In this document: positions 1 to 64,000 of the stretch, one piece after another | How positions within the stretch are numbered: position 1 is the stretch's first letter | Layout: each line of letters opens with the position of its first letter | NCBI RefSeq assembly: GCF_900220985.1 | Contig: NZ_OCPC01000003.1 | Location: forward strand, 62,001 to 126,000 | Reading direction: 5' to 3' | DNA: 64,000 nucleotides | DNA from: Parahoeflea halophila | Lineage (GTDB): Bacteria > Pseudomonadota > Alphaproteobacteria > Rhizobiales > Rhizobiaceae | Position numbers and translations under genes: made by a program | Notes under the pieces: model-generated | The model's database searches: none | What the model was told of the DNA's origin: nothing | What the model saw: the letters and a program-made list of their open reading frames with translations, nothing else

Positions 1-2
1 GC

Positions 3-434
3 GTCGCGGGCATTATCGTAAATGCCCTCCCCTTCGGTATCTACCCGCCGGTGGAACAGGCAGTCGATCTTATCGCCCGTTCCGCGCTTGGCCTGGGGCT
101 GTTGTTGGTCGGCGCCGGACTGAAGCTCACCGATGCACTGCGGCCAAGCCCCGCCGTGCTGACACCAGTGGCACTCAAGCTCGTCGTTTTTCCGATCATT
201 ATGGTGTCGCTGGCGGTCGGATTTGGCCTGAGCGGAGAGACGGTGCTTATCCTCGCGCTGTGCGCTGCGGTTCCGACGGCTATGAACGGCTATCTGCTGG
301 CCCGGCAGATGGGCGGTGATGCGCCGCTTTATGCCGCCGTCACCACTGTACAAACCGTAGCTTCTTTTCTCACCATTCCGGCAGTCATGTGGGCGGCTGG
401 ACTTCTCGTCGGCCCTCAAATCGCCGGCGGGTAA
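3..434 (+). CDS. AEC family transporter, C-terminal part (partial)
   Basis: The frame is open from the left edge, so the gene begins outside the window and only the last ~143 residues are present. They form about four hydrophobic segments and carry AEC (auxin efflux carrier) features such as GAGLKLTDAL and MNGYLLARQMGGDAPLYAAV. The family consists of inner-membrane permeases for small organic acids or similar solutes; the substrate cannot be told from this part. It converges on the aidB-type gene, and the two coding regions overlap by 19 bases at their 3' ends, so no room exists for a separate terminator. Confidence 0.85.
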   Translation, partial: VAGIIVNALPFGIYPPVEQAVDLIARSALGLGLLLVGAGLKLTDALRPSPAVLTPVALKLVVFPIIMVSLAVGFGLSGETVLILALCAAVPTAMNGYLLARQMGGDAPLYAAVTTVQTVASFLTIPAVMWAAGLLVGPQIAGG

Positions 435-2074
435 AGCAGGTCCACAATCTGGCGGGCGTCGAAACGGGCATCGAGCATGCCGTAGGTCGAGCGCCAGGCG
501 CCGCCCAGACGGGTCTCGACAAAGGCTTCGGCAACATGGCCGGCGCCCAGACGGGTCAGTTCGGCAGCGGCAGCCGCCAGCGCCAGCTGTTCGGTAAGCA
601 GTCTTGCAGCGCCCTCGTCACGCTCTGCAACGGCCATGCAGGCGCGTAGCACATCGACGGTGCGCGGTCCGGCGGCCCCCAGATCGCGGTTGATGCTTTC
701 CAGCGCCACCTCGCACAGATCGCGGCCGCGGGTCAGCACTCTGAGCACATCCAGCGACATGACATTGCCCGAGCCTTCCCAGATCGCGTTGACCGGGGCC
801 TCCCGGTAGTGCCGGGCCACCGCGCGCTCCTCGACATAGCCGTTGCCGCCCATGCACTCCATCACCTCATAGATGACGGAGGGGGCAATCTTGCAGACCC
901 AATACTTGACCACCGGGGTCAGCAGCCGGGCAATTGCTGCCTCGGAAGGGTTGTCGCGGGCATTGTCAAAGGCGCGCGCCAACCGCATCGACAGCGCGGT
1001 GGCAGCAGCCGTGTCGAGCGCCAGATCGGCAAGCACGCGCGCCATCAGCGGCTGGTCCACCAACAATTCGCCGAACACCCGGCGGTGGCGGCAGTGGTGC
1101 ACGGCTTCGGCCAGACTCGCGCGCATCATGCCGGCGGAGGCCAGTGCACAATCGAGCCGCGTCAGCGTCACCATGTCCAAAATGGTGCGGATGCCCTCGC
1201 CTTCACGGCCAAGCAGGAAGCCGAAGGTGTCGGAAAACTCGACTTCGGAAGAGGCATTGGAGCGGTTGCCGAGCTTGTCTTTCAGGCGCTGAATGCGCAG
1301 GCCGTTGAGAGTTCCATCCTCGAGAATGCGCGGCACCAGGAAGCAGCTTACCTGCTCGTTCGAGCCCTTGCCGGTCTGGGCCAGCATGACGAAGGCGTCC
1401 GACATCGGCGCCGACATGAACCATTTGTGGCCGGACAGCCGGTAGACCCCTTCGCCTGCGCGGGTGGCCACACTCTGATTGGCCCGGACATCGGTCCCGC
1501 CCTGCTTTTCTGTCATGCCCATGCCGATGGTCACGCCGGATTTCTGCATCGCCGGGCGATGGCTCGAATCGTAACGGCGCGATACCACCTGCGGCGCCCA
1601 GGATTTCTCGATGCGCGGTGCCGCCATGATGGAGGCAATCGAGGCATTGGTCATCGTCAGTGGACATAGATGGCCGCATTCGAGACCGGCGGTCAGAAAA
1701 AACCGGATGGCGCGGGCCTGATGGGCGAAGCCCGCCTCCTCGCGCTTGCCCTCCCAGACCGAGCCTTGCAGACCGGAGGCCACACCGCGGCGCATCAGGG
1801 CATGCCAGCTGGGGTGAAAATCGACCTGGTCAATGCGGTTGCCGGAAGCATCGTGGGTCCTGAGCTCCGGTACGGAGCGATTGGCAATTCGCGCCAGATC
1901 CTGGGCTTCCGCCGAGGCCACGAATTTGCCCACCGTTTCGAAATCGATGCGAAGCGCCCGCGGCATGTCAGCGGCGATATCCTTCAGCAGCGGATCGGAA
2001 CGATAGGCGTTGTGCCCGGAAAAGGACGGGCTCTGATTTTCGGCCTGCGGGCCAAAGGCTTGGATTGGGCTCAT
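416..2074 (-). CDS. aidB: AidB-type acyl-CoA dehydrogenase (adaptive response protein)
   Basis: About 552 residues, the usual length of AidB and longer than a plain acyl-CoA dehydrogenase. The AidB signatures are all present: FHPSWHALM in the N-terminal domain, GMGMTEKQGGTD near residue 190, LKDKLGNRSNAS, and NAIWEGSGNVMSLDVLRVL with the family Glu. AidB is a FAD flavoprotein that binds DNA and is induced on alkylation stress in E. coli; its true substrate is unsettled. I chose the ATG at 2074 because GAGGT lies 5 bases before it; an in-frame ATG at 2086 has no such site. It is divergent from pyrB. No Ada- or LexA-type operator was found upstream (a GAAC pair there is spaced by 8, not 7). Confidence 0.9.
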   Translation of the reverse strand: MSPIQAFGPQAENQSPSFSGHNAYRSDPLLKDIAADMPRALRIDFETVGKFVASAEAQDLARIANRSVPELRTHDASGNRIDQVDFHPSWHALMRRGVASGLQGSVWEGKREEAGFAHQARAIRFFLTAGLECGHLCPLTMTNASIASIMAAPRIEKSWAPQVVSRRYDSSHRPAMQKSGVTIGMGMTEKQGGTDVRANQSVATRAGEGVYRLSGHKWFMSAPMSDAFVMLAQTGKGSNEQVSCFLVPRILEDGTLNGLRIQRLKDKLGNRSNASSEVEFSDTFGFLLGREGEGIRTILDMVTLTRLDCALASAGMMRASLAEAVHHCRHRRVFGELLVDQPLMARVLADLALDTAAATALSMRLARAFDNARDNPSEAAIARLLTPVVKYWVCKIAPSVIYEVMECMGGNGYVEERAVARHYREAPVNAIWEGSGNVMSLDVLRVLTRGRDLCEVALESINRDLGAAGPRTVDVLRACMAVAERDEGAARLLTEQLALAAAAAELTRLGAGHVAEAFVETRLGGAWRSTYGMLDARFDARQIVDLLYPPAI

Positions 2075-2198
2075 TGGACCTCGCATACAGGGATTCGCGT
2101 GCTAATGCATGGGGACATTACGTATTTCCACCCCGCTCAAGCTTGCCCCCGGACTTGAACCTTTCTATGAACGCCTAGGACTTTAGATCACAGGACGC

Positions 2199-3134
2199 AT
2201 GATGTCATTTCCGCACCGCCACCTGCTCGGAATCAAGGGGCTTTCGGAGCTGGACATCCACTATCTGCTCGATCAGGCGGACGAAGCGGTCAAGATCTCC
2301 CGCCGGCGCGAAAAGAAGACCACCACCCTGCGCGGCCTCACCCAGATCAACCTTTTTTTCGAATCCTCGACCCGGACGCAAGCTTCTTTCGAACTGGCCG
2401 GCAAGCGGCTCGGCGCTGACGTGATGAACATGTCGGTCGCCAATTCCAGCGTCAAGAAGGGCGAAACCTTGGTCGACACGGCGATGACGCTCAATGCCAT
2501 GCGCCCCGACGTGCTGGTGGTGCGGCATTCGTCTGCCGGAGCGGTGGCGCTGCTTTCGCAAAAGGTCGGCTGCCCGGTGATCAATGCCGGCGACGGCGCG
2601 CACGAACACCCGACACAGGCGCTGCTGGACGCGCTCACCATCCGCCGCGCCAAGGGCAAGGTCGGACGGCTGATCGTCACCATCTGCGGCGATGTGCTGC
2701 ATTCGCGCGTCGCCCGTTCCAACATCCTGCTGCTCAGTGCGCTGGGCGCACGCGTCCGCGTGGTTGCTCCCTCCACACTGTTGCCTTCAGGCATCGCTGA
2801 CATGGGCGTGGAAGTGTTCCAACGGATGGAAGACGGGCTCAGAGATGCCGACGTCGTGATGATGCTGAGATTGCAACGCGAGCGCATGGCGGGGTCGTTC
2901 GTTCCCTCGGTGCGGGAATATTTCCGCTATTTCGGCCTCGACGCCGAGAAACTCAAGGCAGCGAAGAGCGATGCGCTGGTCATGCACCCGGGCCCGATGA
3001 ACCGCGGTGTCGAGATCGCCTCCGACATTGCCGATGGTCCGCAAAGCGTGATCGAGCAACAGGTCGAGATGGGGGTAGCCGTGCGGATGGCCGTGATGGA
3101 GACGCTGATGCTGCACGGGGAGCTTGCCCGATGA
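2199..3134 (+). CDS. pyrB: Aspartate carbamoyltransferase catalytic subunit
   Basis: PyrB condenses carbamoyl phosphate and L-aspartate, the committed step of pyrimidine synthesis, in the cytoplasm. The 311-residue protein has the carbamoyl phosphate loop [12 protein letters not shown] at about residue 55, HPTQALLD near 145 and HPGPMNRG near 265, and is full length. Two ATGs follow each other at 2199 and 2202. It overlaps the next gene by ATGA, so the two are translationally coupled. No pyrI regulatory subunit is next to it. The coupled neighbour is a dihydroorotase fold that has lost its metal site, as in the pyrBC' ATCases of pseudomonads, which suggests a PyrB dodecamer built with a structural PyrC' partner. 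Confidence 0.97.
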
Positions 3135-4417
3135 GCGCGAGAATTCTCCAGAACGTCCGCATTGTCGATCCCTCGACTCAGATGGACGAGATCGGCGACA
3201 TCGTCATCGTCGACGGCAGGATTGCGGCCTGCGGCACTGAGGCCCGTGATTTCGAACGTCCCTCCAACGCCGAAATCGAGGACTGCGAAGGCCTGATCGC
3301 CATTCCCGGACTGGTCGATGCCTGCGTGCATATCGGGGAACCGGGCGCAGAACACCGCGAGACGATTGCCTCGGCCAGCCGGGCTGCGGCAGCGGGCGGG
3401 GTCACTTCGATCATCATGATGCCCGACACCGATCCTGTGATCGATGATGTGGCACTGGTCGATTTCGTTTTGCGGCTTGCACGCGACGAAGCCATCGTCC
3501 GGGTCTACCCGGCGGCAGCACTGACCAAGGGGCTTGCCGGCGAGGAAATGACCGAGTTCGGGTTGCTGCTCGACGCCGGCGCGGTGATGCTGTCGAACGG
3601 CCGCCACACAGTCGACAACCCGGCGGTGATGCGGCGGGCGATGACCTATGCGCGTGACTTCGGCACCGTTATCGCAGTTGCGACCCAGGACCGGCAGCTG
3701 GGCGGTGCGGGCGTGATGAACGAAGGCCTGTTTGCCAGCTGGCTGGGCTTGCCCGGCATCCCGCGCGAAGCCGAAATCATTCCGCTCGAGCGCGATCTGC
3801 GGCTCGCGGCCCTCACCCGCTCCCGTTACCACGCAATGAGCATTTCGGTGCCGGAATCAGCTGACATCATCCGCGCTGCCAAGGCCCGCGGGCTCGACGT
3901 GACTGCGGGGATTTCAATCAATCACCTGACCCTGAACGAGACCGATATCGGCGAGTACCGGACCTTTTTCAGGCTTTCGCCGCCATTGCGCACCGAGGAT
4001 GACCGCACCGCCATGGTTGCCGCTCTTGCCGACGGCGTCATCGACATCATCGTCTCGGCCCACGATCCGCAGGATGTCGACACCAAGCGGCTGCCTTTCG
4101 CCGACGCCGAGAACGGTGCGATCGGACTTGAGACGCTGCTTGCCGCAGCGCTGAGGCTTTACCATTCCGGCGATGTGCCGCTGATGCGGCTTATCGATGC
4201 GCTGTCGACCCGTCCGGCGCAGATTCTGGGTCTGGATGCGGGGACGCTCAAGCCGGGCGCGCGCGCCGACATCGCCTTGATGGACCCCGAGCACCCTTGG
4301 GTTCTGTCGAAGGATGATATCGTGTCGATGTCGAAGAACAGCGCCTTCGAGGACGCCAGGTTCACTGGCAAAGTCTTGCAAACACTGGTTGCAGGTGTCA
4401 CAGTTTACCGGGCCTGA
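3131..4417 (+). CDS. Dihydroorotase-like protein, probably non-catalytic (PyrC'/PyrX type)
   Basis: 428 residues with a type I dihydroorotase amidohydrolase fold, and would be annotated pyrC. The metal and substrate residues are changed, however. The usual DxHxHxREPG reads [10 protein letters not shown], so the first His is Cys and the substrate Arg is Gly. The VHxED strand reads VATQD, the SDDG loop reads SNGR, the HxST strand reads MSISVPES, and the late TDHAPH reads SAHDPQ, losing the catalytic Asp. Only scattered family motifs such as GLETLL remain. In Pseudomonas a degenerate PyrC' encoded next to PyrB is needed for ATCase assembly, with catalysis supplied by another dihydroorotase elsewhere. 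The ATGA overlap with pyrB fits that role. I infer a structural subunit. Confidence 0.88.
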
Positions 4418-4466
4418 CACCGGCTTTGAGGGCCTGGTAACAGGTTCCGGAGAGGAAGAATACGCC

Positions 4467-5084
4467 GTGCCTGACCTGATTGACTGGACCCTATCCACCC
4501 CCCTGATGCTTGGATCGCTGCTGTTCGGCTATCTCTGCGGCTCTATCCCGTTCGGGCTGATCCTCACACGCATGGCGGGGCTTGGCGACGTGCGTGCGAT
4601 CGGCTCGGGAAACATCGGTGCTACCAATGTGCTGCGCACCGGCAACAAGAAAATTGCCGCGGCGACCCTGCTCGCCGATGCGCTCAAGGGAACAGTGGCT
4701 GTTGTGGTCGCGCGCCATGTCATCGGAATGGAAGCCGCATTGATCGCCGGGCTCGGCGCCTTTCTGGGCCATCTCTATCCGGTCTGGCTCAAATTCAAGG
4801 GTGGCAAGGGAGTGGCCACCTATCTTGGCGTGTTGCTGGGATTGGCGCCCGTGATGGTGCTGGTTTTCGCAGCCGTCTGGCTCGGCATGGCCAAAATCTT
4901 CCGGTATTCATCGCTGGCCGCACTTGCGGCGGCGGTGGCGGTACCGGTCGCACTTTATCTATACGGGCGGCCGGAAGTGGCGTCGCTTTTTGTGGTGATG
5001 TCACTCATCACCATTCTCAAACATCATGAGAATATCCGCCGTCTGGTTTCAGGCACCGAGAGCCGGATCGGGGACAAGGGCTGA
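4467..5084 (+). CDS. plsY: Glycerol-3-phosphate acyltransferase PlsY
   Basis: PlsY moves an acyl group from acyl-phosphate to glycerol-3-phosphate, the first step of phospholipid synthesis, in the inner membrane. Its donor is made by PlsX, also encoded in this window at 62.6-63.6 kb. The three family loops are intact: GSIPFG near residue 22, [12 protein letters not shown] near 46, and [10 protein letters not shown] near 108. The start is GTG at 4467, preceded by GGAGAGGA; this gives 205 residues, the family length. A longer reading from 4314 only overlaps pyrC in another frame. The stop shares one base with the dprA start (TGATG). Confidence 0.95.
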
Positions 5085-6235
5085 TGCCTGCCGGCGAGGA
5101 AGGGAGACGCGGCGTCCCCCTTTCCGATCGCCAACGGCTCAACTGGTTGCGGCTGATCCGCTCTGACAATGTCGGCCCCGCAACCTTTCGCGACCTGATC
5201 AATCACTTCGGCTCGGCCGAAACCGCGATCGAACAGCTGCCGGAACTGTCGCGGCGCGGCGGGTCGGCACGTTCGATCCGGGTGGCAAGCGTCGAGGAAG
5301 CAGAACGGGAACTGGAAGCGGCTGAGAAGTTTGGCGCGGTCTTTATCGGTATCGGTGAACCGGATTATCCACCCGCGCTCAGGCGGATCGACGGTGCGCC
5401 GCCGTTGCTTGCCGCCATCGGCGACCTCGCGCTGGCAACACGTGCAGCGGTGGGGATCGTGGGGTCGCGGAACGCCTCGGTTTCGGGCGCCAAGATGGCC
5501 GCGCGGATGGCCCGGGAACTGGGAACCGCCGGTTATGTCATCGTCTCGGGCTTTGCCCGCGGGATCGACGCGGCCGCCCACCGGGCGAGCCTGGAAAGCG
5601 GCACCATCGCGGCCCTTGCCGGAGGTCTGGACCAACCCTACCCGCCGGAAAACAAGGAACTCTACAAGGGCATTTGCGCCGGAAACGGTCTGGCCATCAG
5701 CGAGATGCCGATGGGGTGGGAGCCGCGGGCGCGGGACTTTCCACGCCGCAACCGGCTGATTGCGGGCATCGGCCTGGGACTTGTGGTGATCGAGGCAGCC
5801 CAGCGCTCCGGCTCGCTGATCACCGCCCGCCGGGCCGCTGATTTTGGCCGGCTGGTGTTCGCGGTGCCTGGATCTCCGCTTGATCCGCGGGCGGCCGGCG
5901 CCAATGGCCTGCTCAAGGATGGCGCCATCCTGACCACCGAAAGCCGCGATGTGATTGACGCCTTGGCTCCCTCCAGCCGGTTCTTTGGCGATGACGAGCC
6001 CTTATTCGAAGAACCCGACAGCGACGGCAATGACCCTTTTGCCGAGCCGAGAGATGACGACAGGACCCGTGTTATCGAGGCGCTCGGCCCCTCACCCGCC
6101 GAGACAGATGACATCATCCGGCATACCGGCGTTGCCGCGCAGACCGTATATCTGGTGTTGCTGGAGCTCGATCTCGCCGGCCGGCTGCACCGTCACCCCG
6201 GCGGGATGGTGTCGTTGGCCTTCGAGACTGACTGA
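5084..6235 (+). CDS. dprA: DNA processing protein DprA (Smf)
   Basis: 383 residues. DprA binds incoming single-stranded DNA and loads RecA during transformation. An N-terminal SAM-like region is followed by the Rossmann-type DprA core with GIVGSRNASVSGAKMA (about 124-139), VSGFARGIDAAAH, and the PRRNRLIAG and RSGSLITA loops. A C-terminal winged-helix domain follows an acidic linker rich in Asp and Pro (about 300-325). It is coupled to plsY by a TGATG overlap. dprA is widespread outside competent species, so its presence does not prove natural competence here. It converges with the small gene at 6261-6473. Confidence 0.96.
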   Translation: MPAGEEGRRGVPLSDRQRLNWLRLIRSDNVGPATFRDLINHFGSAETAIEQLPELSRRGGSARSIRVASVEEAERELEAAEKFGAVFIGIGEPDYPPALRRIDGAPPLLAAIGDLALATRAAVGIVGSRNASVSGAKMAARMARELGTAGYVIVSGFARGIDAAAHRASLESGTIAALAGGLDQPYPPENKELYKGICAGNGLAISEMPMGWEPRARDFPRRNRLIAGIGLGLVVIEAAQRSGSLITARRAADFGRLVFAVPGSPLDPRAAGANGLLKDGAILTTESRDVIDALAPSSRFFGDDEPLFEEPDSDGNDPFAEPRDDDRTRVIEALGPSPAETDDIIRHTGVAAQTVYLVLLELDLAGRLHRHPGGMVSLAFETD

Positions 6236-6260
6236 TACACGTGGTTGACCACACTGCTTT

Positions 6261-6473
6261 CTAAGGCGCCTTGTCGGCCAAGTGCAATGGCCGCTTGCCG
6301 TCCAGGACATCACCGGCCTCGAGATAGGCCATCTCGATCAGATAACACAGCATGTCGGCGTTTTCGCTTCGCGCAACGGTGCCCAGTTCACCCAACATCT
6401 GCCGGACATAGACGATCTTCTGCTCCGTCTGCGGGTTGTCCGACCAGTCTTGAGAGGGGTGGATCGGCATCAT
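6261..6473 (-). CDS. Small conserved hypothetical protein (70 aa)
   Basis: I do not know a function. The protein is acidic and probably all helical, with a central MLCYLIEMAYLEAGD segment that I recall from small rhizobial proteins of the same position. AAGGGAG lies just before the ATGATG start, and codon use matches its neighbours. It has no signal peptide or membrane segment. It is convergent with dprA and divergent from topA, with about 250 bases of promoter region between it and topA. Confidence 0.7.
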   Translation of the reverse strand: MMPIHPSQDWSDNPQTEQKIVYVRQMLGELGTVARSENADMLCYLIEMAYLEAGDVLDGKRPLHLADKAP

Positions 6474-6554
6474 GGCTCCCTTGAAATTCCGTGATCAGCG
6501 GCACACCGGCAGCACATCTCAGATTAGAAAAACAAGATACCTGAATTATCTAAA

Positions 6555-6573
6555 ATTGCAATACAGTTGCAAT
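6555..6573. promoter_or_regulatory. Inverted repeat in the topA upstream region
   Basis: ATTGCAA and TTGCAAT form a perfect 7-base inverted repeat around a 5-base spacer. The site lies in the AT-richer divergent gap between the small 70-aa gene and topA, 150 bases before topA. Its size and symmetry fit a dimeric regulator operator. No regulator is assigned. Confidence 0.35.
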
Positions 6574-6722
6574 CGCGCAATGGTTGTATTCGGGTTGCGA
6601 AACAGCCGTAAAATGGAACTTGGGCTTGACCGCGCCGCATTCGGTGTACATTTCGTGGGCCGATCGGTACGGCGCGAATTCGCGCGGCCTGCCGAATCTC
6701 ATGGCCGAATGCGAGCAACCTA

Positions 6723-9389
6723 ATGAATGTAGTGGTAGTGGAATCGCCTGCGAAGGCAAAAACGATCAACAAATACCTTGGAAACGGTTACAAGGTGCTG
6801 GCCTCGTTCGGCCACGTGCGAGACCTCCCGGCCAAGGACGGATCGGTGCTTCCCGATGAAGACTTCGCCATGTCATGGGAAGTCGACACGGCGTCGAACA
6901 AGCGGCTTAAAGACATTACCGAAGCACTCAAGGGTGCAGATTCGCTGATCCTGGCAACCGACCCGGATCGCGAGGGCGAAGCGATCTCCTGGCACGTGCT
7001 GGAAGTTCTCAACAAGAAAAAGGCACTGAAGGACAAGACGGTCTCTCGTGTCGTCTTCAACGCCATCACCAAGAAATCCGTACTCGATGCGATGGCCAAT
7101 CCGCGCGAGATCGACACGCCGCTGGTCGACGCCTATTTGGCGCGCCGGGCGCTCGACTACCTCGTCGGTTTCAATCTTTCGCCGGTGCTGTGGCGTAAAC
7201 TGCCCGGCGCCCGCTCCGCCGGCCGGGTGCAATCGGTGGCCTTGAGGCTTGTTTGCGACCGCGAGAGCGAAATCGAACGCTTCGTCTCCGAAGAATACTG
7301 GCAGATCGCCGCCGAACTGAAGACCCCGCGTGGCGACGGGTTTACCGCCCGCCTGACCTCGCATGATGGTGAGAAAATCACCAAGATGTCGATCACGAAC
7401 GGCGATCTTGCCGGACAGATCAAGGACATGCTCGAAGGCGCATCCTTCGTCGCCGACAGCATCGAAGCCAAGCCGACGCGGCGCAATCCGTCACCGCCCT
7501 TTACCACCTCGACCCTGCAACAGGCCGCCTCCTCCAAACTCGGTTTCAACGCCTCGCGCACCATGCAGGTGGCGCAGAAGCTTTATGAGGGGATCGATAT
7601 CGGTGGCGAGACCGTTGGTCTGATCACCTATATGCGAACCGACGGCGTGCAGATGGCGCCTGAAGCAATCGACGAAGCGCGGGCAGCAATCGGCGCCCGG
7701 TTCGGGGACCGCTACGTTCCCGAAAGGGCCCGTCTCTACTCGTCCAAGGCGAAGAATGCGCAGGAAGCCCACGAAGCCGTCCGCCCGACCGGCTTCGAGC
7801 GGGCGCCGGACGAGCTGAAGAAATACCTCGATTCCGACCAGCTCAAGCTTTACGACCTGATCTGGAAGCGTGCGATCGCCAGCCAGATGGCATCCGCCGA
7901 GATCGAGCGCACCACTGTCGACATCACCGCCTCCAAGGGCGGCAAGACGGCGGGCCTGCGCGCCACCGGTTCCGTCATCCGCTTTGACGGCTTCATTGCC
8001 GCCTATACCGAGGCCAGGGAAGACGGCGAACAATCGGATGGCGATGGCGACGATGATGCCCGCCTGCCCGAGATCAAAGCAAAGGAGGCGCTGGCCAAGG
8101 ACAAGATCAATGCCTCGCAGCACTTCACCGAGCCGCCGCCACGGTTCTCGGAAGCCTCACTGATCAAGAAGATGGAAGAGCTCGGCATTGGCCGGCCCTC
8201 GACCTATGCCTCAACGCTCGCAACGCTGCGTGACCGCGACTATGTGACGATCGAGAACCGCAGGCTGACACCGGAGCCCAAGGGCCGCCTGGTCATTTCG
8301 TTTCTGGAGAATTTCTTCAACCGCTACGTCGAATTCGGTTTCACTGCCGATCTCGAGGAAAAGCTCGACCGGATCTCTGCCGGCGAACTGGCGTGGAAGG
8401 ACGTGTTGCGCGAATTCTGGACGGAGTTCCATGCGCATATCGACGAGACCAAGGAACTGCGCGTCACCCAGGTGCTCGATGCACTCAACGAGGCACTTTC
8501 CCCGCTGGTCTTCCCCGACCGGGATGACGGCTCCAATCCGCGCATCTGTCCGACCTGTGGCACCGGCAACCTTTCGCTGAAGCTCGGGAAATACGGCGCG
8601 TTCGTCGGATGCTCGAACTATCCTGACTGCAATTTTACCCGTCAGCTTTCCTCCAACGGCTCGGACGCCGACGCGGCGCTTTCCAACGAGCCGCAGGAAC
8701 TGGGCACGGACCCGGCCACCGGCGAGCAGGTCACCCTGCGGACCGGACGTTTCGGTCCCTATGTCCAGCGCGGCGAAGGCAAGGAAGCCAAGCGCTCCAG
8801 CCTGCCCAAGGGGTGGGAAGTGGCCAGCATCGATTTCGAGAGGGCACTCTCGCTGCTGGCACTGCCGCGCGAAGTCGGTGAGCATCCCGAAACCGGCAAG
8901 ATGATTTCGGCAGGAATCGGCCGTTACGGACCGTTCGTGCTGCATGACGGCACCTATGCCAATCTTGAAAGCGTGGAGGACGTCTTCACCATCGGTCTCA
9001 ACCACGCAGTTACCGTGATCGCCGAAAAGCAGGCCAAGGGACCCGGCCGCGGACGCGGCACGCCAACGGCGCTGAAGGCTCTGGGTGATCATCCCGATGG
9101 CGGGCCGATCACCGTTCGGGACGGCCGCTATGGTCCCTATGTCAACTGGGGCAAGATCAACGCCACCCTGCCCAAGGACAAGGTGCCTGCTGAAGTGACG
9201 GTCGAGGAAGCGCTGGAAATGATTGCCGCCAAGGCTGCAGCTTCGGGCAAGAAGACCAAGGCACCAGCGAAAAAGGCCACCAAGGCGAAGACAGCCGCCA
9301 AAAAGACCGCTGCGGCGAAGAAGCCTGCTGCAGCAAAGAAGGCGGGGGCGGCCAAAAAGACCGCAGCTGCCACGGCAAAGAAGGATTGA
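6723..9389 (+). CDS. topA: DNA topoisomerase I
   Basis: 888 residues. It relaxes negative supercoils by cutting one strand through a tyrosyl-DNA link. The N-terminal Toprim domain begins VVVESPAKAKTI. The active-site Tyr is Y303 in ITYMRTDG. One C4 zinc finger is intact (C609, C612, C630, C636). It is followed by two or three degenerate zinc-ribbon repeats with GRFGPYVQ- and GRYGPYV-type cores that have lost the cysteines. The last ~50 residues are a Lys/Ala-rich tail, common in rhizobial TopA and likely to bind DNA or help processivity. Its stop overlaps the region of the rnr start, so the two genes are probably one transcript. Confidence 0.97.
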   Translation: MNVVVVESPAKAKTINKYLGNGYKVLASFGHVRDLPAKDGSVLPDEDFAMSWEVDTASNKRLKDITEALKGADSLILATDPDREGEAISWHVLEVLNKKKALKDKTVSRVVFNAITKKSVLDAMANPREIDTPLVDAYLARRALDYLVGFNLSPVLWRKLPGARSAGRVQSVALRLVCDRESEIERFVSEEYWQIAAELKTPRGDGFTARLTSHDGEKITKMSITNGDLAGQIKDMLEGASFVADSIEAKPTRRNPSPPFTTSTLQQAASSKLGFNASRTMQVAQKLYEGIDIGGETVGLITYMRTDGVQMAPEAIDEARAAIGARFGDRYVPERARLYSSKAKNAQEAHEAVRPTGFERAPDELKKYLDSDQLKLYDLIWKRAIASQMASAEIERTTVDITASKGGKTAGLRATGSVIRFDGFIAAYTEAREDGEQSDGDGDDDARLPEIKAKEALAKDKINASQHFTEPPPRFSEASLIKKMEELGIGRPSTYASTLATLRDRDYVTIENRRLTPEPKGRLVISFLENFFNRYVEFGFTADLEEKLDRISAGELAWKDVLREFWTEFHAHIDETKELRVTQVLDALNEALSPLVFPDRDDGSNPRICPTCGTGNLSLKLGKYGAFVGCSNYPDCNFTRQLSSNGSDADAALSNEPQELGTDPATGEQVTLRTGRFGPYVQRGEGKEAKRSSLPKGWEVASIDFERALSLLALPREVGEHPETGKMISAGIGRYGPFVLHDGTYANLESVEDVFTIGLNHAVTVIAEKQAKGPGRGRGTPTALKALGDHPDGGPITVRDGRYGPYVNWGKINATLPKDKVPAEVTVEEALEMIAAKAAASGKKTKAPAKKATKAKTAAKKTAAAKKPAAAKKAGAAKKTAAATAKKD

Positions 9390-9391
9390 TT

Positions 9392-11752
9392 TTGGCACAC
9401 CCTCCGCGCAAGCCAAGGGCAGGAAAGCCGTCGCCGGACAAGAGTGACGGCGCGGCAGCGGATGCACGACCGGCCTTCCGCCGCGGCGACATGCCCGACA
9501 AGGAAACCATTCTCCGGTTCATCAGCGAAAACCCGGACCGCGCCTCCAAGCGCGACGTCGCCAAGGCCTTCGGCATCAAGGGCGACACACGCGCAGAGCT
9601 CAAGGATGTGCTCAGGCAACTGGAAGAGGAAGGCCTGATCGAGCGGGACAAGAAGATGCTCCGCCGGCCCGGAACGCTACCGGCGGTGGCGGTGCTCGAA
9701 ATCACGCTGCGCAACAGCGATGGCGATCTGGTCGCACGACCTGCGGAATGGCTAGAGGATCATGGCGCGGCTCCCGTCGTGGTGGTGCGCCAGTCGAACG
9801 CCGGACGCGACCGGGGAAAGAGCCGGACACCCTCGACCGCCGCGAGTATTGGCGACCGGGTGCTGGCGCGGATTTTTCCGGCCCAGCACGGCAAGGGCCC
9901 CAGCTACACCGCCCGGATCATGAAGATCCTCGACCGCCGCGACGGCCTGATTCTCGGCGTGTTTCGCTCCACCCCCGGCGGCGGCGGACGGTTGATGCCG
10001 ATCGAACGGCGCGGCGAGGAACTGGTGGTCGACCGTGATTTCACCGGAGACGCCAAGGACGGAGACCTGGTCGAGGCCGAACCCGCGCGGCTCGGGCGCA
10101 TGGGGCTGCCGCGCGCCAAGGTGCACGCGGTGCTGGGATCGGTCGAGGGCGAGAAGGCGATCTCGATGATCGCCATTCATGCGCATGGCATCCCGCATGT
10201 CTTCCCCGCCGAGGTGATCGAGGCTGCAGAGAATGCCAGGCCGGCACCGCTTCAGGGCCGCGAAGACTGGCGCCACATTCCGCTGATCACCATAGATCCG
10301 CATGACGCCAAGGACCACGACGACGCGGTGTTTGCGGAGGACGACTCCTCACCCGACAATCCCGGCGGCGTCATCGTAACCGTCGCGATTGCCGACGTGT
10401 CGTGGTATGTGCGCCCCGGATCAAATCTCGACCGCGAGGCACTCAAGCGCGGCAACTCGGCCTATTTCCCGGACCGCGTGGTGCCGATGCTGCCGGAGCG
10501 GATCTCCAACGACCTGTGCTCTTTGCGCGAGGGCGAAGACCGCCCGGCGCTGGCGCTCAGGATGGTGTTTTCCGCCGAGGGCCGCAAGGTCGGCCACAGG
10601 TTTCACCGCGTGATGATGAAGAGTGCGGCGAAACTGTCCTATCAGCAGGCCCAGGCCGCGATTGACGGCAATCCCGATGACAAGTCCGGACCATTGCTGG
10701 AACCTGTTCTCAAGCCGCTGTGGAAGGCCTACGCGGTGCTCAAGCGCGAGCGCGACCGGCGCCAGCCGCTTGATCTCGACATGCCCGAGCGCAAGATCCT
10801 TCTGACCCCGGAAGGCAAGGTCGACAAGGTGATCATGCCCGAACGGCTCGACGCCCACAGGCTGATCGAAGAATTCATGATCCAGTCCAATGTGGCAGCT
10901 GCGGAAACACTGGAAAAACGCAAACAGCCGTTGATCTACCGGGTTCATGACCAGCCCTCGCTGGCAAAGCAGGAAGTGCTGCGCGAATTCCTCGGGACAC
11001 TGGGCCTTTCACTGGCGCGTGGGGCTTCGGTTCGCGCCAACTCATTCAACGGCATACTGTCCAAGGCCGTCGATCAGCCCTATCAGGACATGGTCAACGA
11101 GATGGTGTTGCGCAGCCAGAGCCAGGCCATCTACTCGCCCGAGAATCTGGGACATTTCGGCCTCAACCTGATGAAATATGCCCATTTCACCTCGCCGATC
11201 CGACGCTATGCCGACCTGATCGTCCACCGGGCGCTGGTTGGATCGCTGGGCCTGGGTGAAGGCGGGATCACGCCATCGGAAGAGGCAGCGCTCGAAAACA
11301 TCGCTGCTGAGATATCGGTCACCGAACGGCGCGCGATGGCGGCCGAACGCGACACCGTGGACCGGCTGGTGGCGCACCATCTCGCAGGCCGCATCGGCGA
11401 AGCCTTCGACGGGCGAATCTCGGGCGTGACGAAATCCGGATTGTTTGTCAGCCTGCCACAATTTGGCGCAGATGGTTTTATTCCTGTTTCCACTTTGGGG
11501 CTGGACTATTATCACTATGACGAGGCACACCAAGCGTTAACCGGCGCGAAAACCGGTCTCGGCTACCGTCTTGGTGATGGGGTGGAGGTCAAACTCGTCG
11601 AAGTCGTACCGCTGGCAGGATCGATGCGGTTCGAGATGCTCAGTGAAGGCCAAAAAATGCCAACCGGCACGCGCTCGTTCCACAAGTCCGGCCGGGCCAA
11701 ACGCGGCGGGCCAAAGAAACCCGGCACAAGGCCACCACGCGGGCGGCGCTGA
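9392..11752 (+). CDS. rnr: Ribonuclease R
   Basis: RNase R is a processive 3'-5' exoribonuclease that degrades structured RNA. From the TTG at 9392 the protein has 786 residues: a basic N-terminal stretch, a winged-helix domain (about 35-85), cold-shock OB domains, an RNB catalytic domain with DPHDAKDHDDAVF supplying the metal Asp residues, FTSPIRRYADLIVHRAL near its end, an S1 domain, and a basic C-terminal tail. AAGGA lies 6 bases before the TTG at 9392; a TTG at 9386 would leave no spacing. An ATG at 9491 is too far in. It follows topA directly and is probably cotranscribed with it. Confidence 0.94.
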   Translation: MAHPPRKPRAGKPSPDKSDGAAADARPAFRRGDMPDKETILRFISENPDRASKRDVAKAFGIKGDTRAELKDVLRQLEEEGLIERDKKMLRRPGTLPAVAVLEITLRNSDGDLVARPAEWLEDHGAAPVVVVRQSNAGRDRGKSRTPSTAASIGDRVLARIFPAQHGKGPSYTARIMKILDRRDGLILGVFRSTPGGGGRLMPIERRGEELVVDRDFTGDAKDGDLVEAEPARLGRMGLPRAKVHAVLGSVEGEKAISMIAIHAHGIPHVFPAEVIEAAENARPAPLQGREDWRHIPLITIDPHDAKDHDDAVFAEDDSSPDNPGGVIVTVAIADVSWYVRPGSNLDREALKRGNSAYFPDRVVPMLPERISNDLCSLREGEDRPALALRMVFSAEGRKVGHRFHRVMMKSAAKLSYQQAQAAIDGNPDDKSGPLLEPVLKPLWKAYAVLKRERDRRQPLDLDMPERKILLTPEGKVDKVIMPERLDAHRLIEEFMIQSNVAAAETLEKRKQPLIYRVHDQPSLAKQEVLREFLGTLGLSLARGASVRANSFNGILSKAVDQPYQDMVNEMVLRSQSQAIYSPENLGHFGLNLMKYAHFTSPIRRYADLIVHRALVGSLGLGEGGITPSEEAALENIAAEISVTERRAMAAERDTVDRLVAHHLAGRIGEAFDGRISGVTKSGLFVSLPQFGADGFIPVSTLGLDYYHYDEAHQALTGAKTGLGYRLGDGVEVKLVEVVPLAGSMRFEMLSEGQKMPTGTRSFHKSGRAKRGGPKKPGTRPPRGRR

Positions 11753-11812
11753 GATCGCGCCGACCAGCAATCTGCAGCGTCCAGGGCGCTTGTTGAGTTC
11801 AGGAGAAGAGAT

Positions 11813-12259
11813 ATGCATGAATATGGCGGTAACATTGCCCATGACAACGAAGCTTCCCGGGACAGCTGGCGTGCGGTCAAGCGCGGGATGGTCTGCCGCT
11901 GCCCCAAGTGCGGCGACGGCAAGCTGTTCAGGGCTTTCCTGAAGCCAGTGGATGCCTGCGCCAACTGCGGGGAAGAGATGGTTCACCACCGCGCGGATGA
12001 TTTTCCGGCCTATCTGACAATTTTCATCGTCGGACATATTGTTGTCGCCGGCTTCATGGCCACCGATACGTGGCTGCTGCTTGAAAGCTGGCAGCACCTG
12101 ATGATCTGGATCCCGATCACCATCATGTTGACACTGGCAATGCTGCCTTCGATCAAGGGCGCAGTCATCGGGCTGCAATGGGCCTTGCGCATGCATGGTT
12201 TCGGCGGGCACTCGGAAGAACCGATGCTTGCCGACACCGCACATGAGGATGGGCGATGA
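11813..12259 (+). CDS. DUF983 family membrane protein
   Basis: 148 residues with two Cys pairs (CRCPKCGDG near 28 and CANCGEE near 48), likely a zinc ribbon, followed by two membrane segments at about 68-90 and 95-117. This is the DUF983 arrangement of alphaproteobacteria; the function is unknown. A strong CAGGAGAAGAG site precedes the ATG. The stop overlaps the next start by ATGA, so it is coupled to the NUDIX gene and probably belongs to the topA-rnr transcription unit. Confidence 0.88.
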   Translation: MHEYGGNIAHDNEASRDSWRAVKRGMVCRCPKCGDGKLFRAFLKPVDACANCGEEMVHHRADDFPAYLTIFIVGHIVVAGFMATDTWLLLESWQHLMIWIPITIMLTLAMLPSIKGAVIGLQWALRMHGFGGHSEEPMLADTAHEDGR

Positions 12260-12975
12260 ACGACCGTGTTGCAGCCAACACTGCGCTGCTGACGGAAGAT
12301 CACCAGGCGCGAACCAGTGAAAAGCGGCATCCGGCGCGGTCCCCGCGCGACGCGGCGTCACTCATTCTGCTGGATCGAAGCAGCGCGACACCGCGGGCGC
12401 TGCTGGGAAAACGCGGCAAGGCCCACGCCTTCATGCCGGACCTCTATGTCTTTCCCGGTGGCCGGCGTGATCCCGGCGACAACCGGGTGCCACTTGCCCG
12501 GCCGCTGGAAGATGCGGTTCACGAAAAGCTGATGATACGAACCCGGGCCCGGTTTCACGACAAGGCGGCCCGCGGCCTCGCCGTCGCAGCGGCGCGTGAA
12601 ATGATGGAAGAAGCACATCTGTCGCTCACACCACCGGAATATGCCGGCCAGCTTCGCCCGGATGTCTCGCGCTTTCGTTTCCTTGCCCGCGCCATCACGC
12701 CTCCGGGCCAGTCGCGCCGTTTCGACACCCGCTTCTTTGCCTGTTTCTGTGACGAGCTGGGCCTCGATCCAAAAACCGTGCAGGACAGCGAGGAGCTCCA
12801 TGACCTGACATGGCTGCCGGTCGACGCCCATGAAAGCCATCCCCTGCCCCGGATCACGCGGGTGATCCTTTCCGACCTGGTCGATGCGCTGTCACAAGAT
12901 CCGTCTTTACCATTTGGCAAAGCGGTTCCGTTCTACTACTCCCGAAACGGACGGTTCGTTCGCGAATTGATTTAG
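12256..12975 (+). CDS. NUDIX hydrolase
   Basis: 239 residues. The Nudix box is split: FPGGRRDPGD near residue 72 and REMMEEAHLSL near 115 are separated by about 30 extra residues. This is typical of a larger NUDIX subgroup found in this operon position in Rhizobiales. The REx2EE residues that bind metal are intact, so it should hydrolyse a nucleoside diphosphate-linked substrate, identity unknown. The N-terminal ~25 residues are polar and probably disordered. It is coupled by ATGA to the DUF983 gene and followed 11 bases later by the MFS gene. Confidence 0.88.
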   Translation: MNDRVAANTALLTEDHQARTSEKRHPARSPRDAASLILLDRSSATPRALLGKRGKAHAFMPDLYVFPGGRRDPGDNRVPLARPLEDAVHEKLMIRTRARFHDKAARGLAVAAAREMMEEAHLSLTPPEYAGQLRPDVSRFRFLARAITPPGQSRRFDTRFFACFCDELGLDPKTVQDSEELHDLTWLPVDAHESHPLPRITRVILSDLVDALSQDPSLPFGKAVPFYYSRNGRFVRELI

Positions 12976-12986
12976 GGCGCCCGCAC

Positions 12987-14171
12987 ATGGACAACCCATC
13001 CCTTCGCCCCCCATTGATCCGTGAGGAGATACATTGGCCTGCCCTGATCGCAGCCGTATCGGCGATCACAGCGGTCGGTATTGCCATCGGTCTGGGGCTG
13101 CCGCTGCTGTCGATCATTCTCGAGAAACGCGGCGTCTCGTCGTCGATGATCGGACTCAACTCGGCGATGGCCGGCGTTGCGGCAATGGTTGCAGCGCCGA
13201 TCTCCACCATGCTCGCGCAGCGCCTGACCGTGACCGTCACCATGGTACTGTCGATCGTTGCGGCTGCAGCAAGTGCGCTGGGGTTCTATTTTGCCGAGGC
13301 GTTGTGGATGTGGTTTCCACTGCGCATCATCTTTCACGGCGCCATCACCATCCTCTTCGTGCTGTCGGAATTCTGGGTCAACACGGCAGCGCCGCCGTCG
13401 CGGCGGGGGCTTGTTCTCGGGATCTATGCAACCGTTCTCTCGCTGGGCTTTGCGGCCGGCCCGCTGATCTTCTCGGTGATCGGGTCGGAAGGGATCATGC
13501 CGTTTGCCATTGGCGCCGGTATTATCCTGCTGGCTGCGGTTCCGATCCTGATGGCGCGGCGTGAGAATCCGATCATAGAGACGGCGCCGACTCACCCGTT
13601 CATGCGCTATGTATTCCTGGTTCCGACGGCCACAGCTGCAGTGTTCATCTTCGGGGCAGTCGAATCGGGCGGACTGTCGTTGTTTCCGGTCTATGCCAGC
13701 CGGACCGGCTTTACCGAATCACAGGGTGCACTGCTTCTGATGATGATGGGGTTGGGCAATGTGCTGTTTCAGATCCCGGTCGGAATGATCGCAGACCGGA
13801 TGCAGGACCGGCGGACGCTGCTATCGCTGTTTGCCTTCATCGGCCTGGCCGGGTCGATTGCCCTGCCCTTCCTGATCCACAACTGGCTGCTGACAGCCGC
13901 AATCCTGTTGTTCTGGGGCGGCAGCGTGGCGGGCCTCTACACGGTTGGACTGGCACATCTGGGTGACAAGCTGCACGGTGCGGACCTCGCATCAGCCAAT
14001 GCCGCCTTCGTGTTCTGCTATGCGCTCGGCATGCTGATCGGTCCACAGACCATTGGCGTGTCGATGGATATTGCCGGGGATCACGGATTTGCCTGGGCTC
14101 TGGCCTTCTTTTTCGCGCTTTATGTGGCGCTGACCCTGTTTCGTATCTTGCTGCGGCCAAAACGGACTTGA
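12987..14171 (+). CDS. MFS transporter
   Basis: 394 residues with 12 predicted hydrophobic segments in two halves, and a charged loop GMIADRMQDRRT between TM8 and TM9-like segments. This resembles the MFS A motif. It is a single-protein inner-membrane carrier, perhaps an efflux pump of the YcaD/DHA1-like group. No substrate can be read from the sequence. It sits at the end of the topA-rnr-DUF983-NUDIX run, with 11 bases to the NUDIX gene. Confidence 0.88.
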   Translation: MDNPSLRPPLIREEIHWPALIAAVSAITAVGIAIGLGLPLLSIILEKRGVSSSMIGLNSAMAGVAAMVAAPISTMLAQRLTVTVTMVLSIVAAAASALGFYFAEALWMWFPLRIIFHGAITILFVLSEFWVNTAAPPSRRGLVLGIYATVLSLGFAAGPLIFSVIGSEGIMPFAIGAGIILLAAVPILMARRENPIIETAPTHPFMRYVFLVPTATAAVFIFGAVESGGLSLFPVYASRTGFTESQGALLLMMMGLGNVLFQIPVGMIADRMQDRRTLLSLFAFIGLAGSIALPFLIHNWLLTAAILLFWGGSVAGLYTVGLAHLGDKLHGADLASANAAFVFCYALGMLIGPQTIGVSMDIAGDHGFAWALAFFFALYVALTLFRILLRPKRT

Positions 14172-14195
14172 CTTTCCCGGAGGCTTTTGTAGTTT
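14168..14195 (+). promoter_or_regulatory. Candidate sigma-70 promoter of rpmG
   Basis: TTGACT (14168-14173) and TAGTTT (14190-14195) are 16 bases apart, about 70 bases before the rpmG ATG, starting within the end of the MFS gene. Read from sequence only. Confidence 0.45.
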
Positions 14196-14263
14196 CCGCG
14201 CAAGTTTCGCCGTGGAGCCCTGTGTGCTGTCCGCGGCTTCATTTTTGAAGAAGGCAAGACACC

Positions 14264-14431
14264 ATGGCCAAGGCGACCACAATCAAGATCAAGCTCCTGT
14301 CGACCGCCGACACCGGCTTTTTCTATGTAACCAAGAAGAACAGCCGTACCTTCACCGAAAAAATGGTGAAGACCAAGTACGATCCGATCGTCAAGAAGCA
14401 TGTCGAGTTCAAGGAAGCCAAGATCAAGTAA
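14264..14431 (+). CDS. rpmG: 50S ribosomal protein L33
   Basis: 55 residues, the standard bacterial L33 length, beginning [20 protein letters not shown] and ending in KEAKIK. It lacks the CxxC pairs seen in zinc-binding L33, so it is the C-minus form typical of proteobacteria. It stands alone with its own candidate promoter and a strong terminator 45 bases downstream. Confidence 0.96.
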
Positions 14432-14476
14432 TCTGGCTTGTCCTGCTGCCTTCGGGTAGATTTTTCGACGGCAAAC

Positions 14477-14512
14477 AAAAAAACCCGCCTCCTTCCGGAT
14501 GCGGGTTTTTTC
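14477..14512 (+). terminator. Rho-independent terminator of rpmG
   Basis: AAACCCGC (14481-14488) pairs with GCGGGTTT (14501-14508) around a 12-base loop, with an A-run before and a T-run after. It could work in both directions. Confidence 0.85.
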
Positions 14513-14520
14513 GTGTCGAG

Positions 14521-14581
14521 GGCCGACCGAAACAAGGCGTGGAACGAGGATACCACTTGGTGCACTTGGTCTCGGTCGGCC
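14521..14581. ncRNA. Possible structured RNA: 10-bp perfect stem after rpmG
   Basis: GGCCGACCGA (14521-14530) is exactly matched by TCGGTCGGCC (14572-14581), closing a 41-base loop that can itself pair weakly. It starts 8 bases after the rpmG terminator T-run, has no coding frame, and is too short and mispatterned for a tRNA. It may be a small RNA or an mRNA end structure. The call rests only on the symmetry. Confidence 0.35.
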
Positions 14582-14871
14582 ACCCCACGACCCAGGAGAT
14601 GCGGCGGACCTGAACATCATGGGGTAACCAAACTGGCTTAGCGTCGCAGGCTGCCTTTCAACCGTCCCATAACGCTTCATGTGTTTATGATATTTGTCTC
14701 AATCCGGTAAAAAAGCAACAGTTTCTTAATACTAATTCGAAAACGTCATAGTTGTTGGTTAATATTGGAATCAATTTTAACTAAACAGACACCGGCAACG
14801 AGATGAGACGAAGCATTATTCAGTCCGAATACGCGGAGTGTGATTTACAAGAAGTAATGCGGCGATCAACT
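14582..14871. other. Gap without a gene between rpmG structure and pleD
   Basis: From about 14640 the sequence becomes clearly AT-rich, with runs such as TTAATATTGG and TTTTAACTAAAC, unlike its GC-rich surroundings. Both flanking genes end here, so it is not an obvious promoter region. I see no reading frame with a ribosome binding site, and no CtrA site of the form TTAA-N7-TTAA. Confidence 0.5.
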
Positions 14872-16245
14872 TCAGGCTGCTTGCCCAACGACCCTGTTCC
14901 GGCCCTCGTTCTTGGCCTGATACAAAGCCTTGTCAGCGCGCCTCAGTAATGAATCGGCGCCTTCTCTGTCCGCCTCAAGCGTTGCTATACCTACGGAGGT
15001 GGTTACAGACGCTGCAATCCCCGTTGCCGATATCATGAACGGCGCGGCGGCTACCGCCTCGCGCAGCCGCTCGGCGACTTGCGCGGCAATTTCCGCCGTC
15101 GTGTCAGGCATGACCACGACGAATTCCTCCCCGCCATAACGGCAGGCTAGGTCAGCGCCGCGGACTGCTCCGCGCACCCTGCGGGCAAAATCGCGCAACA
15201 CGTCGTCCCCGCCTTCATGGCCATGGGTATCATTGATGGCCTTGAAGTGATCGATATCGGTGATCAGCACCGACAAGGGACGCCCGCGCCGGCTCGACCG
15301 GTCGACCAATGTCGCCAGATGGGTGTCGAGGTAGCGGCGGTTGTTGAGCCCGGTCAGTGCATCGGTGACCGCGAACTCAACCGATTCGGTGAGGCTGGCT
15401 CGCAGCTTGTCGGAGTAGCGCTTTCGGCGGATCTGGGTGACGCTGCGCGCAAGTAGTTCATTGGGATCGAGTGGACGCACCAGGTAATCGTTAACACCCA
15501 GTTCAAGCGCGCGGATCACGAGATCGTCCTCTCCCTGCTCGGCCACCACAAGCATTGGAATGAAGCGGGTACGCTCAAGCGAGCGCAGCTGCGAGCACAG
15601 CCGCAAAGGGTCATAGTCTTCGAGAGACGACGACACGATAACCAGCTCATAGGGCTTGTCGGCAGCCTCGAACAGGGCAGCCTGCGGATCGGCGATCGCC
15701 GTGATCTCGGCAATGCCGCTCAGGGCGCGGGACATGCGCTCCTGGGTGTGGGCGCGGCTTTCCACCAGCAACACCATGCCCGGATCCTCCAGCCTGCCCT
15801 GATGGGGCGTCAGAAGGCTTTCCAGGCCGATGCTGCGCGCGGTCTCGGCCCGCAGCCGCAACTCGTCGCTGAGCGCCTTGAACCGTATGAGGCTCTTGAC
15901 TCGGGTCATCAGCTGCAGGTCATTGACCGGCTTGGTGAGGAAATCGTCGGCACCGGCCTTGAGCCCGCGCACACGATCGGCGGGCTGGTCAAGTGCCGTG
16001 ACCATGACCACCGGGATATGGGCCGTGCGCGGATTGTTCTTGAGCCGTTCGCAAACCTCGAAGCCGTCGATACCGGGCATCATGATGTCGAGCAAAATCA
16101 GATCAACCGGCGTCTGGTCACAGATCGATAACGCAGTCATGCCATCGGCGGCGGTCAGCACCTCGAAATACTCGGCCATGAGTCGGGCCTCGAGCAGCTT
16201 TACATTGGCCGGAATGTCGTCAACCACCAGGATGCGCGCAGTCAT
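14872..16245 (-). CDS. pleD: Response regulator PleD, diguanylate cyclase
   Basis: 457 residues: REC1 (about 3-118, phosphoacceptor Asp in LILLDIMMPG), a second receiver-like domain (about 155-270), and a GGDEF domain (about 290-455). The active loop reads GGEEF at 371-375, and an RGAD inhibitory site lies at 362-365, five residues upstream, so product inhibition by c-di-GMP is expected. In Caulobacter, PleD is activated by PleC/DivJ and drives the pole transition. The divK gene ends 15 bases upstream on the same strand, as in Caulobacter. Confidence 0.97.
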   Translation of the reverse strand: MTARILVVDDIPANVKLLEARLMAEYFEVLTAADGMTALSICDQTPVDLILLDIMMPGIDGFEVCERLKNNPRTAHIPVVMVTALDQPADRVRGLKAGADDFLTKPVNDLQLMTRVKSLIRFKALSDELRLRAETARSIGLESLLTPHQGRLEDPGMVLLVESRAHTQERMSRALSGIAEITAIADPQAALFEAADKPYELVIVSSSLEDYDPLRLCSQLRSLERTRFIPMLVVAEQGEDDLVIRALELGVNDYLVRPLDPNELLARSVTQIRRKRYSDKLRASLTESVEFAVTDALTGLNNRRYLDTHLATLVDRSSRRGRPLSVLITDIDHFKAINDTHGHEGGDDVLRDFARRVRGAVRGADLACRYGGEEFVVVMPDTTAEIAAQVAERLREAVAAAPFMISATGIAASVTTSVGIATLEADREGADSLLRRADKALYQAKNEGRNRVVGQAA

Positions 16246-16260
16246 GTCAGGTCTCCACCC

Positions 16261-16632
16261 TCAAGCATCACCGAGATAGGTCTTGATGGTTTCAATGAAT
16301 TTGGGAACCGAGATCGGTTTGGAGATATAGGCCTCGCAGCCTCCCTGGCGGATACGCTCCTCGTCGCCCTTCATCGCAAAGGCGGTGACAGCGACGATCG
16401 GGATGACGTGAAGGTCATCGTCCTGCTTGAGCCATTTGGTGACTTCAAGTCCCGAGACTTCGGGCAACTGGATGTCCATGAGAATGAGATCGGGGCGGTG
16501 CTTGCGGGCAAGATCCATCGCTTCCAGACCGTTGCGGGTCTGGATCGTCTTGTAACCTGATGCTTCGATCAGGTCCCGGAAGAGTTTCATGTTGAGTTCA
16601 TTGTCCTCAACAATCATAACCTGCTTTGTCAT
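16261..16632 (-). CDS. divK: Single-domain response regulator DivK
   Basis: 123 residues, a lone receiver domain. The acidic pocket is in VEDNELN, the phosphoacceptor is D53 in [10 protein letters not shown], and the conserved Lys is in YISKPIS. DivK relays DivJ/PleC signals to DivL-CckA and so controls CtrA activity and asymmetric division. I placed the start at the ATG 16632 ([10 protein letters not shown]), because the family begins there and GGGTCGGAT precedes it; a longer frame from 16701 adds 23 residues not seen in the family. It is cotranscribed with pleD. Confidence 0.97.
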
Positions 16633-16851
16633 ATCCGACCCCATAGCCGATCCACGCAGACTTCCTGCCCGCCGGATCCTGTTGTTGCCGGTCGCCGGCA
16701 ATCACGCACACCGGCGTTCGGCTGTTCCGGTTTGCGGAAATTCAGGTCCCCAGTGCCGGCCAACACTGCCACCTTAGTTCCATTAGGTTGAAAAAGTGGT
16801 AATCGGTCATTTCGAATACCCTGCGTGGCTGAGAGAAAGGACGACACAGCA

Positions 16852-17115
16852 ATGGCGGATGCGGAAGATACGGCGATTGCCGCGCTGGCCTGGCTCGCGG
16901 GCGAGCCTGAACTGATGGGCCGCTTCCTGGCACTGACCGGGCTCGAGGCCTCCAACCTGCGCGAGGCGGCAAGGCAACCGGGGTTCCTCGCCGGCGTTCT
17001 CGGGTTCCTGATGAGCCATGAACCGACACTGCTGGATTTCTGTGCAGCGACCAATACCCGGCCCGAAACCATTTCCCGCGCCTTCCAGGCGCTGGGCGGT
17101 TCGAGCGCGACATGA
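16852..17115 (+). CDS. DUF3572 family protein
   Basis: 87 residues, acidic and helical, with the DUF3572 pattern ALAWLAGEPELMGRFLALTG followed by a leucine-rich C-terminal half. The function is unknown; it is a common neighbour of divK-pleD in Rhizobiales. AAAGGA lies 9 bases before the ATG at 16852. A GTG at 16825 would add nine residues. It is divergent from divK (219-base gap) and coupled by ATGA to the HAD gene. Confidence 0.85.
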   Translation: MADAEDTAIAALAWLAGEPELMGRFLALTGLEASNLREAARQPGFLAGVLGFLMSHEPTLLDFCAATNTRPETISRAFQALGGSSAT

Positions 17116-17765
17116 CGAAGCTTATTCCTGATGCCGAGCATGACGATCTGCACCTGGGCGACCGGCCCTTGATCGTTTGCGATGTCGACGAAGTGGTGCT
17201 CGAATTCGTCACCCCGTTCGAGGCGTTCCTGACCGAGAACGGTCACGAGTTGCGGCCGACATCGTTTCGCCTGCATGGCAACGTGTTCAATCGTGCCGAT
17301 GGCAGCGAAACACCCGGCGAGGACGTCAGCCGGATGCTGGAAGCCTTTTTCGAGAGCCACGACGAATGGCAGACGCCGGTTGTAGAAGCCGCCGACAGCC
17401 TTGCACGCTTGTCGGAGCAGGCCGACGTCGTCTTCCTCACGGCGATGCCGCCGCGCCATCGCGAGGTACGCAGGCGGCTGCTGTCGCGGCACGGTTTGGA
17501 CTATCCGATGATCGCGACCGAAGCGCCGAAGGGGCCTGCGGTTCTTGCGCTGCATGGCGAGCGGCCGCACCCGGTGGCCTTCATTGACGATATTTTCGTC
17601 AACTTGCAATCCGTCCGCTCCCACGTGCCACAATCCCTGCTCATCAATCTGATGGCCAACGCCACTTTTCGCGCAATGGCGCCGCATCCCGGCGACGGGG
17701 TCGACATTGCCACTGACTGGGCGCATGCCGAGGCGCTGATCAAGGCCCATATCGACGCGTCCTAG
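17112..17765 (+). CDS. HAD-like hydrolase family protein
   Basis: 217 residues. The haloacid dehalogenase motifs can be followed: motif I DVDEV (D24, D26), motif II Thr in VFLTAMP, a Lys in APKGPAV, and motif III acid pair in FIDDIFVN. It should be a cytoplasmic phosphatase-like protein, substrate unknown. The cap is small and inserted after motif I. It overlaps the DUF3572 gene by ATGA, so the two are made together. Confidence 0.8.
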   Translation: MTKLIPDAEHDDLHLGDRPLIVCDVDEVVLEFVTPFEAFLTENGHELRPTSFRLHGNVFNRADGSETPGEDVSRMLEAFFESHDEWQTPVVEAADSLARLSEQADVVFLTAMPPRHREVRRRLLSRHGLDYPMIATEAPKGPAVLALHGERPHPVAFIDDIFVNLQSVRSHVPQSLLINLMANATFRAMAPHPGDGVDIATDWAHAEALIKAHIDAS

Positions 17766-17815
17766 GGCTAAGCGACACGCAGCCGGGCGGGCTATGGCGC
17801 CGGGAGCTGCGGCTC

Positions 17816-18352
17816 TCATGCGAGAACCTCGAGCATCAGCGGGCGGCGCGGCAGGCGCTCGGCAACAGTCTCAAACCCCGCCTTTTCAAACACCCGCAGG
17901 GAACCGGCCAGCAGGCCGACGGGTCCGGAATGCCTGGTCTGCTCGACCGGGCAGGCCTCGAGGATGCGGGCGCCGCCTTGCCGTGCTTGGGAGACCGCGG
18001 ACTCGACCAGCGCGTGGCTCAGCCCCTGACCGCGTCGCCTGGACTGGATGAAAAAGCAGGAGATGGCCCACAGGCCCGGATCTTCGGGGTTATCCCATGC
18101 CAGCGGCCGTAAAAGGGTTCGCGCCGTATTCCAGCGCAGCACATGCGTCCGCGGCGTCGCCTGCCCCCAGCCCACCGGATCCCCGTCCTTGAGGGCGATC
18201 AACCCGGGAGGTATCAGGGCTTCAGCTTCGTTCTTCAGGTGTTGATTCCTTTCATCCCTGCTCAAGGTCTCGCCCAGCTTCGGCTCCGGCCGGAACAGGT
18301 TTTCCTGCAATAGCCAGAGATCGGCAATGACGGCGCAAACAACGAGGTTCAA
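17816..18352 (-). CDS. GNAT family N-acetyltransferase
   Basis: 178 residues. The acetyl-CoA loop RRRGQGLSHALVESAV lies near residue 108, and the final GNAT strand pattern SLRVFEKAGFETV is near 152. The substrate is unknown. The longest reading starts with TTG at 18352 without a clear ribosome binding site, so the true start may be further in. It converges with the HAD gene and is divergent from dinB; the LexA box of dinB lies 66 bases from this start, but whether it also affects this gene is unclear. Confidence 0.8.
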   Translation of the reverse strand: MNLVVCAVIADLWLLQENLFRPEPKLGETLSRDERNQHLKNEAEALIPPGLIALKDGDPVGWGQATPRTHVLRWNTARTLLRPLAWDNPEDPGLWAISCFFIQSRRRGQGLSHALVESAVSQARQGGARILEACPVEQTRHSGPVGLLAGSLRVFEKAGFETVAERLPRRPLMLEVLA

Positions 18353-18417
18353 GTAAGGCGTTCTCCAGTTGATCAGCCGGCCTTGTGAGTCCGAAGATTA
18401 TTGCGTAATCTGGAAAT

Positions 18418-18432
18418 GTTCAACCTTTGTTC
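18418..18432. promoter_or_regulatory. LexA box of dinB
   Basis: GTTC-AACCTTT-GTTC is an exact match to the Rhizobiales LexA site GTTC-N7-GTTC. It lies 14 bases before the dinB ATG. A candidate promoter, TTGTGA at 18383 and TAATCT 17 bases on, would place the site over the transcription start. Confidence 0.88.
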
Positions 18433-18446
18433 CGCCGAATGATCCG

Positions 18447-19763
18447 ATGACCCCAGCGCCGTCTCTTCAAGATCCGGGTCCCGGCTTTTGCCGCGATTGC
18501 CTTGCGCCAGCACGCGCCGGCGGCAAACGCTGCCATGCCTGCGGTAGCCCGCGCGTAATCCGGCACCCCGAGATCGACCAACTGACACTGGCGCATGTGG
18601 ATTGTGACGCGTTTTATGCAACCGTTGAAAAGCGCGACAACCCGGAGCTGGCTGACAAGCCGGTGATCATCGGCGGTGGCAAGCGCGGCGTGGTTTCCAC
18701 CTGCTGCTACATCGCGCGGATTCACGGGGTGCGCTCGGCAATGCCTATGTTCAAGGCGCTGGACGCCTGTCCCGACGCGGTCGTGATCAAGCCGGACATG
18801 GAAAAATATGTTCGCGTCGGACGCCAGGTCCGGCAGATGATGGAAGAACTGACCCCACTGGTGCAGCCGATCTCGATCGACGAGGCCTTCCTCGACCTGG
18901 CCGGGACCGAGAAGTTGCACAAGGAAAGCGCTGCGCGGACCCTGGCCCGCTTTGCTGCCCGGGTCGAAGCGGAAATCGGCATCAGCCTGTCCGTAGGACT
19001 GTCCTACTGCAAGTTCCTCGCAAAGGTTGCTTCGGATCTCGACAAGCCGCGTGGCTATTCGGTGATCGGCAGGGAGGAAGCGGTCGAGTTTCTCAAACCG
19101 CGTCCCGTGTCGCTGATCTGGGGCGTAGGCAAGGCGTTCAGCGAGACCCTGGCCCGTGACGGCATCCGCACCATCGGGCAATTGCAGGTCATGGAACAGA
19201 CCGCGCTGATGCGCCGCTACGGGGTCATGGGCAAGCGGCTCTACCATCTGGCGCGGGGGGAGGATGACCGGACCGTGCACGCCAACGAGGGCGCCAAGAG
19301 CGTGTCGGCTGAGACCACCTTCAATGCCGACCTGTCTCAGGCCAAGGATCTGGTGCCGGTGCTCCGGCGGCTGTCAGAAAAAGTGTCGGCGCGGCTCAAG
19401 GCCTCGGGTGTTGCCGGCCAGACCGTGGTGCTCAAGCTCAAGACCGCCGAGTTCAAGAGCCGGACGCGCAATTTCAAGCTGGAGGATCCGACGGTGCTGG
19501 CGGACCGTATTTTCCGCACTGGCCTGCATCTGCTGGAGCGGGAGCTGGGCCAGGACCGCTTCCGCCTGATCGGCATCGGCGTCTCCGATCTCACCGATGC
19601 GAGCCGCGCCGACCCGCCGGACCTGGTTGACCCCGCCGCGGCACGCCGGGCCGTGGCCGAAAGCGCCATCGACAAGGTGCGGCAAAAATTCGGCCGCGAC
19701 ATCGTCGAAACCGGCTACACCTTCGGCACGTCACGCAAGTTGAAGCAGGCAGACGAAGACTGA
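18447..19763 (+). CDS. dinB: DNA polymerase IV (Y family), SOS-regulated
   Basis: 438 residues. Pol IV is an error-prone polymerase for bypass of damaged bases. Catalytic acids are D52/D54 in [15 protein letters not shown] and the SIDEAFLDL motif near residue 147. The helix-hairpin-helix, [16 protein letters not shown] and little-finger regions follow. Unlike E. coli DinB, it has a ~45-residue N-terminal extension with C15, C18, C29 and C32 as two CxxC pairs, likely a zinc ribbon. I placed the start at 18447, just downstream of the LexA box; the longer frame from 18369 would put the operator inside the gene. Confidence 0.94.
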
Positions 19764-19781
19764 GCGGAACCGGCAGTTTCT

Positions 19782-23348
<3,567 letters not shown>

Positions 23349-23576
23349 TGATGTCCTCTGCCGTCCGGTCCGCCGCCCGGCACCCTGCCGGCATGCTGCG
23401 AGACTCAAACCACAATTGTGAGGACCGGGACGGCAAAGTCCAGAGCACAGGCCGCGAAAACACCCCTTGACCACCCCTTCTTTCCAGCTTGCAACAACGC
23501 GAGTGAGGGAACCGTGACGTCAGACCCCGAACTGCAACCAGGAATGCTGTGCAGGCGGGGCTGCCAGGCTGCATGC

Positions 23577-23590
23577 CGCCGCTAGCGGCG
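23577..23590 (-). terminator. GC palindrome after the 28-aa gene, weak terminator candidate
   Basis: CGCCGCTAGCGGCG is a perfect 14-base palindrome 27 bases past the stop of the small gene on the minus strand. No T-run follows, so it may attenuate rather than stop transcription towards dnaE. Confidence 0.3.
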
Positions 23591-23616
23591 ACATGAAAAA
23601 TCACAAGAAAACCCTA

Positions 23617-23703
23617 TCAAAACGCCATCGCCAGAATGGCGAAGGAGGCCACGAACAGGGACATGGAAACGAATGCGGCAATGTCACGGGCAAATGCGGT
23701 CAT
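23617..23703 (-). CDS. 28-residue membrane protein under LexA control (SidA-like division inhibitor candidate)
   Basis: A very short gene, below the usual ORF cut-off. AAAGGAG lies 6 bases before its ATG, an ideal ribosome binding site. The protein begins MTAFARDIAAF and continues as one hydrophobic helix to the end (VSMSLFVASFAILAMAF): a polar cytoplasmic start with one Arg/Asp pair, then a single membrane span. An exact LexA box lies upstream between a TTGACG -35 and the -10 region. In Caulobacter the 29-residue SidA has the same size, topology and LexA control, and blocks division through FtsW/FtsN. Sequence identity to SidA was not tested; the role is inferred from architecture and regulation. 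Confidence 0.75.
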   Translation of the reverse strand: MTAFARDIAAFVSMSLFVASFAILAMAF

Positions 23704-23740
23704 GATCAACTCCTTTGAATTCCCTTTATGTTTTTAATCT

Positions 23741-23755
23741 GTTCTATTTTTGTTC
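23741..23755. promoter_or_regulatory. LexA box and promoter of the 28-aa gene
   Basis: GTTC-TATTTTT-GTTC is a perfect Rhizobiales LexA site, AT-rich in the spacer. On the minus strand a TTGACG -35 (23759-23764) lies just before it, and a weak -10 (AGATTA-like) just after it. LexA would therefore sit directly in the promoter, 38 bases before the start codon. Confidence 0.88.
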
Positions 23756-23900
23756 TATCGTCAAGTCCACTTGCCACGAATATGCGTCTGACCCTCCTTG
23801 TTCCTCGTAAACCGTGACCGGCCCCACGACGTCACAAGGCAATCAGGCATGCGGGACGAACAGCCTGAACTTCAGACATTCCCCACGCGCCCTCCCCGCA

Positions 23901-23930
23901 ACAAAAAGCCCGGGCGCTGGCGCCCGGGCT
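23901..23930 (-). terminator. Rho-independent terminator of hupB
   Basis: AGCCCGGGCG and CGCCCGGGCT form a perfect 10-base stem with a CTGG/CCAG loop; on the minus strand it is followed by TTTTTG. It stands 28 bases after the hupB stop. Confidence 0.88.
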
Positions 23931-23958
23931 CATCGTCATGCAATCAAGTCAATCGAGC

Positions 23959-24231
23959 TTAGTTGCAAGCGTCCTTGAGACCCTTGCCGGCCGAGAACTT
24001 CGGCACGTTGCGTGCAGGAATGTCAACTTCCTTGCCGGTCTGCGGGTTGCGGCCCTTCGAAGCTTCGCGGCGCGAAACGGTGAAGTTGCCGAAACCGATC
24101 AGACGGACGTCGCCGCCATTCTTGAGCTCATTGGTGATGGTGTCGAACACGGCTTCGACCGCCGAAGTTGCATCACCCTTGCTCATGCCCGATTTCTCGG
24201 CCACTGCGGCCACGAGTTCATTCTTGTTCAT
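23959..24231 (-). CDS. hupB: DNA-binding protein HU
   Basis: 90 residues, the standard HU length. It has the N-terminal helices (MNKNELVAAVAEKSGMSKGD), the GFGNFTVSRREASKGRNPQTG arm with the DNA-inserting Pro, and a C-terminal helix ending KDACN. HU bends and compacts DNA in the nucleoid. AAAGGGACGG precedes the ATG. It lies downstream of lon on the same strand with a 290-base gap, a common order in alphaproteobacteria. Confidence 0.96.
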   Translation of the reverse strand: MNKNELVAAVAEKSGMSKGDATSAVEAVFDTITNELKNGGDVRLIGFGNFTVSRREASKGRNPQTGKEVDIPARNVPKFSAGKGLKDACN

Positions 24232-24466
24232 TTCCGTCCCTTTCTGGGTTTCGTCGACTCATATTGTTCGATGCGGTGATCCTACGCATCTATCTGTCAC
24301 GCGCAACCAAACTCCCCGGAAACCCGCGCTTTATAAAGGCTTTTCACAGGCATTTTGCACCTTGTGGGCCCACAGCGGCCAAGAAAGTTAAGAATTCGGG
24401 TGAAATGCCGCGCGCCTGTGCAGTTTCGGCGCATTTTTCCGGTTCCTGGCGGGTCCCGGAATGCAA

Positions 24467-24492
24467 GACGGGCGGAAATGGTCCCGCCCGTC
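24467..24492 (-). terminator. Hairpin after lon
   Basis: GACGGGCGG pairs with CCGCCCGTC around an 8-base loop, 29 bases past the lon stop. The following tract is not T-rich, so terminator strength is uncertain. Confidence 0.5.
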
Positions 24493-24521
24493 GCTACGCT
24501 TGTTTCAGTCACACCTTCCGA

Positions 24522-26954
24522 TCAGTGAGCGATGGTTGCACCGCTCTCTTCACCGGCATCAGCAGCAATTGCTGCTTTCGGATCCGCGTCGGGGTCCCAG
24601 GTGATCGGCTCGGGCATCCGCACAAGTGCGTGACGCAGGACGTCCCCCATCTTGGCAACCGGAATGATCTCGAGGCCGTTTTTGACATTGTCCGGAATCT
24701 CGGGGAGATCCTTCGCATTGTCCTCGGGGATCATCACGGTCTTGATGCCGCCGCGCATGGCCGCAAGCAGCTTCTCCTTGAGACCGCCGATCGGCAGCAC
24801 CCTGCCTCGCAGAGTGATCTCACCGGTCATGGCGACATCACGGCGCACCGGGATGCCAGTCATGATCGAGACGATCGAGGTTGCCATGCCGACGCCTGCT
24901 GAAGGACCGTCCTTCGGCGTCGCGCCTTCGGGAACGTGGACGTGGATGTCGCGCTTGTCGAACATCGGCGGTTCGATACCGAAATCGACAGCCCTGAAGC
25001 GAACGTAAGACGCCGCCGCAGAAATCGATTCCTTCATCACATCGCGCAGATTGCCGGTCACAGTCATCTTGCCCTTGCCCGGCATCATGACGCCCTCGAT
25101 GGTCAGCAACTCGCCGCCCACCTCGGTCCAGGCCAGCCCGGTAACGACGCCGACCTGATCGTCGAACTCGGCTTCGCCGTAGCGGAAGCGGGGCACGCCG
25201 AGATAGTCGGACAGGTTGTCGGCATCAACAGAGACCCTGGCGTTGCCGGTCTTGAGGATTTCGGTCACGGCCTTGCGCGACAGCTTCATCAGTTCCCGTT
25301 CGAAATTGCGAACACCGGCCTCGCGGGTGTAGGTGCGGATGACCTGCAACAGCGCTTCGTCGGTGACCTCGAACTCCTCTGGCTTGAGCGCGTGATCGCG
25401 CACGGCCTTGGGCAGCAGGTGCCGGCGGGCAATCTGCAGCTTCTCGTCCTCGGTGTAGCCGGCGATGCGGATGACTTCCATGCGGTCCATCAGCGGTGCC
25501 GGGATGTTGAGCGTGTTGGCCGTGGTGATGAACATCACGTGCGACAGGTCGTATTCAACCTCGAGATAGTGGTCCATGAAGGTCGAGTTCTGTTCCGGAT
25601 CCAGCACCTCGAGCAGAGCAGACGACGGATCACCGCGGAAATCCTGGCCCATCTTGTCGATCTCGTCGAGAAGAAACAGCGGGTTGGACTTCTTGGCTTT
25701 CTTCATCGACTGCACGACCTTGCCGGGCATCGAGCCGATATAGGTGCGGCGATGACCACGGATCTCGGCCTCGTCACGGACGCCACCGAGCGCCATGCGC
25801 ACATATTCACGGCCGGTCGCCTTGGCGATCGACTTGGCGAGCGAGGTCTTGCCGACCCCGGGAGGGCCGACGAGGCAGAGGATCGGTCCCTTGATCTTGG
25901 AGGAGCGCGACTGTACCGCGAGGTACTCGATGATGCGCTCCTTGACCTTCTCCAGGCCATAATGATCGGTCTCGAGCACCTTCTCGGCGGCGTTCAGGTC
26001 GATCTTGACGCGGGATTTCTTGCCCCAAGGCAGACCGAGCAGCCAGTCGAGATAGTTGCGCACGACGGTGGCCTCGGCCGACATCGGGCTCATCTGCTTG
26101 AGCTTCTTGAACTCCGCATCGGCCTTTTCACGGGCTTCCTTGGAGAGCTTGGTCTTGCCGATGCGGGCTTCCATTTCGGCCATCTCGTCGCGGCCGTCCT
26201 CGCCGTCGCCGAGTTCCTTCTGGATCGCCTTCATCTGCTCGTTGAGATAATACTCGCGCTGGGTCTTCTCCATCTGCCGCTTGACGCGGGAGCGGATGCG
26301 CTTTTCGACCTGCAGCACCGAAATCTCGCCTTCCATGAAGCCGAGCGACTTTTCCAGCCGGCCCTTGACCGAGACCGTCGAGAGCATGTCCTGCTTTTCA
26401 GGGATCTTTATTGACAGATGAGAGGCGACCGTGTCGGCGAGCTTCGAATAGTCGTCGATCTGACTGGCCGCGCCCACCACTTCGGGCGAAATCTTCTTGT
26501 TGAGCTTGACGTAGTTCTCGAACTCGGAGACCACGGAGCGCGACAGAGCCTCGATCTCGACCGGGTCTTCCTCGGGCTCGCCAAGCTCGACAGCGCGGGC
26601 TTCGTAATAGTCTTCCCTGTCGGTGTATTCTACGATTTCCGCGCGGGCACGCCCCTCAACGAGCACCTTGACGGTTCCGTCGGGAAGCTTGAGCAGCTGA
26701 AGCACATTGGCGATCGTGCCAATGTCATAGATGCCAGCCGGCTCCGGATCGTCATCGCCAGCATTGATCTGGGTCGCAAGCATGATCTGCTTGTCGGATC
26801 CCATGACCTCCTCAAGCGCCTTGATCGACTTTTCACGACCAACAAACAGCGGCACGATCATGTGCGGAAAGACAACGATATCGCGCAGTGGCAGAACGGG
26901 ATAGGTACCGGCCTCTTCAGGGGCCTGTGATGCGCTCACATTTTTGTCCGGCAT
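24522..26954 (-). CDS. lon: ATP-dependent protease Lon
   Basis: 810 residues of the LonA type: N-terminal substrate-binding domain and coiled coil, AAA+ domain with Walker [10 protein letters not shown] near residue 360 and LDEIDKMG as Walker B, then the protease domain with the catalytic Ser in [12 protein letters not shown] near 684 and its Lys about 43 residues later. It degrades misfolded and regulatory proteins; in alphaproteobacteria these include CcrM, DnaA and SciP. AAAGGAAAT precedes the ATG. A heat-shock type promoter lies upstream. Confidence 0.97.
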
Positions 26955-27063
26955 AGTATTTCCTTTCGTGGTCCGTACAGACCGATTGGCAACGCGGCAC
27001 GCGATCCCGGTTCATCCAGCAACCGCCATTTGCGTCCTTACGAGGCGTTATGCCCTTTCCGGT

Positions 27064-27094
27064 CTAATTGGAGAACCGGCGCGCTGGTTTCAAG
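27064..27094 (-). promoter_or_regulatory. Candidate RpoH (sigma-32) promoter of lon
   Basis: On the minus strand CTTGAAA (27088-27094) is followed 16 bases later by CCAATTA (27065-27071), close to the rhizobial RpoH pattern. It lies about 110 bases before the lon start. Lon is a heat-shock gene in most proteobacteria. Confidence 0.5.
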
Positions 27095-27266
27095 TCGGAT
27101 CATCCACGGCAATCACTGTCAATGTCGATTCGTTACGATATTAGACCTCGAAAGTGGCGGGAAGCTGGAGTCCTGGTGACAAGCTCACCGCCGGAAGATC
27201 AAGAGCTGCCCCTATGTCCGCGGCCGCGGGCTTGCTGACCGGTACGCATTCCGGCCGCGGACGTGC

Positions 27267-27287
27267 AAACGGGCCCCGAAGGGCCCG
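27267..27287 (-). terminator. Rho-independent terminator of clpX
   Basis: On the minus strand CGGGCCC-TTCG-GGGCCCG is a 7-base stem with a stable tetraloop followed by TTTG, 34 bases past the clpX stop. Confidence 0.75.
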
Positions 27288-27320
27288 CTCAAATGGGGAA
27301 AACCGGGCTTTAAGCCGATA

Positions 27321-28601
27321 TCAGGCCGAGGCCGAATCCTTGGCCCCGTCATCGCGCTCAGCATAGATGTAGAGCGGACGGGCGTTGCCGGTCACGACCT
27401 CGTCGGAGATCACAACCTCGCGCACCCCTTCGAGCGTCGGCAGCTCGAACATGGTGTCGAGAAGGATCTTTTCCATGATCGAGCGCAATCCGCGTGCGCC
27501 GGTCGCCCGGATAATACCACGCTTGGCAATTTCCTGCAGGGCCGATTCGTGGAAGGTAAGCTCGACCTCTTCCATCTCGAACAGGCGTTGATACTGCTTG
27601 ACCAGCGCGTTCTTCGGCTCGGTCAGGATCTGGATCAGGGCTGCTTCATCCAGATCCTCGAGCGTGGCCAGCACCGGCAGACGACCAATGAACTCAGGGA
27701 TCAGACCGAACTTGACCAGGTCCTCTGGCTCAAGGTCGCGCAGGACCGCACCAACGCGGCGTTCGTCCTGGGCACGGACATTGGCACCGAAGCCGATCGA
27801 GGTTTTCTCGCCCCGCGCCGAGATGATCTTGTCGAGGCCGGCAAATGCGCCGCCGCAGACAAACAGGATGTTGGTCGTGTCAACCTGCAGGAATTCCTGC
27901 TGCGGATGCTTGCGGCCACCCTGTGGCGGCACGGAGGCCACTGTGCCTTCCATGATCTTCAGCAATGCCTGCTGCACGCCCTCGCCCGAAACGTCGCGTG
28001 TGATCGACGGGTTGTCCGACTTCCGCGAGATCTTGTCGACCTCATCGATGTAGACGATCCCGCGCTGGGCGCGCTCGACATTGTAGTCGGCCGACTGCAG
28101 CAGCTTGAGGATGATGTTCTCGACGTCTTCGCCGACGTAACCGGCTTCGGTAAGCGTCGTGGCATCGGCCATGGTGAAGGGAACGTCGATGATGCGCGCC
28201 AGCGTCTGGGCAAGATAGGTCTTGCCGCAGCCGGTCGGTCCGACAAGCAGGATGTTCGACTTGGCCAGCTCGACTTCACCCGACTTCGACGAGTGGTTGA
28301 GACGCTTGTAATGGTTGTGAACCGCGACGGAGAGGATCTTCTTGGCCTGATGCTGGCCGATGACGTACTCGTCGAGGGTCGCGATGATCTCTTGCGGCGT
28401 AGGCACACCATCGCTGGCCTTGACCATCGAGGACTTGTTTTCCTCGCGGATGATGTCCATGCACAATTCCACGCATTCATCGCAGATGAACACGGTCGGA
28501 CCGGCAATGAGTTTGCGCACTTCATGCTGGCTTTTGCCGCAGAAAGAGCAGTAGAGGGTATTCTTGGAGTCGCCGCCGTTGCTGCCGCTAACCTTGCTCA
28601 T
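27321..28601 (-). CDS. clpX: ATP-dependent Clp protease ATP-binding subunit ClpX
   Basis: 426 residues, standard for the family. An N-terminal C4 zinc domain ([12 protein letters not shown] and [10 protein letters not shown]) is followed by AAA+ with Walker [13 protein letters not shown] near residue 118 and YIDEVDKI as Walker B, the IGF-type loop that docks ClpP (SIGF), and sensor 2 in GARGLRS. ClpX unfolds substrates for ClpP; in this group they include CtrA. I placed the start at ATG 28601 (MSKVSG) after GGAAAGTG; a longer frame adds a non-family stretch. Confidence 0.97.
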
Positions 28602-28913
28602 TTCACTTTCCTTCCCGCAATCCCGGCATCGAACCCGGATGTATGGCGCCTGACCAGCCCGACGCCGCGACGTCGAGGCTTTCAAGCAATCTCGGGGTAC
28701 AAACCCGACCGTCAGGTAACCATTCCTGTAGCCGGTGGCAACGAATCCCCGTCACTCTGGCGATGCTACGCCAGATAAATTGAACATAGACTTAACGCCT
28801 ATATTAGCGTTCCACGGCACTAGCGCCACCCCGTGTGCACACAAACGTGTTGCAGGAGAAGCGCAATCACCGGAAAACATCGCATGCTTCAAGCAAAAAT
28901 CCTGACTGCTGGA
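28602..28913. other. clpX-clpP gap without a gene
   Basis: The 312 bases between the clpP stop and the clpX start should hold the clpX promoter. A CTTGAAA block (28680-28686, minus strand) resembles an RpoH -35 but I see no good -10 at the right distance. No reading frame is convincing. Confidence 0.5.
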
Positions 28914-29540
28914 TCAAGAGTCGTCTTCAACATACTCGCGCTTGTCGATGACACGGTCGATCAGACCGAAGCCGAGCGCCTCGTCCGCTGTCATGAAGTG
29001 ATCGCGGTCGAGCGTCTTCTCCACCGTTTCGTAGTCCTGTCCGGTGTGGGTGACGTACACATCGTTGAGCCGCCGCTTCATCTTGATAATGTCCTGGGCG
29101 TGGCGTTCAATGTCGGAAGCCTGGCCCTGGAACCCGCCTGACGGCTGGTGCACCATGATGCGGGCGTTTGGCGTTGCAAAGCGCATGCCCTTCTCGCCAG
29201 CCGCAAGCAGGAGCGACCCCATGGAGGCCGCCTGGCCAACGCACAACGTCGACACGGCCGGCCGGATGAACTGCATGGTGTCATAGATCGCCATGCCTGC
29301 CGTGACCACACCTCCGGGCGAATTGATGTAGATGGCGATTTCCTTCTTCGGGTTCTCGGCTTCGAGAAACAGAAGCTGGGCGCAAACGAGCGTCGCCATG
29401 TGATCTTCAACCGGGCCGGTGATGAAGATGATGCGCTCCTTGAGCAGCCGCGAAAAAATGTCGTAGGACCGTTCGCCGCGGTTCGTCTGCTCAACCACCA
29501 TGGGCACCAGGGCCATGGCGTTATCGATGGTATTTTTCAT
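28914..29540 (-). CDS. clpP: ATP-dependent Clp protease proteolytic subunit
   Basis: 208 residues. The catalytic triad is S106 (GQAASMGS), H131 (IMVHQPSGG) and an Asp in the following helix (TLDRDHFM region). ClpP forms the 14-mer protease barrel that works with ClpX and ClpA. I placed the start at ATG 29540 ([11 protein letters not shown]) with GGGAAGCGCA before it; the longer frame from 29645 runs through the promoter. It is upstream of clpX on the same strand, with a 312-base gap, so clpX may have its own promoter as well. Confidence 0.97.
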
Positions 29541-29609
29541 TGCGCTTCCCTTGTCAAACGGCCCGGCAGGCGACATGGCCCGCCCAGAATCAGTCTCATT
29601 GAACCCACT

Positions 29610-29639
29610 ACATAGAGTGTGCCCCCCCGCCGCTTCAAG
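29610..29639 (-). promoter_or_regulatory. Candidate RpoH (sigma-32) promoter of clpP
   Basis: On the minus strand CTTGAA (29634-29639) and CTATGT (29610-29615) are 18 bases apart, about 70 bases before the clpP ATG. This fits the rhizobial heat-shock promoter. Confidence 0.6.
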
Positions 29640-29644
29640 ACGCA

Positions 29645-30153
29645 AGGCAGCGAAACGGCTTCAGGCCGTTGTTTACGAGGGGTGTTAAATTGAAGTTACG
29701 GTTTTCAATTTGCCTGCGGTGAGGCTGCATTTTGTCCGGAATGCGGCAACTGCCTGCGCCACCACAGGGCCCGTCCCGAAAGGGCCAGTCAAGCATCAGC
29801 AGAAAACCCGAAAGAGGAGAAGCCTGACCGCACGACGATGTCGGCTTTATGAATATGCGGCCATGTCAGCAGTTCGCATGCACCGACCATCTGCCGCCTT
29901 GCCTAAGAGACAAATAGCGTCATGCCGCCTGGGGAGGGGGTATTCCCGGCAATGCGCGAGCGGGATATGACGGCTCGGAACAGGCTGCATCAGGCAAGAT
30001 CAGAGGTGTTTCGCGAGGGATGGCCGTCGCGTAGCCGTCAATCAGGGATTAACGTTTTGCTTTCCTCAATCGCAAGAGTACGGCACACTCGACTTGCTAG
30101 TCGCGGAAACGGCCGCCGATAAGAGCCGCTGCCGCAACATGGGAGTGAGTAAA
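29645..30153. other. Gap without a recognised gene between clpP and the secreted repeat protein
   Basis: After the clpP promoter the region has short open frames only, none with both a ribosome binding site and neighbour-like codon use. The last ~150 bases should hold the promoter of the repeat-protein gene. A small hairpin-forming stretch GGGCCCGTCCCGAAAGGGCC is near 29767. Confidence 0.5.
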
Positions 30154-30747
30154 ATGTCTGAGTTATCAACAATTTGCCGCACTATTTCAGCCACGCTTGT
30201 GGCGCTTTCCGTCGCCTCGCCGGCCTTTGCCGGCGGCAAGACACTGGCCTGTTACCAAAAGGTTCATCAGCCTGCAGTCTACAAAACAATTCATGAACAG
30301 GTCGTGGTCCGCCCCGGCGGAGTGGTCCACAAGACCATCCCGGCCCGCTATGGCCAGGTGACCGAAAAGGTGCTGGTGTCACCTGCCCAGGTGGTGGCGC
30401 GGCACATCCCGGCGGTCACCCGCACGGTTCATCAGACCGTCATGGTCCGGCCGAAATCGGTCGGTTGGGAATGGCGGCACGTGCACGGCAAGAAAACCCT
30501 GTGCAAAGTCGTTCACCCGGCTCAATACGAAACCCGGGCCCGGACCGTGGTGGTTCATCCAGCCCGCACGGTGCATGAGCGGATGCCGGCACGCTATGCC
30601 CACCGTACCCGCACCGTGGTCGTTGAACCGGCGCGGACCGTCGCGCACAAGATCCCGCCCGTGATCAAGACGGTGGCGCGCACGGTTGAAGTGCAACCGG
30701 CGTCGGCCGGCTGGGTTCAGGTCTCCGGCAAACACCGCTGCCACTGA
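30154..30747 (+). CDS. Secreted His/Val/Pro-rich protein with two long internal repeats
   Basis: 197 residues. Residues 1-26 are a Sec signal peptide ending SPAFA^GG. The mature part is an ~84-residue unit present twice: each has Cys, VxxPAxY, repeated VVVxPAxxVxxxIPA(R/V)Y-type strands about 20 residues apart, and an SxGW ending (SVGWEW; SAGWVQV). The Cys residues lie near the unit boundaries. Similar TVxxVxVxPA repeats occur in periplasmic or outer-membrane proteins of unknown role in Gram-negatives. GGAGTGAG precedes the ATG at 30154. It has no operon partner. I do not know its function; a cell-envelope role is inferred from the signal peptide and repeats. Confidence 0.82.
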   Translation: MSELSTICRTISATLVALSVASPAFAGGKTLACYQKVHQPAVYKTIHEQVVVRPGGVVHKTIPARYGQVTEKVLVSPAQVVARHIPAVTRTVHQTVMVRPKSVGWEWRHVHGKKTLCKVVHPAQYETRARTVVVHPARTVHERMPARYAHRTRTVVVEPARTVAHKIPPVIKTVARTVEVQPASAGWVQVSGKHRCH

Positions 30748-30785
30748 GGCCGCACGGAAGGCTGATCTTCGACGCTTGATCCGAG

Positions 30786-30813
30786 GCGCTTGAACTGGGG
30801 CGCTTGAACTGGG
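30786..30813. repeat. 14-bp tandem repeat, two copies
   Basis: GCGCTTGAACTGGG occurs twice without a gap just after the repeat-protein gene, with a third partial copy (GCTTGG) following. Probably slippage. Confidence 0.7.
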
Positions 30814-30820
30814 GCTTGGT

Positions 30821-30837
30821 GCCCGCCTTTTGCGGGC
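30821..30837 (+). terminator. Weak hairpin after the repeat-protein gene
   Basis: GCCCGC and GCGGGC flank a 5-base loop, about 75 bases past the stop. No T-run follows, so termination is uncertain. Confidence 0.35.
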
Positions 30838-31347
30838 TGTGTCAGTACTCGGCGTCGATCTAGTTAAGGTTGTCTCCGGGATCGCAGATAACACTGTCCG
30901 GCGACGCTAGTCGGTCAGGACTGACGGCGCACCCCGGATTTCGACGCCGCTTGCGACAAGCTCCGCATGACACGTATCGACGGCCGGTGGCGGCTCGCTG
31001 AACGCCAGTTGTACATTAGCTGCCGCCTGCTTTGCAGCGCCGTCATCTGCGACCGACCACCTGCCGCGCCGCCTCAGGCTCAACGGCGATCCACCAACAC
31101 GAAAGCTGACTCAGTTTTCACGCTTTACCTCTAGCGGGCAATTCATGATGCTGCGGTGAAATTCCCGTGTTTTCCTGAGGGTGCTCACAAGAGTACGGGG
31201 GGATCGAGCCTGCCGATTTGACTTAGGGACATAAGACTTCCCTCATGCGGAACCGGCAGCGAATGTTTCATGGCCTGTGATGACAAGACCAGGCTTTCGT
31301 GAGACTAACCTATTTTGTCCTCTCCCGTTCCAGGCTGTAGCCCGCGC
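30838..31347. other. Gap without a recognised gene before the P450
   Basis: About 510 bases with lower coding quality. I found no convincing frame, tRNA or long repeat. The last ~100 bases are the likely promoter region of the P450 gene, with a TATTTT block at 31311. Confidence 0.5.
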
Positions 31348-32556
31348 ATGATCCGACACCAGCTTTCCATCTCGCAAGACCCCAGAGAACCCGGCTTCGT
31401 TCAGGATCCCTACAGTTTTTATGCCGACATGCACCGCATCTCACCGGTGTTTTTCTGGGAAGATTACGGGATGTGGTGCGTGGCGGGCTATGATCAGGTC
31501 AATGCGCTGCTCAGAGACCGGCGGCTGGGCCGTGAAAACCGCTGGGGCGCACCGTTGAACCCGGTCGAGGGCCGCGGGCACCTCGCTGACTTCGACCGGC
31601 TTGAAAGCGGCTCACTTCTGGAACGTGAACCGCCGGCCCACACGCGGTTGAGAACGCTGGTCAACCGCGCCTTCGTTTCGCGCTCGGTCGAGCGGCTCAG
31701 ACCCCGCGTTTCGGCACTGGCCAATGAGCTGATCGACGCCCTGCCCGCTGGCGAACCGTTTGATCTGCTGCCGTCCTTCGCCACCCCGATCCCGCTGACG
31801 GTGATCTGCGAATTGCTCGGTGTGCCGGTCCACCGCGCTGACGACCTGCTGTCCTGGTCGCATGCGATGTGCGAGATGTATGTGCCGCAACGCTCACGCG
31901 AGACCGAGGAGCGCGCCAACACTGCCTCGGCCGCGTTTGGTGCCTACCTGACGGCCCACATCGCGGAACACCGGCACACTGGCGCCGATGATTTGTTGTC
32001 GGCGCTGATCGCGGTGCGGGACACCGGCGAGAAGCTTGACGACGACGAGCTGATTTCCACCTGCGTCCTGCTGCTCAACGCCGGTCACGAGGCAACCGTG
32101 CATCAGACCGGCAATGCGGTGAAAACAATCCTTGACCAGGGCGGCGATCCGGGCCGGTTTTTCGTCACACCCGAGGCCACTGCGGCGACTGTCGAAGAGA
32201 CGCTGCGGTATGACGCGCCGCTGCACATGTTTACCCGCTATGCCTATGAGGAGATCGACCTCGGACCGGTGCGGCTCAAGCCCAGCGAGCAGGTGGCGCT
32301 GTTGCTCGGCGCGGCCAATCGCGACCCGGCGGCGTTCGAGGCACCGCACGACTTCCGCCCCGGACGGGCAGACCAGAAGAATGTGAGTTTCGGTGCCGGA
32401 CTGCATTTCTGCATCGGCGCACCGCTGGCACGGCTCGAGCTGCAGGAATCGCTTTCGGTGTTGTTCTCCCGGCGCCCGGCGCTTGCAACCAAAGCCACGC
32501 CACGTTATCGCAACAGCTACCATTTCCACGGGCTCGAAAGCCTGATGGTCGAATGA
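31348..32556 (+). CDS. Cytochrome P450
   Basis: 402 residues, a soluble bacterial class I type. The heme ligand is C355 in FGAGLHFCIGAPLAR, the ExxR pair is EETLRYDAP, and the I-helix is LLLNAGHEATVHQT with E248. The residue after the acid is A249 where most P450s have the oxygen-activating Thr (T250 follows), so proton delivery may differ. No ferredoxin or reductase gene is adjacent; redox partners would be elsewhere. Substrate unknown. I placed the start at ATG 31348 (MIRHQLSISQ). Confidence 0.92.
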   Translation: MIRHQLSISQDPREPGFVQDPYSFYADMHRISPVFFWEDYGMWCVAGYDQVNALLRDRRLGRENRWGAPLNPVEGRGHLADFDRLESGSLLEREPPAHTRLRTLVNRAFVSRSVERLRPRVSALANELIDALPAGEPFDLLPSFATPIPLTVICELLGVPVHRADDLLSWSHAMCEMYVPQRSRETEERANTASAAFGAYLTAHIAEHRHTGADDLLSALIAVRDTGEKLDDDELISTCVLLLNAGHEATVHQTGNAVKTILDQGGDPGRFFVTPEATAATVEETLRYDAPLHMFTRYAYEEIDLGPVRLKPSEQVALLLGAANRDPAAFEAPHDFRPGRADQKNVSFGAGLHFCIGAPLARLELQESLSVLFSRRPALATKATPRYRNSYHFHGLESLMVE

Positions 32557-32636
32557 CCCAGCTTGCCGTCTTGGCCAAGCTGCCGGGTCGAAACCAAGGA
32601 ATGACGCGCGTGATATGCCGCAGTTAGCGTAATTTC

Positions 32637-32659
32637 CTAATGTACTACATTAGATTTTT
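32637..32659 (+). terminator. Terminator of the P450 gene
   Basis: CTAATG and CATTAG around a TACTA loop, followed by ATTTTTAT. It overlaps the stop codon of the convergent cupin gene by a few bases. Confidence 0.55.
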
Positions 32660-32994
32660 ATAACATAATCTTTGCGAGTTGTTTCAAGCACTTCCCAAGA
32701 TCCTTTAAAGCCCGGTCTGAGGATGAAACTGTCACCAGCCTTGACTGTCACAGCCTCGCCGCCATCCTCGGAGATCACCGATACGCCTTCGAGAATACGG
32801 CAGTATTCCCACTCGTCATAGGAAATCACCCATTTGCCGGGCGTCGACTGCCAGATGCCGCAATAGAGCCCGTCGCGCTCTTCAAGGTTCCAGGTGCTGT
32901 GTACCGGATCACCCGCGAGAACCTTGTCTGGCCCGGGCCTTGAAACTTCAGGTTCGACGGAGGTGGTAACGGACAGAAATAGATCTTTGCTCAT
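32650..32994 (-). CDS. Cupin domain protein (DUF861-like)
   Basis: 114 residues forming one cupin barrel: GIWQSTPGKWVISYDEWEYC, an ILEG strand, and VKAGDSFILRPGFKGSWEV, as in the ureidoglycine aminohydrolase-type (DUF861) cupins. The classic HxH metal motif is absent here. Function unknown. The start is ATG 32994 (MSKDLFLSV); the frame continues upstream to 33246 but without family similarity. It converges with the P450 gene and follows the yihY-like gene on the same strand. Confidence 0.82.
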   Translation of the reverse strand: MSKDLFLSVTTSVEPEVSRPGPDKVLAGDPVHSTWNLEERDGLYCGIWQSTPGKWVISYDEWEYCRILEGVSVISEDGGEAVTVKAGDSFILRPGFKGSWEVLETTRKDYVIKI

Positions 32995-33088
32995 GTGAAA
33001 TTGCCTTACCGCCATGTGAAGACAACGTGCAGCAGGGGCCGCATCAAAGCAAGGCAGTCGCGCCGCCTCACCCTTGACATACTGCTGG

Positions 33089-34210
33089 CTAGCGCCTCTC
33101 CCGGAGGAGCGAAGCAACGATGAACCCGACAAAGGCCCCGGCAGCAAAACCGGCCGGCGGCCGGTCATCGAGCTGCGGCGGGACTGTGTCCTGACGCTCA
33201 GTATCTGCACCGCGAGCATCATCAGCGGAGCTCCATGGGACGGCATCAGCCTTCACTGCGCCGCGCTGCCCCATCGGCTGCCTCTCACCGACCGTTGTGT
33301 CCCGGATCGTATGATGCTCGATTTCTGCGTTCACCTCGGCGCCGATCAGAACGACCGAAATCATCAGCCACAGCCACATCATGAAGCCGATAATGGCTCC
33401 CAAGGACCCATAGGTTTCATCGAACTTGGCGAAATTGCTGACGTAGATGGTAAAGGCCAGCGAAACCACCAGAATCAAGACAGCAGCCGCGATAGCGCCT
33501 ATCCAAAGCCATCCCCACCTGGCGCTACTGCGACTTGGACCATAACGGTACAGCAGCGTAAGCCCACTGATGATAATGGCGAACATCACTGCAAAACTGA
33601 CGCCCTGGACAAGCCACTCGGTCGATTCCGCCGCAGGAATGTAGCTGAATACGACGGGAAGCACGATGACGGTCCCAGCGAGAACGAGGATCGTGGCAAC
33701 GGCGGCGATGGTGAACACGAGAGTTGTCAGTGTCAGCCTGACAAATCCGCGCTTCTCGCTTTCGTCGTAGACCACGTTGAGAGACTGAAAAATCGACTTC
33801 ATGCCCGCATTGGCGCTCCACAGCGACAGGCCGACTGAGACGATCAGAGTGAGCCCCAAAGTTGTGTTATCCTTCGAGGTCAAGCGGATCAGCTGATCCT
33901 CGATAATACCCAGCATGGCTTGAGGTACGATGTTCGAAAACGCTGCGATGTGATTGGTGAGCGAAGTCGGATCGGAGAAGAGCCCGTAAATGGACACGAC
34001 AGCACTGATGAAAGGCACCATGGCCAACAGCATGTAGAAGGTTGCACCACCAGCGACGAGCAGCAGATTGTCGGCGGAAATCTCGTTGGCAACCCGTTTG
34101 AGAATGTCGAACCATCCGCGAGCCGGGATCGCAAGCGGCGACCGGGCGGCCCGTCCGCGGCCAGAACCGGTTTCGAATGCGTCGTGCCCGGTTTCGGTGT
34201 TTGATGACAA
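33089..34210 (-). CDS. YihY/BrkB family inner-membrane protein
   Basis: 373 residues with six hydrophobic segments in the YihY pattern: AGGATFYMLLAMVPFISAVV near residue 53, GLSLWSANAGMKSIFQSLNVVY near 130, and the final WLWLMISVVLIGAEVNAE near 285. A polar ~65-residue C-terminal region is followed by one short hydrophobic patch (GFAAGAFVGFIVASLL), unusual for the family. The old name RNase BN is wrong for this family; function unknown, perhaps transport. The start is TTG at 34210 with AGGGCGAG before it. Confidence 0.88.
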   Translation of the reverse strand: MSSNTETGHDAFETGSGRGRAARSPLAIPARGWFDILKRVANEISADNLLLVAGGATFYMLLAMVPFISAVVSIYGLFSDPTSLTNHIAAFSNIVPQAMLGIIEDQLIRLTSKDNTTLGLTLIVSVGLSLWSANAGMKSIFQSLNVVYDESEKRGFVRLTLTTLVFTIAAVATILVLAGTVIVLPVVFSYIPAAESTEWLVQGVSFAVMFAIIISGLTLLYRYGPSRSSARWGWLWIGAIAAAVLILVVSLAFTIYVSNFAKFDETYGSLGAIIGFMMWLWLMISVVLIGAEVNAEIEHHTIRDTTVGERQPMGQRGAVKADAVPWSSADDARGADTERQDTVPPQLDDRPPAGFAAGAFVGFIVASLLRERR

Positions 34211-34378
34211 ATTCTCGCCCTTTCGCTGTGTGGTTCGGTTCGGTCTGGTCCTTACCTAACGTTCAAGGGGCCAAATTGATCCCTTAGCGCTGCCCAAAAA
34301 ATCGACACCATCCTGGCAGCAGCAAACAACGCGAGCGGCGGCCCGGCACAGCGCCGGACCGTCGCGATGACGCCAGAC

Positions 34379-35662
34379 CTAGGCTTTGGCGAGTGCCTGA
34401 TCGAGGTCGGCAATGATGTCCTTGACGTCCTCGATGCCGATCGAAAGACGCACCACGTCCGGACCTGCCCCGGCCGCGATCTGCTGCTCCGGTGTGAGCT
34501 GACGGTGGGTGGTGGAGGCCGGGTGGATGACCAGCGAGCGGGTGTCGCCGATATTGGCCAGGTGCGAGAACATCTCCAGGGCTTCAACGAATTTGACACC
34601 CGCGTCGTAGCCCCCCTTGAGGCCGAAGGTGAAGACCGCGCCGGCACCCTTGGGCGAATAGCGCTGCTGCAGTGCGTGGTTTTCATGATCCGGCAGGCCG
34701 GCATAATGCACCCAGTCGACCTTGTCGTGCTTGGTCAGCCATTCGGCAACCGCGAGCGCGTTGTCGCAGTGGCGCTGCATGCGCAGCCCAAGCGTTTCCG
34801 CACCAGTTACGATCTGGAACGCGTTGAATGGCGAAATGGCGGGTCCCAGGTCGCGCAGGCCAAGCACGCGGCAGGCAATGGCGAAGGCGAAATTGCCGAA
34901 GCTCTCGTGCAGAACGATGTCGCCATATTCCGAACGCGGCTCGGACAGGGCCGGATACTTGCCTGATTTCGACCAGTCAAAGGATCCGCCATCGACAATG
35001 ATGCCACCCATGGAATTGCCATGACCACCAATGAACTTGGTCAGAGAATGCAGCACGATGTCGGCGCCGTGGTCGATCGGCCGGATCAGGTAGGGAGAGG
35101 CCATGGTGTTGTCGACGATCAGCGGCAGGCCGTGCTTGCGCGCCACTTCGGCAATCGCGTTGATGTCAACGAAGGTACCGCCGGGATTGGCCAGGCTTTC
35201 GACGAAGATTGCCTTGGTGCGGTCATCGATCTGGCTTTCGATGCTGTCCATGTCTGCAGGGTCGGCCCAGCGCACATGCCAGTCGAAGGACTGAAAGGCC
35301 TTGCCGAACTGGTTGATGGAGCCGCCATAGAGGCGGTTAGCGGCCACGAAGTTGTCGCCCGGGTTCATGATGGTGTGGAAGACGATCATCTGTGCGGCAT
35401 GGCCCGAAGCCACGGCCAGGGCCGCAGTGCCGCCTTCAAGTGCTGCGACGCGCTCTTCGAGCACAGCCTGGGTCGGGTTCATGATGCGGGTATAGATGTT
35501 GCCGAAGGCCTTCAGCCCGAACAGTGAGGCCGCATGATCTGCATCGTCGAAGACAAAGGCGGTGGTCTGGTAGATCGGTGTGGCGCGCGCGCCGGTGGCC
35601 GGATCCGGCTGCGCTCCCGCATGAACAGCTAGCGTATCAAAACCTGGTTGAGTGCTCGACAT
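34379..35662 (-). CDS. metY: O-acetylhomoserine sulfhydrylase / aminocarboxypropyltransferase
   Basis: 427 residues, a Cys/Met metabolism PLP enzyme of the long MetY type. It makes homocysteine (or methionine with methanethiol) from O-acetylhomoserine. It has YTRIMNPTQAVLEERVAALEGG near the N-terminus and the PLP lysine in HSLTKFIGGHGNSMGG near residue 210. GGGGAGAAG gives a strong ribosome binding site at the ATG. I looked for a SAM-II riboswitch upstream, which is common for this gene in rhizobia, and could not recognise one. Confidence 0.94.
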   Translation of the reverse strand: MSSTQPGFDTLAVHAGAQPDPATGARATPIYQTTAFVFDDADHAASLFGLKAFGNIYTRIMNPTQAVLEERVAALEGGTAALAVASGHAAQMIVFHTIMNPGDNFVAANRLYGGSINQFGKAFQSFDWHVRWADPADMDSIESQIDDRTKAIFVESLANPGGTFVDINAIAEVARKHGLPLIVDNTMASPYLIRPIDHGADIVLHSLTKFIGGHGNSMGGIIVDGGSFDWSKSGKYPALSEPRSEYGDIVLHESFGNFAFAIACRVLGLRDLGPAISPFNAFQIVTGAETLGLRMQRHCDNALAVAEWLTKHDKVDWVHYAGLPDHENHALQQRYSPKGAGAVFTFGLKGGYDAGVKFVEALEMFSHLANIGDTRSLVIHPASTTHRQLTPEQQIAAGAGPDVVRLSIGIEDVKDIIADLDQALAKA

Positions 35663-35910
35663 GGACTTCTCCCCTTGTGCCCGAGAACAATATGAAAGCG
35701 GTTATCCCGCATGTCTGCGCCACGGTCAAAGAAGATTTTTGCGTGAACAAAGAGGCGTGCGCGTCTTGCGCGACGACAAGGACTGCGCCGAGGAAATAAT
35801 ATTCCACCGCACTTGCCGCTTGCAGGCATTGAATCTGCTGAAACCCAGCTCCCGATGCTTCCGTAAATTGATCACATATGCCGGAGCCGGCAAAGCCCGT
35901 TCGTCATTCG

Positions 35911-36384
35911 CTAACCAACGGACTCCTCGCAATCGGGCATGCGAGAGAGCAGCCAGTCACGCGATGGGCGGACCTGTTCGGGAAGGTCCCGGAGAACATC
36001 ATCGACAACCTCGGCCGACACCACGCTCACCTCACAGCCATAGGTCTCGAGATCGCCGTCCGGATTGTGTTCCTTCCATTCGAGGAAATCCTGGCGCTCA
36101 AAGGCAACAGCGGCGGCGATGCCGGCCACCGGCACCACGACAAGGGCTCGCCGCAACCGTGCCTTGGCCTTGGTTCTGAGCACGGCTGCGGCGATGGCCT
36201 TTCGATTGGCAATCGCGGCAGCTGCAGCGCTGGCGGTCATGGTGGTTACCTGCGCGGTCAGCGTTACCGCCCAGACACCAAGGCTGACCGCCGTAGTCGC
36301 CAGCGAAACGCACATGACCAGGAGAAAGGCGGTAGTGCGGAAGTAAGCACAGATGCGCATGATGACTGTAGCCCTGTATTCCAA
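35911..36384 (-). CDS. Small membrane protein of unknown function
   Basis: 157 residues. Two hydrophobic segments (about 12-45 and 80-95) flank an Ala-rich basic stretch with AAVLRTKAKARLRRA, followed by an acidic soluble tail (EHNPDGDLETYGCEV, and a closing PDCEESVG). I do not recognise the family. The TTG at 36384 has GGGAGGG 6 bases before it; an ATG at 36360 is the alternative. It stands alone between metY and the CoA-binding gene. Confidence 0.65.
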   Translation of the reverse strand: MEYRATVIMRICAYFRTTAFLLVMCVSLATTAVSLGVWAVTLTAQVTTMTASAAAAAIANRKAIAAAVLRTKAKARLRRALVVVPVAGIAAAVAFERQDFLEWKEHNPDGDLETYGCEVSVVSAEVVDDVLRDLPEQVRPSRDWLLSRMPDCEESVG

Positions 36385-36547
36385 GGAAGGCCCTCCCGTG
36401 GCTCAAGGCGGCAGGAAGCGCTAAACCGGGCATCTTGCAAGGCAATGAAACGGAAGTATGGCGAAGCGCCTCTTGACAACCGCGACGTAAAGCGGTGCTT
36501 CATCATCGCAAGCGGGTCAACCGGCACTTATGGGGAACCTGACTGCG

Positions 36548-37087
36548 TCAGGGTTTGCCGCCTTCCGGCTTTACCCGTAACCCATAGCTCTGAAATCCGG
36601 TTCGCATCACCGGTTTGCGCGATGACAGAATGCCTGAATTGACGCCGTTCCAGCCGATTTCACCGGACAGCCTGCCATATTCGATCTTCGGGCAACGGTT
36701 CATCACCACCTTGATGCCGGCGGCTTCCGCGCGGGAGGCGGCTTCATCATGGCGCACGGTGAGCTGTGTCCAGATCACCTTCGGCAGCGGATCGAGCGCG
36801 AGAACGTCCTCGACGATGCCGGGCACCGCATCGGAGGCACGAAAGATGTCAACCATGTCGATCGCCTCCGGGACATCGGAGAGACTGGCGTAGGTCATCT
36901 GGCCGAGGATCTCACGGCCCGCCTGGCCGGGATTGACCGGAATGACCCGGTAGCCCTTGTCGAGCAGGTACTTCATCACGAAAAAGCTTGGCCGCACATC
37001 ATTGGCCGAGGCACCGACCACCGCAACGCTTTTCACCGAGTGCAGGATGCCCGATATATAGGCGTTGTCGTAGCTGTCATGGTTCAT
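36548..37087 (-). CDS. CoA-binding domain protein (YccU-like)
   Basis: 179 residues with a CoA-binding Rossmann fold: VKSVAVVGASANDVRPSFFV, GYRVIPVNPGQAG, and MNRCPKIEYGRL at the end of the domain. Such stand-alone proteins resemble the N-terminal part of acyl-CoA synthetases but lack the ATP-grasp; function unknown. The start is ATG 37087 (MNHDSYDNAY). It is divergent from the secreted-protein gene. Confidence 0.9.
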   Translation of the reverse strand: MNHDSYDNAYISGILHSVKSVAVVGASANDVRPSFFVMKYLLDKGYRVIPVNPGQAGREILGQMTYASLSDVPEAIDMVDIFRASDAVPGIVEDVLALDPLPKVIWTQLTVRHDEAASRAEAAGIKVVMNRCPKIEYGRLSGEIGWNGVNSGILSSRKPVMRTGFQSYGLRVKPEGGKP

Positions 37088-37223
37088 GGTCGGGTTCCGG
37101 TTTGGATCTGCAGGTTGTGGCAATGGCGTCAGGCACCGTCAAGCACCTGATTGATGACTTTCCTCCCGATCAGCGCCACAATTGTCAAGGATGATGGGAT
37201 CGAAAGGTTCGATGGAGCTCGCC

Positions 37224-37613
37224 ATGACAAAGACATCAACTTCCCTTCTCAAAAAGTTTCCCGCCGCTACGTTGCTGCCCGCCACGCTGATTGCGGCTTT
37301 CGTTGCAACCGCCAGCCCTGCCGGCGCGATCTCCCGCGTGGAGACCACGCAGCATGATTGCAGCGCCATTCGCGGCACCCTCATCCGCGAAGGAGCGGCA
37401 ATCCTGAGATACAAGTCGAAGCGCGGCCTTCCGCTTCATGACCGCTATGTCAGCTCGTCACTGCTGTGCGAAAGCCCCTCGGTTGGCGCCTGGGCACGGG
37501 TGCCGGCGCGCGACACCAAATCCTGCAGGGTGATACGCTGCGATCCGCATGGCGCAGACGATGACAACGGTTTGCTGGATTTCAGACCGCTGCTGCAGAT
37601 CAGGGCACCGTGA
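37224..37613 (+). CDS. Secreted four-cysteine protein of unknown function
   Basis: 129 residues. A long signal peptide ends ASPAGA^IS at about residue 35. The mature part has HDCSAIRGTLIREGAAILRY, a conserved-looking core with HDRYVSSSLLC, then CRVIRC; four Cys may form two disulfides in the periplasm. I recall similar GAAILRY...LYDRYV proteins across Rhizobiales, all uncharacterised. GATGGAGC precedes the ATG. Confidence 0.75.
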   Translation: MTKTSTSLLKKFPAATLLPATLIAAFVATASPAGAISRVETTQHDCSAIRGTLIREGAAILRYKSKRGLPLHDRYVSSSLLCESPSVGAWARVPARDTKSCRVIRCDPHGADDDNGLLDFRPLLQIRAP

Positions 37614-37694
37614 GGCAAGGCTGCTACAGCGCCACGCATCCAATCGAATGCGTAGAGGTCACTGTAACACCTTGAAATGATGCATATACGTTAT

Positions 37695-37718
37695 CGTTCA
37701 AATGAATTCGTTTGAACG
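37695..37718. repeat. 24-bp near-perfect palindrome in a convergent gap
   Basis: Arms CGTTCAAA and TTTGAACG are fully complementary; the centre is GAATTC with one mismatched pair. It lies between the stops of the secreted-protein gene and the VOC gene. ATGCAT occurs on both sides. It may be a bidirectional terminator stem or a protein-binding site. Confidence 0.5.
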
Positions 37719-37727
37719 CGACATGCA

Positions 37728-38162
37728 TTATTCGGGCAAGGTCATATGGCCCTGCCCGTCCAGTTCCATGAACGGGTTGTAGGCCAGTTCCCACAAATGG
37801 CCGTCCGGATCAGCAAAATATCCGGAATAGCCGCCCCAGAACACCTCATGCGGCTTATTCACCGGCTCGGCCCCGCACTCCACAGCGAAAGTCCAGGCTG
37901 CATCGACCTCTTCGCGGGAGGACAGATTGTGAGCGAGCGCAACCCCCTCAAACGCCTGCGGTGAGGTCGGCTCCCGGCCGGCGTCGGCGGCGAGCGCATC
38001 GCGCCCGAAAAGTCCCAGCACGGTACCGTTTGTGTGAAAGAAGGTGACGCTTTCGTTGGAGGCGGAAGAGCGTTTGAAACCGAGCCGCTGATAGAACGCG
38101 GTTGCGACAGCCACGTCGGCAACTCCAAGCGTGATCATGCTGATACGCGGTTCAAGACTCAC
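37728..38162 (-). CDS. VOC (glyoxalase-fold) protein under LexA control
   Basis: 144 residues, two βαβββ modules: ISMITLGVADVAVATAFYQR at the N-terminus and FWGGYSGYFADPDGHLWEL at the end, where D/E residues could bind metal. The group is often labelled glyoxalase or bleomycin-resistance protein; the substrate is unknown. The start is GTG 38162 with GGGGAGG before it. A perfect LexA box and a TTGACG -35 lie 55-80 bases upstream, so it should be induced by DNA damage. That fits a detoxifying or damage-binding protein. Confidence 0.9.
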   Translation of the reverse strand: MSLEPRISMITLGVADVAVATAFYQRLGFKRSSASNESVTFFHTNGTVLGLFGRDALAADAGREPTSPQAFEGVALAHNLSSREEVDAAWTFAVECGAEPVNKPHEVFWGGYSGYFADPDGHLWELAYNPFMELDGQGHMTLPE

Positions 38163-38216
38163 TTTGCGCCTCCCCGGCTGCCACCTCATGGCCCCGATTT
38201 ACACCTAGAAACAAAA

Positions 38217-38231
38217 GAACATAAAGGGAAC
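38217..38231. promoter_or_regulatory. LexA box of the VOC gene
   Basis: GAAC-ATAAAGG-GAAC is an exact GAAC-N7-GAAC site. On the minus strand it follows a TTGACG -35 (38236-38241) and so overlaps the promoter spacer, as at the 28-aa gene. Confidence 0.87.
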
Positions 38232-38268
38232 ATTGCGTCAACTCCCGACCGTCGCCAAACAGATTGTC

Positions 38269-39093
38269 CTATTCACCGGTCCATTCCGGGGTGCGCTTGG
38301 CGATGAAGGCGTTCATGCCCTCTTCCGCATCCCGCGCCAGCATGTTCTCGACCATGACACTGGCGGTGTATTCATAGGCATCATCCAGCGGCATTTCCGC
38401 CTGGCGGTAAAACGCTTCCTTGCCGATCTTCACGGTCAACGGTGACTTGGAGGCAATCACATCGGCATATTTCATCACCACCTGGCCCAGATACTGGCGC
38501 GGCATGATGCGGTTGATGAGGCCGAACTCCCGCGCGGTAGAGGCGTCGATGGTTTCGCCGGTCAGCAGCATTTCCATCGCCTGCTTGCGTTGAACGTTGC
38601 GGCTCAGCGCCACCATCGGGGTGGAACAGAACAGGCCGATATTGACACCCGGCGTACAGAAAGTGGACGTATCGGTACAAAACGCCAGGTCGCAGGAGGC
38701 GACCAACTGACAGCCGGCGGCGGTGGCCAAGCCATCGACCTCGGCCAGCACCGGGACCGGAAGATGAACGATGGTCTGCATCAGCTCGGAGCAAAGCTTC
38801 ATGGTGCGGGCGAAAAACGCCCTGCCCCGGTCCTCGTCAGCGCGATGCAACGTCAGTTCCTTGAGATCATGGCCGGCGGAAAACAGCTGCCCGGGTGTCG
38901 CCGACGCGATGATCACCGCCCGGATCGAGTTGTCTTCGCGGGCAGCATCCAGTTCGGCCTTCAGGGTTTCCATCATGGCAATCGACAACACGTTGGCAGG
39001 CGGATTGTTCATCTCCAGCCGCAGCACAGGACCAAGCTTTTCCACCTTCACCAGACCGGCGGTCGCCTCCGGCTTCAATTCGACGACGTTCAT
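38269..39093 (-). CDS. Enoyl-CoA hydratase/isomerase family protein (ECHDC3-like)
   Basis: 274 residues, crotonase fold: oxyanion loops in FSAGHDLKELT and ATAAGCQLVASCDLAFC, then FCTPGVNIGLFCSTPM, typical of the ECHDC3 group. The Glu that sits in the PE-type motif of hydratases is replaced by Gly in TPGVNIG, so hydratase activity is doubtful. The start is ATG 39093 with AAGGAATTG; the frame from 39138 is too long. It is divergent from the second crotonase gene. Confidence 0.9.
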   Translation of the reverse strand: MNVVELKPEATAGLVKVEKLGPVLRLEMNNPPANVLSIAMMETLKAELDAAREDNSIRAVIIASATPGQLFSAGHDLKELTLHRADEDRGRAFFARTMKLCSELMQTIVHLPVPVLAEVDGLATAAGCQLVASCDLAFCTDTSTFCTPGVNIGLFCSTPMVALSRNVQRKQAMEMLLTGETIDASTAREFGLINRIMPRQYLGQVVMKYADVIASKSPLTVKIGKEAFYRQAEMPLDDAYEYTASVMVENMLARDAEEGMNAFIAKRTPEWTGE

Positions 39094-39229
39094 CAGCAAT
39101 TCCTTTCCTATCGTGCCCCAGTCTACCGCGGTCGGCATCTGGCGGAAACCCCGCGACGACGTTGACCGGGCAGTTCATTTCCGCAAATTTGGGTACATGC
39201 AGCGAATCTGCCGGGAGGGCAAATAACCA

Positions 39230-40093
39230 GTGTCTAAAGTACTTTACCAACGCGATGGCCGCATCGCCAGGATAACGCTGAACCGCCCGGAGGTCCTCAA
39301 CGCGATTGACGACGACGTTCCCCGCGAGCTCGAGGAAGCCGTCCTGCGGGCCAATGAGGAACCGGGGGTCCACGTAATCGTGCTCTCGGGCGCCGGGCGA
39401 GCTTTTTGCGCCGGCTACGATCTGACCTATTACGCCGAGGCGTCGGGCGGCAAAGGCAATTCGGTTACCCAGTCGATGCCCTGGGACCCGATGAAGGACT
39501 ATGCCTTCATGATGCGCAACACCGAGCGGTTCATGAGCCTGTGGCGCTCGCACAAACCCGTGGTCGCAAAGGTTCACGGCTTCGCAGTGGCCGGCGGATC
39601 CGACATTGCGCTCTGCGCCGACCTGGTGGTGATGGCCGAAGACGCCGAGATCGGCTACATGCCGACGCGGGTCTGGGGCTGCCCGACGACGGCGATGTGG
39701 GTCTACCGGCTCGGCGCCGAAAAGGCCAAGCGAATGCTGTTTACCGGAGACAAGATCGATGGCCGCGAGGCCGAACAGATCGGACTGGTCCACAAGGCAG
39801 TTCCGCCCGAAGAGCTGGACGCGGAAACCGAGCGGTTGGCCGAGCGGATGGCAACGGTGCCGGTCAACCAGCTGATGATGCAGAAACTGGTGATCAACCA
39901 GGCCATCGAGGCAATGGGGCTTAAACAGACACAGATGTTTGCCACGGTTTTCGACGGGATCACACGGCACTCCCCCGAAGGCCTGAATTTCAAGCACCGG
40001 GCGGAAACCGAGGGCTGGAAAAAGGCCGTCAAGGAGCGGGATACGGGCACCTATGACTGGACCGAAGACCGGCCGATCAACCCGCGTGGATGA
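39230..40093 (+). CDS. Crotonase-fold enoyl-CoA hydratase/isomerase
   Basis: 287 residues. Oxyanion-hole regions are in GAGRAFCAGYDLTYYAE and KVHGFAVAGGSDIALCAD. The usual PE is PTRVWG here, so the reaction may not be a simple hydration. It starts with GTG at 39230, with GGGAGGG 12 bases before. It is followed by a hotdog thioesterase 37 bases on, which suggests a small acyl-CoA degradation unit of unknown substrate. Confidence 0.9.
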   Translation: MSKVLYQRDGRIARITLNRPEVLNAIDDDVPRELEEAVLRANEEPGVHVIVLSGAGRAFCAGYDLTYYAEASGGKGNSVTQSMPWDPMKDYAFMMRNTERFMSLWRSHKPVVAKVHGFAVAGGSDIALCADLVVMAEDAEIGYMPTRVWGCPTTAMWVYRLGAEKAKRMLFTGDKIDGREAEQIGLVHKAVPPEELDAETERLAERMATVPVNQLMMQKLVINQAIEAMGLKQTQMFATVFDGITRHSPEGLNFKHRAETEGWKKAVKERDTGTYDWTEDRPINPRG

Positions 40094-40130
40094 TCGGCAG
40101 ACCGCGCGCCCGGACAACAGGATATCAATC

Positions 40131-40568
40131 ATGCCAGCACCGACAGAACCGGTCATGTCCGCCGCCGAACTGGCGGACTATCTCGACGAGGTTTACCCGC
40201 AAATCAATGCCGAGGGACCGCTGATCTCGGTGACCGAGGTCAGACCGGGCGCCACCGTCGTCCGGCTCAATGCCGACGAACGGCATCTGCGCCCCGGCGG
40301 CACGGTGAGCGGGCCGACCATGTTCATGCTCGCTGATCTCGGCGCCTATGCTGTGATCCTGGCGCATATCGGCCGGGTTGCGCTGGCCGTGACCACCAAT
40401 CTCAACATCAACTTCCTGATGAAGCCCCAACCCGGCCCGCTCGATGCCACGGCGACGATCCTGAAACTGGGCAAGCGGCTTGTGGTCACCGACATCGCCA
40501 TCAACGATTCCGGCGGCGAACTGGTCGCGCATGCCACGGCCACATACTCGATTCCGCCACGGGTTTGA
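40131..40568 (+). CDS. PaaI-type hotdog thioesterase
   Basis: 145 residues with the single hotdog fold: LRPGGTVSGPTMFMLADLGAYAV near residue 50 is the helix with the catalytic Asp, and NINFLMKPQPGPLDATATI follows. It should hydrolyse acyl-CoA esters; substrate unknown. The start is ATG 40131, with AGGATA before it. It is probably cotranscribed with the crotonase gene. Confidence 0.9.
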   Translation: MPAPTEPVMSAAELADYLDEVYPQINAEGPLISVTEVRPGATVVRLNADERHLRPGGTVSGPTMFMLADLGAYAVILAHIGRVALAVTTNLNINFLMKPQPGPLDATATILKLGKRLVVTDIAINDSGGELVAHATATYSIPPRV

Positions 40569-40588
40569 GCAAAATCGTACGGGAATCA

Positions 40589-40608
40589 TGCGGTATTTAA
40601 ATACCGCA
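40589..40608. repeat. 20-bp perfect palindrome before rplM
   Basis: TGCGGTATTTAAATACCGCA, 21 bases after the thioesterase stop and 55 bases before the rplM -35. No T-run follows directly, so an operator is as likely as a terminator. Confidence 0.6.
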
Positions 40609-40663
40609 CAACCAACGCATTGTTTTTGCTGGTTTTTTTGCCATAAACTCCGAAACATAACGC

Positions 40664-40692
40664 TTGACGCTGATTTCGGCCTCTCCTATAAG
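40664..40692 (+). promoter_or_regulatory. Sigma-70 promoter of rplM-rpsI
   Basis: TTGACG (40664-40669) and TATAAG (40687-40692) are 17 bases apart. The leader to the rplM ATG is about 135 bases, long enough for L13 autoregulation. Confidence 0.8.
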
Positions 40693-40834
40693 CACGCAGC
40701 GTCGAAGTTCGCGGAATTTCGGCGCGTCCGTTGTTGAAAGAGGCTGATTTCAGCCTTTCACGGCAACACAAGCAACAAGAAACGTCCGGCGGCCGGAACG
40801 ATTGGCACCGGATCCTGAACAAGAGAGAACTCCA

Positions 40835-41299
40835 ATGAAAACCTTCTCGCAGAAGCCTGCAGAGGTGGACAAGAAGTGGGTGATTATCGACGCGACAGAT
40901 CTCGTCGTCGGCCGTCTTGCCACCATTGTCGCCAACCGCCTGCGCGGCAAGCACAAAGCCACCTTCACCCCGCATGTTGACGATGGCGACAATGTCGTAA
41001 TCATCAATGCCGAAAAGGCGGTCCTGACCGGCAAGAAGTACACCGACAAGAAGTACTACTGGCACACCGGCTATCCCGGCGGCATCAAGGAGCGTACTGC
41101 GCGCCAGATTTTCGAAGGCCGCTTTCCCGAGCGCGTCATCGAAAAGGCTGTCGAGCGCATGGTTCCCCGCGGCCCGCTAGGCCGTCGCCAGATGAAGAAC
41201 CTGCGCGTCTATGCCGGTGCAGAGCACCCGCATGAAGCCCAGCAGCCGACCGTCCTCGACGTCGCCTCGCTGAACACCAAGAACAAAAGGAGCGCCTGA
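40835..41299 (+). CDS. rplM: 50S ribosomal protein L13
   Basis: 154 residues, beginning [20 protein letters not shown] and with the family core [18 protein letters not shown] and [17 protein letters not shown]. The ATG at 40835 follows AGAGAAC. rpsI starts 2 bases after the stop. A frame from 40802 is too long. Confidence 0.97.
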
Positions 41300-41301
41300 A
41301 C

Positions 41302-41787
41302 ATGGCTGAACTCAATTCGCTTGAGGAGCTCGGCGCATCCGTGACCGGGACCGAGCCTGAACAGCAGGAAGCACCCGTGCATGTCCGCAAGGTAGACGAG
41401 CAGGGCCGCTCCTACGCCACCGGCAAACGCAAGAACGCGATCGCCCGCGTCTGGGTCAAGCCCGGCACCGGCAAGATCACCGTCAACGGCCGTGACTTCG
41501 TCACCTATTTCGCACGTCCCGTGCTGCAGATGGTTGTCCAGCAGCCGGTCGTCGCCGCTGCCCGTCAGGGCCAGTTCGACGTTGTCTGCACCGTTGTCGG
41601 CGGCGGTCTCTCCGGCCAGGCCGGTGCGGTTCGCCACGGCATTTCCAAGGCGCTGACCTACTTCGAGCCGGGCCTGCGTCCGGTGCTCAAGAAGGGCGGC
41701 TTCCTGACCCGCGACAGCCGCGTTGTCGAGCGTAAGAAATACGGCAAGGCCAAGGCCCGCCGCTCGTTCCAGTTCTCAAAGCGTTAA
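41302..41787 (+). CDS. rpsI: 30S ribosomal protein S9
   Basis: 161 residues, longer than E. coli S9 because of an acidic ~35-residue N-terminal extension ([20 protein letters not shown]), common in alphaproteobacteria. The S9 core starts at [17 protein letters not shown] and ends in the basic tail [11 protein letters not shown] that reaches the P-site tRNA. Cotranscribed with rplM. Confidence 0.97.
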
Positions 41788-41816
41788 GGCGCCGGACAGC
41801 ATCGGAATGCATTCTG

Positions 41817-41842
41817 GACGGGGCTTCGGCCCCGTCTTTTTT
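41817..41842 (+). terminator. Rho-independent terminator of rplM-rpsI
   Basis: GACGGGGC-TTCG-GCCCCGTC followed by six T; 29 bases past the rpsI stop. Confidence 0.95.
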
Positions 41843-41968
41843 GTGCCTGTCTAAAGAATACCGGCGGGCTGACGGTGAAAAGACCCCTCCTCCGCCTGCC
41901 CGGCTTTATCCTGCGGCAGGATTGGGTTAGACCGGTTGGGACATCGTTCTCGCATCCGGAATCCCAAT

Positions 41969-42919
41969 ATGGCCAGCAAATCCATCGATCATGCCTTCAC
42001 CGCCCGCTCGCTGACCTCGGCGGCGAGTGATCCGACCTATGCCGGGGCGCTGTCGTTCATGCGGCGCAAATACACCAAGTCGCTCAAAGGCGCGGATGCG
42101 GTGGTCTGGGGCATTCCGTTCGATGCTGCCGTGTCAAACCGGCCCGGCGCCCGCTTCGGGCCGCAGGCAATCCGGCGGGCGGCGGCGATTTTCGACAATG
42201 ACCCGCAGTATCCCTTTAACCGCGACCTGTTCGAGGCGATGGCCGTGATCGACTATGGCGACTGCCTGCTCGATTACGGCAACCACCAGAAGACCCCGGC
42301 GACGATCGAGCGTGAGGCGGCGAAGATCCTCGCCTCCGGCGCATTTCTCATGAGCATGGGCGGCGATCACTTTGTCACCTGGCCACTGCTGAAAGCGCAC
42401 GCCGCCAAGCACGGACCGCTGGCGCTTGTGCAATTCGACGCGCACCAGGACACCTGGTTTGATGACGGCAAGAGGATCGACCACGGCTCGTTCGTCGGCC
42501 GCGCCGTACGCGACGGCGTCATCGACCCGGCGCGCTCGATCCAGGTCGGCATCCGCACCCATGCGCCCGAGGATTGCGGTATCCGTATTGTCTACGGGAA
42601 TGAGGTCGAGGACATGACGGCTGCACAGATTGCCAACACCATCCTCGAGCATGTCGGCGATGCCGCCTGCTACCTCACCTTCGACATCGATTGTCTGGAC
42701 CCGGCCTTTGCGCCTGGCACCGGCACCCCTGTTGCCGGCGGGCCTTCGAGCGCGAAGATGCTCTCCGTGCTGCAAAAGCTCGGGGGACTTGATATGAAGG
42801 GCGCCGATATTGTAGAAGTGGCCCCTGCCTATGACCACGCGGACATCACCGCGATTGCCGGAGCCTCTGTCGCCATGCACTATCTCGGACTTCTCGCAGA
42901 ACGCCGCTCGCGACGATAA
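41969..42919 (+). CDS. speB: Agmatinase / ureohydrolase family protein
   Basis: 316 residues. Ureohydrolase metal motifs are intact: GGDHFVTWP, DAHQDTW and DIDCLDPAFAPGTGTP. The motif context and Asp/His spacing favour agmatinase, which releases urea from agmatine to give putrescine, but guanidinobutyrase or related activities are possible. The ATG at 41969 starts MASKSIDHAF. It precedes argC on the same strand, 86 bases apart. Confidence 0.88.
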   Translation: MASKSIDHAFTARSLTSAASDPTYAGALSFMRRKYTKSLKGADAVVWGIPFDAAVSNRPGARFGPQAIRRAAAIFDNDPQYPFNRDLFEAMAVIDYGDCLLDYGNHQKTPATIEREAAKILASGAFLMSMGGDHFVTWPLLKAHAAKHGPLALVQFDAHQDTWFDDGKRIDHGSFVGRAVRDGVIDPARSIQVGIRTHAPEDCGIRIVYGNEVEDMTAAQIANTILEHVGDAACYLTFDIDCLDPAFAPGTGTPVAGGPSSAKMLSVLQKLGGLDMKGADIVEVAPAYDHADITAIAGASVAMHYLGLLAERRSRR

Positions 42920-43005
42920 AGTCTCGCTCGCCCGACTTTTGCTTCTGGAACTCAACCGAAGCGCTGCCCAAGTCCCTGAATTCCATGCATGAACGGAGAA
43001 GCCCG

Positions 43006-43935
43006 ATGGCTCCCAAGATCTTTATTGACGGCGAACACGGCACCACCGGTTTGCAAATCGTATCGCGGCTGCAGGACCGGAGCGACATCGAACTGATGTC
43101 GATGCCGGCCGAACAGCGGCGGGACCAGGATGTGCGGACCAGGTTTCTGCGCGAGGCTGACATTGCCATTCTGTGCCTTCCCGATGATGCGGCGCGGGAA
43201 TCCGTGGCGCTGGCAGCGGATGCCGGAACCCGGTTCATCGACGCCTCGACCGCGCACCGGAGCAACCCCGACTGGGCATTCGGCTTTGCCGAGCTCTCCC
43301 CGGACCAGGCCGAACGCATTGCCGCGGCGCAGTTCGTTTCCAATCCGGGCTGCTATTCGACCGGCGCGATCGCGCTGATTGCGCCGCTGGTTACCGCCGG
43401 CCTTCTGCCAACAGACTATCCTGTGACAATCAATGCCGTCTCCGGCTACACCGGCGGTGGCAAGCAGTTGATTGCGCAGATGGAAGACAGCTCCCGCGAC
43501 GATGCGATTGCGGCTGCGCATTTTGCCTATGCGCTGACCTTGGCGCACAAGCATGTGCCTGAAATCATGACCCACACCGGGATCACCCGGCGGCCGATCT
43601 TCACGCCGGCCGTCGGGCGTTTCGCCCAGGGAATGCTGGTCAATGTGCCGCTGCATCTCGACCTGATGAGCGGCACTCCGTCGATGGCGGACGTGCATTC
43701 GGCGCTTTCCAGGCACTATGGCAGCGGGTCTGTCGTGGAAGTCGCGCCTCTTGCGGTTTCCGCGAGCCAGCCCCGGCTTGATCCGGAAGAGATGACGGGC
43801 AGTGACCGCATGAAGCTCTATGTCTGCGGCATGGAGGGTGCGGGACAGGTCAATTTGGTTGCCTCGCTCGACAATCTCGGCAAGGGCGCATCCGGTGCGG
43901 CGGTGCAGAACCTCGATCTGATGATCCGCGGCTGA
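43006..43935 (+). CDS. argC: N-acetyl-gamma-glutamyl-phosphate reductase, type 2
   Basis: 309 residues, the short class of ArgC. It has the NADP loop DGEHGTTGLQI, catalytic C116 in SNPGCYSTG, and the substrate His in the later loop. It acts in arginine synthesis between ArgB and ArgD. ACGGAGAA precedes the ATG at 43006. Placement next to rplM-rpsI and speB matches rhizobial order. Confidence 0.96.
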   Translation: MAPKIFIDGEHGTTGLQIVSRLQDRSDIELMSMPAEQRRDQDVRTRFLREADIAILCLPDDAARESVALAADAGTRFIDASTAHRSNPDWAFGFAELSPDQAERIAAAQFVSNPGCYSTGAIALIAPLVTAGLLPTDYPVTINAVSGYTGGGKQLIAQMEDSSRDDAIAAAHFAYALTLAHKHVPEIMTHTGITRRPIFTPAVGRFAQGMLVNVPLHLDLMSGTPSMADVHSALSRHYGSGSVVEVAPLAVSASQPRLDPEEMTGSDRMKLYVCGMEGAGQVNLVASLDNLGKGASGAAVQNLDLMIRG

Positions 43936-44018
43936 CGGGAGTCGGGCGACGAGCGCATTGCGGGCGCATCCGGATACCCGCCGTGAGCGCGAACTTCCTC
44001 TGTGCCTGACCGGCCGTG

Positions 44019-44306
44019 TTACGAACCGTTCTCGTATCGCTTGGCCAGATCCTCGTAGTCGTCCTTCTCGACATAGCGCAGTTCGCGGATGATGCGCAGC
44101 GTCGGCTTCAGCGCAAAGCAGACAGATCCGACCAGGAAACACCAGGTTCCCGCGGTCTGCCAGGCTTCCGAAAAGAACATCACAGAGCCGACCACAAACA
44201 GCAGCGCAGCACTGACATCGACTGTCGTGTAGGCCAGCTCGAACCAGGCGTAGTATCGTTCATCCGAGATGTAGCGGTGATGACGGGAAAGCTTGAAAAG
44301 CGCCAC
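44019..44306 (-). CDS. YrhK-like domain membrane protein
   Basis: 95 residues with two hydrophobic segments (about 23-45 and 52-72) and an N-terminal HHRYISDERYYAWFELAYT, as in YrhK-like proteins. Function unknown. AAGGAG lies 6 bases before a GTG start at 44306. It is downstream of the heme A synthase gene's stop on the same strand, with 61 bases between. Confidence 0.85.
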   Translation of the reverse strand: MALFKLSRHHRYISDERYYAWFELAYTTVDVSAALLFVVGSVMFFSEAWQTAGTWCFLVGSVCFALKPTLRIIRELRYVEKDDYEDLAKRYENGS

Positions 44307-44367
44307 TGCATACTCCTTTCCGGCTTACTGTCTTGTCACCGCAGTCTCTGATGATGGCCGCCAGCGG

Positions 44368-45504
44368 TCAACTGCGGATGCGGATTTTGGTCTCCATCGG
44401 ATAGGCGCCAAAGAAACCGCGCCAGTGGGCCACCGCAAAGCCAAGCACCACCACCGCCCAGCCCTGGTGGGCCAGTGCCCAGCTTACGGGGACCTTTGTG
44501 ACAATGACCACGATGCCGATCAAGGCCTGGATCGTGACGAGGCCAAACAGCACGATCGCCCGGCGGCAGTGGGTGGTCCCTCCTCCGCGGCTGATCGCGG
44601 CCAGCATGTGCCAGAGCGCCAGGGCAAACAGCACATAGCCGCCGAGCCGGTGGACGAACTGCACCGCCAATTCGTTTTCGAAGAAATTGCGCCAGGCCGG
44701 GGAGATTTCGAGCAGACCCGGCGGCACCAGGGCCCCATTCATCAACGGCCAGGTGTTCGAGGCAAGCCCGGCATCGAGACCCGCAACAAGGCCACCGAGA
44801 TAGATCTGCACGAGGATGAGGGCTGTCAAAGCCCCTGCTCCGCGCTTCAATCCTTCGCTTGGAACCGGATCGGCCGAATGCGGCGCCAGTCCCCGCATGA
44901 CCCAGACGATCGCCGCGAAAATCAGGCAGGCAAGGGTCAGGTGGGTGGCAAGCCGATACTGGCTGACATCGACGCGGTCAACGAGGCCGGATACGACCAT
45001 CCACCAGCCGACCGCGCCCTGCAGGCCGCCCAGCACCAGCAGGCCGAACAAGGGCCAACGCAAACGCTTTTCCACCCGGCCGGTCGCGAGCAAGACCAGG
45101 AACGGCACGCCGAACAGAACACCGACACCACGCGCCAGCAGCCTGTGGGCCCATTCCCACCAGTAGATGGTCTTGAACTCGTCGAGGCTCATGCCCTTGT
45201 TGATCAGCTGGTATTCGGGGATCTGCCGGTAAAGCTCGAGCTCTTCCTGCCATTCCGCCTCGCTGAGCGGCGGGATGATCCCATGAATCGGCTTCCACTC
45301 GGTTATGGAGAGGCCCGAATCCGTGAGCCGCGTGGCGCCACCGACCAGCACCAAGGCAAAGATCGCGACCAACACGAGGCCGAGCCAAACCCGCTGAATT
45401 GTGCGGTTGCGGCGGATCCGCTGCTGCTCGACCTTAACCTGGCCGGCATCAGGCGATTGTCCGGTCCGGGCTTCAGGTTGCTGAGCGCTGATACTGGCAG
45501 TCAT
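44368..45504 (-). CDS. ctaA: Heme A synthase
   Basis: 378 residues, COX15/CtaA type 2, with eight membrane segments. It oxidises the C8 methyl of heme O to give heme A for cytochrome oxidase. Heme ligand and family motifs: GGATRLTDSGLSITEWKPIHG near residue 47, YWWEWAHRLLARGVG near 110, and the second half VQFVHRLGGYVLFALALWHM and ALAHQGWAVVVL with paired His. The ATG at 45504 follows AAGGAAG. Divergent from DUF2842. Confidence 0.96.
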   Translation of the reverse strand: MTASISAQQPEARTGQSPDAGQVKVEQQRIRRNRTIQRVWLGLVLVAIFALVLVGGATRLTDSGLSITEWKPIHGIIPPLSEAEWQEELELYRQIPEYQLINKGMSLDEFKTIYWWEWAHRLLARGVGVLFGVPFLVLLATGRVEKRLRWPLFGLLVLGGLQGAVGWWMVVSGLVDRVDVSQYRLATHLTLACLIFAAIVWVMRGLAPHSADPVPSEGLKRGAGALTALILVQIYLGGLVAGLDAGLASNTWPLMNGALVPPGLLEISPAWRNFFENELAVQFVHRLGGYVLFALALWHMLAAISRGGGTTHCRRAIVLFGLVTIQALIGIVVIVTKVPVSWALAHQGWAVVVLGFAVAHWRGFFGAYPMETKIRIRS

Positions 45505-45690
45505 CGACGATTTCTTCCTTTGAACAACTGCGCGACATGTGCACCACAGCATGGGGCAAGGCAAGAGATATGGCTTTGCGGCATGCGGTCGCGGCAGGGG
45601 TCAGCATCCCGGCAAGCCTTGCGTTCCCCGGCAAAGCCGCTATGTCGAGGATACCCTCCGCCCTGCCCACCCCAGACAAAAGGCCTGTCC

Positions 45691-45909
45691 ATGCCCGTCC
45701 GCCTCAAAAAGCTCATTGGAACAGTGATTATCGTCGCGCTGGTGGTGATTTATGCGCTGGTTGCCACGACCGTCGCCAGCTACCGGTTGGCGGAATCGGC
45801 CTGGTATGTTCACCTGCTCTACTTCCTGTTCACCGGAGTGCTCTGGGTGGTGCCGGCGATGTTCGTGATCCGCTGGATGGAGCGCCCGCAGAAAAACAAG
45901 CAGGGCTGA
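45691..45909 (+). CDS. DUF2842 family membrane protein
   Basis: 72 residues, two membrane segments (about 9-31 and 40-62), basic ends, pattern MPVRLKKLIGT and WVVPAMFVIRWMERP. A small alphaproteobacterial family often next to heme A synthase; function unknown, but the linkage suggests the cytochrome oxidase pathway. The ATG is at 45691. Confidence 0.88.
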   Translation: MPVRLKKLIGTVIIVALVVIYALVATTVASYRLAESAWYVHLLYFLFTGVLWVVPAMFVIRWMERPQKNKQG

Positions 45910-46067
45910 TCCGCCTTCACTGCGACGCGGCCTTTAACCTTCCTCTCGTTAACGCGGGATTAGCCTTTACAGCGGCTTTTCGGGCGGACCTTGCCGGAAT
46001 TTACCCGAATTTCGCCTCTCCCGGCCATCCTCGTCCAACAAGCAGGACGATGCGAGAGCTTTAAACC

Positions 46068-47294
46068 ATGGCAGATGCACAAGACCTATCCGCGCCTCTG
46101 GTGACGCCGGTTGAGCATGCCTATCCGGTTGCAAGCCCTTTTTCGGCCAGGCTCACATCGGATTCTGGCGAACTGAGCGCGCTGTGGCAGGCACTTGAAG
46201 CCGATCCGGCGACGACATTTCATCAACGCCGGGTGTGGGCCGAAGCCTGGAGCCAGGGGACCGGAACCGTGCTGCAACTGGTCACACTGGAACGAAATGG
46301 TGTCGCCTTCGCGCTTCTGCCGCTGGAGATCAGTCTTGCCGGCGGACTGAAGGTCGCCCGGTTTGCCGGAACTGCCTATTCGAATGAAAACACCGGTCTC
46401 ATCGACACGCAGTGCCAGGGTGGTCTTGAACCGGTCTCCAGCAGCGACCTGGCTGCGGCCCTTTCGCAAGCCGGGCTGGCAGCTGACATCGTGGTTTTTG
46501 ACAAGATGACAACGGAAGCAGCCGGGCGCCCCCCGTTCTCATCGCTGCCGCGGGTGTTGCATCAGAACCCCAGCTTTCAACTGCCGCTGTTTGAGGATTT
46601 CAACGCGGTGCTGGCGCAAATCAACGGCAAACGCCGGCGCAAGAAATTTCGGGTTTCGGAACGCCGCCTGGAAGCAATGGGTGGCTACACTCACATCATT
46701 GCCAAAACCGACACAGAGGCGATCCGGTTGCTTGAGACGTTCTTTGCGCAAAAGGGTGTACGGCTTGCCGCGCAAGGCCTGCCGGACGTCTTTGCGGATC
46801 CGGGTATCCGTGCCTTTTTCCGGCAACTTGCAACCACGCGTGACTCTGACGGAAACACTGCGCTCGAGCTTCACGGTATCGAGCTCTCCGGCGGGGACCA
46901 TGCGGGCGAAATCATCTCCGTCGCAGGATTGACCATCAAGGATCATCATGTCACCTGCCAGTTCGGTTCGATCAACGAAGAGATCGCGGCCGATGTCAGT
47001 GCCGGAGAATTGCTGTTCTTCAGGATGATCGAGCGGGCTTCGGCGGCCGGTCACACGGTTTTCGATTTCGGCGTTGGCGACCAACCCTACAAGCGGTCGT
47101 GGTGCCCGCAGCGGACCGAGCTGATGGATTGCTACTGTCCGCTCAATGCCAAGGGCCGGCTGGCTGCCCCGCTGATCGCCGGTCTCATCCGCCTGAAACG
47201 CATGATCAAGACGTCTCCGCTGCTGCACAGGCTTGCATCACGGCTGCGCGGCGGGCTGATGGTGAAAGCGAAGCCTGCTGCCGAGGTTGATTGA
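46068..47294 (+). CDS. CelD/BcsL-like GNAT acetyltransferase of a polysaccharide cluster
   Basis: 408 residues, with the two-lobed FemAB-like GNAT fold of the CelD group: FHQRRVWAEAW near residue 50, an FRVSERRLEAMGGY segment near 200, and a C-terminal HTVFDFGVGDQPYKRSWCP motif. Such proteins add acetyl or aminoacyl groups to polysaccharides or envelope sugars. It is the first gene of the polysaccharide cluster and converges with the chain-length gene. In Agrobacterium UPP (unipolar polysaccharide) loci a similar gene is present. Confidence 0.85.
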   Translation: MADAQDLSAPLVTPVEHAYPVASPFSARLTSDSGELSALWQALEADPATTFHQRRVWAEAWSQGTGTVLQLVTLERNGVAFALLPLEISLAGGLKVARFAGTAYSNENTGLIDTQCQGGLEPVSSSDLAAALSQAGLAADIVVFDKMTTEAAGRPPFSSLPRVLHQNPSFQLPLFEDFNAVLAQINGKRRRKKFRVSERRLEAMGGYTHIIAKTDTEAIRLLETFFAQKGVRLAAQGLPDVFADPGIRAFFRQLATTRDSDGNTALELHGIELSGGDHAGEIISVAGLTIKDHHVTCQFGSINEEIAADVSAGELLFFRMIERASAAGHTVFDFGVGDQPYKRSWCPQRTELMDCYCPLNAKGRLAAPLIAGLIRLKRMIKTSPLLHRLASRLRGGLMVKAKPAAEVD

Positions 47295-47333
47295 CCGGCG
47301 AGCCGCAGATTCCCGCGCGCCCGGCCTGATCCT

Positions 47334-49454
47334 TCAGGCAGCGGTGCTGCGATGCCCGAGCGGGCCGACTGGCTGTTTCGGCGTCATGATCAGCACATCC
47401 TCAAAACCCTCAGCATTGAACTCCGCAAGCAGCTGGGAGAATTCTGCTTCCTCGAATTGCACTATCGAGAGCACGACCTCGCCTCGTTCGGCACGCGCGA
47501 TCCGCGCGATCGAGGCGGCATCGGCGGCGCCACACTCGACAACGACCAGATCATAGGCTTCCGTCAGCGCATCGATGATCATCGGCAAACGATCAATGGC
47601 ACGCATGGCGCGGCGGGCATTGGCGTTGCCGCGCGGGATGATATGAGCCGAGGAAAGCCGGTCCGGGTGGATCGAGTCGGCAATGGAGATCTCGCCGCAC
47701 ATCAGATCGGTCAGTCCCGGACGTCGGACGGAATCGGCCATCAGTTCCGTCGGGCAGGCCGACCCGGTCAGGTCGATCAGCAAGGTCTTGAGACCATCGC
47801 CGGCGACGGTTCGGGCAAGCATCACGGCAGCGGCCGAGCCCTCGTCGCCTTCGGGTGACACACACACCGCAACCGGAGTCATGTCCGTAATCAGCTGTTC
47901 GGCAACCGCTTCGACGCTGAAATCGTCGGCATCGTTGGAAATGTGGGGCAGCGCGGGGCCTGGCGTCTCCTGCTCGTGTGCGGCGACAACAGCCGGGGCA
48001 GCCGCACCGGTTGCTGCGTTCTCTTCTACGCCAGCAGGATCGCGCACCAGGCCGGTCGAAGGCCGCAGCGCCCGCCCCGAGAACAGTTCGCCCAGCATCA
48101 CGCCGATCGAGGACAGCAGGAACGTCGCCAGCGCCGCGACGATAACGATGGGACCGGTTTTCGGGAAATAAGCTTCCGACGCGGGCACCGCGCGCGAGAT
48201 TACCCGGGCATCGGCCGGCAGGGCCTTGGGCTCGGTGCGCGAGGCGGCTTCACGGTAGCGACTGAGATAGGTTTCGAGCAGATCGCGCTGGGCCGCGGCC
48301 TCGCGTTCGAGCGAACGCAATTCCACGGCTTCCTCGCCCTCTCGGGCCGACCCGGCCTTGAGCTCGTTGAGTTGCCCCGTCAGTTCCTCTTCACGGATGC
48401 GTGCCACCCGAGCATTGTTTTCAAGACTGGACAGCACCTTGCGGACTTCACCATTGATCTGACGCTCGACATCGGCGAGCTGGGCGCGCAGTCCCTTCAT
48501 GCGCGGATGATTGTCGAGAAGCGTTGTCGACACGTCGGCGAGCTGCGCGCGGATGTTGCCTTCGCTTTCGCGCAGCCGCTGGATCACCGGGGAATCCAGC
48601 ACATCGGACACGGTATCCACAGCCTGGCCGCTCTGCAGCGCATTGCGCACCGAGCGGGCGCGGGCTTCGGAGTCGGCCCGCTCGGCCCTGATGCGGCTCA
48701 GTTCGGTCGAAATGTCCGAGAGCTGCTTGGCAGCGATCGTGTCCTGCTGGTTGACCAGCAGCAGACCGGTGCGCGCGCGGTATTCGGCAACCTTGCTCTC
48801 GGATTCACGCACCCGTTCACGCAGCCTGGCGATTTCCGGCTCCAGCCAGGCGCTGGCATCGGTGTTGCTCTCCAGTTTGGCGCCGGATTGTGAAGCGAGA
48901 TAGACGTCGACCAGTTCATTCGGCACTTCTGCCGCAAGTGCCTCGTCCTCGGAGGAAAACTCGATGCCGATAACGCGGGAGTCCGGCACCGCGTAGACGT
49001 CCAGCTTCTTGTAGAACTCCTTAAGGATGCGTTCCTCGGCGGGAACAGCGAGCGGATTCTTCTTCAGCCCGAGCATGACCAGAAGATCACCGAGCGCCGA
49101 AGGGTTCGCTGCCGGGTCGAACTCCTCGCGCGACGAAAGATCGAGGTTTCGCGCCACCTGCTTGATCAGGTCGGTCGAGCGCAGAATCTCGACCTGGCTG
49201 GCAACGGCGCGATCATCGAAGGTGCTGTCCCGCACCGGCTGGCTCTGGTCGCTTGTAAACACCGGCTCGCGGGTTTCGATCAGCAGCCTGGTTTCCGACT
49301 TGTAGAGTGGGTTGAGCATGCCGGTGACAATGAAGGCCAGACCGGCTGCAGCCGCGGTCAGTCCCGCCACAAGTGCCTTCTTTTCCCAGATCGCCTTTAC
49401 CAGACGGCCCAGGTCAATATCCACATCAGCTTGTGTCATCGGTGAGACAGACAT
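47334..49454 (-). CDS. Wzz/ExoP-like chain-length protein with degenerate kinase domain
   Basis: 706 residues. The N-terminal Wzz domain (about 10-110) has TM1 near 28-48; a coiled-coil region (about 190-420) is followed by a Pro-containing TM2 near 435-460; a cytoplasmic domain (about 530-690) has the fold order of a BY-kinase. The Walker A that should read GxxGKS(T) is SPEGDEGSAAAV, with no Lys; Walker A' is LLIDLTGSACP. No Tyr cluster ends the protein. It should still set chain length but not use ATP there. ATG 49454 or 49439. It is the only minus-strand gene of the cluster and is divergent from the export lipoprotein. Confidence 0.88.
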   Translation of the reverse strand: MSVSPMTQADVDIDLGRLVKAIWEKKALVAGLTAAAAGLAFIVTGMLNPLYKSETRLLIETREPVFTSDQSQPVRDSTFDDRAVASQVEILRSTDLIKQVARNLDLSSREEFDPAANPSALGDLLVMLGLKKNPLAVPAEERILKEFYKKLDVYAVPDSRVIGIEFSSEDEALAAEVPNELVDVYLASQSGAKLESNTDASAWLEPEIARLRERVRESESKVAEYRARTGLLLVNQQDTIAAKQLSDISTELSRIRAERADSEARARSVRNALQSGQAVDTVSDVLDSPVIQRLRESEGNIRAQLADVSTTLLDNHPRMKGLRAQLADVERQINGEVRKVLSSLENNARVARIREEELTGQLNELKAGSAREGEEAVELRSLEREAAAQRDLLETYLSRYREAASRTEPKALPADARVISRAVPASEAYFPKTGPIVIVAALATFLLSSIGVMLGELFSGRALRPSTGLVRDPAGVEENAATGAAAPAVVAAHEQETPGPALPHISNDADDFSVEAVAEQLITDMTPVAVCVSPEGDEGSAAAVMLARTVAGDGLKTLLIDLTGSACPTELMADSVRRPGLTDLMCGEISIADSIHPDRLSSAHIIPRGNANARRAMRAIDRLPMIIDALTEAYDLVVVECGAADAASIARIARAERGEVVLSIVQFEEAEFSQLLAEFNAEGFEDVLIMTPKQPVGPLGHRSTAA

Positions 49455-49702
49455 GCGCAGCTACTCCGTACTTGTACTGGACCGCAAGCGTAAAGGAACA
49501 TGGTAACGCAAGGGTTAAGGCGGATGTCAGGGATTGTTTACCATTGGCCGCCGCCCTGCCCTCAGTATCTGTTGTTCCGCTATTTTCGCCAAAGCTGCGC
49601 GGCGGAAGTCTAAAAATCCTGCGAGTTTTACCAGCCGTTAACCCTAATGGATCGATAACGGGTGTCGAAATGAGCACGGTTCTCGTGGAGCACGGAAAAA
49701 GC

Positions 49703-50278
49703 ATGACACCCGCCAAGTCCAAAGCGACACAACTTCTTGCGGCCGCAATGGCCGCAGTCCTGCTGGCGGGCTGCTCCGGCTATCAACCTGCGCCCAAGGC
49801 CTTCCACGAAGCCGTGATGCAGCCCTACCGCCTGGATGCAGGTGACCGCCTGCGGGTGACCGTGTTCGAACAATCTGGACTGACAGGCACCTATGCGATC
49901 GACCAGGCGGGCTATATTGCCTTCCCGCTGATCGGCGCTGTCCCGGCACGGGGCCGCACATTGCAGGAACTCGAAGCCAGCATCGCCGGGAGCCTGCGGC
50001 AGGGCTTTCTGCGCGATCCGGACGTCTCGATCGAGATTGACCGGTACCGCTCCTTTTTCATCATGGGAGAAGTCGGCCAGTCCGGTCAGTACTCCTATGT
50101 CGCAGGCATGACCGTGCAGAACGCCATTGCCATTGCCGGCGGCTATTCGCCAAGGGCGAACCAGCGCAATGTTGACATCACCCGCAACATCAACGGAAAG
50201 ATCATGACCGGACGTGTCCGGATTACCGATCCGATTCTGGCGGGCGACACAATCTATGTGCGCGAGCGGCTTTTCTAA
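49703..50278 (+). CDS. Wza-type polysaccharide export lipoprotein
   Basis: 191 residues. Residues 1-23 are a lipoprotein signal with lipobox LLAGC; the mature part has a PES domain (YRLDAGDRLRVTVFEQ, LEASIAGSLRQGFLRDPDVSIE) and a SLBB domain (FFIMGEVGQSGQYSYVAGMT). It forms the outer-membrane exit of a Wza-like system. The ATG at 49703 gives a normal lipoprotein leader; the ATG at 49670 would add 11 residues. The following glycosyltransferase starts 4 bases past the stop. Confidence 0.88.
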   Translation: MTPAKSKATQLLAAAMAAVLLAGCSGYQPAPKAFHEAVMQPYRLDAGDRLRVTVFEQSGLTGTYAIDQAGYIAFPLIGAVPARGRTLQELEASIAGSLRQGFLRDPDVSIEIDRYRSFFIMGEVGQSGQYSYVAGMTVQNAIAIAGGYSPRANQRNVDITRNINGKIMTGRVRITDPILAGDTIYVRERLF

Positions 50279-50282
50279 CCCC

Positions 50283-51440
50283 ATGGCAGCAGACAGACCC
50301 TTGCGGATCCTTCATTGCTTCCGGTCGCCCGTAGGCGGCATTTTCCGCCATGTGCGGGATCTGGTGGAAGAGCATGCAAAGGCTGGTCACCAAGTCGGAA
50401 TCCTGTGCGATTCGACCACTGGCGGCGCCTATGAGGACGCCCTGTTTGAAAGCATCATGCCACATCTGGCGCTGGGGCTGACACGGCTGCCCATTCGCCG
50501 GTCACTGGGATTATCAGACATCACCACGGCCAAAAAAAGTTTCGGTGAAATCAAGAATTTGCAGCCGGATGTGTTGCACGGACATGGCGCCAAGGGTGGC
50601 GCTTTCGTGCGGCTGATCGGCTCACGGTTACGGGTATCAAGGTCTTGCGTTGCCCGTTTTTATTCGCCGCATGGCGGCAGCCTGCATTACGATGCAGGCA
50701 CCATTCGCGGTCAGGCCTATTTTGCCATCGAGCGGTTTCTGGAACGCTGGACCGAGGCGCTGGTGTTCGTCTCCGATTACGAGCGCCGCACCTACGAGGC
50801 CAAGATCGGAACCCCACGCACCGCCTGGCGGCTCATTCACAACGGCCTGCGCGCCCACGAGTTCGATCCGGTCGGCACCGCGCAGGACGCCGTCGATTTT
50901 CTCTATATCGGCATGATGCGTGATCTCAAAGGCCCCGATGTATTCATCGAGGCAATGCGCAAGGCCGAGCAGCTGGCCGGCAGGCCACTACGAGGCACCA
51001 TGGTCGGCGATGGCGATGACAAACCACGCTATCAGGCGCGGCTTGATGCAATCGGCATGGGAGAAAGGGTGAGGATGCGCGATGCCATGCCGGCTCGTGA
51101 CGCCTTTGCGCTGGCGCGGACGGTGGTGATCCCCTCTCGCGCGGAATCCATGCCCTACATCGTGCTGGAAGCCGTGGCGGCGGGAAAACCGGTGATCTCC
51201 ACCCGGGTCGGCGGTATTCCTGAAATCCTGGGCCCAAGCTTTGCCGGCTTCGTTCCCCCGGGCGACAGCGAGGCGCTGGCCGGCGCCATGGCGCATGCCA
51301 TCAGCGACCCGCAATGGTTGCCCGGTGCGATGCCCGAGATGGAGATGTTCCGGCAGAATTTCTCAGCACAAACAATGGCCGACAGGATGGCATCGCTCTA
51401 TCAGGAGCATGTGGCAGGCGAAAGACGGACGCGGCGATAA
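50283..51440 (+). CDS. Glycosyltransferase family 4
   Basis: 385 residues, GT-B fold. The N-terminal acceptor domain has GGIFRHVRDLVEEH near residue 20; the C-terminal donor domain ends in the GT4 EX7E region SRAESMPYIVLEAVAAGKPVI. The sugar is unknown. Four bases after the export lipoprotein gene. Confidence 0.9.
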   Translation: MAADRPLRILHCFRSPVGGIFRHVRDLVEEHAKAGHQVGILCDSTTGGAYEDALFESIMPHLALGLTRLPIRRSLGLSDITTAKKSFGEIKNLQPDVLHGHGAKGGAFVRLIGSRLRVSRSCVARFYSPHGGSLHYDAGTIRGQAYFAIERFLERWTEALVFVSDYERRTYEAKIGTPRTAWRLIHNGLRAHEFDPVGTAQDAVDFLYIGMMRDLKGPDVFIEAMRKAEQLAGRPLRGTMVGDGDDKPRYQARLDAIGMGERVRMRDAMPARDAFALARTVVIPSRAESMPYIVLEAVAAGKPVISTRVGGIPEILGPSFAGFVPPGDSEALAGAMAHAISDPQWLPGAMPEMEMFRQNFSAQTMADRMASLYQEHVAGERRTRR

Positions 51441-51512
51441 CGGGTAACGTCAAGCCTTTCTTAGGGAGCACATGGTAATCCGGTAGCATGAGTTTCCGGG
51501 GAGTGTCCGACC

Positions 51513-53078
51513 GTGAACAAGTTCGACCGCAACGATGCGTTCAATTCCGAAGCCATCCGCAAGGCCATGGCCGACGTCAAGGTCAAGCCGAGTCTCAAGG
51601 GTGCGGACGGAGAATCGGGCGTCGAAATGAGCCGCCTTGCGCGCCAGACCGCGAACCGGCTTTCCCAGGAAAACTACTCGCCAACCATGATCGTCGGCTC
51701 ACTGCGGTTGGCGGAGCTGACCCTGCTGGCGCTCAGCGGATTTCTCGTGCACGCGCTCTATGTCGGCCTTTCCGGTGATCTGACGGTCTATGTCTACACT
51801 CCGGCCATCCTGGTCGGGTCCGCGCTGGCGGTGTTGCTTATTCAGATTGTCGACGGGTATCAGGTTCCAGCACTCCGCAGTGCCTTGCGAACCCTGCCCA
51901 AGGTGCTGAGCGCCTGGTCAATCGCCTTTGCCATCATCGGCCTGCTTGTCTTCTTCCTGCAGTACGGGCTCGCGTTTTCGCGGGTATGGTTCGCGGTCTG
52001 GTATGTCAGCGGCGCGATTTCGCTGATCGTCGTCCGCAACATCGTTGCCTACGGGATCCGGCGCTGGGCCCGGAATGGCGTGATGGAACGCCGTGCGGTT
52101 ATCGTGGGCGGCGGCGAAATCGCAAAGGCCCTGATCCGCTCGGTGGAGCAGGATGAGGACAACGACATCCGCATCTGCGGCTTTTTCGACGATCGTGACG
52201 ACCAGCGGTCACCGCCCATGATCGCAGGCTACCCGAAGCTCGGAAATATCGACGCGCTGGTGGAGTTCGCCCGGATCGCCCGTATCGACATGCTCATCAT
52301 CGCCATGCCGCTGAACGCGGAATCACGAGTTCTCGAACTGTTGAAGAAATTGTGGATCCTGCCGCTCGACATACGGCTTGCAGCCCATGCCAACAAGCTC
52401 AGGTTCCGTCCCCGCGCCTATTCCTATGTCGGCGCGGTTCCGATGCTCGACATCTTCGACCGGCCGATCACGGACTGGGACTCGGTTGCCAAGCGGATCT
52501 TCGATGTCTTCTTCTCCATGCTTGCCATAGCCGCGCTGTGGCCGGTGATGCTCGGCACCGCCATTGCCATCAAGCTCGATTCCAAGGGGCCGGTGCTGTT
52601 CCGGCAAAAGCGTCACGGCTTCAACAACGAGGTCATTGACGTGCTCAAGTTCCGCTCGATGTACACCGACCAGTGTGACCCTACAGCGCGTGCTGCGGTG
52701 ACCAGGGGCGACCCGCGGGTAACCAAGGTCGGCCGGTTCATCCGCAAGACATCGATCGACGAGTTGCCGCAGTTCTTCAACGTCTTGCGCGGCGACCTGT
52801 CTCTGGTGGGGCCGCGGCCACATGCGGTTGTCGCTGCCGCGCACGACCGTCTGTTTGCCGAAGTCGTGGATGGTTATTTCGCCCGCCACCGGGTCAAGCC
52901 CGGGGTCACCGGATGGGCCCAGATCAGCGGCTGGCGTGGTGAGATCGACAATGACGAGAAGATCAAGCAGCGCACCGCCTGCGATCTCTATTACATCGAG
53001 AACTGGTCCTTGCTGTTCGATCTCAAGATCCTGTTGCTGACCCCGCTGAAACTGCTCAACACGGACAATGCGTATTGA
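51513..53078 (+). CDS. Undecaprenyl-phosphate sugar phosphotransferase (WcaJ/ExoY-like)
   Basis: 521 residues. Four or five N-terminal membrane segments (about 60-165), a Rossmann-like CoA_binding_3 domain (about 190-310: AVIVGGGEIAKALIRS), one more membrane hairpin (IFDVFFSMLAIAALWPVM) and the catalytic sugar transferase domain (KFRSMYTD, FIRKTSIDELPQFFNVLRGD, SLVGPRPHA). It puts the first sugar phosphate on undecaprenyl phosphate. GTG start at 51513 with GGGGAG before it. Confidence 0.94.
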   Translation: MNKFDRNDAFNSEAIRKAMADVKVKPSLKGADGESGVEMSRLARQTANRLSQENYSPTMIVGSLRLAELTLLALSGFLVHALYVGLSGDLTVYVYTPAILVGSALAVLLIQIVDGYQVPALRSALRTLPKVLSAWSIAFAIIGLLVFFLQYGLAFSRVWFAVWYVSGAISLIVVRNIVAYGIRRWARNGVMERRAVIVGGGEIAKALIRSVEQDEDNDIRICGFFDDRDDQRSPPMIAGYPKLGNIDALVEFARIARIDMLIIAMPLNAESRVLELLKKLWILPLDIRLAAHANKLRFRPRAYSYVGAVPMLDIFDRPITDWDSVAKRIFDVFFSMLAIAALWPVMLGTAIAIKLDSKGPVLFRQKRHGFNNEVIDVLKFRSMYTDQCDPTARAAVTRGDPRVTKVGRFIRKTSIDELPQFFNVLRGDLSLVGPRPHAVVAAAHDRLFAEVVDGYFARHRVKPGVTGWAQISGWRGEIDNDEKIKQRTACDLYYIENWSLLFDLKILLLTPLKLLNTDNAY

Positions 53079-54337
53079 CCAGCGCCGCCCTGACAGCCCC
53101 TGCCCCGTTTCTGCCGCAGCGCGCGGCGATCTCCATCATCGCCTCGTTGATGGTGGCGTTCGGGGTGTTTCTGTCGGGCTTCGTGATCAACGAGCCGGCG
53201 CCCTACGAGCTGTTCCTGGTGGTGCTTATCGGTGTCTGGGCGGTGTTCGGGCTGAGGCTGTCGAAACACATCGCACCGCTGATTGCGCTCTATGTGCTGT
53301 TCAATATCGGCGGAATGTTCTCGATCCTGACCATGGACGATGTCAAGGGCACGCCGATGTACATGGCGGTGTCGCTGTTTCTGGCCTTCACCTCGATGTT
53401 CTTCGCCGCCATCATCGAGGCTGATCAGCGGCGGTTGACACTGATCTTCCGCGCCTATCTGGCGGCAGCCATCATCACCGCGCTGCTCGGCATTCTGGGT
53501 TATCTGGGCATCCTTCCGAACGGCGAGGTGTTTACCCGCTATGGCCGTGCGATGGGCGCGTTTCAGGACCCGAACGTGTTCGGGCCATACCTGGTGCTGC
53601 CCGCGCTCTACCTCATGCACGGGTTGCTGACCGGGACGCTGAAGACCGCACCTCTGCGCGCCTTCGGCCTGACGATCCTGGTGCTAGGAGTGTTCTTCTC
53701 GTTTTCCCGCGCCGCGTGGGGCCTGCTCGCCATCTCCATAGTGCTTCTGGTGATAACCATGCTGATCAAGGAGCGCACCGGCGCGTTCCGACTGAAAATC
53801 CTGGTGATGACGCTGATCGGCGCGCTGCTGCTTGTCGGCGCCATCATCATTGCGCTGCAGTTCGACCAGATTGCCGACCTGTTCTCCGACCGCGCCAAGC
53901 TGGTGCAGGCCTATGACGGCGCCCGGCACGGCCGTTTCGAACGTCACGCTATCGGCTTCCTTATGGCGATGGAGCATCCGCTGGGCATCGGACCGCTGGA
54001 ATTCGGACTGATGTGGGGCGAGGACACGCACAATATCTGGCTCAAGGCGCTGATGGATTACGGCTGGCTCGGCTTTGTCAGCTACGTCACGCTGATGGGC
54101 TGGACATTGCTGCTGGGCTTTCGCTTCCTGCTACGCGACCGGCCATGGCAACCCTATCTCATGATCGCCTACATCGTGCTGATCGGACACACGATGATCG
54201 GCAATGTCATCGACACCGACCACTGGCGGCATTTCTACCTGCTGATGGGGATTGTCTGGGGCTGCATCGCACTGGAAATGCGTTGGCAGGCTGGCTTGCG
54301 CAAGACCGGGCAAGCTCACGTGCCCCTGCCCGCCTGA
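53075..54337 (+). CDS. O-antigen ligase / Wzy-like polymerase
   Basis: 420 residues, about 11-12 hydrophobic segments, with a large periplasmic loop holding GARHGRFERHAIGFLMAM, typical of the Wzy_C (O-antigen ligase) domain. It polymerises or ligates lipid-linked repeats. The TTG at 53075 overlaps the preceding TGA (TTGA), without a good ribosome binding site, so coupling is likely. No Wzx flippase gene is in the window. Confidence 0.88.
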   Translation: MTSAALTAPAPFLPQRAAISIIASLMVAFGVFLSGFVINEPAPYELFLVVLIGVWAVFGLRLSKHIAPLIALYVLFNIGGMFSILTMDDVKGTPMYMAVSLFLAFTSMFFAAIIEADQRRLTLIFRAYLAAAIITALLGILGYLGILPNGEVFTRYGRAMGAFQDPNVFGPYLVLPALYLMHGLLTGTLKTAPLRAFGLTILVLGVFFSFSRAAWGLLAISIVLLVITMLIKERTGAFRLKILVMTLIGALLLVGAIIIALQFDQIADLFSDRAKLVQAYDGARHGRFERHAIGFLMAMEHPLGIGPLEFGLMWGEDTHNIWLKALMDYGWLGFVSYVTLMGWTLLLGFRFLLRDRPWQPYLMIAYIVLIGHTMIGNVIDTDHWRHFYLLMGIVWGCIALEMRWQAGLRKTGQAHVPLPA

Positions 54338-54392
54338 CCAGCAGCATCAAGGGCGCCGGGGCACAGGTTCGGTTACAGGACGAATTGAAAAA

Positions 54393-54469
54393 TGGTCGGA
54401 GCGGCGGGATTCGAACCCACGACCCCTTGTCCCCCAGACAAGTGCGCTACCGGGCTGCGCTACGCTCCG
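54393..54469 (-). tRNA. tRNA-Pro (anticodon GGG)
   Basis: 77 bases including an encoded CCA. Acceptor stem CGGAGCG/CGCTCCG, D-arm AGCGCAGCCCGGTAGCGC, anticodon stem CTTGT/ACAAG with loop CTGGGGG giving anticodon GGG, and a T-loop with GTTCGAATC. It reads CCC and CCU. Confidence 0.95.
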
Positions 54470-54562
54470 ACTGGGGACAGGGATTAGATCATCAGTGTTT
54501 TGCGGGCAAGGACAAAATCGCCTGACCGGAGGAAAAACCCAGAAAAGCCGGCACCACCCGTC

Positions 54563-55240
54563 TCAGTCGTCGAAACCTACAAACCGGGTCACGTTTTCGA
54601 CCGGGCGGCGGCGGGAGACGACGGCGTTGGCGACAAAGTCCTCGTCGGGCCAGCCGAGCGCAACGCAGGTCAGGATGACCTGATCCTCAGGGATGCCCGC
54701 CACTTCCCGCACCACCGGGCTTTGCATGATGCCTTGGCCATTGATGACCGCGCCAAGCCCCTTGCTCCATGCGGCCAGAACGAGGCCATAGGTCATCGCA
54801 CCGGTGTCGAAATGGGCGATCGTGTTGCCCAGCAGATCGCGGTCGAAACACACCACCACGGAGACCGGGGCATCGAACTGCCGGAATCCGCGCATCACCC
54901 AGTCCTGCCTGCGCTCGGCATCATGGCGTTCGATGCCCATGGCTTCAAACAGCTGCACGGCAATCTCGATCTGGCGCTTGCGGTGTTCTCCCTGATAGGC
55001 GGCGTAATCCTCGATCTCACGGCTCGGCGTCACGCCAGCAAGCATCCGCTCGGTGTTGCCCTGGCGCACTTTCTCCAGCGGCTCACCGCTCAGCACATGC
55101 AGATGCCAGGGCTGTGTGTTCATCGACGATGGCGCCCGGTTTGCCAAAGCGATGATCTCTTCAAGCAGTTCCCGGGGAACCGGCTTGTCGAGAAAGCCGC
55201 GGATGGACCGCCGCTCCTGCATGGCTTGATCAAGTTTCAT
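54563..55240 (-). CDS. Nitroreductase family protein
   Basis: 225 residues, FMN-dependent fold: RRSIRGFLDKPVPRELLEE at the N-terminus, ANRAPSSMNTQPWHLHVL for FMN phosphate, and GLVLAAWSKGLGAVINGQG. It reduces quinones or nitro compounds with NAD(P)H; physiological substrate unknown. GAGAGGC precedes the ATG. Confidence 0.92.
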   Translation of the reverse strand: MKLDQAMQERRSIRGFLDKPVPRELLEEIIALANRAPSSMNTQPWHLHVLSGEPLEKVRQGNTERMLAGVTPSREIEDYAAYQGEHRKRQIEIAVQLFEAMGIERHDAERRQDWVMRGFRQFDAPVSVVVCFDRDLLGNTIAHFDTGAMTYGLVLAAWSKGLGAVINGQGIMQSPVVREVAGIPEDQVILTCVALGWPDEDFVANAVVSRRRPVENVTRFVGFDD

Positions 55241-55596
55241 TTCGCTGCCTCTCGAACGGCACCGAAGGAATTCGTGCCTTGGTCATGGATGCAATTCCCG
55301 CCACAGTTAGCTGACCCGCACCTCAATTTCAAAGCTAAAGGGCTGGCACCACTGCAAGGATGATCACCCCCACGTCACCAACGCGGCGGAAAAGAAGGAC
55401 CGCGTCGCCGGTTTTGGAAACCCGCCAAGCGGCGAGCCGACAGCACTCGCGGGCCGCCGAAGCGAAACGCTCTGTTTGTTCAATCTGTTCGAATATTAGA
55501 AACAGGATTTTTAACCTTTTCACCTACAATCCAAGAAACAATGATGGTCGAGCGCCATCAAGAATACCTCAGTCAGCCAACTCAGGAGCGGAAGAA
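55241..55596. other. Divergent promoter gap before the TadG-like gene
   Basis: 356 bases, AT-rich from about 55475. A GTTC-N5-GTTC pair at 55478 is not LexA-like. The open frame here is not a gene: it lacks a start site and runs into the TadG-like frame. Confidence 0.5.
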
Positions 55597-57282
55597 ATGA
55601 TGAAGAACAGGTTCCCGATCTGGACAGACAAATCTGGCAATTTCGCTTTGACATTCGGCATTCTTACCGTGCCTGTCATGCTGGCCGGTGGTCTTGCCGT
55701 CGATTATGTCAGCTTGAGCATGGAAAAGGGCGAACTGCAGAATGCGGCGGACTCCGCCGCGCTCGCCGTCGCACGCGAAGGCAAGATCACCAAAGCCTCG
55801 GCGCTCGAGGTCGCGCAAAACATCTTCGTCGCCAACTACGGTTTGACGGGTGCCCAGGTCTCGGTTGACCTTAATGACGGTGTAGCCACCGTCGAGGCCA
55901 CCGTCGACAAGCCTCTGGTCTTTGGTGGTTTCATGGGACGGAAAACCGCACCGGTGTCCGTCACATCGGAAGCGACCTATGCCTTTACCAAATACGAAAT
56001 CGCGCTCGTGCTCGACACCACCGGCTCGATGAAGGGCGGCAAACTGGCCTCCATGCAAGACGCAGTCATCGGACTCGTGAAAGGCATGGAAGACATGAAG
56101 CTGGACAAGGAGCAGATCAAGTTCGCACTGGTGCCTTATGCAGGTTTCGTCAATGTCGGGCCAGACTTTGGTCCGAAGGTCGACAAGTCTGGCCTGTACA
56201 AGAAACGCGGTGCGGAATGGCTCGACCACGACGCTGTTACGCCCATTCCTCAGTCGGATCTGCCAGCAGGGTTCAGCCGCTTCGCAATGTATGAACACCT
56301 GGGCGAGAAATGGCCGGGATGCGTCGAAACACGGGTGCCGCGCAAGCGGGCAGCCCACGATGTGGATGACACCGAACCGACCCTGAGCGACCCGAAGTCA
56401 CTGTTTACCCCCTTCTTCGCCATTGATGAACCGGACGATCCACGCCGTTATGCCAATTCTTACCTTCCCGACGATGGTGTCCCGGTCAAGGAACGCAAGA
56501 AAGCCAAAAAGGGCGGTCGCGATGACGATGACGACGATGATGATGATGATGATGATGGTGAGAACAGCGCAGCGGTGAAGCGGTTGGAGCGCTATGGCAA
56601 AACGGGCGATTACCATGATCCCAAGGACGTGTGGGACGCCCTTGCAATGACCATCAAATGGAAAAAGCCGAAGATCGACGACTCGCCATCCTCGCTGTTT
56701 TACTCCCTGAGGCATCCTAAAGGCCCCGGTTTCGGCTGCGAAGTCGAGCCGTTGGTACCGCTGACGACAAAAGGGTCCGACATTATCAAGGTCGTGAAGA
56801 AGCTCGAGGCAAGCGGCTCCACCAACATGCTCGAGGGCGTCATGTGGGGTTGGCGGGTGCTGTCAAGCCGCGAGCCATTCACCGACGGCGCCAGTGAAGG
56901 CGACAGCTCGGTCGAAAAGATCATGATCTTTCTCACCGACGGCAAGAACTCGTTTGGCAACCTCAACAATTCCCTGGGTTCGCTCTATACCAGCATGGGA
57001 TATCTGGTCGATGGTCGGCTGAACGGCCTGACGGCGGCCTCGAGCAGGCAGACCAACACTGCGCTCGACGAGAAGACCCTGACCGCGTGCACCAACGCCA
57101 AGAAAGACGGAGTTGAGATATTTACAATCCGTCTTGAGGAGTCAGACAGCGATACGGGCAGGCTGCTTTCGGAATGTGCCTCGAGCAAGAGCCACTATTT
57201 CGATGCCCCGTCGAGAAGCGATCTCGAGCCGATATTCGACACCATCAAGAAGGGCGTCGTCAAATTGCGGCTGAGTTCGTAA
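55597..57282 (+). CDS. TadG-like pilus-assembly protein with vWA domain and poly-Asp tract
   Basis: 561 residues. The N-terminal Tad domain (GNFALTFGILTVPVMLAGG, a single membrane segment, then NAADSAALAVARE) is followed by a vWA domain with a MIDAS DTTGSM from D140 and FLTDGKNSF near 445. Between the vWA strands is a linker with twelve Asp in a row (309-320), encoded by GAT/GAC repeats, after a basic KKAKKGGR. CAGGAGCGGAAG precedes ATGATG. No other tad pilus genes are near, so it is an orphan TadG-like surface protein. Confidence 0.9.
   Translation: MMKNRFPIWTDKSGNFALTFGILTVPVMLAGGLAVDYVSLSMEKGELQNAADSAALAVAREGKITKASALEVAQNIFVANYGLTGAQVSVDLNDGVATVEATVDKPLVFGGFMGRKTAPVSVTSEATYAFTKYEIALVLDTTGSMKGGKLASMQDAVIGLVKGMEDMKLDKEQIKFALVPYAGFVNVGPDFGPKVDKSGLYKKRGAEWLDHDAVTPIPQSDLPAGFSRFAMYEHLGEKWPGCVETRVPRKRAAHDVDDTEPTLSDPKSLFTPFFAIDEPDDPRRYANSYLPDDGVPVKERKKAKKGGRDDDDDDDDDDDDGENSAAVKRLERYGKTGDYHDPKDVWDALAMTIKWKKPKIDDSPSSLFYSLRHPKGPGFGCEVEPLVPLTTKGSDIIKVVKKLEASGSTNMLEGVMWGWRVLSSREPFTDGASEGDSSVEKIMIFLTDGKNSFGNLNNSLGSLYTSMGYLVDGRLNGLTAASSRQTNTALDEKTLTACTNAKKDGVEIFTIRLEESDSDTGRLLSECASSKSHYFDAPSRSDLEPIFDTIKKGVVKLRLSS
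56521..56556 (+). repeat. GAT/GAC trinucleotide repeat (poly-Asp)
   Basis: Twelve Asp codons in a row, seven of them GAT at the end, inside the TadG-like gene. Length change by threes would alter the protein without a frameshift. Confidence 0.9.
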
Positions 57283-57318
57283 GCGACGCTAGCGCGCGTC
57301 CGCATACATCAAATACGG

Positions 57319-57356
57319 AAGGCCGGGATCACGCAGCGATCCCGGCCTTTCTTTTG
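57319..57356. terminator. Terminator of the TadG-like gene
   Basis: AAGGCCGGGATC and GATCCCGGCCTT, a 12-base perfect stem with a 7-base loop, followed by TCTTTT; 36 bases past the stop. Confidence 0.93.
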
Positions 57357-57400
57357 GTTGGCAAGCTTTCCCGGCCCGCCGCCCCTTCGGGGTGAATAAA

Positions 57401-57450
57401 ACCGGGCAGGCGCGCCGCGTGCGGTGGCGTCAACCCTGCGCCCGCCCGGT
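57401..57450 (-). terminator. Terminator of the GNAT/88-aa operon
   Basis: A 13-base stem (ACCGGGCAGGCGC with GCGCCCGCCCGGT, one G-T pair) and 24-base loop, 13 bases past the stop of the 88-aa gene; on the minus strand it is followed by TTTATTC. Confidence 0.7.
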
Positions 57451-57463
57451 AAACCGCTGGTCG

Positions 57464-57730
57464 TTAGGCTTCCCCGGCGGTTTTGGAGTTCAGAACGAAG
57501 ACATTGTCGCTTCGTTCTGAAAACGCGAGTTTCATTTTGAGCCGCAACAGCGCCTCGAGATTCGTATCGGAGACCTTGGAAGGCTCTTCGCCCTCCCAGT
57601 CCAGCGCCGTCTGCAGCACGGCCATGTTGATGAGCCGGCTGAGATCCCCCAACTTGAGACGATCGGCCTCTTCGCGGCAGGTGACGAGGGTGCGGATGAT
57701 CCACGCGTAGGATCCGGTATCAGACATCAT
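57464..57730 (-). CDS. Small conserved hypothetical protein coupled to a GNAT gene
   Basis: 88 residues, mostly helical, beginning MMSDTGSYAWIIRTLVTCREEAD and having DLSRLINMAVLQTALDW. No signal or membrane segment. Its ATG shares a base with the TGA of the GNAT gene (TGATG), so translation is coupled. I do not recognise the family; its companion suggests a partner or modulator of that enzyme. Confidence 0.72.
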   Translation of the reverse strand: MMSDTGSYAWIIRTLVTCREEADRLKLGDLSRLINMAVLQTALDWEGEEPSKVSDTNLEALLRLKMKLAFSERSDNVFVLNSKTAGEA

Positions 57731-58965
57731 CAGTGCTCCGCTTCCAGTTGGGACCTTTCAGGCAACCGGGGTTTGCGAAGTGCCGAAGCCTCCAGCGGTC
57801 CACCGACATGCCAGGCACCTTCTGGCCGGATCAGCCGGTAGGGATCGTCCTTGAGCGACAGCGCGGTCGGTGACGGTTCGATGTCGTCGACCATCTCGAC
57901 AAACAGGTGGTCGGAGAAGGCGAACGGTGCGCCGTTTTCCTTCAGCTTGAACCCGAAATGCTGCCAAAAAGCGAGATAGTCCTGGCGGGCGTGGCCGTAG
58001 ATTCGCCGGAAACCCTTTTCCTTGCACAGGGCGACGCTGGCGCGCACCAGTTGGAATGCGGTGCGCGAGTTGCGAAACTCACGGCGCACGGCGAGACGTT
58101 CGAGCTTGGCAAAATCACCGAAAAATCTCAGCCGCATGCAGCCGGCAGGCTCATTGTTGACCAGCGCCAGCAGATGGGTGGCGGCCAGGTCGTTGCCGTC
58201 AAACTCCTCGTCATAGGGACAGGTCTGCTCGCCGATATAGACCGCCGAGCGCACCGCGGCGACGCGCATCATGTCCTCAAAACCAGTGACCACCTTGATG
58301 CCGGTGGGGCGCAGGGCCCGGTCATAGGTGGCATAGACCGGCTGCCGGGCAGCCAGCGTCCGGGGCCGGCGCGGGATCATATAGAAGTTCTTCAGCAGCC
58401 GCCCCTCGTGCAATACCCCCTCCTCGAAGCCACGTCGCACCATGGCGCGATGACCTCGCAAGGTGAAAGAGGTCGAAATGATGTCGGCCTCGCAATAGTG
58501 GGGGGAATCGAAGCGGTCCATCACCCGGTTGATACCCGCCGCAAGGACGCCGGGCGTGAAACTGGCCCAGACATAGATCGCAGCCGGGCGTTCATGCTGG
58601 CTGACCAGATACTGATCTTGCGGATCGAGCAGGTTCAGCGATCCATCAAACAGCGCCGTCCGGCCTGCCTCATTGAGCAGCAGGGCCGACATGAAGCCTT
58701 CCGGCCTGTTCCTGCCGCGGCGCATGAACAGCCACACCGCATCGGCGTTCTTATTGGCTACGCGGATGACGGTTTCCGGCGAGGCCAGGCGGCCGATCAC
58801 GTTTCCGGCCGCCTCAAGAAGGCGCGGAACCTCCTGCTGTTCCAGGCGATTGGTGACGGTCACCATGGCGGCCGCACGTTGCATGCGCTCGGCTTCCAGC
58901 GCGGCTTCGGCAGCCAATGCACTTGCATTTGCTGAAGAAAGACTATTCTGTGATGTGACTGACAT
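57730..58965 (-). CDS. Large GNAT family N-acetyltransferase
   Basis: 411 residues. The C-terminal half is a GNAT/autoinducer-synthase-like fold: YDEEFDGNDLAATHLLAL, AGCMRLRFFGDFAKLERLAVRREFRNSRTAF, then HARQDYLAFWQHFGFKL. The N-terminal ~200 residues are a separate domain with LLEAAGNVIGRLASPETVIRV. A rhizobial family of unknown substrate. AGGGATG precedes the ATG. It is divergent from the LysR gene with an 85-base gap, so the regulator may act on it. Confidence 0.85.
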   Translation of the reverse strand: MSVTSQNSLSSANASALAAEAALEAERMQRAAAMVTVTNRLEQQEVPRLLEAAGNVIGRLASPETVIRVANKNADAVWLFMRRGRNRPEGFMSALLLNEAGRTALFDGSLNLLDPQDQYLVSQHERPAAIYVWASFTPGVLAAGINRVMDRFDSPHYCEADIISTSFTLRGHRAMVRRGFEEGVLHEGRLLKNFYMIPRRPRTLAARQPVYATYDRALRPTGIKVVTGFEDMMRVAAVRSAVYIGEQTCPYDEEFDGNDLAATHLLALVNNEPAGCMRLRFFGDFAKLERLAVRREFRNSRTAFQLVRASVALCKEKGFRRIYGHARQDYLAFWQHFGFKLKENGAPFAFSDHLFVEMVDDIEPSPTALSLKDDPYRLIRPEGAWHVGGPLEASALRKPRLPERSQLEAEH

Positions 58966-59050
58966 GATCGGGCATCCCTTCTAGTGGCTTGAGGATAACC
59001 AGGGTGTCCCGATTTGACTTTGGCAAAGAGTGTAACAGAGAGTTCCACCC

Positions 59051-60049
59051 ATGGAACACCATTGGCGCAACGCCGATTGGAACAGTATTCGAGTTTTCCT
59101 GGCTGTCGCGAGAGATCACAGTTTCCGCAAAGCTTCGGAAGAGCTTGGCATGTCCGTCAATACGGCGCGGCGTACAATCTCGCGGCTTGAAGATCAGCTC
59201 GGTTACCCGCTTCTGTTTCGCGAATCCGAGGGCGTACGCCTGACCGATGAGGGCCGCCGGGTCGTGCTTGCCGCGCGCGATGTCGAAAACTCTGTCTCTG
59301 ACATGTGGCGCGTGGCGGCCATGGCGGAACGCGAGGCAACCGGTCCAATTCGTCTTGCCATCACCGAAGGCCTGGGAAGCTTCTGGCTGACCCCGCGCAT
59401 TGTCGAGTACATGAACGACACCCGCGCCCAGAACCGGATTGAACTGCAATGCGCCATGCGCTCGGTTGACGTGCTGCGCATGGAAGCCGATATCTCAGTC
59501 CAGCTGGAGATGCCCAACCGACCTGAACTCAAGGTCAAGCGGCTTGGCTATCTGCATCTGGTACCTTTTGCCAGCAGCAGTTACCTGGACCGGTTCGGCC
59601 GGCCCAAAACCGTTGCCGACATGGTCAATCATCGCGTGGTGGAACAGCAGACCGACCAGCTGCGCGGCTATGAGCTCGACAAGATCTTCGGCTCCAAGAT
59701 CGCCGAGCGTATGGTGCGGATGAAGACCAACTTCTCATCCGCCCATTACTGGGCGGTCGCAAAGGGTGCCGGTATCGGACTGATGCCAAATTATGCGAAA
59801 GCCATCGGCGGCGATGTCGAGCATGTCGACCTGGGCTTCGATTTCCGTGTCGAGATCTGGCTCGCCACCCATCCGGAGGTGGCCAAAAGTGCAAGGCACC
59901 GCGCGTTTATCGACTTTTTGACCGAGAGTTTCGACGACCGGAGATACCCCTGGTTCGGGGCCGAAACGATGGCGCCGTCGGAAATCGAGAAACAATTTTC
60001 ACGCGAGGATCTCAGATCCTATTTCGAGGGATTCACAGCTCGCTCATGA
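59051..60049 (+). CDS. LysR family transcriptional regulator
   Basis: 332 residues. The winged HTH is at 8-70 (FLAVARDHSFRKASEELGMS, and RTISRLEDQLGYPLLFRES); the effector domain is about 95-305 with an extra ~25-residue tail. Divergence from the large GNAT gene, 85 bases apart, fits LysR self- and neighbour control. Effector unknown. Confidence 0.93.
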   Translation: MEHHWRNADWNSIRVFLAVARDHSFRKASEELGMSVNTARRTISRLEDQLGYPLLFRESEGVRLTDEGRRVVLAARDVENSVSDMWRVAAMAEREATGPIRLAITEGLGSFWLTPRIVEYMNDTRAQNRIELQCAMRSVDVLRMEADISVQLEMPNRPELKVKRLGYLHLVPFASSSYLDRFGRPKTVADMVNHRVVEQQTDQLRGYELDKIFGSKIAERMVRMKTNFSSAHYWAVAKGAGIGLMPNYAKAIGGDVEHVDLGFDFRVEIWLATHPEVAKSARHRAFIDFLTESFDDRRYPWFGAETMAPSEIEKQFSREDLRSYFEGFTARS

Positions 60050-60249
60050 CCCTTCGCCGCCAGCCCCGTGCCGTTCCGGAAACCGTCACTTTGGCGACGC
60101 AGGACGAACATGACCGTGTAGCAATGGTGATCATGCAGCTTGAAATGGCGCTGGCGCTGGCCAAAACCAAGAAACTCTCACAATTGTCATCGCATCTCGA
60201 GGCTGCGCTGGTGGAAGCGCGCAGCGTGCACGACAGACTGATCAACTAG
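60046..60249 (+). CDS. Small helical protein coupled to lysR
   Basis: 67 residues, basic first 20, then one long amphipathic helix (VAMVIMQLEMALALAKTKKL). ATGA overlap with the LysR stop. No known family; function unknown. Confidence 0.65.
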   Translation: MTLRRQPRAVPETVTLATQDEHDRVAMVIMQLEMALALAKTKKLSQLSSHLEAALVEARSVHDRLIN

Positions 60250-60264
60250 ACCAGCGGCTGCAAT

Positions 60265-60807
60265 TCAGCGGACCTGATCAAGCAACCGCTTGCATTCAAG
60301 AAGATCATAAAGCGCTTCCTGAAGCAGCGCCCTGTCGTCGCGCTTGAGGCCGCCTCCCCCGTTCTCCTGCGCGTCGGCTCCGGGTTTGCCACTGTCTCCG
60401 CCAAGACCGAAGAAACGTCGCGTCGAAGGCGGCTTTGCCCTGCCGACCAGTTGATCCTCCTCACTGGCCTGCTTGGGGGGAGAAGGCATCTCTTCGGACA
60501 TGCTGGCCGAAAGTGCCTCGGCCGCAGCCAGATCGCCGCTGCCGATGGCGATGACAAACTTGTTGCCGTTCTGCTTGAGAAGCTTCTGCACGCCCTTGAT
60601 GGTGTAACCCTGGTCATAGAGCAGAATACGGATCCCCTTGAGCAGCTCGATGTCGTCCGGGCGATAGTAACGCCGGCCGCCACCGCGCTTCATGGGCTTG
60701 ATCTGGCTGAACCTGGTCTCCCAGAAACGCAGCACGTGCTGCGGCAGATCCAGGTCTTCCGCCACCTCCGAGATCGTCCGGAATGCATCCGGGCTCTTGT
60801 TATCCAT
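60265..60807 (-). CDS. MerR family transcriptional regulator
   Basis: 180 residues. The MerR HTH is at about 9-78 ([21 protein letters not shown], then [17 protein letters not shown]). The middle is Pro/Gly-rich and disordered, and the C-terminal helix ([20 protein letters not shown]) likely dimerises. It has no metal-binding Cys set. It follows ihfA as in most Rhizobiales. GGAGTT precedes the ATG at 60807. Target unknown. Confidence 0.9.
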
Positions 60808-61083
60808 CAGGCAACTCCGTTTCATGAAGCTTCGCGCCGCCGAATGGTGGCATATGGCTTGGCAATGCAACCGACCTGCCCCCGATCGCTTCTACGAGGA
60901 CCCGGATGGCACAGGCTATTGTGACGCTCCCATGACAGGGCGAATCGCATCGCAAAGCGCCCCTGCGGGAGACATATCAATGGTTTGGGATCGGAATATC
61001 AAGTGCTGCCCAAGCTGGCAAACCGGCTACGCACCGGTTTTCGCGCATTTCCAGACGCCCGGGCAAGACGCCTCCTCCGGTAC

Positions 61084-61410
61084 TCAGGCCTTGTTTGCCT
61101 TGCCCTTGCGGCCAAGGTGGCCTTTGAGAACGCGGTTCTTGAGCACGTTCGACGCCTTGAAGGTCATCACGCGGCGCGGGCTGATCGGCACTTCCTCGCC
61201 GGTCTTGGGGTTGCGACCGATCCGCTCCTTCTTGTCGCGCACCTGAAAGGTCGCGAAGGAGGACAGCTTGACGCTGTCGCCACGCACGATGGCATTGCAC
61301 ACTTCGTCAATGACCATCTCGACGAGTTCAGCAGACTCTGTTCGAGAAAGCCCGACTTTGCGAAAAACAGCCTCCGCAAGATCAGCTCTGGTAATCGTTT
61401 TGCCGCTCAT
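61084..61410 (-). CDS. ihfA: Integration host factor subunit alpha
   Basis: 108 residues. N-terminal helices with [20 protein letters not shown], the DNA arm [20 protein letters not shown], and a C-terminal basic tail. IHF bends DNA sharply at specific sites with IhfB, encoded elsewhere. The ATG is at 61410; an in-frame TTG at 61419 is the alternative. Order fabH-ihfA-merR is conserved in the group. Confidence 0.95.
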
Positions 61411-61581
61411 TTTATCCAACCAGACCGGTCAGCTTCCCCGCCGCCCATAAATGCAATTCGGTAACTTTATGGATCATGGCTCACAAGGTCAAGCAACTCG
61501 CATCCTCGTGGTCGTCGTGCCCTGTCACTATCCCGGCTGCCACTCCGGGTAGTTAATGGTCCGTTATGCAACGGCACTTCA

Positions 61582-62553
61582 CTACCAGCGCAATATCACC
61601 GAACCCCAAGTGAATCCGCCGCCCATCGCTTCGAGCAAGACCAGATCACCTTTCTTGATCCTGCCATCGGCGGCTGCTTCACACAGCGCCAGCGGGATGG
61701 AGGCGGCAGAGGTGTTACCGTGGTGATCGACGGTGACAACCACCTTGGAATCATCGATACCAAGCTTGCGGGCCGACGCATCGATGATGCGGCGGTTGGC
61801 CTGATGGGGAACGAACCAGTCGATGTCGTCAGAGCTCACGCCGGTTGCAGCATAGGCCGCCTCGATCACATCGATGATCATGCCGACCGCGTGCTTGAAC
61901 ACTTCGCGGCCCTGCATGCGCAGATGACCGACGGTGCCGGTGGTCGAAGGTCCGCCATCGACATAAAGCTTCTCACGGTGGGCGCCGTCCGAACGCAGGT
62001 GCGTGGTCAGCACGCCGCGGTCGGCAGTGGTCCCCTCGCCGTTTTCAGCTTCGAGCACGATGGCGCCCGCGCCATCGCCAAACAACACGCAGGTGGTGCG
62101 GTCACTCCAGTCAAGGATGCGGGAGAATGTTTCCGCGCCAATAACCAGCACCCGCCTGGCCAGGCCCGACTTGATGTAGCTGTCCGCCGTGGTCACCGCA
62201 AAGATGAAGCCCGAACACACGGCCTGAACGTCAAAGGCCGCACCGTGGTGCATGCCGAGACGGTTCTGAATGTTGACCGCGGTGGCAGGAAAAGTGTTGT
62301 CAGGCGTCGATGTCGCGCAAATGATCAGATCGATATCTGCCGGTGTCATGGCGGCACGTTCGAGTGCCGCGCGGGCAGCCATCTCGCCCAGGAAAGCGGT
62401 CGTTTCGCCCTCGCCTGCAATGTGGCGCTGGCGGATACCTGTGCGTTGAACGATCCATTCGTCGCTGGTTTCAACCACGCCTTCCATATCACTGTTTTTC
62501 ATGATGCGTTCGGGGAGATGAGCCCCGAAACCACGTACGACGGACCGGATCAT
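61582..62553 (-). CDS. fabH: 3-oxoacyl-ACP synthase III
   Basis: 323 residues. FabH starts fatty acid synthesis by condensing acetyl-CoA with malonyl-ACP. The catalytic Cys is C113 in AVCSGFIFA, His in VPHQANRRI near 250, and Asn in [11 protein letters not shown] near 280. Its start is 9 bases from the plsX stop. Confidence 0.97.
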
Positions 62554-62562
62554 GCTGGCATC

Positions 62563-63621
62563 CTAGCTGGAAGAAGTGTCGCCAACCGGAACGGCAAATG
62601 CTGCCCGGCGGTTGTGATAGAGTTTGAGATCATGTTCGATTTTGGCCTTGAGACCATTACGGGCCATATCGTAGCCAACGTCGACAGCAGCGGCAAAACC
62701 TTCCGCATCGGCTCCGCCGTGGCTCTTGATGACGATGCCGTTGAGGCCAAGAAATACACCGCCATTGACCTTGCCGGGATCCATTTTCTCACGCAGCAGG
62801 TCAAAGGCCCCCTTGGCGAACAGGTATCCGATGCGCGCCATCAAGGTCCGCGACATCGCCGCGCGCAGGTAAGAACCGATCTGGCGGGCCGTGCCTTCGG
62901 CTGTCTTGAGCGCGATGTTGCCGGAAAATCCTTCGGTCACCACCACGTCGACGGTTCCCTTGCCGATGTCATCGCCCTCGACGAAACCGAAGTAGTCAAA
63001 GCTCGGCATCGCCGCCTCGCGGATCAGGCGTCCGGCTTCCTTGACCTCTTCCTGGCCCTTGATTTCCTCGACACCGATGTTGAGGAGGCCAATGGTGGGT
63101 TTTTCGATCTCGAACAAGGCGCGCGCCATGGCGGCGCCCATCATGGTGAAATCGATCAGCTGCTGGGCATCGGCACCGACCGTAGCCCCGACATCAAGGA
63201 CGATGCTCTCGCCGCGCATCGTCGGCCAGATCGCCGCAATCGCCGGCCGGTCGATATTGGCCATGGTGCGAAGGCAAAACCGCGACATTGCCATCAAGGC
63301 GCCGGTGTTGCCGGCGGAGACGCAGACATCGGCATCACCGGTTTTCACCGCCTCGATGCTCCGCCACATGGATGACCGGTAGCGGCCGTGCCGCAGCGCC
63401 TGGCTCGGCTTGTCGTCCATGCTGACCGCGACTTCGCATGGCACGAAGGTCGAAGCCTCACGCAGCGCCGGATGCTTGTCCAATACTCCACGGCATTCTG
63501 TCTCGAGTCCAAACAGGGTGAAGCGGATGTCCGGATGACGCTCCAACGCCTTTCCGACGCCGGGCACAACAACCTCGGGGCCATGGTCGCCCCCCATCAA
63601 ATCAACCGCAATCCTGATCAC
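62563..63621 (-). CDS. plsX: Phosphate acyltransferase PlsX
   Basis: 352 residues. It makes acyl-phosphate from acyl-ACP for PlsY (also in this window). The N-terminal [20 protein letters not shown] is the family signature, and [16 protein letters not shown] is near residue 230. GTG start at 63621 with AAGGACGGGG before it. Transcribed with fabH and probably the DUF177 gene upstream. Confidence 0.97.
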
Positions 63622-63718
63622 GCCCCGTCCTTTATCCCCCGGCTCTAAGGGCCGGATTTGTGAGCAGAAAATACCCGTTTTCGCGCGCGGTACAACCGCT
63701 TTGTCATTTCGACGCGGC

Positions 63719-64000
63719 CTAGCCGTCGGATTTACCGCCCTTCAGACCCTGCAAAACCGCAAAAGGTGACGGTTTTTTGTCCGTCGATGAATCGCTTTCG
63801 ATCCGGTCGGCGTACTCCAGCCCTTCCTTGCGGGGGTAGGCATCAATGGAAAGTGCCGCGAACTCTGCAGCTACAGCACCGACATCGATCGAATCGCCGC
63901 TGAATAACTCGGGCAGATCCGGGCCGTCGGGATCCAGGAACATCTCGCCATTGACATCAAGCGTGCGCTTGGTGAGCCGCGAATTCTCTGGCAGGAAAAT
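63719..64000 (-). CDS. DUF177 (YceD) family protein, C-terminal part (partial)
   Basis: The frame is open to the window edge; about 93 residues are present. [24 protein letters not shown] and [11 protein letters not shown] are DUF177 landmarks. YceD-family proteins are linked to 23S rRNA or ribosome functions and usually precede rpmF and plsX; here plsX follows without rpmF. The start lies outside the window. Confidence 0.9.

Follow-up and report, generated by a model that had tools for sequence, protein, structure and literature searches.

The window, the whole 64,000-nt stretch of Parahoeflea halophila DNA that was analysed, carries on its minus strand a short ORF of 28 codons plus TGA (23617..23703), which starts with the ATG at 23703, ends with the TGA at 23617 and encodes MTAFARDIAAFVSMSLFVASFAILAMAF. 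We refer to it as the sidA-like ORF, and its reading as a CDS is based on the sequence, on homologs before dnaE and on purifying selection in relatives. An AAAGGAG ribosome binding site (RBS; 23710..23716) is present 6 nt before the ATG, and the best 17-residue stretch of the 28 residues has a mean hydropathy of 2.36. The downstream neighbour on the same strand is dnaE, encoding DNA polymerase III alpha (19782..23348, PF07733), whose ATG is at 23348, leaving 268 nt between the two genes; a second match to the PF07733 family was detected on another contig. Thus, the short frame, its RBS and its distance to dnaE are as the original prediction had described them. Upstream, also on the minus strand, lies hup for the HU protein (23959..24231, PF00216, 2.1e-34), followed by a terminator-like hairpin (23906..23931) with 11 pairs, 9 of them GC, and a T-rich tail. 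As this hairpin closes hup just upstream, the small ORF is probably its own transcription unit.

An exact LexA box, GAAC-N7-GAAC on the minus strand and GTTC-N7-GTTC on the plus strand, was identified ahead of the ORF at 23741..23755 (read from 23755 to 23741, GAACAAAAATAGAAC on the minus strand, which equals GTTCTATTTTTGTTC on the plus strand). It is preceded by a -35 element, TTGACG (23759..23764), whose TTGAC is conserved before the box in relatives; both were found where they had been predicted. Placed by a 17-nt spacing, the probable -10 element is CAGATT (23736..23741), which is weak, matching the consensus at 3/6 positions, and overlaps the box by one base. Thus, of the earlier claim that the box lies between the -35 and -10 elements, the -35 and the exact box stood, whereas the -10 side did so less clearly. 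The corresponding site in some relatives reads CATAAT or CAAAAT (by eye), nearer to the consensus, and a sigma-70 scan of 23300-24000 returned no promoter. A possible third half-site, AAAC (23730..23733, minus strand), follows with the same 11-nt period and one mismatch to GAAC, giving a triple array GAAC-N7-GAAC-N7-AAAC at 23730-23755 that also occurs in several relatives of family f1; it could serve a second LexA dimer or tune the strength of the site.

By itself, the box pattern does not stand out against chance. The window contains 4 exact boxes against 2.16 expected, a number reached by 17 of 100 shuffles, and genome-wide the pattern occurs 53+53 times compared with 43+51 for a control pattern. 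The box alone was therefore dropped as evidence, its frequency being no higher than chance in window or genome, and what decides is its conservation before dnaE together with the membrane ORF behind it. The genome has a single LexA-type gene (PF01726, E 2.4e-16). Besides those of the window, we inspected the contexts of 20 stretches out of the 106 exact boxes, picked mostly for A/T-rich spacers; further boxes adjoin ssb, uvrA and a radical-SAM repair gene, and because of this context GTTC-N7-GTTC was taken as the working LexA motif of the genome. One box lies near an imuA-like ORF recognised by eye, with no family match. Within the window, another exact box (18418-18432) immediately precedes the stretch matched to dinB (DNA polymerase IV), and an A/T-rich exact box (38217-38231) is located 28 nt before a 153-aa minus-strand ORF, VOC-like by eye, which is possibly a further SOS gene.

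When 397 genomes of the order were searched with a single sequence, 21 matched, of which 17 had dnaE in the same 3-kb locus; the remaining 4 (L014-L016 and L020) were discarded, as their loci were without dnaE. To avoid selecting on the ORF itself, we also carried out a survey anchored on dnaE, which was sought in 130 genomes of the order and found in 129. Distances in this survey were counted from the first matched dnaE residue, usually about 35 codons inside the gene, and in one of the 129 genomes (G141) the upstream region was 387 nt only. Exact GTTC-N7-GTTC was present at most 700 nt before dnaE in 68/129 genomes, while the controls, namely GTTC with spacers of other lengths and eleven permutations of the word with spacers of 4-10, were present in 0-12 genomes. 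A membrane ORF follows the box in 62/129 genomes and 27/48 families, or in 61 and 26 without G058, whose box-linked ORF looks false. In 69 box-bearing regions, taken over a slightly longer stretch, an ATG-started membrane ORF was found in 62 in the sense direction versus 3 in antisense, and one with an RBS in 58 versus 0; 100 base shuffles of the same regions gave such a membrane ORF in 0.2 on average and 2 at maximum. Moreover, TTGAC starts 8-11 nt ahead of the box for 43 of the 62 box-linked ORFs, versus 1.3% of random stretches.

A profile built with the family in question left out detected the small ORF in 63/129 genomes from 26 families (E 0.1), 55 of which carry the exact box, and gave no match on the reversed sequences of the 129 genomes. 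Thirteen further genomes had the box without a profile match: in nine of them (families f4, f22, f42 and f51) a short membrane ORF does follow the box, and in the other four (G058, G100, G031 and G140) nothing clear was seen behind it. Thus, the conserved short frame with a LexA box before dnaE, which had been proposed as a check in other Rhizobiales, was indeed found there. Neither the ORF nor an exact box was found before dnaE in 53/129 genomes, so that absence from this place is common; three of these 53 carry the ORF elsewhere. For the alignment, G058 was omitted from the 62 box-linked ORFs, the start of G021 was shifted by hand, and three sequences without an exact box (G005, G093 and G084) were added by hand. 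In the wider family, lengths range from about 24 to 47 residues. Three relatives of family f61 (L025, L097 and L114) have 44-47 residues, with an N-terminal extension ahead of the conserved core, and lie before dnaE. Searching four family members returned no match in Pfam and, in NCBIfam, one chance-level match (E 0.23) in one of the four.

The small ORF is under purifying selection in relatives and is conserved at the amino-acid level. Pairwise pN/pS was 0.23 among 5 sequences of one genus of family f1, 0.11 among 7 sequences of another f1 genus and 0.26 among 15 Caulobacteraceae sequences, and the nucleotide changes in all three groups were mostly at third positions. Between the window ORF, the one sequence in its own genus, and its nearest match (L002), 13.7 synonymous changes over 21 sites were counted, versus 15.3 others over 60.

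SidA of Caulobacter is a 29-residue LexA-controlled inner-membrane inhibitor acting on FtsW (PMC4211646). Loci of Caulobacteraceae were collected with PopZ as a bait, which returned 80 loci, mostly from Caulobacter, Phenylobacterium or Caulobacteraceae. dnaE was searched in 28 of these genomes and matched in 27, comprising 26 Caulobacter/Phenylobacterium and Proteobacteria bacterium isolate CAULO1; the sole genome of the 28 without a dnaE match was L125, the one nearest to the PopZ bait. In 27/27 loci a 29-30-residue ORF was found ahead of dnaE, 25 by automatic scan and two (L208 and L210) one by eye and one by profile. The exact box precedes dnaE in 16 of the 27 loci, and 11 are without it. 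As an example, C. vibrioides OR37 has a 29-residue ORF with GAACATCTTGTGAAC, to which the window ORF aligns without gaps at 9/28 identical residues (by eye). When 1376 membrane ORFs were scored with the profile of the order, the top Caulobacter ORF reached E 5e-7, and hhalign of the order profile against the Caulobacter profile gave 94.6% with E 6.7e-8 for a single comparison. The reverse search with the Caulobacter profile was weak, with the best member (L025) at 0.001, the first unrelated ORF (L037) at 0.028 and many family members ranking below the latter. In many members of the order, and likewise in Caulobacter, there is a charged pair, then A-[LF] and further on an F.

As to which Caulobacter gene this is, sidA is CCNA_02004 (PMC10769358), dnaE of C. 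crescentus is CC1926 (PMC1839093) and recN is CCNA_02062 (PMC12700426), or CC1983 in the CC numbering. With the offset of 79 seen at recN, dnaE would be numbered CCNA_02005 or slightly lower, so that it and sidA are at most about two numbers apart. From size, box, place in relatives and locus numbering, we infer that the Caulobacter ORF before dnaE is sidA. The window ORF is then very probably a sidA ortholog, in a family that reaches beyond the order, on four grounds: the ORF in the corresponding position ahead of dnaE in Caulobacteraceae, the conserved box and -35 layout, the profile match to the Caulobacter ORF, and the numbering that brings Caulobacter sidA close to dnaE. The homology left open by the original prediction of a SidA-type candidate is thus backed on these same grounds, the reference being the Caulobacter ORF taken as SidA.

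In Sinorhizobium meliloti the tblastn match was weak (E 0.8 in all 5 records), and dnaE adjoins the match in the same 5 records. The finding of Sinorhizobium and Shinella among the relatives agrees with Rhizobiales as the order of the window. In strain Ak57, whose record bears a pSymB label and is 3.7 Mb long, the gene order is a lipoprotein-releasing permease, an ABC ATP-binding gene, a 28-residue ORF with the box (MADFVRDLAAFASMSLFIVSISVIALGL) and dnaE. The incomplete gene table of Ak57 has no annotated feature over this ORF; in the stretch from the ABC gene to dnaE, no other ATG-started small ORF has an RBS. Ribo-seq of S. meliloti 2011 detected a translated sORF25 in the 5′-UTR of dnaE1, and sORFs of this type were counted as possible uORFs (PMC10117765). 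Like the window ORF, sORF25 is a small ORF before the polymerase gene, and it is probably its ortholog; where a ribosome profile empty over the frame would have spoken against the original prediction, translation of a small ORF, probably this one, is reported before dnaE1 of S. meliloti (PMC10117765). The main text of that paper contains no LexA or SOS term (PMC10117765). Among the literature matches listed, none dealt by title or abstract opening with SidA outside Caulobacter, and an earlier mention is possible; the cited passages hold no statement on which SOS division inhibitor rhizobia use.

Beyond the order, dnaE loci were examined at the class level, where the profile of the order found the ORF in 9 of 40 loci (E 0.1). 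These 40 were picked from among the higher-scoring rows, rather than at random, out of 363 genomes of the class in which dnaE was matched, and 3 of them came from the order; outside it, the ORF was found in 7/37 genomes from four families. This reading was used instead of the A1 profile over the class, whose matches in 76/386 genomes (E 0.5) were for the most part short and partial and were taken for chance. A rhizobial counterpart of SidA, as the window ORF appears to be, suggests that this checkpoint on DNA damage extends far beyond the genus of its discovery. On balance, we favour the view of an SOS checkpoint gene of ancient origin in the Alphaproteobacteria: sidA, located between lolD and dnaE, would predate the split of Caulobacterales and Rhizobiales, would be the SOS division inhibitor so far missing from rhizobia and their relatives, and would have as its promoters the LexA sites of the class credited to dnaE.

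Computation supports the existence and conservation of the gene, the constraint on its coding sequence, its conserved LexA-type promoter layout and its homology to the 29-residue ORF before dnaE in Caulobacter. We consider it likely that the window gene is a sidA ortholog, which would have a LexA-repressed promoter to itself and encode a 28-residue single-span inner-membrane peptide that holds the divisome inactive on damage. LexA would bind and repress this promoter until, upon DNA damage, RecA triggers LexA cleavage and the promoter opens; the peptide would then accumulate in the inner membrane and keep the septal wall machinery FtsW/FtsI/FtsN inactive, presumably through FtsW, and division would be blocked until the damage is repaired. 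A gene of the FtsW/RodA family was found in 14/14 genomes checked, with and without the small ORF. At A31 of FtsW, a change of which lets Caulobacter resist SidA, alanine was found in 4/8 genomes with the gene versus 3/6 without; F145 is phenylalanine in 7/8 versus 4/6, and A246 is alanine in 6/8 versus 4/6. Thus, none of these three positions of Caulobacter suppressors distinguishes genomes with the ORF before dnaE from those without. SidA itself has been modelled on TM7 of FtsW, not at high confidence (PMC13396833).

Other readings of the small ORF have to be weighed at this point. With dnaE starting 268 nt further on along the same strand, the ORF may encode a leader peptide (uORF) through which dnaE is controlled by translation or attenuation, with the LexA box serving dnaE, as the counting of the S. 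meliloti sORF among possible uORFs (PMC10117765) and of C. crescentus dnaE among genes reported as SOS-regulated (PMC3323433) would have it; we think that the latter regulation refers to the box serving sidA. A leader would always be located before dnaE on the same strand. However, in genus g3 the ORF and box are far from dnaE in 3/3 tested genomes; the ORF lies about 714 kb from dnaE in G136 and on a different contig in G069 and G105, and in G095 (locus L242, family f11), where it has two GTTC boxes, it is on the opposite strand. As the ORF and box persist where dnaE is elsewhere, this is not simply a dnaE leader. Furthermore, shuffled versions of the 268-nt leader fold just as well (z -0.13), 23200-24300 has no Rfam match, and it is the small protein that is conserved at the amino-acid level. 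In g3, the ORF with an exact box was found in 7/7 loci, and in 2/7 the gene ahead of it encodes an ABC transporter (PF00005; LolD by eye); these are 7 of 11 loci, since two unrelated-looking ones (L386 and L388) and two second copies (L384 and L385) were left out. The second copies (family f44), possibly paralogs, have no exact box and lie about 700 nt before an ssb-like ORF. A gene found with dnaE in the lineage of the window and with lolD-type genes in another is as expected of an independent unit between them, and we regard the leader reading as very improbable, although read-through from the small ORF into dnaE is possible.

It is only slightly less improbable that the ORF encodes an SOS-induced membrane-depolarising toxin, bringing growth arrest or persistence and no divisome block, like TisB or DinQ of E. 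coli, both of the same size class and under LexA control. What argues against it is the kinship with the Caulobacter ORF that we take to be SidA, an inhibitor acting on FtsW, and the lack of a known antisense RNA family in 23200-24300, a search that covered Rfam only and leaves a novel antisense RNA possible. More conceivable, and yet unlikely, is a small SOS membrane protein that belongs to the SidA lineage but has a different partner in the envelope of these cells. The sequence changes fast, with the 9/28 residues shared with the OR37 form, so that the target could have shifted, and A31 of FtsW is not constant; against this, the charged pair, A-[LF] and later F shared by the order and Caulobacter would suggest one common partner.

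If the window gene is a sidA ortholog, as we favour, a conserved small gene with S. meliloti as a model host would make the SOS checkpoint of rhizobia directly testable, and the Caulobacter inhibitor would become a family whose natural variants, by the dozen, could serve to map the contact with FtsW. LexA sites published as dnaE regulation may be reassigned, and the translated small ORF whose role a proteome survey had left open would gain a likely function.

Among known inhibitors of division, YneA, SosA and ChiZ are longer than the window ORF and are not known to be related to it in sequence. Together with DidA of C. crescentus, YneA (B. subtilis), SosA (S. aureus) and ChiZ (M. tuberculosis) are likewise small damage-induced membrane division inhibitors (PMC4211646, PMC13396833). 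DidA differs in having 71 residues and in not being LexA-controlled, and SulA of E. coli, an SOS division inhibitor by role as proposed here for the window ORF, differs in its target, FtsZ (PMC4211646). The closest likeness is to SidA of Caulobacter, which blocks division, binds FtsW and FtsN and has suppressors in ftsW/ftsI. Identity to SidA is low, and the upstream neighbour varies, being hup in the window and an ABC transporter gene of lolD type in S. meliloti. On the other hand, SidA has 29 residues and the window ORF 28, both with one hydrophobic span after a short charged start; a predicted LexA site lies in the window ORF's own promoter, and GTTC-N7-GTTC control and, judging from relatives and locus numbering, the place directly before dnaE are shared as well. 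A length of about 29 residues with one span, the box, the place before dnaE and the homology were thus all found in the window ORF, as in SidA.
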